A stretch of 64,000 nucleotides of DNA from the NCBI RefSeq assembly GCF_002994745.2, contig NC_037091.1, positions 28,774,289 to 28,838,288 on the forward strand. Direction: 5' to 3'. Position 1 is the first letter of the stretch, and every line of letters begins with the position of its first letter. This document shows, piece after piece, positions 1 through 64,000 of the stretch. Made by a program: the position numbers and the translations under genes. The stretch is from Rosa chinensis (Eukaryota; Streptophyta; Magnoliopsida; Rosales; Rosaceae). A model generated the notes under the pieces. It saw only the letters and a program-made list of their open reading frames with translations, was not told the DNA's origin and ran no database searches.

Positions 1-667
1 ATTAAAAAAACTTAATGAAGTAAGTGAGATAAATGACCATAGAATTAGGGTGAACCGGTGAATGGATAAAAACTTTTATTTTTAACTACATATGTCCTTT
101 GATTAACAATATAATTTAAAACTAATTCAAAAAAAAAAACAATATAATTTAAAACTAAAATTTATTAAAAAAAAATGACAATTAAGAGACTAGTGTAAAT
201 AAAATGAAATATATAGACCCAGTGCTAGCAGTGAGGTAATAAAAAGAAGGAAATTAAGCTGTAATTATTACTGGGACAACAAAAATTCAGTTTTAACCAA
301 CCTTGTTGTGTCAATATTAATGGCAGAGAAAAACAAAAAAGAGGCCTGGGGGGATTTCAAGCCTCTTCTCCCCCTTGGCTATTATCCTTCGAGGTAAAAA
401 TTTATGCAATGATTATTTTACATCAACTTTAAACTTTTCTGATAAAAAAGATCCATCTTTTGACATTTTGAAACGTTGTTATTGTCAACTTGTTAGTCCA
501 GATCGCAATCTCCAGCGCCTAATTGTGCCAGAAACTCCTCCCTCCATAAAAAAAAAGGTATCGATCATTTTGTTCTTGATGATTGCCTTCGATTGATTGC
601 GAGACCACATTTGATGATTTGGAATTTGTGTTAGAGCAGAGCAGAGAAGACAAAGGGGGTTTAGAAA
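1..667 (+). promoter_or_regulatory. 5' flank and presumed promoter/5' UTR of the EFR3-like gene
   Basis: This is AT-rich sequence without a convincing coding region. Purine-rich sequence precedes the ATG at 668 and is probably 5' UTR. An AT-rich stretch near 195-220 could hold a TATA box, but no site is clear enough to assign. The two short open frames here look like chance frames. Confidence 0.35.
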
Positions 668-902
668 ATGGGGGTTGTATCGAGGCGAGTTGTGCCCGCC
701 TGCGGTAGCCTCTGTTTCTTCTGCCCCTCACTGCGTGCAAGGTCGAGGCAACCAGTCAAACGCTACAAGAAGTTGCTCGCTGAGATCTTCCCCCGTAATC
801 AGGTTGTTTACAATGTTGTTGCTTTTCATTCCCCTCACTTTCATTCAGCTTTGTTCTGAAATTTAACTTCATGTCAGCACTGTTCCAGTTTTGTTTGGAA
901 TG

Positions 903-997
<95 letters not shown>

Positions 998-3900
998 AGG
1001 CTGAGGGAGGAACTGTTAGACCATGTTTTCCTCATTCTCCATTTTCAATACAAATTCTGAAAGGGTGCGACGAGCTGTTAAGTATTCATTTCACGCGTGT
1101 CATTTGGCAGTGTTGGGCCATTTGGATTCTTTAGGACTTTCCTGGTTTGTGTGCGGAACAACTTTGGAATGAGTTGTTTCTGGTCTGCTCTACGGGGGCT
1201 TCAGTCACCTTAGAGTTTAGAACTTACTCCCTTTCAGCCTTTACTGCTAAGTTGGAATGCTGCGGTGACATGATTAGTTTATTTGATTGGGACTGTTTTT
1301 ACAATTTTCAGGCTCCGAGGACTTCTTGTTCTCTCTTGTACTTTGATACTTTTTTTCATAAAATTTATGTTTCTTCTAGAAAGAAAAAAAGAAGGAAAAA
1401 GTATGCCACTAATATATGCTTATTCTTCTTAAATTATGGTTGGCAGGATGCTGAACCCAATGACAGAAAGATTGGGAAACTTTGTGAATATGCTCTGAAG
1501 AACCCATTGCGAATTCCCAAGGTAACGTTCTCTGTTTTTAGTATACAGATACTGGTTTTCCAACTAGAAGATTATCTCTCCACAGCTCTGATTCTTTTTC
1601 CTTCCTTTTTTTTTTTTTTTTTTCGCAACAAATTTCAAAAGGTCTCTTTGATGAGTTTCTATGAAGAGTTTAGAGTTCAAAATTTTGAGACCTTGCACCG
1701 TGTTTTTCAACCGTTAGATCTGCCTTTCATCGGATATAGTTGTTGAAAAACCCAGAGCATGGTAGAATATTCGCAAAACTATAACATGATCCTTTTACTC
1801 AGAATACTGCATTTCATTCTTTCCAAAAGCGATTCATCCCATACATGTTAGACAAAGACATTATTTGGTCTGTTATAAGAAAAATTGCCTCCTATGGTCC
1901 ATCTCATGTGTATCAATCTTTCTCTCCACAGATTACTGAGCATCTAGAGCAAAAATGTTACAAGGATTTGCGAAACGAACAGTTTGGATCTGTTAAAGTC
2001 ATACTGTGCATTTATAGGAAGTTACTATCTTCCTGTAAACTGCAGATGTAAGTCTAGTCTTATGAGTATCTTCATATTATCATTTAAATTTGCTTTATAG
2101 TAAGCGGTGCTTCAAAATGATGAAAGATAACCATTTACTGATCAAACTGTATTATTTAGTTGACTAATGCATATCAAACTGGCTAGTTAATCTTCCAGGG
2201 GATATAATCCCAATATTTTTGTTCCCAACTTGGCTTGACAAATAAATTGAATTCCTTTTAGCACTTTTACATTGTCTAATAGTAATAGTATATATTAAAG
2301 AAGAATAGGGTTAGTGTGGCACTCTTTCTGTTTTCTTACACTTCTGTTCATCTGGATGTAACTTTAAAAAAAAAAAAAAAAAAATTTATACAGTTTAGTT
2401 TTTATATTTTCACTTGGTGTTAAATTTAAAGTATTTTTTATTTTCTATAAGATTTTTATTTTAATATATGTCATCCTTCTATTAGTGATTTATCCCTATA
2501 AATTAAATGATTCATGATAGTTCTATGTTTAGCATACCACTGCAAACTTCTTATTAGTTGTTAGCGATTGCTTTATTCCATTCATTTATAGTAAATTAAA
2601 TGCACAATGATATGTCATTTAAATTGTTAATCCCTAAATATATGAAATTATGAATTTGTCATCTTATGTTTCCATTATTTTAGAAATTTCTGTTTTGGTG
2701 TTAAATAAGCATGTGCCATCAAGAGAGAGAAGAGGAACAATGATCTAAACATTGATATTATGTGTGTTTTAGTGTTGCTTTTCAAAGTAATGTTACTCGT
2801 AATTTTATAGACTCGTTCCATTGATGCACTACTACAGTTCCATTTGTCCCCTAACTTGATAATATTCGTCTCTGAACTTCAATGCTTGCAGGCCACTATT
2901 TGCAAGTAGTCTACTAGGAATTGTTCGGATTCTCTTAGAACAAACCCGACATGATGAAATGCGGATTCTGGGTTGCAAAACACTTGTCGACTTTATAAAT
3001 AGCCAGGTAATTACAAAGAATCTTGGATCTGTGAGGTATATTATGCCAATTGCATGGCGGCATGCTTGGTATATTTTCAGTTAAGGGGCTTTTAATGGGT
3101 CCGAGGGCGGAACTAGGATCTGTGAGCTATATTTTGCCAATTGCATGGCAGCATGCTTGGTATATTTTCAGTTAAGGGGCTTTTAATGAGTCCGAGGGCG
3201 GAACTAGGATTTGGCTAAATTGTAAAATATATTTTAGAAATAGACCTTGAGCTTCTTTTTTTTCTTTTAAAAAAAAAAAATTATTGAAAATTAGGAGGTA
3301 CAATAAGTAAATACATACTGTATGTCAAACAACTATTAAATGATATTACATACAAAAATCTCTACTTGAAAGTTAATCATTAAATAAATATTGTTTTTTT
3401 CTCCTTTGTTTAGTCGAATCATTAAAGAATTTTGTATTAATTTTAATTAATTAGAAATAATTTGCTCTTCCCACCTACTTGGTTTGACTGGTCACCTTCC
3501 AATTAATTTTGTTGTTTTTTCTACATTTGGATCAAGGTAGGTTTTTCTTTTGTTTGATACCAAACTTCAGACTTTTCTAAGCCTTAGTTTTTTTATTTTT
3601 GTGTGTGTGTGGGGGGGGAGGATCTGGACCCCCTTCAAGCGTAAAGGTGATTCCACCTGGAATGGGTTCTGTAGGAGAGTTATCACTTCTTCTGAATATT
3701 TGGTTATTGAAAGGAAACAGTCTTCTTTTCAACTGAAAAAATAAATAAATAAATAATTGGAGTGGTTGGAGGGAATGTCTACAAAGATTGCACTTGTGCA
3801 TAATGTAGAGGGACCGATTAAATTTTCCTTAGATTGCTTTAGACCATTGTATTCAACTTATTTAGCTTATATGCATAATGCCATGGATTGCATGTTCTAC

Positions 3901-6900
3901 CTTTTCCATTGGTTAAGTGAAACTGACACTTTGAAATAAAAGTAGATTGATAGCACACACATGTTCAACCTAGAAGGCCTTATTCCTAAACTCTGTGAAT
4001 TGGCTCAAGAAATGGGAGATGATGAAAGAGCTCTACGTCTACGTTCAGCTGGATTGCAATCACTGGCTTTTATGGTACATTACCTTTTTTAGCTTGGCTC
4101 TAAGCTTATTTGAATTGGTCCACACTCATTTGCATGCATGCTTTTTTACATTCTACTGCACTTTTGCTTCTTTTTCCTTAACCTTTCCTAAAGTATCCAA
4201 TCCAACATATTCTCTAGGAATATATTTAGTTAATGACATTACTGGGAATTTTTTCTGCCTGTGTATTTAAATATAATTGCATGCATGTTTACATTCAAGA
4301 CTGTGACATTGATACAGTATTAAGTTAATTTCATCACTGGCTAACCATGCCAAATTTAGTTTGGTGACAACTATAATTGGGGGTGTGCGCAGATTGGTTC
4401 AGTTTGGTATTTGGCCTTACCAAAATAAAACCATCACAAGACATCTACCAAAATGCAACCATTATTTCTCGGTTTCCAAAAATTTAAGCAAATTGCCAAG
4501 TTTTCCTTGACCGTGCTACTGGAGTATCTCTTAAGTTATTATTAATATTATTATTATTATTATATAATTAATTATTTATTTATTTTTGTGTGGTTTCCGT
4601 ATGCACATGCGGTAGCACTTGTAACATAACAGTACTGATGTACAATAATAATATATCCAATATAACACTTTAATTATTACTTGTCATTTTTCATTGATCC
4701 ATTAGAATTTCTTTTATTTCCTCTGTGGTCAACTGACCTCAAATCTATCTCTCTTTTTACTGTACTCTTTGTATGAAGGTGTGGTTCATGGGTGAGCACT
4801 CTCATATCTCGATGGATTTTGACAATGTGAGTACTCCAAACCTTTCATCGCCTCCGTTATTTATACTTTTGGCATAAACAAGACATTGGATTATAGACAA
4901 TACTCTTGTCCAAATCAATTTGGATACATCCGTCTAGCTTTCTTATTTGCATACATTCCACATTGTAGTTTCATATTCAGAATCATGCATTTTCTGAAGC
5001 ATACTTTGATGATCATGTATGCCTATTATCAACCAAATTCGAGATTGTTTGCTGATCCAGCTGTATCAAACAAATGGATGGTTTTTGGTAAAGTTTACAA
5101 TCTCATGACACCATTCATCTCTTTGATGCAGTTGGGTTAGTAAATAGTGGTGTAAATTATAAACGGTTCCAATCATGAAATCACACTGTAAATAAAATGT
5201 AGGGGAGAGTTTGGAAGGGCATGTCCAAATTGATTTGATTGGAGTATTTTCCCTAAAATAATTGTCATCTTTAAAATGATAGAAAAAAGGTTTGCCATGG
5301 TGTAAAACATTCATATCTTTTGGATAGTCTATGGATTATAGATAATTCTTGACTTTTGCTATCAATTTGGAAAAAAAAATAAAAATTGAAATTTTTTTTT
5401 CTGGTTCCAAAATAGATCATATCAGTGACTTTGGAAAATTACACGGATATGCATACTAAATCTGGGAGTGTGAAAGAAGACGGACAATTTTCTGAATCTC
5501 AGCACCAGTGGGTTCAAGAAGCGCTAAAAGCAGAAGTTCATGATTCATCTTTTCCAGATGTTAGTCAGAAGGTTCTTTCATTACCAAACCTGAAAACCCC
5601 TGATTTGGACCCCACAATGTTAGTTTGTTTTTTCCCTGTAATCTCATTCATATGTTGCTGAGAATTGTTTATGTTGCTATTACATTATTTGATCACATGC
5701 CACTTTCACAGTGATACAGACAAGAGTCCGTCTTACTGGTCAAAGGTTTGCTTGCGTAATATAGCCAGATTGGCAAAGGAAGCTACAACAGTGCGTCGAG
5801 TGCTTGAACCCCTTTTCCAAAATTTTGATGCTGCGAACCATTGGTCCCCAGAAAAACCACTTGCCTATTATGTTTTAATGTATCTGCAGTCACTATTAGA
5901 GGAATCAGGTTTGGATTTTTTTTTTTTTTTGTGTGTTTTCTTTTATTAATCCACATTTGGGTTCAAATTGACTCATGTTTTTTATTTGAAAACCAGGAGA
6001 TAACTCTCATCTGTTATTATCCATATTGGTCAAGCACTTGGATCATAAGAATGTTGTCAAACAGCCTCGCTTGCAAACTGATATTGTAAATGTCACCACA
6101 CAAATAGCACAAAGTGCAAAGCAGCAGGCATCAGTTGCGATTATTGGTGCAATATCTGACCTGACAAAGCATTTACGAAAATGCCTGCAAAATCAAGCTG
6201 AAGGGTCCAACCGTAGTAGTACAGATAAATGGAACCAAGATCTTCAGTCAGCACTAGAGAGATGCATCTTGCAACTGTCAAATAAGGTATGTCTCTTTCA
6301 AGTGAAGTTTTTATTTTAGGGGTGAACCGTTCAAGATTTTGGAAAATCTTGTAAGTGTCCTCATGGATTCCGGAATGAAAATTTAGGGGAATGTCATGAG
6401 CGTATTCTTATAGAGTTCAGTTGTTTGTCTGTCTGCCATCTCCCTGTCTCTCTCTGGGTGATCAAATTGGTAGGTTACACAATTAGGTTGTGATCTCTCC
6501 ATGTTAGAATCACATGATGATTTTCTCTGCTCAAAATGTTAGCAATTTGAAAATAATGCGCTTCCTATTTTGACCATGTGATGCACTAGCTAAAGCTTGG
6601 CTCAAGAAGAATTATCTTTATGAAAATTTCTCAGATTAAGCTCTAGGGTGTGTCTGGCATATTTGAAATTGTTTGTTATTCTTAGTGTAACTTACAGTTT
6701 TTTTTATAGAGAATCCCTTGAGTAAGCTCTTGGTATAAGTTGCACTTTCTTTAGTTTGGGTGGTTTGATAGGAACGAAAGATATTATTCTTTCTAACATT
6801 GTTTTCTTAAACAATAAAAATAAAAATCTAAACATATGAAATTTATAGTCTTCGTCAAGCTGATGAGTTAAGGACTTTTGCCATATTCTGATTTTTGAGT

Positions 6901-9900
6901 CTAATCTCAGGACTAGTGGTCTTTTAACTTTCAAGGAGTGCTAAATTCAAAGCTTCAAAGATTCATTTTTGCAGCTCTAATATTTTGGTTCGTATTCTGG
7001 AATTATCTTACCTTGTGTTGGATCAGAGAAACTCTTCTAAAAGTTGATTGGATTGGATACGCATGTGGACCTGTGGTTTACTCAAGTTGGGTGATATTTG
7101 TGGAGTGTATTCTCGAGTACAGATCATATTTGTTTGTATTTTCACATTTTTTGATTCTTCTCAGTCTCTGTAATTCATCTTTGTCTAATTTCACCACATG
7201 CTGAGATCTGGTTGGTGATTACTATAATTAGGAGGACCGAGAAAAACTGCAGGATCAATTTTCAGTGTTCATATCTATTGTTTATTTACATCTTATTGCA
7301 ATCATAATCATAGTCATCTCTCATCTTTTTTCTCTCCTTTAGAAGTTTCTTTCTGTTTCCATCCTGCTGTCCATCCTCCCTTGTCTTCATAACCATAGTC
7401 ATTCTTGCTTGTAGCATACTGATTTGCATCCAAATCTCCTTTCTCTCCTAAAGGAGAGTTGCTCTTAACCTGGGATGAAACAAGAAATTCTCACAAGGCC
7501 CTATGTAAAAGATGTATGATGAGTTATTTTGGTCAGTAGAGTAGCTAGAATACGAAACAGAAAGTACACTTGTACATCAACCAGATTTTAGTACGACAAA
7601 AACATGCTTGTTGAAGTTGATGCTTTGTTTATTCTTGTTTGTCTGTGCGCGAGTGCGTGCGTGTGTTTTGGGTGGCAATGGATCACTTATTCAGTGTTGT
7701 TACACTTGTGTTACTGTTTCTGATTCACAGGTTGGAGATGTGGGGCCCATACTTGATATGATGGCTGTGGTGCTGGAGAATATCCCATCTAGTACTATTG
7801 TAGCTAGGGCGACAGTCTCTGCTGTTTATCTAACTGCAAAGATGGTCTCTTCTGTTCCAAACATATCCTATCACAAAAAGGCAAGGGAAACTTTTTCAGA
7901 TTTCACTTTTTTCATGTTCAAATTTTGTCTAACCATCTAAACCTCATTAACTTATCACTTTTTCAGCCATTCCCTGATGCTCTGTTTCACCAGTTACTCC
8001 TAGCAATGGCCCACCTAGACCATGAAACACGTGTTGGAGCACACAGTATTTTCTCTATTGTTCTTGTGCCATCTCTACTTGTTCCTTGGCTACAGCAGAA
8101 AATGAACTCTGTGCAGACTGTTTCTGGGTTTTCATCTGTCAGTAGATTGGAGTTTGGAAAGGATAAAAGAAAAGACACGGGAGCAACCGCGAATGGAGAG
8201 TTGAGGGAAGAGGAAAGTCAAATATCAGATGTTTGTGAAAATCAATCTGGCAGCTTCAAGAGTGCTTTGACGGGTGGAAGAGCAGTATGAGATCTTAAAC
8301 TCTTTCAATTACAGTAGTTAAAACTCAAAAATCAGTGTCTTACTATATATGTTGAACTGAAGTTTTATTTGAAATCTTATCAAATGTCTTATCTGAAAAC
8401 TTCTAGGAACTACCTTGCCTTCGGTTAAGCAGTCATCAAGTGAGTCTATTGCTTTCATTAATCTGGGTTCAGGCAACATCTGCAGAGAATACCCCAGCAA
8501 ATTTTGAGGCGATGGCTCATTCTTATAATGTTGCTTTACTGTTTACCCGATCAAAGGTGGGAACTTAATGCATATTTTATAATGTTATTGGTTTATTTAT
8601 GACTTGTCCAACACCTTTCTTATCTTTTAATTGCTGCACATCTTGATCCACATAATCCTGGTATCATACATTTTCTTCTAAACATCTAGTCCAAAATACC
8701 TTGGTATCTTGTAAGCACTCCATCGTTGCTTTGGCAAAACAACCTTGGTTCCCAACCTTTTAATTGTTTGCACTACCTAGACATCCACTACTGAGAATAA
8801 ATATCTGAAAAGTAAAAGTAAAAGCTCTTCTGCTGTCAAATGAATTCATGAGAATTATAGGGTTAATGCGAGAATTAGAAAATTGGAGCATTACTATAAC
8901 TGAAATTTATGTTCCAGCCTGTACAAAACTCAACCACTTATAGGGGACTGGTTGGTTTCTTGGGTATTACTACAGCAGTTAGTCCATGATAACAACCAAA
9001 AGAAGGCATTTCATTTGGTTGGTGAAGAGGATTACGCAGATTTAATAACTTGAGAATCAGAAATATGAGTTGAACTTTGGACAGAGTGGAGTGTCTTCAA
9101 CATTCATCTTAACTTGATGGTTTGATTAAGTGTACAAATTATTCATTTGTTTTTCCCGTTGGCCTTTCTCAATTGTTAGTGATGATGACTTTTTTCCTCC
9201 TGTCTTGGCAGGCTTCAAGTCATATGGCTTTAGTAAGATGCTTCCAGTTGGCATTCTCCATCAGGACTATTTCCTTGGATCGAGATGGTAAGTTGGATTT
9301 ATCATCATATGATACTTTTGTTGGTTAACCACCTATTTGGTGCAGAAAACATCATAATGGTAAAACATCATAATGCAAGAGTGTTTAGCTCTTGTACATA
9401 TACCTACTTGAATTACCCTAGATATGTTTCCTGGTTCAGACTAGTCTGATTATCTTTTGGTTAAAGTGAAGCTCTTGTGCCATCTCATGTGTTTACCAAG
9501 TAATTGCTTAATTCGTGATAACAGTAATGAGTAATGTGACTTTGAGGAATCTGGCTTCGCCATGCATTCCTTGAACTCAGTTTCTTGCCCTCTGGACCCT
9601 TTACATTATTAAATTCACCAGTCATTACTTGGCCCAAAAAAAAGAAAAAAAGAAGAAGAAGAAGAAGAATGGACTAATGAAGGAAAAAAAAAAGGTGCAT
9701 CACTTATTAGTTTGCCCAAATTTTTCCTTAAATGCCTTCTATAAATAGTGAACAATGAGAAAGCTTTGCCTTGGCTGTTATTAGAAATGGAAATTCTGAT
9801 AAGTCATTGATTTTCTCAAACCAATTAGGGCATGGTGAGTGACATCTATTTCAATACTTTACTTCACATGCTTCACTGTAGGCTCCAATACCCACATATG

Positions 9901-12900
9901 TAGGTCTAACATGTACAATTTATAATGAAGGGGGTTTGCAAGAATCTCGTAGAAGGTCTCTTTATACGTTGGCATCATACATGCTTATATTTGCAGCCCG
10001 GGCGGGGAACTTCCCGGAGCTAATTCCCATTGTTAAAGCATCATTGATGGATCAAATGGTCAGTTTCTACATCTTACCCTTCAGAGTGCCTTTTCAATGT
10101 TTTAGTTGTTTATAAATTGATATAACTGTGTTTTTGCTGAGGCTTACTTTTTTTCAATTGTTGATTTTATTTTATTTTATTTTTTATTTATTTATAGGTT
10201 GATCCTTGTCTTCAGTTGGTTGACGATATCCGACTGCAGGCAGTTTCAATTGACTCCGATATGGAGAAGATACCCTATGGATCACAGCCAGACGAAGTTG
10301 CTGCATTGAAGTCTCATTCAGCAATTGAACTAGATGACCAATTGTTGAAAGAAACCGTGATATCCCACTTCATGACTAAATTTTCCATATTGTCAGAGGT
10401 GATATACGTGTTCTCTTATATACTCTCATAAGCAAATGGTTTTAGTGCAACTACCCTTATTTTGATGTATTCATCAAATTTTTAAAAGAATTAATGCAAA
10501 CTATCTTACCTTAGTAAGAACTCATAACCCAAATAAGTAGCGCTATTGATCAATAGGTTTGTGCTCTTTTTACTTAGTGTTAGTGAATATATGGAAAGCA
10601 TCCAGACTGGTACATTGCTTTGATACTGACATTATATAACACAATTAGTGTCTGTAGAGATCCGGCCTAACTATGAGATAGAGAATTCCTGTATCATAGA
10701 ATGGATAGGAGTACTTTAAACCAGACCCTGGGATCCCCTGGGACAAATTTTATTTCTTCTCTGTAACAGATGCTAATATCTCATCTCTTTCAAAGCCCTA
10801 ATTCTTTTGTTAAAACAGACAATTTCATATGCTGGACACATATCCCTAGCATAAAAAACTAAAGAAGAATCTTCTGGCAAGTAACTATACATAAACATTC
10901 ACGATGTCAAAAAAGTTCTGCATGCAACGTATATTAATAGATGACAGCTATAGAAGATATTTTCTGATGTCAAGCATTACGGCTTTACATTTAGGAATGG
11001 TTTCGCATGTAATCTCCATTATGTAGTATTCTGTTGTGCTACTGTAAGATATTTTGAAAAGGAGCTGGCTCAAAAATTTAAAAACTAAAATAAAAACACA
11101 GAAAAAATATGTTGGGAAAATAAAAATGCTTTCTTGATCCAAAGACCTCGGGCATGCACCCATTATACTGATTAGGTCGAGAGTAACATAGCTTGAAACT
11201 GCTTGCTAGTTTTTATTAACAAAAGTACTGTATACTGAAACTTCATCCATTTGGTTAAGGCTAAGGTATATCAGGCTTTGACTAGATATTTATAATCATA
11301 TCTTGGCTTTTTAATTGTTATTGACTTTGAAGTAAAACTTCTGGCAAAGGAGTTTTAAACTTTAATATCTCTGTAAGATATTACATATGATGTTTATCCA
11401 CGATTTCATATTCACACCCTAGCTTCTATTTGATCTTTTTTATATCTGTTCTCTTCTCTACAGGATGAATTGTCTAGCATCAAGAAGCAACTCTTACTGG
11501 GTTTTTCACCGGATGATGCATTTCCATTAGGAGCTCCACTATTCATGGAGACACCACGACCATGTTCTCCACTTGCCCATATAGAATTTGCTGATTTTGA
11601 TGAGGTTAAATTTCTTAATTGTATCAGTATTTTCATCACTTTTAACTACATTTATAACAGAGGTTGTTTTCTCTCAGGTGATGCCTCCAGGTTCTTTGAC
11701 AGATGAAGAAGCCTTCCTTGAACCTAGTGGAAGTCAGTCAGACCGCAAGACATCACTTTCCATCAATGCACTTGACATTTTAAATGTTAATCAGCTCCTG
11801 GATTCAGTAAGACTAGCTCCTAGATACTATCTCTATATTCTTACGAATTATGTTCAGTTCACGCTTGACAAAAGCCTTTGACATTCAATAGTCAGATTCA
11901 AGGCTAGCCATTTTTTCCATAAACAAAATATCTGTACAAGCTTCACATTTTCTTGGATATAACATATTGGGCTTGTTATCCCAGGTTCTAGAAACGGCCC
12001 AACAAGTTGCAAGCTTCCCAGTCTCCACAATGCCTGTACCTTATGACCAAATGAAGAGCCAATGTGAAGCCCTTGTAACGGGCAAACAGCAAAAGATGGC
12101 AGTTCTTCATAGTTTCAAGCATCAACTAGAAACCAAGGCGTTAGTGCTCTCCAATGTAAATGAAAACAAATCCCATGCTTCACCACCCATGGTTAGTTAA
12201 TTCAGAATTATAGTCCATATGTTTATGAACTTTTGCCTGCTTAGTCTATATCAGGTCTAAAACCCTTTATTCTCCTTTTAACCAAAAAGTAAAAAGAAAA
12301 TAATTTTACTGTACTTATAAGGATTAAGAGAGAGCTTGCCAGACCCACATTGACAACTATGATACTTACGGCTTAAACCATTCCTAAAGATACAAAATAT
12401 TTCTCTTATCCTTTCAGCACCCTAGATTTGATGAGTAAGAGCTGCTACCTCTCAATATATCAAAATGAGTTTAACCATCCTCCGTATATAGTTCTGTAGT
12501 TTTACTTGTACCCTTGTGTTATGTGTGAAGGAACTGATTTTAAAATATCAGTCTGGAGTGACTGGATAGCATGATGTCACAATTTATGCCTTGTGGTTTA
12601 ACTTTCATGCTTAATATCTGTGCTTAAATTGGACATCATGCTATGCTGATCTATAAATTATAAATCTGTAGAAGTACTAATGTGTGATAGTGTCAGTTTG
12701 TTGTTTTTCTGTTTGTTTTGGATTGGTGTGTGTGTGCGCATTATTTTGTTCCTTTTTTCTTTCTTTAAGTTGGATTTTCTTTCAGGGATTGGAATCTTCA
12801 GAAGGGTACCCAAAGGTCAAAACCAAGGAGCAAATTCAAGCGAAAAACCAGCTCGTCATATGTTCTCGTGAGTATGGACAGCATTCTTTTAAATTACCAC

Positions 12901-12944
12901 CTTCAAGTCCTTATGACAAATTCTTGAAAGCTGCTGGATGTTAA
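668..12944 (+). CDS. EFR3-like protein (ARM-type plasma-membrane scaffold of the PI4-kinase complex), 19 exons
   Basis: Spliced model: 668-802, 1447-1521, 1932-2047, 2892-3006, 3946-4074, 4779-4826, 5416-5618, 5712-5908, 5997-6286, 7731-7880, 7967-8284, 8407-8556, 9212-9287, 9931-10058, 10198-10398, 11464-11604, 11678-11806, 11985-12191, 12786-12944. All phases agree and give 988 codons, the usual length for plant EFR3 homologues (rice SRL2 type). The N-terminus has Gly2 and cysteines 12, 16 and 19 next to a basic patch, as expected for a lipid-anchored peripheral membrane protein. The rest is helical-repeat sequence, including LRLSSHQVSLLLSLIWVQAT and EALVTGKQQKM near the C-terminus. By family knowledge, EFR3 anchors PI4K-alpha with TTC7- and hyccin-like partners at the plasma membrane; that role is inferred here. 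Intron 10 uses a GC donor. I see no frame damage, so the gene is probably functional. Confidence 0.9.
903..994. repeat. Compound (CA)n/(TA)n microsatellite in EFR3 intron 1
   Basis: A CA/CG/CA run of about 30 bp is followed by roughly 60 bp of uninterrupted TA. It lies wholly inside intron 1 and is likely length-polymorphic. The minus-strand open frame through it is an artefact of the repeat. Confidence 0.95.
3025..3206. repeat. 91-bp direct tandem duplication in EFR3 intron 4
   Basis: The segment beginning GGATCTGTGAG at 3025 recurs at 3116 with only a few substitutions, giving two adjacent 91-bp copies (3025-3115 and 3116-3206). It is intronic and alters no exon. Confidence 0.9.
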
Positions 12945-13759
12945 TGGCACTATCTGTATCATACATCTGTATGTAACTATAGTTCATTTTCCTTTCATCT
13001 TCATATTCTTCCAGAAATTGGTTATTTTTTGATTCTTTAGCATTAAATTCAACCAGTTTGAAGTATGTTTAGATGCTTCTACCTCTCAAGCCCAAATGCG
13101 AGCAAGGGGAGTTGTAATGGAGGAAAGGGAGATCTCTTCCACAAATATTTATGTAGATGTAAGTTTGGTTTTATTATGAATAGGTAAACCCTACTTTGTA
13201 TATTGTATGATCAACCATTTGAGAGAAAAAGGTTTGGTAATTCAGCTTTGCGTTTTCTACCTTTGGGGTTCGAGTCTATATGTTTTTTTTTTATTGTTTT
13301 TTGGTTTTCCACTTTTTGGATTATACGACTTCTAGTGCATTCATTATGGAGCGCCTGCAAAATATAGCTAGGCCATGGAAACTTCGTTTTTCTGCAATTG
13401 CTGTAGAGGTCATCATCACGTTTACTGTACTTTTATCCACTTTTTTACCTGCTGCACTCATACCATATCATAAGAACAGCATTGAATCTGTGATGAATAT
13501 GTCACTTCTTCTAAGTTAATATACCACTTCTCCTGCCATACAACCATAAACGCTTATTTTGGGTGCTGCAAGTGACAATCTTTGGATACACTGTATATTA
13601 AATGGTTACAACACTGCATTCATTGGCCTATGAATAAAGCTGCCAGTTCATGGTTTAATCAAGTTGCTTTTGTTAAATTAGGTTGGAAAATTCAGATGAT
13701 ATAATATATGATGGATAAAATTATAACTGCTAAAATACTTGCAGAGTTTCTTTCTTCAG
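12945..13759. other. 3' UTR/intergenic DNA after EFR3
   Basis: The first few hundred bases probably hold the 3' UTR of the EFR3-like gene. A weak open stretch from about 13068 to 13170 and another from 13346 to 13519 show no family I recognise. The end of this block may belong to the decayed plus-strand LINE that starts next. Confidence 0.4.
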
Positions 13760-13957
13760 TGCTAAGAAAAAAAGTCATAATTCTGTGGTCTGGAAAAGTA
13801 TTCTTGATTTTAGAAATATCATTCTTGATTGTATGAGATGGATGATTGGCGATGGAAATTCTCTTAACTTATGGCTCTATAATTGGGCTTATCCTTTCGG
13901 TCTAATTAGTTATCTCAATGACACTTTGAATAAGAGTTTTTCTATTAGAATCTCTAA
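13760..13957 (+). pseudogene. Plus-strand LINE relic (region before the zf-RVT domain)
   Basis: The plus strand reads VVWKSILDFRNIILDCMRW and then MIGDGNSLNLWLYNW. This W-x-G-D-G-x-S-(I/L)-N-x-W pattern is typical of the segment between reverse transcriptase and the zinc finger of plant LINEs. The frame is cut at 13957 by the minus-strand LINE and its poly(T). Sequence that may continue it starts near 21071. No other domain of this copy can be followed. Confidence 0.55.
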
Positions 13958-14030
13958 TTTTTTTTTTTTTTTTTTTAGTAAAATGATAACATCCTTTATT
14001 GAAAAATGGAACAATTACACAGATGTAGAG

Positions 14031-14523
14031 TCAGCTGCAAGAGCAGCTTGTAAAAAGATAGGTGCAGAAAAGAAAAAGTCTCTTGCTGAAGAGACTTTGC
14101 ATAATCAGCAAGAAGGTGAGCCACAGTATTGGCACCCCTCTTCGTATAACTAATTGTCTAATTCTCACATTTGGAGTGGAGGCCAACAGCTCCCCTATAT
14201 CATCATATATTCCTCCCAAGACAAATGTATTCAAGCTCCCATGGCCAGAGACTTGTCTTTGTACTAACATCGAGTCTGTCTCAAAAATAGCTGGCATCAT
14301 ATTGTGTTGTAACACAAACTGCACTGCTGCCTGACATGCCAAAGCTTTGGCATGTTCAACTGATAATAAATGTCGAAGCGGACAAGCTCTTCCAGCAATC
14401 ATAATTCCAACCGAGTCACGAATCACAAAGCCTATCCCTCCCGTCCTTGATGCTGCTAGGAAGGAGCCATCAAGATTAACTTTAAGCATCCCTGTTGGGG
14501 GGTGACTCCATTTTGCCACTCTA
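14031..14523 (-). pseudogene. LINE RNase H domain (RVT_3-like), C-terminal part of the minus-strand LINE
   Basis: A 162-codon frame reads as the plant LINE-type RNase H fold. The acidic residues are visible as D17 (in LKVNLDGS), E55 (in SVEHAKAL) and D82 (in FETDS). It is the 3' end of the LINE whose zinc-finger part lies at 17365-18094 and was separated from it by solo LTR A. Taken alone it could be mistaken for a small RNase H gene, but its start lies against the LTR boundary. The C-terminal tail after the domain is frameshifted, low-quality sequence. Confidence 0.8.
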
Positions 14524-17359
14524 TGTGACGTCCCGAACCCGAATTCACCGGGTTACTAGTCATTTGGACGGTAAACAACTTTTACTTTCACTTTTACTGT
14601 CGTTTCAATGCTTTTAGGGGGCCCTAAAAGTTGACTTTTTGTTCGGGTCAAAATTTGAGAAAATTTCCTTCATGAAAGTTGTAGAGGACGTTAAACCGAG
14701 CGCGTGCATATGTGGTGCGTAAAAATTGGACTTAGTATGTGAGAGTTATGGCCAAAAATGTAGAATTTACTGTTCATGGTAAGTTGTATATATATATGGA
14801 AATTACTGTTGGTAGATTTCCATTTTTGGAAAATCTACCTAGCCCCCGGTAACTTTCTCTTCTCTCTCCCCGACTCTTCCTCCCTTTCGGCCCGATCTCT
14901 TCCCCCTCCAATTTCTTCCTCCTCCGGCCGACCCAGAAAGTAATCCGGCCACCCCCAAGCTCGGTTTCTTCCCCTTATCACGTCTGTGGAGGTATATTAC
15001 GGTGATTTGGCCGGAGAAGCTCGATTTGGAGCGGAGGAAGCTACGGTGGCAGTTGGCCATTTTTGCCGATTTCCGGCGATTCCGGCCACCTCTGGTCACC
15101 ATTTTGCCGTCAAAGGTTTGGTTTTCCACGGAGATCATTTCGCCCCTAGCCTCGAATCAAGATTTGAAGTGTAGAGGCAGAATTGAAAATCTAGGGTTCT
15201 TGATTTTCTGGGTTTTCTTCACCGGTTGAATTCGACTGTTTAAAGGTAAAATTGGGATGTGTTGTAGTTGAGAAAATTGATCAGTGTGTTGTGTAGGTGC
15301 TGCTGTCAAAATATGGTGGCCATCGGAGGTGGTTGCCGCCTGCGCGTGGGTCCCACGCGCCGCCAACAGTGGCGGCGCGTGGAGGCGTGTTGGGCTGTGT
15401 TTTAATTCCAGTTTTTAGCCCATTAAATCCTATAAATATTGTAGAGCTTATATATGAAATTTGGTGAATTTTGGAGAAGCTTGGAATTAATTATGAATTT
15501 TTGAAGTTTAGGGTTTCGATTATCGAATTACGAGAATCCGGCCGTCGGATATCTCTCGGTTCTGCCTTGGAACCTTTAAATTAACAAAATGGTATTAGTG
15601 GTATAATTTGGGTTGCATCCGAGGAGAAGTGGAGATGTAATTATGAGGATTTGATTTTGAGAATCGTATTTAATTGTTGAATAGTTATTCACGGAATATA
15701 ATTGTGTACAGGGCGATGTACCGAGCTATTGCTCGACGAAGGAACTCGTATGCATGGTCGCCTAAATAGTACTGTGAGTGGACATTTGTTTTTAAATTAA
15801 TTCCGCATGCAGTATTATTATTATTTTCTTCCAATTGAGATTTAATTATGTTTTGAATATTTGAGATTTAGTTTATCGAGATTTATTTATAGATTACGAG
15901 ATTAGTATTGAAATTTCCTTCCCGAGGGCTTTTAGTAGATTTTTGAGATAGTCATTCATGAGTTATTGAATTGAGGAATGATTTTCGGGAAGTGACTGAT
16001 TCAGAAAATATTATGAGAATTTTGGATTTCGAATATCGGTTTTTATGAGGATTCACGAGTACGAATGTTTCATCGAATATTTGAGCATGATTGATTTATC
16101 GAGATTTATTGAGCTTTGAGCTCCGTACTTATCAGCTTTGAAGTTAGATTGAGTTTTCTTCCGAAAGCATTTATTGATTTACAGAGTATTTGATTTTATG
16201 CTTTCGAGGATTTATTGAGATATTGAGGTTTGATTTAGTGAGTTAATCCTGAGTTATGCTTTCGGTGAATTATTATTGATTTATTGAAGTAATACCGAGT
16301 TTCTTTCCGAAAGCAAGTAATTGAAAGAGGTTATTTTCAGTTTCCTGAGGAGGCTATTCAGTTTATTAAGGAGGCCAGTTTTGGCGCATGCGTATCTTAC
16401 CTAGTTGGCAGTCCCTTCTAGGTAATGGTCTGGTTGGCAGTCCCTTCCAGACTACAGCTCGGTTGGCAGTCCCATCCGATGCGTCACCTGGTTGGCAGTT
16501 CCTTCCAGATGACATGAGGTAGTTGGTCGGCAGTCCCGTCTACTACCTGTGGTTAGTCGGCAGTCCCGTCTACTACATGTGGCTAGTTGGCAGTCCCATC
16601 TATCCACCGCCTCCTATTCCGGTTGGCAGTCCCTTCCGATGCGTCATCTGGGTGGCAGTCCCTCCTAGATGGCATGAGATGACTAGACAGCAGTCCTTTC
16701 TAGTCATCAAACGAGCCTCATGAAAATCATGTTTTTATAAGGATTGAGGATGAGATTTTAAGAGACTTCAAGATGTTCTTGTTACGTGATTGAGATTTCA
16801 GTAAAGAGGATGATTAAGAGTGTGTTCAAGATTGTTACTGCATGCGAGGTTTTAGAGAATAACTTGGGAAAGCATTAAGTTTTACTTATTCATTTGAAAT
16901 TACTTATTTTTCGTCCACTCACTCTAACGGATTTTAAATGTTTTCCCCTGGGCCCTTCGGTTTTAAATGCCCAGTTTGCAGGCCAGTTTAGCTTGAGGTC
17001 GAGCGTACTTGGGGTTGAGGCATAGCTGTCATAGCTTCCGCATTATAAAAGTATTGGTCGTTTATCTTGTATTCTACCTTCTTGTACGCCTGAGAAATAG
17101 ATTGCTCTGATATCTCTTGAGATTAATATTCTTAAGTTTCAGAATTGTTTTGTGATATGAGAGATGTTGTGATATAGGGAGCAGGGTGGCTCCAAGAGAA
17201 TAAGGATGGATGATTTAGAAGTGTAATTGTTTGTTTACAGGTTTTGGGTTGTCCATTTTTAGGGGAAGTTCTGTCAAATTTTTTGGTAGAATTTCTTCTA
17301 AGGTGGGCCCCGCAGGGCCTTTTCGGATTTCAGGGTGAAATCCGGGGCGGGTCCTGTCA
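14524..17359 (+). mobile_element. Solo LTR A (large Ty3/Gypsy-type LTR), 2836 bp
   Basis: It begins TGTGACGTCCCG and ends GGGCGGGTCCTGTCA, with TG...CA termini, and is flanked by the 5-bp duplication CTCTA (14519-14523 and 17360-17364). No internal region follows, so it is a solo LTR left by recombination. It shares ends and several blocks with LTR B (31410-34099) and LTR C (from 49597). An AT run (TATATATATATGG) near 14787 followed by a pyrimidine-rich leader looks like the LTR promoter. The size and ends suggest a Tekay/Del-like chromovirus, but lineage cannot be proved without internal domains. Confidence 0.85.
16397..16708 (+). repeat. Array of ten short hairpins with a GGCAGTCC loop, inside LTR A
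   Basis: Ten units repeat every 29-36 bp. The loop, about TTGGCAGTCCCTT, is nearly constant, while the stem changes from unit to unit and mostly stays complementary. Clear stems are TTACCTAG/CTAGGTAA (16397-16425), GTCTGG/CCAGAC (16428-16452), AGGTAGT/ACTACCT (16517-16548), CATCTGGG/CCTAGATG with one G-T pair (16645-16671) and GATGACTAG/CTAGTCATC (16678-16708). Units at 16484-16512 and 16579-16607 pair at 7 of 8 positions. The units near 16460, 16554 and 16620 pair over only 3-4 bp. Confidence 0.85.
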
Positions 17360-17364
17360 CTCTA

Positions 17365-18611
17365 GAATGCGGTACAGTAACCCCAAACTTCCCGCTGTGA
17401 AGGGCCTGAACTCTGCTAGCCTCGTACTCGCACATAACGCCACATCATTTGCGTTAGAATGTTTCTGCTCCCAAACCCTAAGGTTTCTTTCTTTCCAAAC
17501 ACTCCACAACATATACATAAGATCCTCAAAATCACCTTTCTGCAAATGGTTATCACAATGACTCAACCATCCAACCATATTCAAACCATCAGTTTGTATT
17601 GCCAAAGCCACTTGAAGCACCCTACTATTAGTTTGGAGCACCAACTTAGTATAAGAGCAATATCGGCACAAATGCAATGTAGACTCAATTTCAACAGTAC
17701 ATAGAACACAAAGTTGAGATTCCAAGACCACATGTTTTGAAGCCAATCGGTCCAGAGAAGGGAGAATATCATTGCACACTCTCCACATATGCAACTTAGC
17801 CGTACTAGGAATTACCCCCTTCCAAACCTTCTTCCAAAAATCACCTGACACATTGAGAGCGCTAGGTTTCCTGGAAGGAGAATTGACAAAGGAATGCCTA
17901 TAGGCAGTTTTAACCGAAAAGCTTCCATTCCTTTCCATTCTCCAAACACACCGATCATCAACCATTCTATAGCTTAATGGAATCCTCAGAATAGCCTCCG
18001 CCTCCTCAATAGAAAATAAGTCCCTAACTTTAACTTCATTCCATGTTGAATGATCAGTAATTAAAGCACTAACCTGTAGGGATGTGTTTACCACAGGAGC
18101 GGGAACACCTGGAATGTAATTGGGAATACCCGGGATCCATGGATCCGACCATACTCTGACCTACATTCTAGTTCCTATTTGCCAATAAGACCCCTGTACA
18201 ATCAATTCTCTTGTCGAAATAAAGAATACTTCTCCATGAATAAGAAGGAGAAGTATGGGGCTCAGTCGTCCAAAAAGAACCTGCAGGGAAGTATTTTGCT
18301 CTATAGATACGAGCAATCAATGAAGAAGGATTATTGATGATCCTCCACGCCTGTTTTGCTATCAATTATTCAGCAAGACTTCGAAAACCCAAACCACCTT
18401 CCTCCCTAGAGTTACACAATGCATCCTAAGATTTCCAATGGATCTTCTTCTTATCTAAAGTGCTTCCCCACCAAAATCTTGCACACATTTGCTCCAAATC
18501 CTCACAAAAACCTTTTGTGAGCTAGAAAACACTCATTGCGTAGGTAGGTAACACCTGCGCCACCACCCTTATCAAAATATCTTTGCCTGCACCACTTAAC
18601 AATTTACCCTG
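17365..18611 (-). pseudogene. LINE zf-RVT region and preceding linker (degenerate)
   Basis: From 18094 down to 17365 the minus strand encodes the plant LINE zinc-finger domain. WRMERNGSFSVKTAY and FWKKVWKGVIPSTAKLHMWR are followed by a Cys/His cluster containing CVLC and LHLCRYC. The stretch 18095-18611 carries the linker after reverse transcriptase but is broken by stops and shifts. The 3' boundary at 17365 is the target site of LTR A; the RNase H part continues at 14523. Confidence 0.8.
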
Positions 18612-20969
18612 TCAATTCTCCAATTTCTTTGCCAACCTATCCTTGATATATTGAAAAGTTGCAGTCTTCTTTCGACCAACATAAGTGGGTAGACCTAAAT
18701 ACTTCTCATGTGACTCCACCACCTCCACACCCATGAGGCTAGCAATCTCCTCCTGCATATACTCCGAAACATTTTTGCTGAATACAACCGAACTTTTACA
18801 AAAATTCACCAACTGACCTGAAGCTCTCCCATATGTCTCAATCACGTCTTGGATATGATAACAATCTTCTAGACTGGCATTAGCATACAACATACTATCG
18901 TCAGCAAACAGTAAGTGATTAACAGATGGTGCAGCTTCACATAACTCAATTCCAGGAAGAAAACCCGCCCTTTGTTTCTGTTGCAGCAATGCAGAGAAAC
19001 CTTCCGCTCCAATGAGAAAAAGATAAGGAGAAAGGGGATCTCCTTGTCTCAAACCCCTTGAGGGAATCACATAGCCTCTAGGTTTCCCACGGATAAGAAA
19101 AGAGTACCTTACTGTAGTGACACAGAGCATAACCATATCAATCCATCTCTGAGCAAAACCAAATCGCTCCATGACCTTCCTAAGAAATAGCCACTCCATA
19201 CGATCATACGCTTTGTTAAGATCCAATTTCAACGCCATGAACCCCTCAGACTCATCCCTCTTATTATGCACAAAATGAGCCATTTCATTTGCTACCAGAA
19301 TATTATCAGTTATCAAATGCCCTGGAACAAAGGCACTCTGAAATGGTGAAATCACAGAAGGCAAAAAAATCTTCAACCTGTTGGCAATAGCCTTCGAACA
19401 TAGCTTGTAAATGACATTGCACAAAGCGATAGGTCTAAGATCAGACATCTTCTCTGGATTAGTCACCTTCGGAATGAGGCAAATATGCATAAAATTAATT
19501 TGCTTTAAAAAGGGACCCGTATGGAGAAAAGACTGAACATCAGCAATGACCTCCTCGCCAATTGTATCCCAATAATGCTGTAAGAACAAAGGAGGCATCC
19601 CATCCGGTTCAGGTGATTTGGTAGGATACATCTGGAATAAGGCAGTTTTTATCTCCTCTCTTGTATATGGCAAACTCAACTTGTTGTTCATCTCTTTAGC
19701 CACACAAGGTTGTATAGCCTCAATAGTCGTCTCCATAGCCCCAAAATCTAGCTCTGAAGCTTGAAACATGTTAGTAAAATAGGATGAAACTACTCTCTCC
19801 ACATCAACATCATCCTCACACCAATTGCCATTGTCACCATATAGGCCTTGGATCAAATTCTTCCTCTTCCTGTTTGAAGCCTTACGATGAAAGAAACCGG
19901 TATTACGGTCCCCCTCTTTAAGCCATTGTACCTTTGATCTTTGTTTCCAGAAGCTTTCTTCTTGAGAAAGCAAAGTTTGCAGACGACACATTAACGAGTG
20001 TTTTTCAGCTTGTACTGCCTTATTGATAGGGACATCCATAAGCTCCTCGAGTCTATCTCTAACCCCCAACATTGTTTGCTGTCGCACCCTATATGTGTTC
20101 TTCTGCCATTTATCTAAAACCATTATGGTATGTGCAATCTTCTTGGTAACTACATACATTGGAACCCCAGCCACATCGGTCTGCCAAGTTTCTTTCACCA
20201 AGGGATCACAGGCTGGGTGCTGAAGCCAAAAAGCTTCAAATTTAAATCGGTGGAATCTTGATCGTTTTGGGATTGGAACGGTGCTTGCACGTAGTAGTAT
20301 AGGTATGTGACCATAATCACTTGGAGAAAGATGAAGGACTTTGGCAAATCCAAAAATGTCCACCCATGCAGGAGTACAAATAGCACGATCAAGACGTAGT
20401 TTAGTCTCAGAATTCCACCACGTCGATTTCGTGCCCTGAAAACCTAAATCCAGAAGATCTCCATAACCCAAAGCCGCTCGAAACCCTCTCATTTGCCGCT
20501 CAGCCCTCACCGGACTATCAAATTTTTCTCCGTTGTTTAAAATCTCGTTAAAATCACCAATGACCACCCAAGGGAGGGAATCCAAGTCTGAGAGATCACG
20601 TAGCAACTGCCAAGAGCGGTTCCGCTCCACCGTTCTGGCATACCCATAAAACCCCGTAAGCCTCCAAGATGGAGATCCCGGATCACCGATCACCACTGCA
20701 TCCATATGATGAGCAGAAGTCGTTCCCATCCTGATCTGTACATCATCATTCCAGAAGAGGCCGAGCCCGCCAGACTGACCTGCGCTCAAAACCGCCTCTG
20801 TATGCACAAACCCTAAAGCCCTGTGCAGGCGATCAAAGTCCTCCTTCCTACTTATTTTTGTTTCGCATAAAAACACAATTTGGGGCCGATTCTGAGAGAT
20901 CAAATCTTTCAAAGCCCTAGTGGTTGTGTCATTGCAGATCCCTGTGCAATTCCAACTCAAGATAGCCAT
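18612..20969 (-). pseudogene. LINE ORF2: AP-type endonuclease and reverse transcriptase (785 codons)
   Basis: The N-terminal third is an exonuclease-endonuclease-phosphatase fold. It starts MAILSWNC and has FLCETK and VIGDFNEI; the histidine of the usual SDH motif appears shifted (SPSDYGH). The reverse transcriptase follows from about residue 470, with LIPKV, DLRPIALCN, the GLRQGDPLSPYLF block and the catalytic LLFADD box near residue 686. The domain enzymes nick target DNA and copy the LINE RNA in place. This frame is unusually long for an old copy, but it stops before the zinc-finger region, which continues in other frames, so the element is non-autonomous now. Confidence 0.88.
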
Positions 20970-21070
20970 GTCTATGGCAGATTGTAGCTTCCTTTCTAAG
21001 ACCTAGAAAGTAACCCTAGCGCAGAGGCAGCTAGGTCTAAATTTTGGAAAAAGTCAATAGTTATCTCTAA

Positions 21071-21919
21071 ATTTTCTTATTTGAACTATTTTTTTTTTTT
21101 TTGTAAATTATCAAATGAGAGTTTCTATTCATATATCTAAAATTGGCATTTTGACCTCTCGTTTTTTTCAAGTGATAGTTGACTTTGTTAACTCATGTCA
21201 AGTTACCAATAAGGACATAAGAGGAAGTTGGTCTCTTCTTACCTCCATGAACGGTACATAGTCTTCGACTTATAGAAAATTTTCTCCTCTAATATAAATC
21301 TTAAAATATACATCAAAATCTATGAAACAAAGTGATGATTATTCGGTAATTGAGCAAAACATCATTTTGGAACCTTTGCACAAGATATGGATTTAGATGT
21401 TTTATGTTCTTCTCTTTTTACAATCTTGATTACAAATCTGCTCGAAGAAGATTCAAGTAAATATCTCAAAGATCAACTAAGGGGAAGATGGAAGGCTGCA
21501 ACAAAATTTTCCAAAGTTATGATGAGAACCAAAATGGAAGTAAAAAAGTCGGCAACAGAGTTATAAAATTTGATAATAACTAGAAGAGTCAGAGTTGGCA
21601 ACAGATATATGAGCAATTTGATGAAAAACTATCTCAAAGTTAAAATCATTTTCGTTTTTCCCAACTACCATTGAAATAGATGCCATGAGAACTATAAAAA
21701 GCTTGCAAGACCCGTCTACAAAATAAGCTGCTTAACCTCTAGAGTTCTAGGTACCTAAAGGGTGACTCTTGCATGTCTCAGTTTAAATGGGAGTGTTGTT
21801 CTAGTCACCTCTTTCTCATACAAATAAATTGTCACTTAATAACAGTATTACAGTTGATTGAAAAATAGGGTGGGTGAGTTTAGAATTTCTAAGTTCCAAG
21901 TTTTCTTTCGACTTTGAAG
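21071..21919. other. Non-coding stretch; possible continuation of the older LINE, then unassigned DNA
   Basis: No coding region is supported. About 21103-21190 resembles, in reverse complement, the DNA at about 24390-24465 (shared words include TCTATTCATA and AAAATTGGCATTT). The two may be dispersed copies or ends of one old element. Confidence 0.3.
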
Positions 21920-22110
21920 TGTAGACACTACAAATTTAATGAAAATAAAATTCATTAAATGATTCGGTCAACACTTGAAATTATGACGAACAAATTTAGT
22001 CGGCATGTGGGTCCCACAAAATGTGCACGTGGCTTATGAGTAAACAGAACCAGGCAGATTCAGGGAATGACACGTAGCGGCATACAAAAAGCCCGACGAC
22101 AATAAATAAA

Positions 22111-23069
22111 GGGTGGTGCTATTCACAGACCCATTTTCTCTATTCACACACCCCCTCTATTTTTATATTACTTTAATTCAATTATGTTTTACAAATTACC
22201 CTAACTACCCTCCTTGTAATTCTATTTCTTTTATTTTTTATTTTTTCTTTTATCTATTTGGCAAGTCAATCATGAATCAAACATCATTATGCAATAAATT
22301 AATTTTCTTTTACCTATAAATGAAGGAAAAATAATACGTTCATAAGTGGAATGACCTGTATTATTAGACGAGAATATACTTCCCAAGTAATTACATTCAT
22401 CCAATTGAATCTAAATTGCAAAGTTTGTTCTCATACAAGTAGGAGGGGTAAAACACATGCTTTACTCCCTTGTTGTCTCGGGTTCCAATATTGCACCTAG
22501 CTTACTAGAGTTTCTCATCTCTTATAGATTGGCAATAAGCCATTTTCAAATGAAATCTGCAAATTTGAGAAATTTGTAGGTAAAAAAAAATGGAGTATAG
22601 TTCAAAATTAATTGTTTGAAGACTAGCTACAAATGTAGACACAAACATAATCAATGGTATGAACTTTTAATTTAATGTATTTTAGATAACTGTATTGAAA
22701 GAACACTGACCCATAAATAATAAGAATGTATTATGCAAGGCTGAGGACAAACTTTGCAATTTTGATTAAGTTGGATGAACATAATTACCTAGGAAGCATA
22801 TTCCTTGTCTGTCTAATAATACATGTCATTCCACTTAACGAACGTATTATTTTTCCTTCATTTATAGGTAAATTAAAAATTTGATTTATTGTATAATGAT
22901 ATATTGATGTTTGATTCATGATTGACTTGCCAAATAGAAAAAAGAAAAAGAATCAGAATTGCAATAGAGGGTAGTTAGGGTAATTTGTAAAAAAAAAATT
23001 TAAATTAAAATAATAGAAAAATATAAGGGTGTGTGAATAGAGAAAATGGGTGTGTGAATAGCACCACCC
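22111..23069. mobile_element. Foldback element with terminal inverted repeats of about 330 bp
   Basis: The ends are GGGTGGTGCTATTCACA and its reverse complement. Inverted similarity continues for roughly 330 bp per arm (about 22111-22440 and 22735-23069), leaving a loop of about 300 bp. The 8-bp duplication TAAATAAA flanks it (22103-22110 and 23070-23077). Eight bases fits hAT-type integration, but the termini are not classical hAT ends. No transposase is encoded, so it is non-autonomous. Confidence 0.85.
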
Positions 23070-23210
23070 TAAATAAATTTGTTCTGACTTAATCAGCTGA
23101 TATTAAGGCGGATCAATTAAATTAAATCAATTGATTCCAAGTCAAATCAAGTATTAAATTTCGTCCGTTGATTAGATGTCAATTTATTTAAATTGATAAT
23201 AGATGAAAAA

Positions 23211-23412
23211 ATCAGCCATCAAATTAATTGGCTAATTCCTTAATAGTCGTGATTAAATCAGTTAATTAAAGCTGATTGAATTGATTATGCTATTAATGAA
23301 ATACAATTAAAATCAGCCATCAAATTAATTGGATAATTCCTTAATAATCGTGATTAAATCAGTTAATTAGGACTGATTGATTTGATTATGCTATTAAGGA
23401 AAATGCAATTAA
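23211..23412. repeat. 101-bp tandem duplication within LTR E
   Basis: A block beginning ATCAGCCATCAAATTAATTG at 23211 recurs at 23312 with minor differences. It lies upstream of the LTR TATA box, where duplicated enhancer-like segments are common in plant LTRs; that function is inference. Confidence 0.85.
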
Positions 23413-23901
23413 TTACGTGTCATCAAGGCATTCCAAATGAAGAGAGACGCCGACACTATAAATACCCCTTCACAAATCAAGAGAATGACTTCAGCCAAAA
23501 AAGAGAAGAAAATACTCTCAAAATTTCTGAAGCCTCCCAAGCTCGTGTGAAGAACCCTCAAGCTGCCAAATAGCCGGTTCCTCACCAACCTCAAGTCAAA
23601 ACATTCGTCACGTGTCGACTCTCGTGACCATCGTACCACTCAAGATCAAGCGTCAAGCCCTTGAGTGAAATTCATCATTGGAGATAGAATCAGAGGATTA
23701 CTAAAGATTGTAACCCGCACTTAAATTAATAAAATTATTATTTTTGTACACGTGTCTGCATTCTGTTTGTTTTCAGATTTTTGTGTTTACAAATTTGGCT
23801 TATGATGTTTTTAAGAAATTTGGGATATAGGAGGTGAAATCACTCGTGGGTGAGCCACTAGTAATTTATTCCCAACATTTATCATAAAGTCATCATTGAA
23901 G

Positions 23902-24159
23902 GTTTTTTTTTTTTTTTTTTTGATCAGGTGGTTAGCTGTTAGTAACTCACACACCCATGCAGTGGTATCTCAGCGCCAAGACACCTGCACCGACATTGCG
24001 GCGAAAGCTAGACAAAGTCAGAGTAATACACTGCTCTGCAGACGCATAAATCCAAAGGATCCCTCAAATCTGCTGGCCATGGGATGGAGCTGAGATTCGA
24101 ACGCTAGACCTGGGGGCTCCAGATTAGGCCGTTCGACCAACACACCACACCACGTGGTT
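23902..24159 (-). mobile_element. tRNA-derived SINE, 258 bp
   Basis: The minus strand contains a perfect RNA polymerase III A box, TGGTCGAACGG (24129-24139), and a B-box core, GTTCGAATC (24094-24102). It ends in poly(A), seen as poly(T) from 23903. The 13-bp duplication GTCATCATTGAAG flanks it at 23889-23901 and 24160-24172. It depends on LINE enzymes for movement. The perfect TSD and A box suggest a fairly recent insertion. Confidence 0.93.
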
Positions 24160-24172
24160 GTCATCATTGAAG

Positions 24173-24838
24173 TTAAGGCACTGAAGCTGCAGCTGTTACT
24201 TTTGGGATTGTTAGTATATACCTTGGTCCTTTGGGTTCACAGATCACATGCGTGTTGTCGGAAATTTTGATTCATGGCCATACACTCCAAGCCTATGGAA
24301 ATAGGGGTTATTGATTTTATTTGGACAAAGGGCATTGTGGGAAAATTAGGGAGGTGTAGATAGCATATTGGTTATTTGTAAAAGTCAGTTGAATGTCTAT
24401 TAAATTGGAGGTCCAAATGCCAATTTTAGAGTTATGAATAGAAGCTCTCTTATTAGATTGTTTGTTTAACTTAATATAAAATTACTATTATGGACAACAA
24501 ATTATAAGCGAAAATTATTTCTCTTCCACATCCTAATTTATAAACAATATAAACCATATTTTCATATCTACATCTAATTAATGTGGCAATCACTTTCGAA
24601 TTCAAGATGCTAAATAAGCGACGGACACAAGTATCTCGAAGTTTATTAAAAGTTTAATAACATGGAATAGATATACTAATATTTATCAAAGACAACTCAT
24701 CTTCAACGTTCTCAACATATAGAGCACAAACCTATAAGGGAGGTAATCAACTTAAGAAAAACTATACAAAGTTACTAAGATTTATCTGCATGAATGTAGT
24801 TGATTAAGTGAGCATTATGATTCACACCCTAGGCGCAT

Positions 24839-24874
<36 letters not shown>

Positions 24875-25179
24875 AGGATCTTTATGAAGAAACTTGCATG
24901 TACCAAAGAGAAATTCACCTCAAGAATTTTGCATCAGGAACACCTTGAACTAGGTTTGCAGTCAATTAATAGTCTTGCATTAAAAATCGAGAGTCATGGA
25001 GGATCGACAAAAAAGAAGAAGGAATATTTGTAAAAATAATAATGAATGGCATAGAGTTATCGTGAGTAAATTTACCTTGATTTTCAATATATTACAAAGT
25101 TTTTATATTTTGTATATAAACTATATAAATTAAGGTTATGTTAGTAACTTAAAAGAGGTATAATGAGCAAACTTGTTGT
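24173..25179. other. Non-coding DNA with a 35-bp poly(G) tract
   Basis: No gene is supported. A homopolymer of 35 G lies at 24839-24873; tracts this long are often unstable or mis-assembled. Sequence near 24390-24465 is an inverted relative of 21103-21190. Confidence 0.5.
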
Positions 25180-25757
25180 TTAAAAAAGAAAAAGTGAGGT
25201 GTAAAGAGCATGAGAGATCTTAAGAATTTCTAGTGTTTGAGGGTTTATGCCAAAAACTTGGTTGCCCATGAGGTTTAAGATTTTCAAGTTGCTCAAGTCA
25301 CCAAATGAAGTGGGAATCAAACCATTAAGGGCACGTTTACTTACTTGGAATGGAATGGAATGATTACGGAGTAAAAATATCCCTGTGTTTACTAACACAT
25401 AAAGGAATCAGAATGATTCCGGGTAAAAGAATTCCTGTGTTTACTAACACATGAAGAAATCGGAATTGGTGTAGGTCCCACCTATTTATCAGGAATTGAT
25501 TCCTGAATATTCAGGAATTTGATTACGAAGGGGGGAGATGTGTTTAGGAATCAATCCTCCGGAATCAATACCGATTCCTTTCTTTTCCCATTCCATTTGT
25601 TTCCGATTCATGATTGTTTTCCATTCTAAGTAAGTAAACGTGCCATAAGTTGATTGAAGTTTAATTTCAAGCTCACGAGGGATTTCAACTAGCCTAACTC
25701 CTTGGAAATAGTGCCAGAAAACTTATTTGTAGATAGATGGAGAGTGTTAAGCTCTAA
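25180..25757 (-). pseudogene. Leucine-rich-repeat receptor gene fragment, split by a MITE
   Basis: Minus-strand sequence from about 25757 to 25646 reads LNTLHLSTNKFSGTISKELG, a stop, then LKSLVSLKLNFNQL. After the MITE it continues from 25328 as NGLIPTSFGDLSNLKILNL. This is the plant LRR pattern LxxLxLxxNxLxGxIP of receptor kinases and receptor-like proteins. Only two to three repeats survive; there is no signal peptide, membrane segment or kinase. Excising the MITE and one TAA rejoins the LRR frame exactly. Confidence 0.8.
25329..25645. mobile_element. PIF/Harbinger-like MITE, 317 bp, inserted in the LRR pseudogene
   Basis: The terminal inverted repeats are GGCACGTTTACTTACTTGGA on the left and the near-complement TAAGTAAGTAAACGTGCC on the right, with TAA target duplications at 25326-25328 and 25646-25648. 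The interior is rich in GGAAT/ATTCC words and has no coding capacity. Confidence 0.88.
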
Positions 25758-26915
25758 TACCCCAGAAATTCGTTATTATTTTCTGAAGATTTTTCGGATT
25801 TAATTCAGTGGTTATTGGTACAAGTACGTGGTTCGGGAATGAAGTGGAATTATTTTTGCACGAATAATTATTCGAATTTCATAGTTTTAGGGGGGTCACG
25901 AAGGTTGGCTTTTTATACATTGGGTTTCTCCTAAAACTTCCTTCACAAAAGTCATAGAGCGTGTCGATATGAGTTCGTGGACATGTGGCAAGCATAAATT
26001 GGAGTTCGTATGAGAAAGTTATGGTCAGCTGAAGTTTATGCCATTTTTGGAAATTACTATAAATAGAAGTTTCCGAAAATAAAATTCATTAGTTGTTATT
26101 TTTGGAAAGTTTCTGTTTTTAGAAATTCCTTTTCTCTCCGTTCTCTCTCTTAGAAACCCTAGGATTCGGAAATTTCCGATCGACCCGACCTGACTGCAAC
26201 TCACAATCCTGACGTCCTCTGGCCAAGCTACCAACCCAGAACCATTTAGAGCTACTTCGCAGACCTCTCTGTGGTGGCTTTCAGCAACGATTCGCACTAA
26301 CGACCGCGTTGTAAGGCGGCAAAGTTAGAGGTAGTCAGACCCAATTGGAAATCTCACCTCCGGCGACGGCGGGACTTCAAACCAACCTTTTTGAGCTCGC
26401 ACCAGCCTCCTCGTTCGATTCTTGGTGGTGGTTTCGAGCGATTCTCAGTGTGGAGTAGCAGCTCAAGGTGAACAGTATTTTCCTAGCTTGTGACCGCGAT
26501 CGGCGGAGATCTAGGCCAAGCTCTACTTGGTATTCTTGACATTTTGGATTGTTGGATTAAGGTGGTTTTGAGTTTGGTCCGGCGGTGCATGTGCAACCGC
26601 CTATGGCGGTGCTTTGATGGCCTTTCGGCCATGTAAGAGGTAGTTTCTTGTGTTATTTATCATCTACTCGTCGATACGAGCATTTCGATATATAATACGT
26701 AATTTGGAGATAATATGAGCATGTTAGGGTTTTTTTGTGATTTTGAACCATTCGGTTTTTGATCCATATGGATTCGATTGTACGATCGACTTGTGGTTTT
26801 GATATAACGATCGTAGAAGTGTTTCGGAGACTTTGGGTGGTCTTGGATGAGTTTTCGCCTTGATTGGCATTACTTTTGGGGATTTTAGTTCAAAACAAGG
26901 GTTTCAGACTTTAAC
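25757..26915 (+). mobile_element. LTR F fragment, relative of LTRs A-C
   Basis: It starts near TAATACCCCAGAAATTCG. It shares with LTRs A-C a block order: a GGGGG...GGCTTTTT segment, CTTC(A/C)...AAAGT followed by GTGGACATGTGG-like sequence, GGAGTTCGTATG, then a TATA-like CTATAAATAG near 26058 and a pyrimidine-rich leader. The characteristic 3' end (GGGCGGGTC...GTCA) is missing, so this is a 5' piece only. No hairpin array is visible in the retained part. Confidence 0.55.
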
Positions 26916-26919
26916 TTCA

Positions 26920-27056
26920 CACAAGCCACGTGCACATTTTGTGGGACCCACATGCCGACTAGATTTGTTCGGTCATAATTTTAATTGTTGACCGAATTAT
27001 TTAATGAATTTTGTTTTCATTAAATTTTTTGTGTCTATAAATGCCCCCATTTCAAG
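26920..27056 (-). mobile_element. Inverted fragment of LTR E
   Basis: Reverse complement of this stretch matches the first 140 bp of LTR E (21920-22065), including TTAGTCGGCATGTGGGTCCC-like sequence and CACGTGGCTT. It abuts the truncated end of LTR F. Confidence 0.75.
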
Positions 27057-28882
27057 GTGCGCCGTAAACATGTTGTCACGTGTTGGGGTGTGACTTGAAG
27101 TTTTGAATTTGACTTTTTTTTTTTGGTCACCTTGACTTTGACAGCTTTTCCATTTTAGCTTGTCGCAATGCTTTGCTTTAACGGAGCTAGCTTGTAGAAC
27201 TACACAGTCGTAGACATTCCACAAAAACATCATGATTTAATTTAATAAATATATTACGGATTTCAAATAGTAATAAAAACCCATAACATAAATATTCATG
27301 GAATCACTTCTTGGTTTTTCCTTATGTAAGATATTCACCCGCAAAATTTCAGCAATTGATATCTATAATCATCACACAAATTTGGTGCCATATATAGCAG
27401 AAATTTTGATTTCTTCCATATTTTCATGGTCTCAACTAGGAAATTAATGAAGTGAGAAACCCTAGCCTTTCAATACAAAATGACAGCCTCCTTTGTATTT
27501 TGGAACACAAACGACTTGGCTACTAGCTTCATGGCCTTTTGTCTTTGGTGTTGCAGACGATCATCAAGCAAAGGTTATTTGTCTTTACACGTTTCTTCAT
27601 TAATAATTGAGACAACCAATGGCCTATGCTGACTTTTTATTTCTCTACTCTCTGACAGGGCTTGCTGCTACTTGTTTCTTGTCTCGGGCTTTGTGTGTCG
27701 TCAGCACATAGAAGAGACTAAGCAAGTCCACACGTTGAGCTTGACCGGTCAAGACTATTCACTGTTTTTTTGCCTTGTATTTCTACTATCGAGGCTGACA
27801 GTTCAGATACTGTTCACAAAATATCATGACTGGTCAAATTTTTAGTCAAGAACTATGTCTCTCGATCCTTAATATATATTTTATATTTTCATAGCCTGCT
27901 CGAACTATGTATTTTTTCGGGTCTCTTTGGCAAAGTAAGTACTTGATCTTTCTATTACCGCCCCACCTTCTGACAATACATATATAGAGAGATAGATAGA
28001 CGCTTGCACGTGTAGACCCCAAAGTCTAAGCATGAATAATGAATTCATCCATGTCCAAATATGGTCCTACAGACTTGTGCAAACCAATTCACCCAAGAGC
28101 TTGATCGATTGATTCCATGATTCATCTTCTCACCTGCACGTGCAGCCCATTGAATGATTTTTTTTTTTTCACATCATACATGCAAAAACATGATTAATTG
28201 ATCATTCATGTTCACATGTCCCTTTCACCTTCTTCCTCTTCTGATGACGTCCAAAGCATGGCCAATTTATTATTTTTTTTTTTTAATTTCTCTCACATGC
28301 CCCCTCTTTCTTCTTCTTCTGATCATACCGCTGCCCCTTTTTTTTTTTTTTTTTCCCATACCGTACATTTTTCGTACCGTACATGTATTCTGAAAATTAT
28401 TCTAAATATATATTTTGCTTTCTTTTCAGAGCTTTGGTGATAATTGAAGAACCCTCATTCCTGCTTTCAGTGCTTTGCTGCTTTTGGTGTATTTGCTTCT
28501 CCTGGGACCTTGATTTGACGCAAGTTCTTGGTAGCGGAAAGGCAAGTTTTTGGTATCTGTCATTGATTCATTTGATTAACCATCCTTTTATTATTATTAT
28601 TTTTTTATACATGTCATGACTAGCTTTCTCAAGATATCCATGATGTCATGTCCTACTCGATCTGACAATATGAATATATTAATAAATATACATGTACGTG
28701 TGGTCCAAATCAAAGCATAATTGCATGATTGATTATTTCCTTCTAACCATCCTTCTTTCACATGCTATGACGTCACCTTTTTTAGATGTCGCCTCTTTTT
28801 TTTTAACTTCACACAATTTCATATATATTTCAATATATATATATATATATTGCTTCTTTTTTTCAGAATTTTGGCGACAATT
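27057..28882. other. Non-coding DNA, probably including the 3' LTR side of the Tat element
   Basis: No coding region is supported. The DNA is rich in T-runs, CATGT and (TA)n. Two stretches (about 28425-28455 and 28860-28895) share TTTCAGA, TTGG and ACAATTGAAGAAC-like words. The 3' LTR of the minus-strand Tat element should lie here, but I could not set its borders. Confidence 0.35.
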
Positions 28883-29275
28883 GAAGAACGTAGATGACTT
28901 AAGTACTTGGATTCCTCCACTTTTGTGCGTGGTAGGGTCCGCTAAAAGCAGTTAGGCTTTGCGTGTTTGTCAACGTTAAGGAGAAGAACGTGAACGTCCC
29001 AAGCACTTGGATTCCTCCACCTTTGCTCGTGGTATGGTCCACTAAAAGCGGTTAGGCTCTGCATATTTGGTGGCTCACGAAGAGAAGAATGCGAACGTCG
29101 TAAGCGCTTGAATTCCTCCACCTTTGCTAGTGGTAGGGTCCACTGAAAGCAGTTAGGCTTTGCGTATTTGGTGGCTCACGGAGAGAAGAACGTGGACATC
29201 CTAAGCGCTTAGAATCCTCCACTTTTGTGCATGGTAGGGTCCATTGAAAGCAGTTAGGCTTTGCGTACATCTTCA
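28883..29275. repeat. Four tandem copies of a 100-101-bp unit
   Basis: The landmark ATTCCTCCAC (degenerate in copy 4) recurs at 28911, 29011, 29112 and about 29212. Each unit also has GGTAGGGTCCACT, AGCAGTTAGGCT and a GAAGAACGTG motif. The array lies just upstream of the antisense mobile-domain ORF, that is, in the region corresponding to the 3' UTR of the minus-strand Tat element. Tat/Ogre elements are known to carry tandem repeats there. Confidence 0.93.
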
Positions 29276-31409
29276 GGCACTCGCGACCAGCGCTTCTCGT
29301 CCATTTGTGGCCATGCCTTTTTTCAAGTGCTTCAAGAGTCCAGTCACCATCCTCAAGGATCCGGATGACACTCAAAGTGACGACACCACTCTGCAGGTGT
29401 ACCCATCGTTGACTGGGCCTCAAGCAATCGATGTTCCTCCTTATGACCCTTCCGCTCACATCCTCCAGTGGACTCATGTGGTACCTCGCCAACTAGCTAT
29501 GTTTCGACAACCAAGATCTGGCAGAGACCAACAAAACTCGCATGTACTATTGCTGAAGTCTTCGCATCATGATCAGAACACTCCTCAGACCCTATTCACA
29601 CTTCTCAGTGATCGCATATGCAATAGTTCAGTGTAGTGGAGCAGTGCATTTCGAGCAAATGGCAGGTTTTCTTACACAGAGTTCTACTGGGAATGGGTAG
29701 AAGATATTTTAAGCAGGAGGCTTACCTAGGAGGCTTGCCTCTATCAAGCTATATTTTCCTTACTGTTCAGCTATGACCTTGTTGCACCTGTCATATGAGC
29801 TTTCTATGAGTATTGGTGTTCTACGACGAACACCCTCCACACTTCTAGATGTCCGTCTCCCTCTGGGATTTGGACCAACTTGGAGGTCTGCCTATTGTCG
29901 GACGATTTTATGACGAGGTTGTTCCAATTGCTGAAGAGCTTTATGCAACAAGCAAAGGGAGTCAACAGAGCCGCTATTTGTTTCTCGCCTACCATAAGCA
30001 CTGCAAGGAAGGCTAAGGGCAGAAAGTGAAGATCTTCATGGATACGATACTGGTACAAAGGAGCTTTGCGCTATAAAAGGCCTTCGAACAAAAGCCAAAG
30101 GAACAAAAGAGATCCGCCCCCGAATGCGTTTAATCCATCTGGCAAGATCCATGAGATCTGACAACGAACTTCTGCAGACCTTGCAGTATTTGATGACTTA
30201 GGCATGGATGGTGAAGATATAGAGCCCACCTATTTGGCTGCCTTTCTTGCTTGCTGGTTGTGCCTGTTTGTTTTACCCAGAGACAACACCAGTTTGATTC
30301 ATCCAGGAGTATTCAAAATTGGCAGCAAAATGTCACAGGGTGTACAGTTTTGCCTAGCGGTACCAGTGTTGGCCAGCATCTATCAGGGTTTGAACGAGAT
30401 TTCTGTTTCCAGCAATCCAGGTAGTTGCTCGGCTGCTCTTCCTTTTCATTATATATATGCATGGCTAGCAGAGTACTTCGGCACCCATTTTCAATCTCCA
30501 CTTCCCAAAGACCTAAGGCCTCGTATGGTTTGCTTCTCCGGAGAATTGTCAGCTAAGCATTTTAGAGACTCACAGGCTCTTTCTTTGTTCAACACATGTG
30601 ACAATGTGAGTATGGGTGCATTTTCCAAGGTATTTTCAGACAGCAGAGTGGTTATCAACCGCGGTGACATCTCCCATTTAGACTTGATATATCTGATTAG
30701 CCTTCGATCCGAGTACCTTTCTCTAAGGCAGGATAACCGACGAGTCATTCAGCCATATAGTCCACATCGATTTAGTCGACAGTTTGGTTATGTCAAAGAC
30801 ATTCCTGGCAGCCTTAAGAGTGACATTTGGACCGGCGTACTGGCTCTGATTTATTTGCATTGGGATTCTTGAACCAGAATGGACACCAAGTGTGTGGTAA
30901 CGTTGCCTACCCAAAGTGTCGTCACAGAGTATATGGTTACCCGACTATGTTGATTGGTGGTCTAAAGTGTATCGTTCTACACCAGTGAAAGCAATGAAAG
31001 TAGCGCCTACTAGTGGACCACTGCACAAGTCTCTGAAAGCAAAAGAAGATAAGAACGTCAACCGTGCAACACCACCTCATCACAAAAATGTGATTCCTTG
31101 TGAAGTTGAATGTAGCACCAACGTCCCTACACCTCCTAATAGGGCTTTGCTTCTTAATAGTGACCGTCAGGCTCATCCGATCAACATTCTAGAAGATGAT
31201 GGAGACTCTTTAAATTCTTACGTTGCTTTGGTCTTTCCACTTAAGCTGAAAAGACCCGCAATCCAAGAAAGAAGGCGTAGTGGGAGCAGTAGTAGCAATA
31301 ATAGTGAAGTGCACTTTAAGCGTCAGAAAACTGACACCAATCTTGGCCCTACTTATTGCGATCTCAATGCTGAGTATACTCTGAATACCGACTTTCTTGG
31401 AGATGTTTC

Positions 31410-34099
31410 TGTTACACCCCACATCCGACTTACCCCTTTTTACTGAGTTACACGAATCACTGTATGTTTTACCATTCGCAGTTATAGTTTTATCTTTTAG
31501 GGGGGTGGCTAGAAGTTAACTTTTTATGGGTTAGCAATTTGAGAAAATTTCCTTCATGAAAGTTGTAGAGGACGTTAAACCGAGCGCGTGCATATGTGGT
31601 ACGTAAAAATTGGAGTTCGTATGTGAAAGTTATAGCTTAAAATGTGGAAGTTACTGTTCATGGTAATAAAATATATATATGGAAAGTTACCACTGTAGGT
31701 TTCCATTTTCGGAAACCCACGGTAACTCTCCCTCTCTCCTCCCCCGACCCCTTCCCCTTCGGCCCGAGTTGGTTCTCCTCCGATTTCTCCCTCCTACGGC
31801 CGACCCACGACGGAATCCGGCTATCCCCAAGCTCGTCTCCTCCCCCTTGACACATTGGCGGTGGTATTTTGTGAAGTTTTGGTCAGAGAAGCTCGATTTC
31901 GAGCCGGGAAGGTAACTGTTGCAGTTTGTGATTTTTGCCGATTTCCGGCGATTCCAGCCATCTCCGGTCACTAAACCGACATCGAAGGTCGGGTTTTTGA
32001 TGGAGATTATTTCCCCTAAGGTCTTGCTTTTCAATTTGCAGTGTGGAGGTCGAATCGATCAAACCCGATCCTAGGGTTCTTGAATTTTTCTGGAAAATTT
32101 TCACCGGCTTAATTGGAGCTCTTCCAGGTAAAATTGGCACTTGTTGTAGTTGAGAAAGAGATTGGGTCTGTTGAGTAGGTGGTGCTGCCAAAATTTGGTG
32201 GCCATTGGTGGTGGTTGGCCGGTGGCGCGTGGGCCCCACCGCGGCCACTGTGGGTGGCGCGTGGAGCTGCAATTTATTTTCTGTTTTGGCTCCATAAATC
32301 CCTTAACGATTGTAGAATTTTATACATGAAGTTTGGTGGAAATTGGAGGAATTACGAATTGAGTATAAATGGATAATTATCGATTTACGTGAATTCGATC
32401 GCCGAAATTCTTTCGAATTCACTTTAGAATTTATATATCGATGAATGAATATTGTTGGAATATTGTGGATGGTTCGTTGTGAATTAAGGAGTTGGATTTT
32501 GAAGGGGGACGTTTTGAATTTCAATTTCCAATTACCGTAAAGTTAATTTCCGTCCTGTAAATATATATTTTTTACGAGTGTTATTCGTACAGGACGAGAG
32601 GAGTCTTCGTACGAGGAAAATACCGAGCGACGTCAGGATTGACTATATACTGTGAGTGGACTTTTATTTTTCAAAGAATGATGCATGCATTTATTCAATC
32701 GGTTCCGAGGTTATAATTTATTTATCGTATTACTTTCCCGAGCATATGGTTATTTTCAGAAATGGTTTTGGATATTTGGTTATTTGAAGGTTTTATGGCG
32801 TGCGGGGTCACGTCATTGGATTACGCTTATCTTCTCTTATTTATTCCTTTCCGATATGATTTCCGGATTTATACTATTTATATTATATTTATATTCGGCG
32901 ATTTGAGATTTTTATGAGATTTCGATGGAGTTAATCTTTATACTTATTTATCTCCTATTTATTTTGAACTTGAGATTATCTTGGCGTGTGGGACACGTCG
33001 TTGGAAATTCATTTACGAGAGATGGGGAAGCTTTATGTACTTATGGATTTATGAGGTTTTCGGATTTTCTTTTGCCATACTTTGGGTGACTTATCATTGC
33101 TAGCATTGATTTTCCGCCTTTGTGGCGTGGTGATGGGATCACCGTAGCCCTCCGCCTTTGTGGCGCAGGTTACTGTCTATGTGACAGTAATTCTGTAGCC
33201 CGGTATCCTATCGCTACACTTAGTGGCGTAAGGGTATATTACGGAAGTAATGGGAGTATTTTAGCCTGGGAGGCTTTCACCCGAGCCTGGGAGGCTCACT
33301 CGTATGGCTATCATCTTCCCCTACTCATTTTACTACTTAGGCTAGCGGGGCTAGCTCGATTTTCGTTTAACCAGCGGGGCTGGTCTTATTTTCCTTGAGT
33401 ATCAGAGTTCCAACCTTTTCTTTTAAATCGTATGTGACTAGCGGGGCTAGTTGGTTTTCATGAGCGGAACTCCTCTTGTTTTATTTTCGTTAATCATTAC
33501 ATGCATCGGAAATTTTTAAAGAAATAAATGTGGGAAGTATAAAATCCATTTGGTTTAAATTTGTTTATTTTTGTCCACTCACGCTAACGTTTTTATGTAC
33601 TTTCCCCTGGGCCCTTCGGTTTCAAATGCCCAGTTTTCAGTGTTGCTGCTCGACGTTCAGGAGTGAGCCATAGTGACCGCATCTGCTTCCGTCATCATAT
33701 TTTGTAGGTTATCTATTTAGCCTACTGTACTCTATGTTAAATTTACGTTCCTAGAATTGCTCTGATTACTATGGGATTTGTGACCCAGACTTGTATGGAA
33801 ATATATTTGAGGTCTACGACCTAACTTTGGGAATTGTAATATCTAAAATCTTGGAGTTTCTTAGACTTGAAGTACTTGTTAAACTATTATTATTTTGGGC
33901 TTGAGTTGGTGGAATGATGGGAGCAGGGTGGCTCCCGGAGTTTGTGGTTGGATTATTAGAAGTGAAATTTGTTTTCCACAGGTTTTGGGTTGTCCATTTT
34001 TAAGGGAGGTTATGCCGAAATTTTGGTAAACCTTCTTTAAAAGTGGGTCCTGTAGGGCCACTTCGGATTCCAGGGTGGAATCCGGGGCGGGTCTTGTCA
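31410..34099 (+). mobile_element. Solo LTR B, 2690 bp, inserted in the PMD ORF
   Basis: It begins TGTTACACCCCAC and ends GGGCGGGTCTTGTCA, flanked by the 5-bp duplication GTTTC (31405-31409 and 34100-34104). Removing it with one GTTTC restores the reading frame of the PMD linker. It shares promoter, leader and 3' blocks with LTR A, with an AT run near 31671 and the CCCCTGGGCCCTTCGG block at 33604. It differs in the middle, where it holds its own type of hairpin array. No internal domains remain. Confidence 0.88.
33114..33451 (+). repeat. Array of about eleven short hairpins, six with a GGG triloop, inside LTR B
   Basis: Perfect stems separated by the triloop GGG are GGTGAT/ATCACC (33129-33143), AGCCT/AGGCT (33263-33275), GAGCCT/AGGCTC (33283-33297), GCTAGC/GCTAGC (33341-33355), ACCAGC/GCTGGT (33370-33384) and ACTAGC/GCTAGT (33437-33451). 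Others are CGCC/GGCG with loop TTTGT (33115-33127 and 33153-33165), TTACTGT/ACAGTAA (33170-33190), TGTAGC/GCTACA (33194-33218) and CGTAA/TTACG (33227-33243). Confidence 0.88.
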
Positions 34100-35505
34100 G
34101 TTTCAACTTCTTCACAACCGATGTTGCAACGTAAAGAGGTAACCCTTTTTTGGACTTGCGTCAGATTTTTTTTTTTTTTTGGTCTTTTTTTGGAACTTGA
34201 ATTGTTCTTTTCCTATCTTTTCAGGGTGCAGAGATTGATGGTCATCCACTTTGGAGAACGATGATGCCTCTTCAGACCCTATACGTGTTCCTTCTGCAGC
34301 GGAACTTGAGGCTTACTCTTTTCCCATGCAAGGAACATCCAATGCAAAGAATGACTCACAGCAAATTGACCCTTCAGGTACAATTCTTAACTCATGTGTA
34401 TTTTTGTTGCACTTTAAGTCCCCTTTTTTTTAACTAATGATACATGTACATGTCCACTTACCAAGGTGCATCCTCCCAAGCCTCTGAACACCATAGCCTT
34501 TTCTGAGGCCTCTCTTGGTGGAGCTACTATTATAGATGCTAGTCAAAGACTTCGTGATATTCGTCAACAAGCTGCCACTGCAGTTTGTGAACAAATTGAG
34601 GATATGATAATGAAGCACTCCTCAAAGACCATTCTTTCCAGCAAGGGGGAACTTGACAAGCAGATAGCTGAGCTTAGCCTTTATGGGATTGATCCTTCAT
34701 CCGTAAGGGACAAAGTCGAAGGATTGTTGACTAGTGCTAACCAATATAACTTGGCACGGCTTGCTTGTTCACGCAAGGCTACTCCAGGCACACGTAATCA
34801 ACCTCTGGCTAACACTGAGTCAGAAATTGCAAAGGCCACTTCAATTCATCAAGCTGACTCTAATCATCACCAATCTGCACTTATGTCTTTGGAGAAATTA
34901 AAAGAGGAGTAGCGACAATTGGAGCAAATAGTGACTTTACTAGACGAGAGACTTCTACTACAGGAGAAAAAGCTTGTCGACCTAGAAAAAGAGAAGACTC
35001 AAATCCAAGAGACCCCCGAGGTGACCACTGCAGAGCTTGAGACGACAAAATCATTGCGAGAGATTTTTGAGAGCAACCCCCATAGCTTCAAGGGTTTGAC
35101 TTGGGTGTGAAGAGTTGTTCTCCATTCGTAACTTATGATGGTTTTTTTTTTTCATTTTCCTTTATCACTTGTAATAAGTTAAACTTTGACAGTCATAACT
35201 TATTATGAAAATAAGTACTTTTCTACTTATTTACTTTATGAATAGTAAACAAACCCTTTATTTTTTATTTGATTTGACTGAACTTGAGATTGTTATTCCC
35301 AAGCTGCCTACGTATCCTTCCAATGAAGGAATCAAGTCATCACATAGTTCAAGGGTTTATGGATGAAGTGAAATTTTTTTTTTGTCCTTTTTTTGCTTGA
35401 GCCGCCCTTTCTGGTTTTCAACTCAACGAACTTTTTATTTATTTATTTTTATTGTGCCATGTGCAGTTTAGGCTCGTGCTAGCTAGGAGCGTCTTCTTAG
35501 TTTCT

Positions 35506-36398
35506 TCAAGCATAGTACCTCTTCAGGAACTTTCCATTTATGGGGCCAATTCTCAAGCCATCTTCAGCCACAATTTTATAGGATCCACTGGTGTAGACTT
35601 CGCTGACGACATAAGGTCCATACCACTTTGACTTGAACTTAGAACCAGTCTTGTGTGTCATGATGATAGGTCTGCGTACGGCAAGCACTAGGTCACCAAC
35701 TTGAAAGGATCGGGGTCGAACCCCTTTGTTGAAAGCTCGTGACATTCAAGCTTGGTAGCATTCCAAGTGCTGTTGTGCGTCAAGTCTCTTTTCATCTAAG
35801 GCTTCCAACTCTTGCAAGCGTAACCTGGCATTCTCTTCATCAGTCAGTCCTTCTTGCAAAGCAATCCTCAGAGATGGAATTTGTTTCTCTAAGGGTAAGA
35901 CCGCTTCAACACCATATAGAAGGGGGTAAGGTGTAGCTTTCGTGGGAGTTCTATATGTCATCCTGTAGGCCCAGAGCGCCTCGCCCATTCTTTCATGCCA
36001 ATCCCTTTTTGTTTTGCTGACAGCTTTCTTCAAAATATTACACAATGTCTTGTTGAATGCTTCAGCCAACCCATTAGCCGGGGCATTATACATAGAAGAA
36101 AAGTGTAGCTTGAAGTGATATTTCTCATAGAGTTTCTCCATGGCACTATTAGAAAAGTACTTGGCATTGTCTGTAATGATGCAATGCGGAACACCATATC
36201 GTTGAATGATATTCCCTTTGATGAAGTCTATAACATTTTCATTCTTTATTTCCTTAAGCGGCACCGCCTCTGCCCACTTTGAAAAGGAATTCGTAGCTGC
36301 CAGAATGTATGAGTGACTGGAGGAGGATTTTGGAGTTATGGGCCCTATAGCATCAAGTCCCCACACATCGAAGGGGTAGGAAGCAATCGTTGGATACA
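35506..36398 (-). pseudogene. Tat-lineage integrase, catalytic core and C-terminal domain
   Basis: Minus-strand sequence encodes the Ty3/Gypsy integrase core. The DDE residues sit in WGLDAIGPI, IITDNAKYFS and ANGLAEAFNKT. The C-terminal domain follows, with PRSFQVGDLVLAVRRP and KWYGPYVV, and the frame ends RYYA at a stop at 35506. There is no chromodomain. A single in-frame stop lies at 35746-35748 between core and tail. The core begins right at the CACTA insertion (36399) and continues at 44194. The wording of the core and tail is typical of plant Tat/Ogre-type elements. Confidence 0.88.
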
Positions 36399-36418
36399 CA
36401 CTATGCCAAAAAGGCCTT

Positions 36419-36560
36419 CAGACGACAGAACAGTTCTGTCGTCTGAACGAACAAAAATATGTCGTCTAGTACGGTGTCGTCTCTTGGGGGCATCAGATGA
36501 CAGAACACTTCTGTCGTCTGAAAAATCAGACGACATAAAAAAATAAAAGTCTTGTGTTGT
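36419..36560. repeat. Left subterminal motif array of CACTA 1
   Basis: CAGACGACA-type motifs and their inverts (TGTCGTCTG) recur here, some forming hairpins such as GACGACAGAACAG/CTGTCGTCTG near 36420-36447. More diverged copies (for example GACGACAAAT near 36932) extend to about 37150. Such arrays bind the element-encoded protein in En/Spm; no such protein is encoded here. Confidence 0.8.
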
Positions 36561-39500
36561 CTGATGAGTTTTGCATTTTGGGAACATTGTGATCTGTATC
36601 TTTAAAAGCATTCAAACAACATTTTTGTATTGTCTGATAAACAAAACAACCACAGACTTTTGTAAATACTATTGTGTCTTCTAGCATACAACAACAATTA
36701 AATGTTGTGCAAATTGACTTTAAACAACAATTATCTGTGGTTGTAAAGTGCATCAGAGGACAATTAAGTGTCGTTCTAGGGTAGGTTTATATGACATTTA
36801 AGTGTTATGTGAAAGGTTTTGAAATTGTACTTATGTGATGTTGGGAAATGGTTTAGACAATAGATATCATATTATTTCTGTTATGTCAGTCTCATTACAA
36901 CGACAATTTACTGTCGTTTGAGGTTATTAAGACGACAAATATTTGTGGTCTGAATATAAAAAGGACCACTAATAGTACGTATTTTATATTGTCTGTGATC
37001 AAGTCCAACCACACTTAATTGTTGTTGTTATACTCTTTAGCCAACAATTCCATCTAACTTATGTTGTTGTTTTGTCATTTAGACTACAATTTTCTGTCTT
37101 CCCACTGCCAAAAAGACAATAGACTTCTAATTGGTTTTTGTGTTGCTTTTGTGCAGCTGTAACCACACATTTGTGTGCTTTTGTTGTAGCTTGCAATTTG
37201 AGATAACATATATTAGTAGTCCTCTGTTACAATTTTGGAAATTAAAATTGCCCATTCATGAAACCATAAAATCCATATCCAAAATCATTCATTGCAATTT
37301 CCATTAATCCACCATCGTCTCATGTACACAAACCTAATCATGAGCATCAGTTCAAAATAGCCCATACTAATCTGGAAGTCCAAATGCTTAATGAAGGAAG
37401 AGCTTCTACTAGACACAAGTCAATAAAGGAACTAGCTAGCTATACTGCTGTACCAGTTTCACGATCTGATCATGAATGAAATCACCCGAATCATAGAAGT
37501 GGTCATAGAAAATGGAAGGTATTCAGGGGTGCGTGAGCATATATACATAACCCTGCAGATAATATGCACGTAGAATGAAGTTATTTGCTAGTGCTTTTAG
37601 TACCTTTATGTCTAGATAACTATCACATTGCTTGAAGTTACAAGGCTTATTTAACTCAATTTTATGAAGAACTAGACCAGTGGATTATAATAGTATTCAG
37701 GACAAGAACACAATAATATCACTACAACAGGCCAACAACTAGAACAACATTTTCTTACCTCCATAATATGATTTGAAGGGAATGGCCAGTGAGCCTGCAG
37801 ATAAAATGATTATGAGGAGTGTAAAATTTCTAGTCAAGTGTAGATTGTGAGGAATGGGTTTACCTTGAATTAATGATGAGTAACGTAGTGTTATAGGGAG
37901 GAATAGAGCAAAAGCGAAAACATAGAAAAATCAAAAGAGTAGCCAAAACTAAAACCATATGTAATTCACTTAGATCTGTGATGAGGTAGTAAATCAAAGC
38001 CTCAAACTGCATATTAGGAGTCTGCAGAAAACACAGAAAAGCCAAGCAGTCAATATCATATAATATCAACTTGGCAAATCCAAATATGTAAGAGAAAGGT
38101 ACAAAGGAAACTTACTTTTTAGTAACTCTCTTGAGCAAGATCAATGAATTTTCTGCCAAAATATATGTCAAATGAACAACAATCAGTCAAAGTTTGAGGG
38201 TTGTTGAGCAGCTATAATAACCAACCAGAAATAAGTGTATGATTTTCAGAACCATCATTACCTCAAGTATGTATGAACAATGGGATTTCCCATTTCAAAT
38301 TTCAGAGATAGTCAACCTCCATCTTGATCACCTATACAATCACCAGAAAATTACATTTAGTATGAATCCTATTTATTACCGTGAATAAGGACTTACTGTA
38401 ATGTCCCAAAACTGGTTGACGTCATAGCGCCGCGTATCTTACGAAGCTTAAGTATTGACAAAGTAATACTCGAACTTCCTAAGATGCGCAAGGCTAAAGA
38501 TAACGAAACTAAGTTTTTGGGTAGCTGCAAACTTGATATTTGGGATCAATGTGTCTCAACCTTTGGTGAAAGAAAAGAAAGAACATAAACTCAAGTGAAG
38601 TCTGATGTTAAATAAACTCGAGGTAGCTAAACTAAATAGACTTCAAAGAGGTTTGAAATATGAGGCTTCACACTACAATTTGTGGAAAAATTTCAAGCGA
38701 TGACAACAACAAATAGGATTTATCCAACTGAAATAACAAGCTTAGTAAGAGTAGTTAGAAACTTGAAAATAGGAGATAGAAGGATGCAAATCTGGTTCGC
38801 ATATTAGGGCTGAGAGACATGGCCTTTAATATATACATGGCTCAAAATAGATCACTGAGAGTGATTCAAAAGAAGACTAGCCTAGACATTTACATGAAGC
38901 AAAAGTGAGCCTTTCAACAGATTTACAACACACTGAGTTCAACTTTCCACAACACAAGTTCCAACAAAATAAAGGCTCAAAACACCAAAGAACATCAGGG
39001 TTTCAAAATAGGATAAAAGACCTCAAAAGGCAGGAGTTGACAAGCAGCAAAATGCCAAAGCCACCACTTCAGTTCTGCTCCCTTTCAACTTCGTGCACAT
39101 TACCTGAAATGAGTAGGGGTGAGCATCACTTACGTTCATATGCTCAGTAGGAAGTAATGCTAGCTAGGTTTGAAAACTAATTGAAGTTGGTACCAATAAA
39201 ACTTTAGACAACAGTAGCAAAAAACTAAAGTTTGTATGAGAGTTTCCAGTGAAAAGTATGCATGAAGGGTACCCATGTTTCTACAAACCGATGACTGGTC
39301 TTAATGCCAACTACTTACTTGCTAAAGTAAATGCACAAACAACCAGCAAGAAGTAGCGAGAGTGGCCGTTTACACCACAGCACCTAGGAGTAACGCCACA
39401 CCTCAAAGGATGTTAGACGTCCTTCAGTCCGTATAGCCCCTCCGAAGGTTTAGGGGATTGAAACCCAAGGTAGTTGCTTTGCTCCCTTCACTCTCAGGTC

Positions 39501-41332
39501 ACCACTTAAAAACAATGCAATGTGTATGCACAAAAACATATAAATCTTTTCAAGAAAAGCTCTAACTAGTGAAGACCCCCTACCTGGAATCCTTGATGTG
39601 TAACTCCCAGCAAGTACCACAGAACCACTCTTCAATTCACTTGAGTCCTTGATCCTATTATGAACATGTAAACCACCATCAGTCCTAATAACATTTCTCT
39701 CTTAGACTAAATCACTCAATTAGAGACTGGGTAATAGCTAGAGCTTCACCATGTGTGGGCTTATTCCGAAAAGAAAACATTGATCAAAATGTTCTGATCA
39801 GAATGCATATAAAACACTGGTTTGTAGTCACTTTCAAACAAAAGACAAAACCTTTTCTAAGCCTTTTGAACCGAAGTTAAGTTTCAAGGCATGCTTTATA
39901 TTTCTAATCTGACTTACTGAAGATCGAGGACAGAAAACAAGTGTAAAGGTTCTCAAATCAATTGTTTGTAACAATAAGCTGCACGTTTTGAGAAAATTTC
40001 AGAAAACTGGTAACAAGCAAGAAAATTTCACAAACAATTAGTCTTTCAGTGTTTTCAAAGAAAACTTTCCAGAATTGAAGTAGACATGCAAAGCTACTAT
40101 TTTACAGATTTTCAAGCTAATCGAAGTTCAAATGGAGGTTCAAACCAGAATCTAAAATTGACAGAAACGCTGATTCTGCAGAAATCCTGAAATAGTGTAG
40201 TAACTTCAAAATAGCACAAGTATCTCATTTTAACTCCTTTTTTCACGAAACTAAGTTCAAAATGATCATTGAAGAGTCTAATTTAAGCTATCAAAAACTG
40301 AGAGTAAAGCAAGGAGTATAGGTTTTTCGAAAATTATGGAATAGCCCACTGGTTCAGCTTGGGTGTTGTCTTTGAGGCATAACATCAAACACTTGGAGTG
40401 CAGTAATGGAACTTTGGTCTTTTCCAGTACTATCCATCCTCATGGGTTTACCAAAACATAATAATCAAAAGTGCATTCCATTACAACCTTGAATAACTTT
40501 AAGAATTGGAATTTAACATAAGGTAGAAGTTCTTACCGAAAGGAAATAAAATTTCTGGTATTGAAGCAAAATTGAGAGAAGCTCAGTGGTTTGAAATCTC
40601 AAAGTCTTCCATTTGTTCTGTCATAGTGAAATACGTGAATTAGAGGAGGTATACATGACATGCAAGGCAATAGAAGACCTGGAGCTGTGAAATTGGAAAA
40701 GTGCAATAGAAGGTTTGATCGACCCTTAGCTTCATACCTCCTAACATGATGAGAAGCAAGACTTGGAGATAAAGTAGCTACTGATTTTCGACCTTTGATG
40801 AAAGTGAACCAAGCAGTTTCAAGTGTTTCTGAGCTTAAGAGAAGAGTGAGAGTGGAATGGAAAGAGAACAGAAGTAGCTTGGTTTTTGTTAACCGAGTAT
40901 TTGGCTGTAAAAGAGTCTAAGCAATGAATATATAGGTGACATTTAAAAAAAAAAAAATAAACATAGGCTAATAGACTTTTGTTAATGAAATATGCTCCAA
41001 AATTTGTTTACAAATGAAAATCAATATCCCATTTCTACTTTGCAATTAAGCATAATCCAGGTCTAATTTTATATCCAAACATAGCAGTCACAAGCACATC
41101 CTTTCCTACAACAAAACAACCTTTAAATCTAAACCGGCAGATTGAGCAAGTCTAGCAAATTACAATTCACCACCGGTTTTAGTTTTGCCCAAAGCATAGA
41201 GAAGTGTGAAAAGCTAACATTGCACTTAATTCATCCCAGAGAAACTAATGAATCTGAGAAACTTCTGGTTCCTTACATCCATACAATTTGTATTTATTCT
41301 TTTGCTTGTAAAAAGGGATAAGAGTGATTTAC
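36561..41332. other. CACTA 1 interior, left part: no recognisable gene
   Basis: Decayed subterminal motifs give way to AT-rich DNA. A TGTAATGTCCC at 38397 resembles an LTR start, and the minus strand has a TATA-like CTATATATTC near 40925, but no matching LTR end or TSD was found. I see no coding region with a recognisable product. Confidence 0.35.
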
Positions 41333-41740
41333 CTTCGTGTTGAGTAAACTAAGGAAATCATCAGGCACTCCTTTGAATCTCCAGTATATTGGAGCAACAA
41401 TATTGATCATAGCAACCTCCACAGTCCACACAATCGATCTCAGAGGCCCCAAGTTCTTCTTCGCGTACTCGTACAGATTCAGCACACACATCATCATGTA
41501 AATCACTGCCATCCTCAAAACCTTTAGGTGCTTCAACTCCTTCTGCAACAAAATTCAACCAAAGGAAGAGAATCAAAACACACCGTTTGTGATATAGAAC
41601 AATGAAACTAAACCATAATCAATTTCTGGCTGCACAGTTTTTCAGAGACAATAAATCAAACAGTTCATCATCAATTTTGGAAAAGGCTCCATTACTAGAC
41701 TCACCTTAGCTCTGCTTTCCCCAACGTTCATAGGCTCCAT
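41333..41740 (-). pseudogene. Captured fragment of a lipid-droplet-associated (REF/SRPP family) gene in CACTA 1
   Basis: Two exons in frame on the minus strand: 41705-41740 (ATG at 41740, 12 codons) and 41333-41542 (70 codons), with consensus GT/AG borders and a pyrimidine-rich acceptor. The peptide includes KELKHLKVLRMAVIY, NLYEYAKKNLGPLRS and KGVPDDFLSLLNTK. This is the N-terminal half of the rubber elongation factor domain found in plant lipid-droplet-associated proteins. The rest of the domain is absent, so it cannot make a normal protein. Position inside a CACTA element points to transduplication. Confidence 0.82.
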
Positions 41741-42907
41741 TCCTCAATGATCTCGTGCAAAAGAAATTCAGAAAAAGACCAAATTTGACACAACTTAAAG
41801 TGAAACATTTAGGCAAGAACAGTTTGGCTTTGAGGATTTACGAAAAATTCATTTGTGCAACAAATGAGTTGAAATTTTTCAGAATGAAAGCTGACATATC
41901 AAGGTACGACATACTAAAATTTCAAACTAATCAAAGTTCAAGAAGTAAGGGAATGATGGATGCAAATAGACTGAACTGTCAAGTTTTAGAGAAATATAGT
42001 AGCAGCAAAGTCAAAATAGAAAATCCACCAAAAAGTCATTTTACGACCGATTGACAAGAAATCAATTTTGAAACAACTATTGGAATGTCTAGTTAAATAT
42101 ATACAAAGACCATAGGTTAAATGATTCAAATAGGAGTTCAAATCTCAGCAGAAAATTAGAGGGTACACTAAAAATTCTGGAACTTACCAAAGCAGACCAG
42201 ACTCAAAAGAAAAATCATTGAAGATTCATTATACATCGAAATAAGGTGAAACTTTCCAGATCATTTTTTAACTAGCAAAAAAGAAATATATCAAAATTTC
42301 ACAACATTTAGAGATCAGTAAGTAGGGCAACCCAAAGCTCAAATTTAACAGATTAGCAACTTTCTCAGAAAATTCAGCAAAGCTGTTTTAACCACAATAT
42401 GAAGTTTTGATTTTAAAGTTGGTTTGTTTTAAGAGTAAACAAGAGAGACACAACAAAAAGAACTAGCTTACAAGCTAAAAGAATAGCTACTACATTGAAG
42501 AGTAAACAAGGGAATACAAAGAGGATGCATGAAGCATTACAACCCCATTTGGCTTTTCATATCCCAGGTAGTAACTAAACTAAACCATCTACGTACAATC
42601 TAGTTAGATGTTTGGAGTGTGACTCTCTGCTTGTCAAATTGCACTTAAAAATTGCAGACGAAAACGTTCCAACACAATCACACCAATTACATACCAAATC
42701 AGAATCAAAGATATAGAGAAAAGTTTGCTTTCCCTACCTCAAGCCTTAGCTTTCAGCAGCTCATACAGCCAATCAACTGCTACAACAAATAAAATTCCAG
42801 TTGCTAACACCCACTTTGTATTTCACAAATCCAGCCACCTATACCAAATTTACAACAAATCACACCCAAACTCTTGGAATGACTGAAACAGAATGAACTT
42901 ACTTGAA

Positions 42908-43031
42908 AAGATAGGAAATTTGAACTTACTGGAGATAGCTGCATACAAAGAAGGATTTCAGTGTTCTCCACCAACCACTTAGCTCCATCCTTCATAAATC
43001 CCCCATAGCTGCTGTCAAACTCCTTTTTGAA
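42908..43031 (-). pseudogene. Exon-like fragment in CACTA 1, product not recognised
   Basis: A minus-strand open stretch ([20 protein letters not shown]...) has an acceptor-like TTTTAG upstream and a GTAAGT-like donor after CTATCTCCA. It lies between a CT-rich 5'-UTR-like block (43560-43800) and the REF-family exons, on the same strand. It may be an exon of the same or another captured gene. I do not recognise the family. Confidence 0.35.
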
Positions 43032-43578
43032 CATAAGCCATCTAAAATTGCAATAAGCTTGTTAATATAAACTTTCTTGCATCGAACTATATGTAAATAT
43101 TCAACAACATTTACATGTTTATATATCAACATGATCTAGTAGAAGAACAGCAATGCAATTATTGATAAAACCATGATATTTTCAATACAAATAAGTTTTA
43201 ATTGAAAGAAGAAAGAGTTCTTGTCAAACAACATGGAAATCAAAAGATTCAAAACCCCAACACATAAATCCATTTCAATCGAAGGAAAACCACAACACTA
43301 AATTGAAGACAAAACCCCAATGTAGCTATATCCATTTCAATCACCCCATCCCCAAATAGAAGAAAAACCTAATCGAAATCAAACCCTAAAATTGAAATTT
43401 TGGATAATAAGCAAACCCAAAATCTGCAGATAAAATCCTAAAATCTATCGAAGATTGAACCCAATCAAAAAATGAAACTAAAAAACAATTGAAACCCTAA
43501 ATTGCTTACCAATATCCGAATCGAAAATAGCTCTATTTGTTGCTGGAGAGCTCCATTAATCCAAATGCAAAAGATGAA

Positions 43579-43687
43579 GTAGAGACTAAGAAGAAGAAGG
43601 AGAGACAAAGAAGAAGAATCCAGAGAGTGAGCAGTAGAGACTAAGAAGAAGAAGGAGAGACAAAGAAGAAGAATCCAGAGAGTGAGA
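43579..43687. repeat. 55-bp tandem duplication of a GA-rich segment in CACTA 1
   Basis: The block starting GTAGAGACTAAGAAG at 43579 is repeated at 43634. Read on the minus strand it is CT-rich, like a plant 5' UTR. Confidence 0.85.
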
Positions 43688-44089
43688 ATCGAGATCTGAG
43701 AGAGTTGAGAGAGAAGGAGAGAGGCTGGTGTTTGAGTTTTTCATTTTCGCGGGTTCTAACTAGGTAGAGCTGAGAGAGTTGAAGGACGAGAGAAAATGAC
43801 TTTAATTGGGTGTTGAGCTCTATCTCTATATCAAAAGGCACAAGTCAAAATAACTTGAAAATTTTTAAAACAAGCTTCACACTTAGACAACATTTAAATG
43901 TTGTCTGAATGTTGCAACATTTTTCAGTCAACTAGGGCTTGGCTATTTGAGAGGGAAAATACTCAATCAACTTTTGGATATCCCTCCAAATCTGAGATAG
44001 GAAATCACCACTTTCTACAACGACATAAATGTGTTGTCCGAATGCTCACCATTTTTCCAAATTAAACCAGTATGGTTTTAGTCTATATT

Positions 44090-44180
44090 CAGACGACAGA
44101 AAAAAAAATTATGTCGTCTGAAAAACTCAGACGACATAAAACACTACTTATGTCGTCTGAAGTGTGTCATCTGAAGGCCT
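44090..44180. repeat. Right subterminal motif array of CACTA 1
   Basis: CAGACGACA, ATGTCGTCTG and variants recur about six times next to the right terminal inverted repeat, matching the left array in sequence. Confidence 0.85.
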
Positions 44181-44193
44181 TTTTGGCATAGTG

Positions 44194-44713
44194 GCAATGG
44201 CTCTGTCGGTTGATGGATGAAGTTTGCATGAAACTGGCAAGCTTGACACCTTTGTGCATACTCCATGCAATCTTTAACCATGGTGGGCCAATAGTAACCC
44301 ATCCTCTTCACTTGAAAATGGAGCTTAGGACCTGACTGGTGAGCTCGGTATACTCCTGAATGAGCTTCCTCTATAGCCTTATCATCTTCCTCTTTCCCCA
44401 GACATCTAAGAAGCAATCCATCGAATGATCATCGATAAAGAGTCTCCTTATAGTAGAAGAATCATGGTACTGAGCGTTGCTTTGGGTTATCGGAAAGCCT
44501 ATTTCGCTGGAGGTAATCAATCAACGGGTACCTCCAGTCATCAACATCGATCACGTAAACAAAGACAACATTGGAGTCTTCATGCCAAATCTCAGAGATT
44601 GCAGATACGACCCACCGTTGGCAGATTGGAAGGTGTACGACTTCATCCTCTGATAATGCCAATGTTGCTGCTAAGTTGGCCAGAGCATCTGCTATTTGAT
44701 TTTCTTTTCTTGG
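44194..44713 (-). pseudogene. Tat-lineage RNase H end and integrase zinc-binding domain
   Basis: From 44713 the minus strand reads the end of the RNase H region (PRKENQIADALANLAATLAL) and a linker. After a frameshift near 44440 comes the HHCC zinc-binding integrase domain: HSGVYRAHQSGPKLHF, then YYWPTMVKDC and CQACQFHANF. The integrase core continues beyond CACTA 1 at 36398. The upstream part of pol is missing because Athila-type element 2 is inserted at 44714. Confidence 0.83.
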
Positions 44714-46908
44714 TGTTGTCAATTTTAATTTAGTACTGGCAAGTGCACGAATCAATTGTAGAATAAATGTGCAAGCACGAGGTCATTCCCTCAAGGACTG
44801 ATTAAGACAATTTTATTATGACAAATGTGCTATACTTAAGTGAAACAAACTGATTTTTATGATGTGATTGAGGGTTAAACAGAAAATTAAAGAAAGAAAA
44901 ACTGAAATTAAAGACAAGAATGAGCAATGAGATTTTTTTAGAGTTTGAGAACAGATTATGAAGATGCTAAAGCATTGAATCCACCACCTAATACTCCTAT
45001 CCTATTCTCTAGTTGATAACAATTGAAATTCCCTAGATATCATGCTAAAGATTTCCGTACATAAGCCTTATTGATCCCAGACATATGCCAAAGTTCTTCT
45101 AACCTATGAATATCAACTATTGGTCATGTATAGAACTCAAGTAGCCAAACTATAATTCACTCCACTTAATGATTAGGTTCAAGCAAACATGTTCAACTCC
45201 ATTAAGCACAAAAGAACTAGGAAATCATGTAAACAAGAATATCAACTATGATCAAGCACCTGTATTCTCAATTCACAACTCTTTAATCACAAGATTGAAT
45301 TATCTTTTGGCACCCTAGAAAACATCTACTCATTGATCAAGCATCATGTTCTCCAACCAAATAATTCATAAACAAAACCTAGGTCTTATTGATCCTGAGC
45401 AAAGATTTTGAATAAAAGTTCTATTAAAACGGTGATTAAGAGTTTAACATAGAAATCCAGAAATTCAATAGCAAACCAACTAAACAATTAGAATAGTCCT
45501 ACTAGGGGCTTCATCTCAGCCCTTACTTAGAAGTTTAGCAATCCATAACTATGCAAAATATGACTAGAATCAAAGAAAACATGAAACAAACAATGGAAGA
45601 ATTAAGGAACTCGGAACCAGCGATGGTGAGAGCTTCTCTTCTCCTTGTTCTCTGCGGAATATGCTGCCTCTTGTGTCTCTAGACGTGCTAGGTTTTCTGC
45701 CTTATATGTTCCTCTCAATTCCTACTTGACTTGGGCTTCTTAGGTCTTCTAGTCCAACTTGGAATAGGTTTTTTCTCCCCAAAGAAACGCAGGGTTATTA
45801 AAGTCAATGCAAGAAATTACTCCAAATATGTCAGACACGTTCAGCCTTGTTCCATTCAAGTGCCAAGAACAATGGACTTGGGCCTCACAAGTCAGATTTC
45901 GAAAATCCATCAGAATTTGCCTTCCCGAACTAGGTTCGCTAAAATCATCATAACTTGCTCCAAAAGAATGCGAATCCACTTCCGTAAAATACCTCAGAAA
46001 GCTAACATCTGTATCTTTCTAGTGGTATAAGGCTCGTCTTCCAAACATCTTAGAGAACTTATATTGCCCACAAGTATGGTTAGTCAAGATTCAAGTAAGG
46101 ACAATATCAAATTTACAACTTCATTTAAAAGCTAATCTAGTTTGATGACCATCACGCTCAAAATTAGTGCAAGGACAATCAAACCAATGCAACAAAAGAA
46201 ACCCAACTTCCTCATGTTTCAAACAAGTGTCAACTCAATTTCTCACAAGGATGCACTCAATTTCTTTTCACTCATGATTTTCTGACTATGGCATAATCTT
46301 CTATTTTCACTCAAGTTATATGTGAGAGGAATGATGTATAAAGGCAACAAATAGCTCACATATGACAATAAGAAAGAAAAGCTTTTTCTGAATATATATT
46401 TTTATTATGATCTCATGATTGGAATGTCAAAACTCGGATGAAAGGCCAGTGACACCATATGCTCACCCCTCTGCACAAGTCTCTACAAATCGAATGCTCA
46501 ACTTCAAAGATCAAAAAGGTCTTTATTTAGGGTTGCAATGGGGCTATGGGTGTAAGTTTCAAGAAAGAAAGGATTGGGAAATCACAAAAAATCCCAAGGA
46601 ATTTAGTAGAGCACTACGATGATAATGTAGAGAGATAAGAACTTCAATGAATTTCCTCAAGGCAGTAAAACTAGAAACACATGAAGCAAGAAATTTTTTC
46701 TTGAGGCAGGATGTCATCTTTTTGGGCATTTGCTTCATTCTAATCACCATAATACAATAAAACAACTTGTCGAATCCAAGGAAATTCTTCTATATATTTT
46801 CTCTATTTTTTTTTCACATTTGATTTTTTCTCGGCTATTCTTTTTGGTTTTTTTTTTCGATAGCCATCACTATTTTTTTTCTTCCTTGGATTGACATTTA
46901 CAATAACA
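44714..46908 (-). mobile_element. 3' LTR of Athila-type element 2
   Basis: On the minus strand it begins TGTTATTGTAAATG and ends TTGACAACA (plus strand starts TGTTGTCAA at 44714). Directly outside its 5' end on the minus strand is the purine tract AAGTATGGGGGAG (46909-46921). The left flank falls exactly where the Tat pol frame stops. The partner LTR lies outside the window. Confidence 0.65.
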
Positions 46909-48110
46909 CTCCCCCATACTTGCTTACAAAAATACCTTGAACTATAATGAATCTCTAAGAATTTGTGCTCCACTAACTCCTTAGGATAGGGTAAAGATAT
47001 AACCATACTAGGTTGACGGGTAAGGAATTTGTGGTTGACAAAAGAAAATGCTTAACATAGGCTCAAGGGGGTTTATCTAGGGGGTTGCACAACTTATGTG
47101 CATAAAAGGGAAACAGGCTTTATTTGGCTATGATGGGTAATCCTAGTGCCTTTATCCTTTCCCATCCATCGTGCAATTCAACCATACGCTTCAAGAGGCT
47201 TTGGGACAAGTTGTAGCATTTGTCCTTGTATAAAATATGAAAGTCGAATCCGAGTCTCAACCAAGATGAATAAAAGATGAGATCATGCAAAATCCACGTC
47301 AAGAAAATAGGATGATCTATTCTAATTCACTCAGAAAAGAAAAGCACATATATAGGCTCGAATTCTCACAAGGGTTAAAATCAAGTTTAGCTCATCCTAG
47401 CATGCATCAATCAAATTTCAATCATAGCACCAATCTAACCATTGATGCAAGACAAGTTAAGCATAATAGTCATAAAATTCTATTAACAATTACTTAAAAT
47501 CATGAATCAATACGTGCTTGCAATCATCTTGAGACCATAATATTAATCCGTAAGAAGTTCATGCTCATCATAGTGTTTGGAAGAACCCTAAGACTTAGAC
47601 TAACAAACAAACTAGACTAAAAACCCAATGAAAAACACAATTTTTTTCTGCTTCTTCTTCTTCTTTTTTTTTTTTTTTTTTTTTTTGTACAAGGTAAAAC
47701 ATAACACAGAACATAGACCTACGAAAAATAAAAAAAATACGAAACCCAACCCCCAAACTTAAATTGAGCATTGTCCGCAATGTGCAGAGCAAATCATGAC
47801 CAGGATTGTAATGCATACTGCAATCCCAGAATATAAAACAGCAGTATAGCGATAAAAGTAAGGGGACAGAGCACGACCAATACAACTAACGGATAAAAAA
47901 ACAACTACTAAAATAGAAGAAAAGAGTTAGGAAACATCCCTGGTATGAAGGTAGCAGATGTGAGCACGATTAGAAGCCTCATTCTCGCTGAACACACACT
48001 CATCTTCTTCCAAGAATTATTGGGTTGCCTCCCAACAAGCGCTAAGTTTTATGTCTTCAGCCAGACCAAGTTTAAGCTCATTAATTTGGAGGACCAGTGA
48101 AGGAAACATG
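46909..48110 (-). other. Polypurine tract and untranslated region of Athila-type element 2
   Basis: The polypurine tract is at 46909-46921 on the minus strand. The remaining 1.2 kb between it and the pol stop codon has T-runs and no supported coding region; an envelope-like ORF is not visible. Confidence 0.6.
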
Positions 48111-48669
48111 CTACTTATTGGTGTCAAAAGATGTCTCCAAGTATGGTTTGAGACGTTGACCATTCACTTTGAAGACAGAGTTGTTCCTCAAGTTCTTAAT
48201 TTCGATTGCTCCATGGGGAAACACCTTTGTGACCAGAAAAGGACCCATCCACCTAGATTTCAACTTCCCTGGAAAGAGTCTCAGTCGAGAGTTATATAGC
48301 AGCACCTTTTGGTTTAGTTTGAATGTCTTTTGACGAATGACTTTATCATGAAACCTCTTGATGCGTTCCTTGTAAATTTTTGCATTCTCATAAGACTCAT
48401 TACGAATTTCCTCCATCCCATTCAGCTGCAATGCTCTTTGTTCACCGGCTGCATTCATGTCAAAATTGTAGTGCTTGATTGCCCAATAAGCTCGGTGCTC
48501 CAACTCCACCGGAAGATGACAAGCCTTCCCAAAAACTAAGCGATATGGCGACATGCCAATTGGAGTTTTATAGGCTGTCCTATAAGCCCATAGAGCATCA
48601 TTCAACCATTGAGACCAATCTTTCCTATCTGGACGAACTGTTTTCTCCAAAATATTTTTAATTTCCCGG
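48111..48669 (-). pseudogene. Athila-type element 2 integrase C-terminal part
   Basis: The minus-strand frame reads the end of the integrase core ([40 protein letters not shown]) and the C-terminal domain ([36 protein letters not shown]). It is clearly related to, but distinct from, the same part of element 1 at 59.6-60.2 kb. It is cut at 48669 by the Copia LTR. Confidence 0.9.
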
Positions 48670-49224
48670 TGTAAAATATTATTTGGACCTAATATTGCCT
48701 ACATTAAGTAAATAACAAATTGATTAAGCTTATTACAATAAATAGGAAATATATGAATTATCTACCTAGACACCTAATGAGCTTTGGTATGTTACTCATA
48801 TGGTTAGGAATCCATTTTGATAAAGATAAATATCTATTAGTTGATATGATAAATTATAGCATCTGTCAAATAACTCATTGGCTAGAATCAAGGATTCTTT
48901 TATGGGAAGACCTATCTAGCTTGTATATATATGTGCTTGAAGTCCCTATTCACTGTGTGACAAAACATTCAGTCATGCCCCATAGAGAGGAGTTAAATAC
49001 ATAGTTGAGTAGAAGATTTCTTGCGTGTGGCTGCTTGAAGTTTTGGAGCTCGGATTATTTGTGTTGAATAGCTGTGTTGCTGCTACTGCTTTTGAAGGAA
49101 TGGCTGTTGTGCATGAAGCAGGTGATGTATCTCCTCTTGTTGTATTCTAGCTCTTATTGTATAGATCATTTGGTTGTGTTTATGCATTTTGTGAAACGAT
49201 CTTGGTTTGCTCATTAAGTTTACA
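48670..49224 (+). mobile_element. Copia-type 5' LTR, 555 bp
   Basis: It starts TGTAAAATATT and ends AAGTTTACA, with TG...CA and inverted ends TGTAAA/TTTACA. The primer-binding site lies two bases downstream. Its left edge truncates the integrase of Athila-type element 2. Confidence 0.85.
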
Positions 49225-49226
49225 AA

Positions 49227-49240
49227 TGGTATCAGAGCCA
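49227..49240 (+). promoter_or_regulatory. Primer-binding site (initiator tRNA-Met) of the Copia element
   Basis: TGGTATCAGAGCCA is the standard plant primer-binding site complementary to the 3' end of initiator tRNA-Met, used to start minus-strand DNA synthesis. Confidence 0.93.
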
Positions 49241-49596
49241 AATTTCACAATTCATAAATCAGTTTTAGAAGATCAATTCATTGTATTTTGAACTAGAGTT
49301 TTGTGTTATGTTGAATTGCAAAACGTTTTGGGAAATTAGGGTTTTGGTTAACATGCCAAGAAAAAAAAATTAATTAAAATCGGATAAAGATCGTTCTTGG
49401 GGAATACAAGTATTGGGATTTATTGCTTCCGCTAAAATTGTTGCAGAATTGCAGTCGCAAAGGTTAAGCCTTCTGAGAACCATGTTTCGATTCAAAGATT
49501 TAATTTGTTTTCTGTTGAATTACAAGAACACTAGAAGCATTCCCGGCGTGCACCTAGGCTAGAGTAGATGGTGACCGGATGAAATTTAAGTTTTGG
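49241..49596 (+). mobile_element. Copia leader, cut by LTR C
   Basis: This is non-coding leader after the primer-binding site. It ends at 49596 where LTR C begins, before any gag domain can be recognised. The rest of the Copia element should lie to the right of the window. Confidence 0.6.
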
Positions 49597-51342
49597 TATA
49601 ACGTCCCGAACCTGAAGTTGCCGGTTTACTAGTCATTTGGACGGTAAACGGCCTTTACTTCCACTTTTACTGTCGTTTTAGTGCTTTTAGTGACCCTAAA
49701 AGATGACTTTTTGTTCCGGTCAAAATTTGAGAAAATGTTCTTCATGAAAGTTGTAGAGGACGTTAAACCGAGAGCGTGCATATGTGGTACGTAAAAATCG
49801 GAGTTCATATACGAAAGTTATGGCCAAAATACTAAAGTTACTGTTCATAGTAATTTTCTATAAATAGCCAAGTTACTGTGGTAAGTTTCCATTTTCGGAA
49901 ACTTACCGAGCCCTCTCCCTTCTCTCTCCCCGATTCTCTCTTCCTCTCCGACCTCTTCACCTTCTTCTGGCCATAACTCCTCCATCCGGCGACGGATTTT
50001 GACGTATAAGATGTCGTTGGAAAGCTCTCTTCCTTATCTTCATTTCTGTGTCCATTTCATAGCTTGATATGAACTGTGAAAGATGCAGCAACGAGAAGAA
50101 GAGGACGGTCACTGTAGCAGTTTTGAGTCAACGCCAATATTTTCCGATTCCGGCAATCTCCGGCCACCAAATTGGCGTCGAAGGTTCGGTTTTTGACATA
50201 GATCATTTCCCCTAAGGTCTTTCATTTCAATTTGCAGTGTAGAGGTCGAATTAACAATTTCAATTTCTAGGGTTCTTGGAATTTTTGGAAATTTTTCACC
50301 GGCCAAATTGGAGCTCTTCCAGGTAAAATTGGAACTTATTGTAGTTGAGAAAGAGGTTGGGTTTGTTGAGTAGATGGTGCTGCCAAATTTTGGTGGCCAT
50401 CGGAGGTGGTTGCTGGTGGCGCGTTGGGCCCACGCGCTGCCACTGTTGGTGGCGAGTGGAGGCGTGTAGGGCAGTGTTTTAATTCCGGTTTTTAGCCCAT
50501 TAAATCCTATAAATTGTGTAGTGTATGTGAAGTTTGGTAATTTTTGGAGAAACTTGGAATTAATTATGGATTTTGAAGTTTAGGGTTTTGATTATCGAAT
50601 TACGAGAATCCGACCGTCGGATATCTCTTGGTTCTGCCTTAGAACCTTTAAATTAACGAATTGGTATTAGAGGTATAATTTGGGCTGAATCCGAGGAGAA
50701 TGGGAGATGTAATTATGAGGATTTGATTTTAGGAATCGTATTAAATTGTTGAATAATTATTCACGGAATATAATCGTGTACAAGATGCCGTACCGAGCTC
50801 TGGCTCGATGAAGGAACTCGTATACGTGATCGTCGGAATAGTACTGTGAGTGGACTTTTATTTTTTCAAAGAATGATGCATGCTTTTATTTAATTGGTTC
50901 CGAGGTTATAATTTGTTTATCGTATTAATTTCCAGAGCATATGGTTATTTTCGAAAATGGATTTGGATTTATGATTATTTGAAGATTTTATGGCGTGCGG
51001 GGTCACGTCATTGGAATGCTTATTTCCCTCCTATTTATTTTATTAATGAGATTTTTAGAAAGATTTTCGAAATGAGATTTCGATGGAGTAAATCTTTATA
51101 TTTATTTTGAACGTGAGATTATCTTGGCGTGTGGGACACGTCGATGGAAATTCATTTACGAGAGATGGGGAAGCTTTATGTACTTATGGATTTACTTGGT
51201 TTTCGGATTTTCTATTGCCATACTTTGGGTGACTATTATCATTGCTAGCATTGATTTTCCGCCTTTGTGGCGCGGTGATGGGATCACCGTAGCCCTCCGC
51301 CTTTGTGGCGCAGGTTACTGTCTATGTAACAATAATTCTGTA
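49597..51342 (+). mobile_element. LTR C (left part), relative of LTRs A and B
   Basis: It begins TATAACGTCCCGAACC, aligned with TGTGACGTCCCGAACC of LTR A, and keeps the same block order. A clear TATA box, TATAAATA, lies at 49859-49866, followed by a CTCTCTCCCCGA leader. From about 50820 it follows LTR B more closely. It keeps the first hairpins of the LTR B array, including GGTGAT-GGG-ATCACC at 51274-51288. CACTA element 2 cuts it at 51343; the remainder should be beyond the window. Confidence 0.82.
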
Positions 51343-53113
51343 CACTAGGCCAATAACCTCAATATACAACACTTTTTGCACAACGAAAAAGAAGAAGATG
51401 TTGTGTGATGATGGAAAATCAATCATACAACACGATTAAGAACCCTACGTTGTATAAAGCCATAAAAATTTTGAAGTTTTTATGTAGAAGGTGATTGCAC
51501 AACACTGATAAAAAAAATTTGTTGTGTGAATGATAAAAAAAAAGAGCGGCATATTTCCCTCCTAGTTTGACACGAATTTGGGTTCAAATATGTATTACAT
51601 AGTACAACGGAATAGTTATATCTGTTGTATGAGTGTAGCTTGCAAAATGTTATACAACAGTTTTTTTACTTTGTGTTGTATGATCGAGGAAGATACATTG
51701 AGAATGTTTGGAAGTGCCTCCCAATGCCACTCATTCCCCCCAAATCTGCAAATTTTTATTGACATATATGTGATGTTGCAAGCTCCTACAACATAAATGG
51801 CTTATTCATGTTGTCTGAAGAGAAATGCCTATCTCTAGCGCCAAAGCTAATATTTTGATTGCCTATAGCGGGAACTTTCCCTCTTTAAAATCTCAGCTCA
51901 AATTTAATGTCTACATAATTAGACAACATAATTTGATCCGTGTGTTGTCTGATAATGAATAAAATAAAAAAACGCCTCTTTGACTTTGTCTCCAGCCACT
52001 TAGACAAAATAGCTATTTCCTCTAAACCATCTCTCCTCAAAACATTGTCTCCTCTCGCTCTCTCTCTCTCTCTCTTCCCATATCGCTCTTCTCTCCTATC
52101 GTCTCCACAATCCCTTCCTCCATCTACATCTACATCACCGCCGGGATTAGGGTTCTATTATCTTGACTCAGCCATCACTAAGTTCTATTTGTGAAGAAGA
52201 TAAGGATTCTGTGTACTGGGAAGAGGGAGGAGATTCTTCGAGATCTGCTGAAGATTAGGGTTCTTCGATCTCTGGGTTTATAATGTTGATTTGGGGATTT
52301 GTAGTCTACTCGATTTGGGGGTTTCACAACAATTTGATTTGTGGGGATTTGTGGGCTACTGGATTTGGAGATTTGTGGGTACTCGATTTCCTCATATCCA
52401 CTTCCTTTCTCCTTCATCTCTCTCTCATGGTGGCTGCACATGGCGAGCGAGCAACCGCTGATCCTCATCCACAAGTGCAAGCTTTAGAGTGTCCTATAAC
52501 ATGTCGCAACCATCACTAAGGACGTCAAGGACTCTGAATTCTTCAGCTTCATCACCAGTGAGTAATTTCACCATCTCTTCTTTTTGGTATTTGTTCTTAT
52601 GTTCAATCAGACCACTTTTGGTTCAATTTGAGATTAATTGTGGGGGTTTTAGTGTTTAGGGCCAGCGATAAGTGTTAGAAGGAGAAGAGGAAGACAATTA
52701 ATGGTGATGATTTGCTGTGAGTGATGGTTTCCCTTCTCTCACTTTCTCACAATTTCTTCTCCAAAGGTGATCAATTCTCTCAATTTCGTATTTCTTCTCC
52801 AAAGGTGATCAATTCTCTCAATTTCGTATTTATCTTTGTTCGTCTTGAAATTTGATTTCGGAGAAAGTTTCAATTGGAAAATGTTCAACAAAGTTCAAAA
52901 CTTTTTCATATATTGGGTCTTCAAGATATAGAAAGACCCACCTGCACTAGCCCTTCAAGTGTAATTAAGCACATATGGATGAAGGGTTTTGTTGTTTTTG
53001 GTCTAAAGTTTTGGTTTTTTTTTTTTTTCTTTTTCTGACTGATCTCTCAGCAACCAGTCTAAGAAGTTGTTAATTCAAATTGGAATTTGATATATGAGTT
53101 TTTCTATTTGCAG

Positions 53114-53280
53114 GGTATTTGTCTGTGAGCCCAAGTCAGAGGTCAGTTTGTCGCTCTGTGGTTTGTGAGGCTGCTCCAACCAAGAGGCTTGATTATGTTG
53201 AAAAGCGAGCTCGCCAGGTTGAGAAAAGGCGCATTTACAACAAGTCCAAAAAGTCTGAGATCAAAACTAGGTTGAAGAAG
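53114..53280 (+). pseudogene. Captured exon of plastid 30S ribosomal protein S20
   Basis: A 167-bp exon with TTGCAG acceptor and AAG/GTATTT donor encodes SVVCEAAPTKRLDYVEKRA and EKRRIYNKSKKSEIKTRLKK. This is the junction of the transit peptide and the start of the S20 domain in plants. The rest of the S20 domain (about 90 residues) does not follow; the next exon-like sequence (53901-54038) is unrelated. It is a transduplicated piece, not a functional gene. Confidence 0.85.
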
Positions 53281-53870
53281 GTATTTTCTTATCATATTTA
53301 CATTCTCTGTGAAGTAAATTTATTCAGATTTTTTTTTTTATGAAGATGTTATAACTTCTGGGTTTATCAAGTTCTATGAGCTTTTGGTATCTAAACCTTA
53401 GATTAAATTACTTGGGAATAAATGATTATCAGTATCTTACTTTTTATTGTGATTTTCACTCATAATCTGTTTTATCTTCTCTTACAGCTATTTTGTCTAC
53501 TAAGATTGAAGTGAAATTGTTGACTGGGGTTATCTAGTATAGTTGTTTATCCAAACTTGTTATCAATGATTTTAAAACAAACTTCTGATCAAACTACCGC
53601 AAATTTTTTTATTATTGTATTATTTTCATATGATTTGTGCTCATGGGTGAATGCTGGATTGCATGCTTTGGGTCATTTTGGTGATGATTTTTATACATAT
53701 AACTTGAAACTTGAATACCCAGGTACCTAAAATGCTGTCTATAACTAGAAAACAAGTGTACTCTCTTGCCCCCAATCGATGCCTCTAGAGAGAACCCCCT
53801 CACGGCTCATCGATTACTCAGTACGTCTCTCTTTCTCATAATGGATTAATTTGATTGATTAATTTGGTTG

Positions 53871-53901
<31 letters not shown>

Positions 53902-54133
53902 GTGGATGATACGAATAAGGAGATAGAGGAGGTTCAGAGGCAGAGGAAGTCCCCGATCTGGTGTGTCAGACTGTCAGCTCGACAACTTCTAGTGCATGGT
54001 CGATACCTTCACCACCTTTCGATGGAAGCGCCATCAGGTTGATATTTGTCCAATCTTTCGCAAATTATGAGTTCTAAAACCCTAATTTTTCCTTGGGTTT
54101 GATTGAATTGTATTTGTTTTGCGTTGATATTAG

Positions 54134-55132
54134 GTCGATTATATGCAATGGAGCGAGGGCTGAAGATTCCTCAGAACAAGTGCACCAAGACCACCAATTC
54201 CCTCCTAATTTCACTCATGAAGCAGCTTGAAAAGGTCTTTTCTTCTCTCTTAACCACTTCTCTATACCATTTTTGAGTTTACAGTCAACTGGGTTGGTCT
54301 GTTTGCTTTATTTTTATCAAGGAAAATTAGCTTTGCTGCCATTACTTGATTTTTGGTTCAAAATCGAATGCTGAGGCTCCCTGTAGCAGTCAGTAGATTA
54401 GTGAAGCTGTGATATGTTTCTGCTGCTTGTAATTTCAAGAAAACAAGAGTACTTATATATTTCGGCAATGTCAGGGGGTTCTTGTAATTATACTATTTGA
54501 TTCTAAATAAGCTATACCATTTAATTAGAAGTTCATTATTGGAGGGGTTTAGGAGAACTCTTTAGGGAGAACATGTGGTTAGTTTAAGTTTGTTGAACGC
54601 AAATGAGATTGCTGTTTGTTTTTGGTTTGTACAGGCCCTGTAAGTTCCCCATGATCGGGATAGGATTGTGACCAATCCTTTATGACCCCGAGGACTTGGT
54701 TTTCCCTGTGTTTTTTTTTAGAAATGATATAATGACAAAATTCATAGATTTGAATGCCATCTTTGTTGGTGTCTATTGACACTTCTATGCTGCAAGCATT
54801 TTCTTTGAATTAACCAGTTTGGTGTGCTTCAACTTGATGTGAGTTTTACGTTTCGCTATGCCACTTGAAACTTTATATATTCTTTTTGGTTAAAGTTGAG
54901 GATACAAATGTGTTATTACTGATTTGAAGGTTATATACAGTTGGATTTGAGTAGTTCACCTTTTTATATCTTTTTGTAGCTTGAGCAGAAGCAGAAGTAT
55001 GCGACTTGGAAAGCAGCAGATATAAGGAAAGCTGTGAAAGAAGGAAGGAAACCTCAGGCTGGCCCCTCTGCAGGTGATGATGATCTTTTAGTTCCCTCGA
55101 GTACAACTAGTGGTTCATATGTATGGTTCTAA
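54134..55132 (+). pseudogene. Captured exons of LIP5/VTA1 (ESCRT-III/VPS4 regulator)
   Basis: Exon 54134-54234 encodes RLYAMERGLKIPQNKCTKTT and ends QLEK. Exon 54980-55132 encodes LEQKQKYATWKAADIRKAVK through GDDDLLVPSS to a stop at 55130. Both match the N-terminal MIT-like domain of plant LIP5/VTA1. Exons that normally lie between them are missing. The stop arises by reading through what looks like a former GT donor (TCATAT/GTATGG). LIP5 normally stimulates the VPS4 ATPase in multivesicular-body sorting; this fragment could not. Confidence 0.88.
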
Positions 55133-55278
55133 ACTTCACACTAGTTTTCTTTGAGCCTTTTGGACGATTTGGGCTTCTCCTTCTCCTTCTAGTTTTTTTC
55201 CCGACTTATTTGGTTTGAAGTGATAATCAACTTTTCATTATCGAGAGAACAAAGTGATAAAGTTTCACCGTTTATCTT

Positions 55279-57604
55279 TGATGCGCTCGAAAGCAAGCGC
55301 ATAATTTAACCCTGAAATGTCATTAGTAGTACGTAATAAATAGGGATCGTTCTATTCCGGGGATTGAGGGTACACCTGTCAATGTAGGACAAACAAACAA
55401 TTAAAATTAAAACAAAGTATAATATTCACACACATATACACTATTTACGAAAAAGGGGGAGTATTTTTGATTTTGGTTTTCGTAAAATTAAACTAAGCTA
55501 AGAAAACAATTAAAATGCAAAAACATAAAAATACAAATAAAATGCAAGAACAAAGATCAAACCGAAATATATAATTAAAATCAATTCAAGTTCATCATTG
55601 TTCATCATAGTCATGCAAGAGGAGTTGATCATGTGAAACGTTCAAAAGCAAACAATTTCCCATATTTTACTTTCAATGCTAATTAACCTAAGTGAAAGCA
55701 CCTAGATTACTCCTATCAAACATGCAATCAAACCCTAGAAAGCTAGTCAATCATGTCATGTTTAATGCATTAAGCACCTAGAAAGGCTATCAACTCAAAT
55801 GTGCAACTTAGTATGGAAAAGTCCACCTAATTGCAATCTTCTCTGATTAAATTCGGTTTTTGTACAAAACCTTTACTACTTATTGATTCAAGAACACAAA
55901 ACCAAAAAGTTGATCCATGTTCTCAAATTCATAGCAACATTCACATAAAAACCCTAAATGTTTCGAACCATTCAAGATTATCATACAAAAGATTTCTATC
56001 ATGCAAATTTAATCAAACACTCACACAAAAGCAACCATAAAGCGCAATATATGAATCTGAAAATTAACAATTAATCATAAAATTTCAGAAATCAACACTT
56101 GTTCAAACATGTGTGTCAACTAGGGCATAACCAACGAAATTACAAAGCAAAGTTACAAGGAGAATCGGATTACACCGTGATGAAGGTGAGATGAATGAAG
56201 TGATGATGTGGTCTCTTGAATTTCGAAAGCAATCTTCAAGGTGGAGGATGGATGATGTGCACGGCTTGGCTTCTTCTTCCTTAGCCCTGCTTGAACTTCG
56301 TGGTTGCCCTAGAGGATGGAGAAGAACACGGCTAGGCTAGAGAGAGTTTTCTGGTTTTTTTCTTCAAAGTGTAAAACGTAAAAGTGGGGAACCCTTGACG
56401 TTGAGAATGTGTGAGAATATATAGGGGACGGCCCCTAGGTCTCCAAGCCGTCCAAAACCCTAGAGAAACTCACGGCATGTGCTTGCTTCCTCCACATAAT
56501 TTCCTCCAATGATTTCTTGCCACATAAGCCCTATGAGGTGGTCCAACCAATCACAAAATTCCAATATTAATTCCCTAAATAATTCTTGCCGAAATAAAGA
56601 GATAATTTCTGATTTTATGCTTCCAAATTCGGCCAAAACTCTTTAGGGAATGTAGGAATGTATCTAGACTTCTTTTGAGCTTTTCTTGGTCTCCACCTTT
56701 TTCTCTTTCCTTAAAAATCTCTAGGATATTTCTTTGCCGTCCAAAACCCTAGGGTTTTCACGTTCTCCCTTGTTTATCTCTTCCTTTTTCACGGCAAAAC
56801 TTCTAGGGATTATCTCCAAGTATTTTCTTTCCATAAAAAATAGCCCTAGAAAATCTCCCTAGAAAATCTCCACATATAATTCTGATTTTCACGCCACTTT
56901 CCTTGTTTTTCTCTTGTTTTGAACGGCAACACTCCCCTAGGGTTTATTCATGCGTCAAAAACCCTAGTTGCCTGGGCTTTTGTGGGCCTTTTATCCATTT
57001 GCCGAAAATCCACTTCATTCTTGAGAGTTCATGGGCCTCCATGCGTCACCTTTATGCCATGTCATCATCTAGAGTCTTCAAGAAGCTTCCCTTATGCCAT
57101 GTACTTCATTAATTCGATCTCCACTCTTGGTTGACTCAAGAGTCTTGTTTTGGCAAGCTTTCCTTTTCTGGACAGGGTTTCCTGGTTGGACTAGGAAAAC
57201 TTCTTTTCTTCATTTCTGCTCATTTCTGTGGCTCATTGTTTCTCATTTTTGCTCCCCTTGACTTTCGCAAGCTCCTCTTTCCATTTATGAGTTCATTTCC
57301 ACTTTTTAGCTCCGAGGTCCTGAAAATAGAAACTAGTAAGAAAAATAGAAACTTTCCTAAAATGAAAAATGACAACTTTCCTAAACTGAAAATGGGAAAC
57401 TTTCTAAAAGTGAGAAATAGAAACTACCGAAAATGGAAACTTACTAAAAATGATAAATAGAAACTACAAAAATAGAAACTTTCTACAAATAGGAACTTTC
57501 CCAATCGAAGAATGGAAACTTCCCTAAACAGAGTTTTACTAAGGAAATGACGCAAGAAATGTAGGAAAAAGCAAGTAAAACGTCGCATTAAAATGCTCCT
57601 ATCA
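55279..57604 (-). mobile_element. 3' LTR of Athila-type element 1, 2326 bp
   Basis: On the minus strand it begins TGATAGGAGCATTTTAATG and ends TTTCGAGCGCATCA (plus strand starts TGATGCGCTC). It abuts the polypurine tract at 57605. A minus-strand TATA-like CTATATATTC near 56415 could be the promoter. Confidence 0.85.
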
Positions 57605-57622
57605 GATTCCCCCACACTTAGC
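57605..57622 (-). promoter_or_regulatory. Polypurine tract of Athila-type element 1
   Basis: The minus strand reads AAGTGTGGGGGAATC directly before the LTR start, the same layout as AAGTATGGGGGAG of element 2. It primes plus-strand DNA synthesis. Confidence 0.85.
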
Positions 57623-59585
57623 TTTTGCTAGTCCCTTAGCAAAATCACACCAAGACACAACGAAAATTAAAGACTTGACACAAAACAGACTCTATAGCCC
57701 TTCAACTTTTTGTCTCAGCAATCTCTTACTTTCACAACACCAAGATTAGCACTTCACCAAGAATAAATGTTTAGGCATTCGAGAGTTAATTTAAACACAT
57801 AATCTTCACATACACAAGTAGGACTTGGTTGTAACAATGGTGATGGGTTCTGTTAAGCATGTTTCAAACAAGTTTGATTCAAATCCTCACAAGGTATATC
57901 CACTCTTTCTTCTCTCAGAATTCAAGGCAATGCTTAAAAGCTTATACACTCAAGTATATGTGAAAGATAGCAAGTATATCACATAATGTAAGAAACGAAA
58001 GCACATGTATAAATTTCTTTTAAAGATCTCATGAAGGATACCAACTACTTGCACAGATGGACCCAAGCCATAGGTTCAACTCTTGTAACTCATCTCCACA
58101 TCAAGGGCTGTCCCATCTTAAGGATCAAGAAGGTCTTCTCAAGGGTTGTAATGGGTTAAGGCTCAAGGTTTAAAGAAATGAAAGGTAAGGATTTATCAAA
58201 GTGTCCTAAAAACCTAGCAGAGCATATGTAGATGTAGAGACCTCAAGAAATCCACCAAGGCATTGCAAAAACGTCACTTTCCCTAGAGGTAACATAAAAG
58301 GGGCCTAATGTCTTCATGTTGGGCCCAATCTTCATTGTAAACTTCCCCTGAACTATAGTGAATGGACAAAGGCCAAATTTTTCTTTAGTGGGCCTTCATT
58401 TCAAAGCAGACTCCAAAATCATTAAGTATGGGGGACTAAAATCCATAAATATTTCTTTCTTTTCTTTTCTAGCCGTACACAATTTTTTTTTTGTCTTTTT
58501 CATTTCTTTTTCACGGCTTTCACATATTTTCTTCTTTATGGACAAGTCTACCCCCACACTTGAATTTTCACCTCTTCTCACTTTTCATCCTTAGCACCAA
58601 ACCCACGTAGTATGTCTCAAAAGATTGCTCCACTAAGTTCTTAGAACAAAGGGTAGGGTTGTAACTATACTAAGCTTCATGGTCAAGGGTTTTAAGGGTG
58701 ATGAATGAAAAGGCTTAATGTAGGCTCAAAAGGGGTTTATCTAAGGGAGTCCCACGACGGGCACAATTGGGGACACAAGTTCATTTGGCAATGGTGGTAA
58801 TTCCTAGGTTGCCTCTATCCCTTCCAGAATCAGGGCCATGTATTGATATAACGTTTCAACAAGCACAAGAGTGAATTCTAGCATTCTCTAGTCCATCAAA
58901 CTTAATCTATGGCAAGTAGTCAATCAAATGAAAGAATAATGAGATCATCAAAACATCGCCAAGAAATTAAGAATATATATTTCATTTTCACTCCAAGAAA
59001 AAGGGACATGGCTCAAATATCTCACATGGGCTTTATGAATCAAAACTTATCTTAACATGCTCATATTCTGTACCAAGGTCACGAAATCCATATCCACTAC
59101 ACATGCATGCATTTTTCATATATCTCAATTAACCAAAGAATACCATGTTTAAAAATCATCTCAATTTTGTGATCCTCTTTTAGTCATGATTTCAGAGATA
59201 TAGAATCATCCTAGACAGTTGAAAAGGGCATCCTAAGACTCAAGACTAAAACAAAAGCAATGAAAATTTTTAAATTTTTGACATTTTTCAATTTTTTTTG
59301 TATTTTTCAATATATGACTCAAGATAAAAGTATAAATCCCTTCCCCCACACTTAAATATTGCATTGTCCTCAATGTAATCAAGAATAAGCATGCAATGAA
59401 ACACTTAAGCATATGGGGTAGAGAATTACGAAAAAGACTACCAAAATAAAGAAAAATTGGAGAAGTAAAAGGGAGAGATAAAACAAATCTGCGTTGATGA
59501 CTCCTCCACAGCTACTTCTGAATTGGGTTGCCTCCCAAGCAGCGCTTAATGTTTATAGTCTTTCAGCCTAGACTTGTACCTCCAT
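57623..59585 (-). other. Untranslated region between pol and 3' LTR of Athila-type element 1
   Basis: Two kilobases with no supported coding region. Athila elements can carry an envelope-like ORF here; none is visible. A second purine motif, AAGTGTGGGGGAA-like, occurs near 59345 on the minus strand, close to the pol end. Confidence 0.6.
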
Positions 59586-62500
59586 TTAATCCTCAGGGTT
59601 TGGAACGTTTTGGAGGGGTACAGCCTCCACTTCATGTTCCACAAATGCCTCATAGTAAGGCTTCAAGCGATGCCCATTCACCTTGAACTCATTACTTGTT
59701 TGTTCACTCTTTATCTGCACAGCTCCATGAGGAAACACATGAGTGATAACAAAAGGCCCAATCCAACGAGAACGAAGCTTACCTGGGAAGAGTTTGAGAC
59801 GAGAATGGAAGAGAAGAACTTTTTGGCCCACAACAAAAGTCTTTCTTCGAATCATTTTATCATGGAATGCCTTAGTCTTATCCTTGTAAATCTTAGCACT
59901 TTCGAAGGCATCATTCCTAATCTCCTCTAACTCTTGCAATTGCAACTTCCTATGAAGCCCAGCTGCATCTATATCCATGTTGAACTGCTTCACAGCCCAC
60001 CAAGCTCTATGCTCTAACTCCACAGGTAAATGGCAAGGTTTGCCATAGATAATTCGATATGGTGACATACCTATGGGAGTTTTGTATGCAGTTCTGTAGG
60101 CCCACAGAGCATCCTCTAGACGCAAGGACCAGTCTTTCTTGTTAGGGTTCACAGTCTTCTCCAATATCCCCTTGATCTGACGATTAGAGACCTCCGCCTG
60201 CCCACTAGTTTGGGGGTGATAAGGTGTAGAAACCTTATGTGTCACATCATATCTCTTCAAAAGAGCCTCAATCGTCCGATTGCAAAAATGGGATCCACCA
60301 TCACTAATGAGAACTCTAGGCATTCCAAACCTGCTAAAGATGTTAGACTTGATAAAATCTGCAACAACCTTAGAGTCATTAGTTCTAGTGGCCTTTGCTT
60401 CCACCCATTTGGAAACATAGTCCACTGCAAGTAAGATATAGAGAAACCCACAAGATGATGGGAAAGGTCCCATGAAATCTATACCCCAGACATCAAAGAT
60501 TTCAACAGTTATGATATTAGTCAAGGGCATTTGATCTCTAGGACCTAGGTTTCCTGTTCTTTGGCACTTATCACAAGTTAAACAATAGGCATGTGCATCC
60601 CTAAACAATGTTGGCCAATAGAACCCAGACTCTAACACTTTTAATGCAGTTTTCTTTGACCCAAAGTGACCCCCACATGCTTTAGAGTGGCAAAACGAAA
60701 GTATAGCATTATGTTCATGTTCAGGCACACATCTTCTAATCAATTGATCAGAACAATATTTCCATAGATAAGGTTCATCCCAAACATATTGCTTAACAGT
60801 TTTCTTAAGCCTATCTCTATGAGCACGTGACATGGTATCAGGAATCTTTCTAGACACAATATAGTTCACAATATCTGCATACCATGGTTCACTTACCTGA
60901 AGTCCAAAGAGTTGCTCATCTGGAAATGTCTCCACCAGAGGGAGATGATCTTCTGCATGCACCAAGCGACTCAAGTGGTCAGCTACCACGTTTTCACTAC
61001 CCTTCTTGTCCTTGATTTCCACGTCAAATTCTTGCAAGAGTAGGATCCATCTGATGAGCCTTGGTTTCGCCTCCTTCTTGGTCATCAAGTATTTCAAAGC
61101 TGCATGGTCAGTAAAGATAGTAACTTTGGTACCAAGTAAGTAAGAGCGAAACTTCTCAAGGGCAAAGACAACTGCAAGGAGCTCTTTCTCTGTGGTTGAA
61201 TAGTTCATTTGTGCATCATTGAGAGTCCTTGAGGCGTAGTAGATGGCATAGGGTAGCTTGTCCTTCCTTTGCCCCAAAACAGCTCCAACTGCATAGTCAG
61301 AAGCATCACACATCAACTCAAAGGGCAAGGACCCGTCTGGAGGTAACATGATGGGGGCAGATGTCAACAACTCCTTAAGCTTGTCAAAAGCTTCTTGACA
61401 CTCCTTGTCAAAGTGAAATGGCACATCCTTCTGGAGTAGTTGACATAAGGGTCTCGAAATTTTGGAGAAGTCCTTGATGAACCTCCTGTAAAAACCTGCA
61501 TGGCCAAGGAAAGAACGAATCTCTCTCACAGAAGTGGGAGAGGGTAAGTGACGCACAATATCAACCTTGGCTTTATCAACCTCTATACCCCTAGCAGAGA
61601 CAATATGTCCTAGAACTATTCCTTGCTTAACCATAAAATGGCATTTTCCCCAGTTTAAGACAAGGTTAGTTTCCATGCAACGTTTCAAAATTATCTCCAG
61701 ATTATTAAGACAATCATCAAAATTCTTTCCAAAAACTGAAAAGTCATCCATGAATACTTCTATGATTTTCTCAATATAATCTGAAAAGATACTTACCATA
61801 CATCTCTGAAAAGTACCTGGAGCGTTGCAAAGTCCGAAGGGCATACGTCTATAGGCAAACGTTCCAAAGGGGCAAGTGAAGGTTGTCTTCTCTTGATCTT
61901 CATTTGCAATTGCAATCTGGTTGTAACCAGAGTATCCATCCAGGAAGCAGTAGTAGTCATGTCCAGCTAGGCGCTCAAGCATCTGATCAATGAATGGTAG
62001 AGGAAAGTGGTCTTTCCTTGTAGTTGCGTTGAGCCTCCTATAGTCAATGCAAACTCTGTGGCCTGTGACTGTCCTTTGAGGCACCAGTTCGTTATCAGCA
62101 TTCTTCACCACAGTGATCCCAGATTTCTTGGGCACGACCTGAACTGGAGAGACCCACTTGGAGTCTGAAATGGGGTAGATTACCCCACAATCAAGGAGTT
62201 TGATAACCTCCTTCTTCACTACTTCCATCATTGGAGGGTTGAGACGACGTTGAGCCTCTCTAGTGGGTTTAGACCCCTCCTCTAGAAGTATCCTATGGAC
62301 GCAAGTTGTAGGGCTGATTCCCTTGATATCCGCCAATGTCCATCCTATGGCGGTCTTGTGTTGCTTTAGCATTTCCACCAACTTTTCTTCTTGTGGAATC
62401 GTCAGTGCAGAGGACACAATCACTGGTAAGGTCTTCTTGTCCCCTAAGTAGACATACTTCAAATGGTCTGGAAGAGGTTTTAGCTCAATTTCTGGGGCCT

Positions 62501-62903
62501 GGACCACTGAAGGAAAAGTCTTGTTAGCAGATAACTGAATGGACAAAGGAGAGATAGACTTACCTATATAGGGTGATGCCTCAAGGAAAGAGACGTTTTC
62601 AATGATTTGCTCCTCACAAGTGTCTTTCAACTTGTCCTCTGAGATGGTGACGCCACTTGTTGTGTAACCTATTCCTTGTGCAAGTGTCGTGGCTAGGGTA
62701 TCCTCATTCATGACATCAAACATTTTCTGTGCAAGATCATCCAGAATGTCAATAGAAAAACAATCACTCTCATCAAGAGGATACCTCATGGCTTCAAAAA
62801 TGTTGAAACCTATAACATCACCATCAAACTCCATTGTGAGGGAGCCTGCGTACACATCAATCTTCGTCCTAGCTGTCCTTAAGAAAGGACGTCCCAAAAG
62901 CAA
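59586..62903 (-). CDS. Athila-type pol: protease end, reverse transcriptase, RNase H, integrase (1105 codons)
   Basis: Domains in order: the end of the protease ([16 protein letters not shown]), then reverse transcriptase with [29 protein letters not shown] and catalytic FMDDFSVF near residue 384. RNase H follows with [13 protein letters not shown] and [15 protein letters not shown]. The HHCC zinc-binding domain lies near residues 725-770, then the DDE integrase core from [10 protein letters not shown] near residue 804 with ISDGGSHF, and a C-terminal domain with [16 protein letters not shown]. No chromodomain is present, as in Athila. The frame is fully open, so this copy is young, but a frame break separates it from gag/protease. 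Confidence 0.93.
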
Positions 62904-62914
62904 TGGAGTGGAAC

Positions 62915-64000
62915 TTACTGGGAGTCCTCCATTTCCAACACATAAAAATCAGCTGGGAAGGTAAGATGGTTAACTTGTACAAGCACATCCTCCAACAAAC
63001 CTCTAGGGTATGCATTGGATCTGTCAGCTAACTGAATGATAACATTGTCAGATTTAAGTTCCCCTAGACCTAGGGTTTCATAAACAGAGTAGGGCATAAC
63101 GTTAACAGATGCACCTAGGTCTAGCATGGCATTCTTAAATCTAGAGTTACCAATAGTACAAGGAATAGTAAAGCTTCTAGGATCCTTACACTTTGGAGGA
63201 ATCTTCCTCTGAATCAAGGCAGAGACATTTTCACTTACCTTTACCACCTCCTTTTCACGGTTTACTCTCCTAGTAGTGCAAAGCTCTTTGAGGAACTTAG
63301 CATACTTAGGGACTTGCTTGATGGCCTCTAGGAGGGGTAAGTTTACTTGCACCTTCTTGAAAGTTTCCAAGATAGCTTGGTCACTTTCATCCTTCTTAGA
63401 TTGGGCGAACCTGCGTGAGAAGGGCATGCAAGAAGAAGAAGGGTTAGCAATAACCGGATTTGATAAGTTAGAATTACTACCTTGAATTTCCGGTTTTGCC
63501 TTTAATGGTGAGGACGCCTTGGTCTCTTCCTTGGACGTTGCAGGGTCCTTCTCAATACCCAACTTGGTGGGTTCTTGGTCTTCCTCAATCTCTATGCTCA
63601 CTTGAGCCTTCTTGGGTTGCTTCGGTTGATCCACAAATGGACTTCCACTCCTTGTAGTCACAACTGATGCATTCTCCACATTAGGGTTAGGTATTGTATT
63701 ACTAGGGAGCTTGCCAGTTTCGTGGATCTTGCTCATGAAATCCACAACTTGACCCATTTGCTTCTTGAGCTCTGCAATGTCCTTGGTGTGGGTCTGTTGT
63801 CCTTGAATCAAAGCCTGTGTAGAGTTTGTCAAGGCTTGGGTAGAACTAGTCAAGGCTTCCAACGTTTTGTCATAGTGAGACATTGAAGGTCCTGAGTTCT
63901 GTTGAGGAGGAGGCATGTAAGGCCTTTGAAAAGATGATCCTTGGAATGAAGGCCCTTGTGGACGTTGGAAATTCCCTCCAAGAGGATTCTGAACGTTATC
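62915..64000 (-). CDS. Athila-type gag C-terminal region and protease, partial
   Basis: The frame is open from the right edge of the window to a stop at 62915; the ATG at 63916 is internal, because codons upstream of it stay open. It contains a Gln/Pro-rich segment, a helical stretch with repeated [13 protein letters not shown] units, a charged linker, and a retroviral-type protease with the active-site motif LDLGAS. The frame ends just before the protease C-terminus, which is read in pol. A one-base loss near 62915 would explain the break. Confidence 0.85.

Follow-up and report, generated by a model that had tools for sequence, protein, structure and literature searches.

Three LTRs in the window

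The window, i.e. the complete stretch of 64,000 nt of Rosa chinensis DNA that was analysed, holds three long terminal repeats (LTRs), all of them, like every feature given below, on the + strand. LTR A (14524-17359) and LTR B (31410-34099) are solo LTRs that begin with TG, end with CA and are bounded by a 5-bp target duplication, namely CTCTA at both flanks of A and GTTTC immediately at both flanks of B (termini TGTTACACCCC...TCTTGTCA). LTR C (49597-51342) is A-like up to the 5' arm of the closing helix described below (50846), B-like from there on, and interrupted at 51343. From a TATA-like box in LTR B (31670-31680) we infer the position of the transcription start; 3' of this box lies a hairpin, GTAGGTTTCC/GGAAACCCAC (31695-31720), with homologues in LTRs A and C; both-sided changes affect 4 of its 18 predicted pairs, and its B form carries one A.C break.

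The hairpin array of LTR B

The original prediction for the interval 33114-33451 of LTR B was an array of six perfect stems that each enclose exactly GGG, and all six were recovered between 33129 and 33451: H2 (GGTGAT-ggg-ATCACC, 33129-33143), H7 (AGCCT-ggg-AGGCT, 33263-33275), H8 (GAGCCT-ggg-AGGCTC, 33283-33297), H9 (GCTAGC-ggg-GCTAGC, 33341-33355), H10 (ACCAGC-ggg-GCTGGT, 33370-33384) and H11 (ACTAGC-ggg-GCTAGT, 33437-33451). A further hairpin of this kind, H0 (CGTGTgggACACG, i.e. CGTGT-ggg-ACACG, 32985-32997), lies 5' of that interval. The additional claim of four to five perfect stems with other loops was slightly generous. Two of these are clear, namely H4 (TTACTGTC-tatgt-GACAGTAA, 33170-33190, 8 bp), which two A.C mismatches break in LTR C of the window, and H6 (ATTAC-ggaa-GTAAT, 33238-33251, 5 bp). 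As to the others, CGTAA/TTACG overlaps H6, the two CGCC-tttgt-GGCG hairpins H1 (33115-33127) and H3 (33153-33165) have 4 bp, and H5 (CGCTAC-actta-GTGGCG, 33212-33228) requires one G.U pair.

Shuffled sequence does not reproduce this density. In 2000 dinucleotide shuffles of 33114-33451 the mean number of GGG-loop stems of at least 5 bp was 0.009 and the maximum 1, against 6 observed; stems around any 3-nt loop numbered 0.29 per shuffle (6 observed) and stems with any loop of 3-8 nt 1.5 per shuffle (500 shuffles; 10 observed). The same followed from a test without selection for perfect stems, in which right arms were redealt among the array's GGG runs, 8 in total: 40 of the 48 flanking positions are paired, against a mean of 18.1, and none of 20000 permutations reached 40. 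Across the window there are 565 GGG sites (overlaps counted), of which 11 have a stem of at least 5 bp. The array, with 11 sites, accounts for 6 of these stems and the remaining 554 sites for 5; all 11 stems fall within the three LTRs, in which 91 of the 565 sites are located. The array is not an ordinary tandem array, since TRF reports none within 33114-33451; the array of LTR A (approximately 16402-16712) is partly tandem, with periods of 29-30 bp. The two occupy the same relative place, as had been claimed, with centres at approximately 0.70 and 0.72 of LTR length, and differ in the loop that is repeated, i.e. GGG in B and CAGTC in A.

No Rfam family scored above its gathering threshold, the one sub-threshold match in LTR B being HYMAI (25.6 versus 80 bits). 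A pattern scan for relatives beyond this genome returned none among viral contigs and, among genome contigs, one bacterial MAG, which we regard as chance. Judged by title and abstract opening, none of the papers retrieved from the literature describes such hairpin arrays, those on Tekay LTRs included; on this basis the array appears to be undescribed.

Long-range helices beneath the array

Beyond the view of the original prediction, the array forms the upper part of a larger domain that long-range helices close. The outermost of these, P1, pairs GTGAGTGGAC (32652-32661), which is also splice-donor-like, with GTCCACTCAC (33573-33582), and is the sole inverted 10-mer pair spaced 500-1400 nt that LTRs A and B have in common. 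In LTR A the corresponding module runs, arm to arm, from 15774 to 16922. Both P1 arms and the motif CTRA are intact in 60 of 70 copies; P1 never co-varies, and its arms pair equally well in antisense. Conservation between LTRs A and B extends 58 nt beyond the 3' arm.

The second helix, P2, has its 5' arm at 32680-32687 (GATGCATG) and its 3' arm at 33500-33507 (CATGCATC) in LTR B. In 16 of 19 B-type copies the 5' arm reads GATGCATGCA and the helix has 10 bp; 23 of 28 A-type copies have 11 bp. The P2 sequences of the two types are unlike each other, yet self-complementary within each, and a displaced control segment gave nothing in 56 of 60 cases and 6-7 nt in the other 4. Stalk sites vary by 1.6% versus 3.9% in B and by 0.7% versus 2.9% in A. 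No stalk pair showed a both-sided change among copies of a single type, and in the sense strand 11 of the 62 pairs of the A-type stalk are G.U.

Variation among genome copies

That relatives might lack the array was not borne out by the genome copies: relatives carry it, and the B-type crown of hairpins is stable across 40 aligned copies, a non-random set that comprises the best-scored 40 of 3630 candidates found with the B query. In these copies stem sites vary by 1.7%, versus 3.6% for spacers and 4.3% for flanks. Changes on both sides of a pair occur in 20 cells at 5 pairs in the true register (H9 is among the hairpins with such relatives), against 0-7 cells in slid controls; one slid control, however, had 7 both-sided pairs, more than the 5 in the true register, though in fewer cells. 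G.U variants outnumber A.C variants by 25 to 16 when counted by type and by 72 to 32 when counted by cell. These pair-change counts exclude L074, which has unrelated sequence upstream of the tail, and include only two (L080 and L088) of the 16 block-bearing LTR copies that were picked by hand.

In 120-nt windows of the + strand, the folding-energy z is -2.6 and -3.9 from 33090 and 33150, but +0.14 and +0.5 from 33270 and 33330, so that the GGG-rich part is not singled out; the B module as a whole exceeds the fold stability of versions with a shuffled interior by no more than about 2 sd (-260.4 versus -247.2, sd 6.4). The sense fold was more stable than the antisense fold in all 15 copies folded (every fourth of 60), which is partly owed to richness in G and T, and the LTR tail has z -5.9 in sense versus -1.7 in antisense in B (-5.1 versus -4.1 in A).

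Crown types and module exchange

A conserved block of this family is present at 2788 places in the genome at up to 3 mismatches. The 16 hand-picked LTR copies, taken from the first 100 zero-mismatch places and from C1 and C2 only, consist of 13 A-type, 2 B-type and 1 of a third type, a sample that for this reason leans to A-type. The third crown type (L009, L079) resembles an array by eye, but is called weak because it folds weakly, with z on the + and - strands of -1.6 and -3.9 in L009 and of +0.2 and 0.1 in L079. In 14 of the 40 aligned copies (L028-L041) a B-like module lies between A/C-like flanks, and modules have thus been exchanged between LTR lineages, as read from the alignments; such exchange has to be added to turnover in place. 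Unit number differs among A-type copies, with 7-14 anchor matches per copy, although this count and its permutation include some sites outside the array.

The view that the architecture is conserved while the sequence is not is therefore supported, in the form of a changing crown on a conserved base. Rapid turnover, which had been offered as the simplest reading, is incomplete in that the B crown is stable in the 40 copies and the module has been exchanged, the gain and loss of units in A-type copies being additional to this.

The host element

In a B-type element that is probably full-length, a primer-binding site, TGGTATCAGAGC, lies two bases past the LTR end (L004); it is tRNA-Met-like, and we take the tRNA to be tRNA-Met. 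A Gag piece scores above the Pfam cut-off, a candidate CCHC knuckle just under it (20.4 bits, cut-off 20.8), and the end of the last ORF gives a sub-threshold match to the chromodomain PF00385 at 22.0 bits (E 1.5e-4, cut-off 25.1) and a match to SH3_Tf2-1 at 83.5 bits. The host is a Ty3/gypsy element whose integrase end looks chromodomain-like; it resembles Tekay/Del-like chromoviruses, to which it may belong, in the long LTRs, the tRNA-Met-like primer-binding site and, putatively, a chromodomain at the end of the final ORF ahead of the 3' LTR.

A putative RNA leader domain

Low variability of stems and stalk, both-sided changes, the P1 arms and P2 indicate a conserved RNA secondary structure; together with the hairpins, the long-range complementarity, the module exchange and the stabler sense fold, these are features of the sequence itself. 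The module, of approximately 1 kb, probably lies in the part of the LTR that is copied into RNA. The reading we favour, tentatively and at rather less than even confidence, is a sense-RNA leader domain that marks genomic RNA, plausibly for packaging by Gag. The array would crown a domain of the transcribed LTR leader that is approximately 930 nt long in B and 1150 nt in most A copies; a near-invariant 10-bp helix and further stalk pairs would close this domain, and a row of short hairpins with one recurrent loop would top it. As part of the transcript between promoter and primer-binding site, the module would act as sense RNA and as a cis-acting identity signal by which full-length RNA is marked for retention and packaging, its repeated exposed loops being putative ligands of Gag (the CCHC knuckle in the case of GGG) or of a host protein. 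Since the A crown repeats CAGTC and not GGG, the two types do not fit a single rule of recognition by Gag. At the foot of the stalk, the sequences that resemble a donor and a branch point might act as a switch for regulated splicing, and RNA once spliced would then be excluded from reverse transcription. The near-constant base and the blockwise exchange of a subfamily-specific crown suggest an undescribed RNA signal for the handling of genome copies.

Known systems offer partial parallels. Retroviral 5' leader packaging regions (HIV-1 Psi and relatives) likewise combine structured pre-gag RNA, exposed loop guanosines and a Gag with a CCHC knuckle, and HIV-1 NC binds exposed guanosines (PMC7395439); the module differs in that it lies inside the LTR, 5' of the primer-binding site, measures 900-1150 nt, and has many near-identical triloops and a subfamily-specific crown, its packaging role being putative. 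In barley, BARE1/BARE2 maintain separate RNA pools and a Gag-less family is packaged by its partner, but these Ty1/copia elements belong to another superfamily and have a 104-nt intron within gag, and the available text of that account mentions no hairpin array (PMC3735527). Benachenhou et al. (2013) noted that, in long R regions, stem-loops promote conservation and, according to the available text, left plant Metaviridae LTRs unmodelled because of their length variation (PMC3601003).

Alternative explanations

The module could instead be a leader intron with regulated splicing, in which the stalk and hairpins tune splicing and packaging plays no part; we consider this unlikely, although the spliceosomal signals (GT, branch point, AG) are present. 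The predicted intron has a donor ACT/GTGAGT, a branch point CTAAC or CTGAC (CTAAC at 33584-33588, CTGAC in L080) and an acceptor NCAG/ (TTTTCAG at 33634-33640, where the A-B blastn match also stops). The exchanged module is flanked by GTGAGT, by CTRAC and by CAG after a variable base, the block ends in CAG in 40 of 40 aligned copies, and 13 of the 14 C-type matches span 32647/8 to 33640. The arms and the B-type branch site vary by 0-1.3% versus 3-7% around them (the 5' arm is without sequence in 3 of the 40 copies), whereas the C-type branch site varies by 6.1%. The module contains 39.3% T versus 31.8% and 36.5% in the B flanks, so that the excess over the downstream flank is slight, and the donor context is weak, its main form lacking G at -1. 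An exact module-less junction of A or B was found nowhere in the genome at up to 3 mismatches, against 1517 intact A-type left junctions, and plant LTR elements generally have no introns, Ogre and EVADE being exceptions in the available text of PMC12786077.

A neutral origin, in which template switching during reverse transcription or repair keeps the arms alike and unit duplication resizes functionless arrays, appears quite improbable to us. It would account for the mostly perfect Watson-Crick crown stems, the differing A-type unit number and the forms common to H9 and H11, which make copying between units possible, but leaves unexplained the invariance of arms 900 nt apart, the low variability of stems and stalk, the retained G.U states, and the use of one loop in one orientation. 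About as improbable, or slightly more so, is an element acting at the DNA level, i.e. palindromic binding sites or cruciform DNA that serve as an enhancer, an insulator or a target of silencing. Short-spaced palindromes are DNA features too, the array is located in an LTR, and the equal pairing of the arms in antisense would fit; the excess of G.U over A.C variants, the G.U pairs in the sense strand of the A-type stalk and the strand difference of the LTR tail do not, and since the stem sequences differ there is no common duplex motif. An origin of the module as an old foldback-like insertion of DNA, bearing terminal inverted repeats and moved between LTRs, agrees with the inverted 10-mers at both its ends and with its occurrence between unlike flanks, but is very improbable given its constant position in the LTR, the A-B conservation beyond the 3' arm and, by eye, no evident target duplication beside the arms.

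Returning to the leader domain, a standard stalk with interchangeable crowns raises a more speculative scheme, which we consider unlikely. The crown might be an address that chooses the Gag; recombination within the conserved base of the stalk might allow elements perhaps without gag (A-type) to exchange crowns and so change partner; and a splice donor hidden in the stalk might ensure that unspliced genomic RNA retains the address. Little is known of how plant LTR retrotransposons choose RNA for packaging, and the module is a concrete and movable candidate for that choice in an abundant family, as well as a case of a structured RNA module exchanged between lineages with its limits at the closing helix.

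Hairpins at the LTR end

LTR B has two more hairpins by its end, namely a long one in the sense strand with G.U pairs (33987-34051, limits approximate) and a tail hairpin, CGGATTCCA-ggg-TGGAATCCG (34064-34084). Counts of the latter across copies refer to a narrow pattern that leaves decayed forms uncounted. In A-type LTRs a T-A pair replaces C-G in the tail hairpin, and in one copy (the first LTR of L009) its loop is CCT.

The LTRs of the window and the GGG hairpins of LTR B

LTR B (31410-34099) and LTR A (14524-17359) are solo LTRs, flanked on both sides by GTTTC and CTCTA, respectively. The related LTR C begins near 49597 and is interrupted at 51343 by a sequence that opens with CACTA (from 51343 onward: CACTAGGCCAATAACC); no inverted end matching this interrupter was found within the window and the rest of LTR C was thus not seen. 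A fragment at 25885-26022 that resembles the beginning of LTR B at 71% may represent a fourth, more distant LTR, and a 101-bp unit occurs in four tandem copies at 28881-29283.

The original prediction placed six perfect stems, each enclosing a GGG triloop, in an array at 33114-33451 of LTR B, and all six are perfect and located where they were predicted. In 2000 dinucleotide shuffles of this 338-nt region, GGG stems numbered 0.009 on average and one at most. When all GGG runs are taken, without selection on perfection, 40 of 48 flanking positions are paired, as compared to a mean of 18.1 after re-dealing the right arms among the runs (0 of 20000 rounds reached the observed value). Stems of at least 5 bp are found at 11 of the 565 GGG sites of the window, and all 11 belong to the three LTRs A, B and C, which together account for 91 of the sites.

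Variation and pairing in B-type relatives

The array region (32961-33560) was aligned for the 40 copies with the highest scores among 3630 candidates. The array is present in these relatives and its stems vary least, as the proportion of minor alleles rises from stems (1.7%, 124 sites) via loops (2.6%, 42 sites) and spacers (3.6%, 172 sites) to flanks (4.3%, 228 sites), an order that recurs in G/C-majority and A/T-majority sites separately. None of 20000 site permutations separated stems from spacers and flanks combined as far as in the real data, in which neither sites nor copies are independent.

A set of 47 copies plus a divergent partial one gave 3407 cells, of which 96.7% pair; sliding the partner by 1-3 columns in this set reduces pairing to 29-57%. 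Both-sided changes affect 5 pairs and 20 cells, versus 0-7 pairs and 0-7 cells in the slid versions; because the +2 slide has 7 such pairs, more than the true register, the number of pairs alone is not decisive. Most of the 20 cells belong to hairpin H9, the first pair of which is A-U 29 times, G.U 11 times, G-C 8 times and never A.C. Where most copies have a Watson-Crick pair, G.U variants outnumber A.C variants (25 versus 16 by type, 72 versus 32 by cell), an excess that points to a sense RNA, though the copies share ancestry. There is also counter-evidence, namely an A.G outer pair of H2 in 11 copies, an A.C outer position of H10 in 39 copies, and an H4 that is broken twice in LTR C.

A probable larger closed domain

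The array, confirmed as such, very probably forms the crown of a larger closed domain (the module). Its outermost helix, P1, brackets the array of LTR B with GTGAGTGGAC at 32652 and the exact complement GTCCACTCAC at 33573, and an identical pair of arms brackets the module of LTR A (15774 and 16913). P1 is the sole inverted 10-mer pair, 500-1400 nt apart, common to A and B; since each shuffled LTR yields on average 1.7 inverted pairs of this kind, whatever their sequence, its weight lies in sharing and conservation and not in mere presence. Both arms are intact, together with CTRA, in 60 of 70 copies. All 15 sense sequences folded have P1 in their minimum-energy structure, as do the antisense ones, and it is kept in 39 of 40 folds with a shuffled interior, which the arms alone would lead one to expect.

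Just inside P1 lies a second helix, P2. In B-type copies (16 of 19) and C-type copies (6 of 13) it is formed by GATGCATGCA with its complement, and in A-type copies (23 of 28) by CGCATGCAGTA with its complement. Of the other 15 copies, 12 retain 8-10 nt of the helix, and the remaining rows show 8-9 nt (B) or one unrelated 7-mer (C). A displaced control segment gave no pairing in 56 of 60 copies and 6-7 nt in 4.

The predicted stalk, i.e. the paired base of the module, comprises 34 pairs in B (3 G.U) and 62 in A (11 G.U). Its sites vary less than the other module sites, both in B (1.6% versus 3.9%, 40 copies) and in A (0.7% versus 2.9%, 30 copies). No both-sided change of a stalk pair was found within either type in these copies; one-sided changes that still pair fall into 6 (B) and 7 (A) types, and breaking changes comprise A.C (4 in B, 1 in A) and other breaks (13 in B, 10 in A).

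The sense fold of the module is more stable than the antisense fold in 15 of 15 cases, to which the G and T richness of the strand contributes. A larger strand difference is shown by the LTR tails, with sense versus antisense folds of -79.0 versus -49.5 (B) and -77.3 versus -43.0 (A), and shuffle-corrected z values of -5.9 versus -1.7 (B) and -5.1 versus -4.1 (A). A narrow pattern for the terminal GGG hairpin recovered exact forms with T-A (29) or C-G (15), plus a mismatched form and another whose loop is TGG; in the first LTR of locus L009 the terminal loop is CCT.

Crown types and module exchange

The array of LTR A (16402-16712) consists of 10 units; the loop is CAGTC in all but one (CAGTT), and GG/CC closes it except in the last unit, which has AG/CT. 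The arms differ between units and pair within them: 57 of 80 positions pair in the window copy versus 36.1 with re-dealt arms, and 812 of 1352 over A-type units (re-dealt mean 491, maximum 562, 2000 rounds). L009 also contains another LTR, in which a third and weak kind of array makes up the first half and B-like H8-H11 come after it. There (L009:1-1130), and in the copy L079, CTCCTCCTCAC...GTGAGTGGCAGT.GAGG units stand in place of H1-H7 of B, and TGGCAGT is common to this LTR type and the A-type loops.

Besides being structured and conserved, the module is exchanged between LTRs. The last 400 nt of LTR C before the 5' arm resemble A (0.80-0.93) rather than B (0.46-0.68), and past that arm LTR C resembles B (0.80-0.98) rather than A (0.36-0.50). 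Of the 40 best-scoring copies among 3630 candidates, 14 have modules 91-94% like B between upstream flanks that are 72-90% like A and 71-94% like LTR C, without any B match, and downstream flanks that are 76-88% like A and 76-81% like B (10 of the 14 are closer to A, and for the remaining 4 the match to A has about double the length). Thirteen of these matches span query positions 138/139-1131, i.e. 32647/8-33640, and one extends to 1273. The originally proposed conservation of architecture is supported, and rapid turnover is an incomplete account to which module exchange must be added.

Elements bearing the LTRs

Matches in the 515-Mb assembly lie mainly on seven contigs, C1-C7. Two B-type LTRs on one of these (C6), 13.4 kb apart, probably bound a single element, of which the ends were read. 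The first LTR is followed by TGGTATCAGAGC and a Gag piece matching PF03732 (35.9 bits, cut-off 24.1), with a candidate CCHC knuckle just under its cut-off (20.4 versus 20.8 bits); the last ORF ahead of the second LTR has a chromodomain-like end. A-type pairs are spaced more closely, about 5.6-6.2 kb (e.g. C6:27284850/27290453 and C2:77500996/77507179). In one pair with a spacing of 5.6 kb, no ORF above 76 aa occurs in the 1.5 kb analysed beside the 5' LTR. Such A-type pairs are perhaps elements without genes of their own.

A possible role of the module

That the closed domain with its hairpin crown is a real structure we consider very likely, and that it works at the RNA level probable. A TATA-like box at about 31670-31680, and the position of the module before the primer-binding site, suggest that transcription would run through it. 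The module would then act as sense RNA, its repeated loops would be recognised, and the most likely outcome would be selection of genomic RNA. A CCHC knuckle would be a suitable partner for the GGG loops by analogy with HIV-1 NC, described as binding exposed guanosines (PMC7395439); as the A crown has loop CAGTC, recognition would vary by subfamily or use a host protein. Given the counts of A.C breaks and the variability of the C-type branch site, we hold this packaging-type mechanism only as a tentative proposal, somewhat short of an even chance.

The base of the stalk resembles splice signals, and GTGAGT paired in P1 would impede splicing. A genome search allowing up to 3 mismatches found no copy from which the module is exactly absent at A or B junctions, versus 1517 intact A-type left junctions, so that either the module stays unspliced or RNA that has lost it by splicing is not copied back; each alternative fits a mark of genomic RNA. 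Ahead of gag in the C6 element, L004:3077-3300 holds TTCTTCAGGTACTATGG, which resembles a further acceptor site for splicing within the leader.
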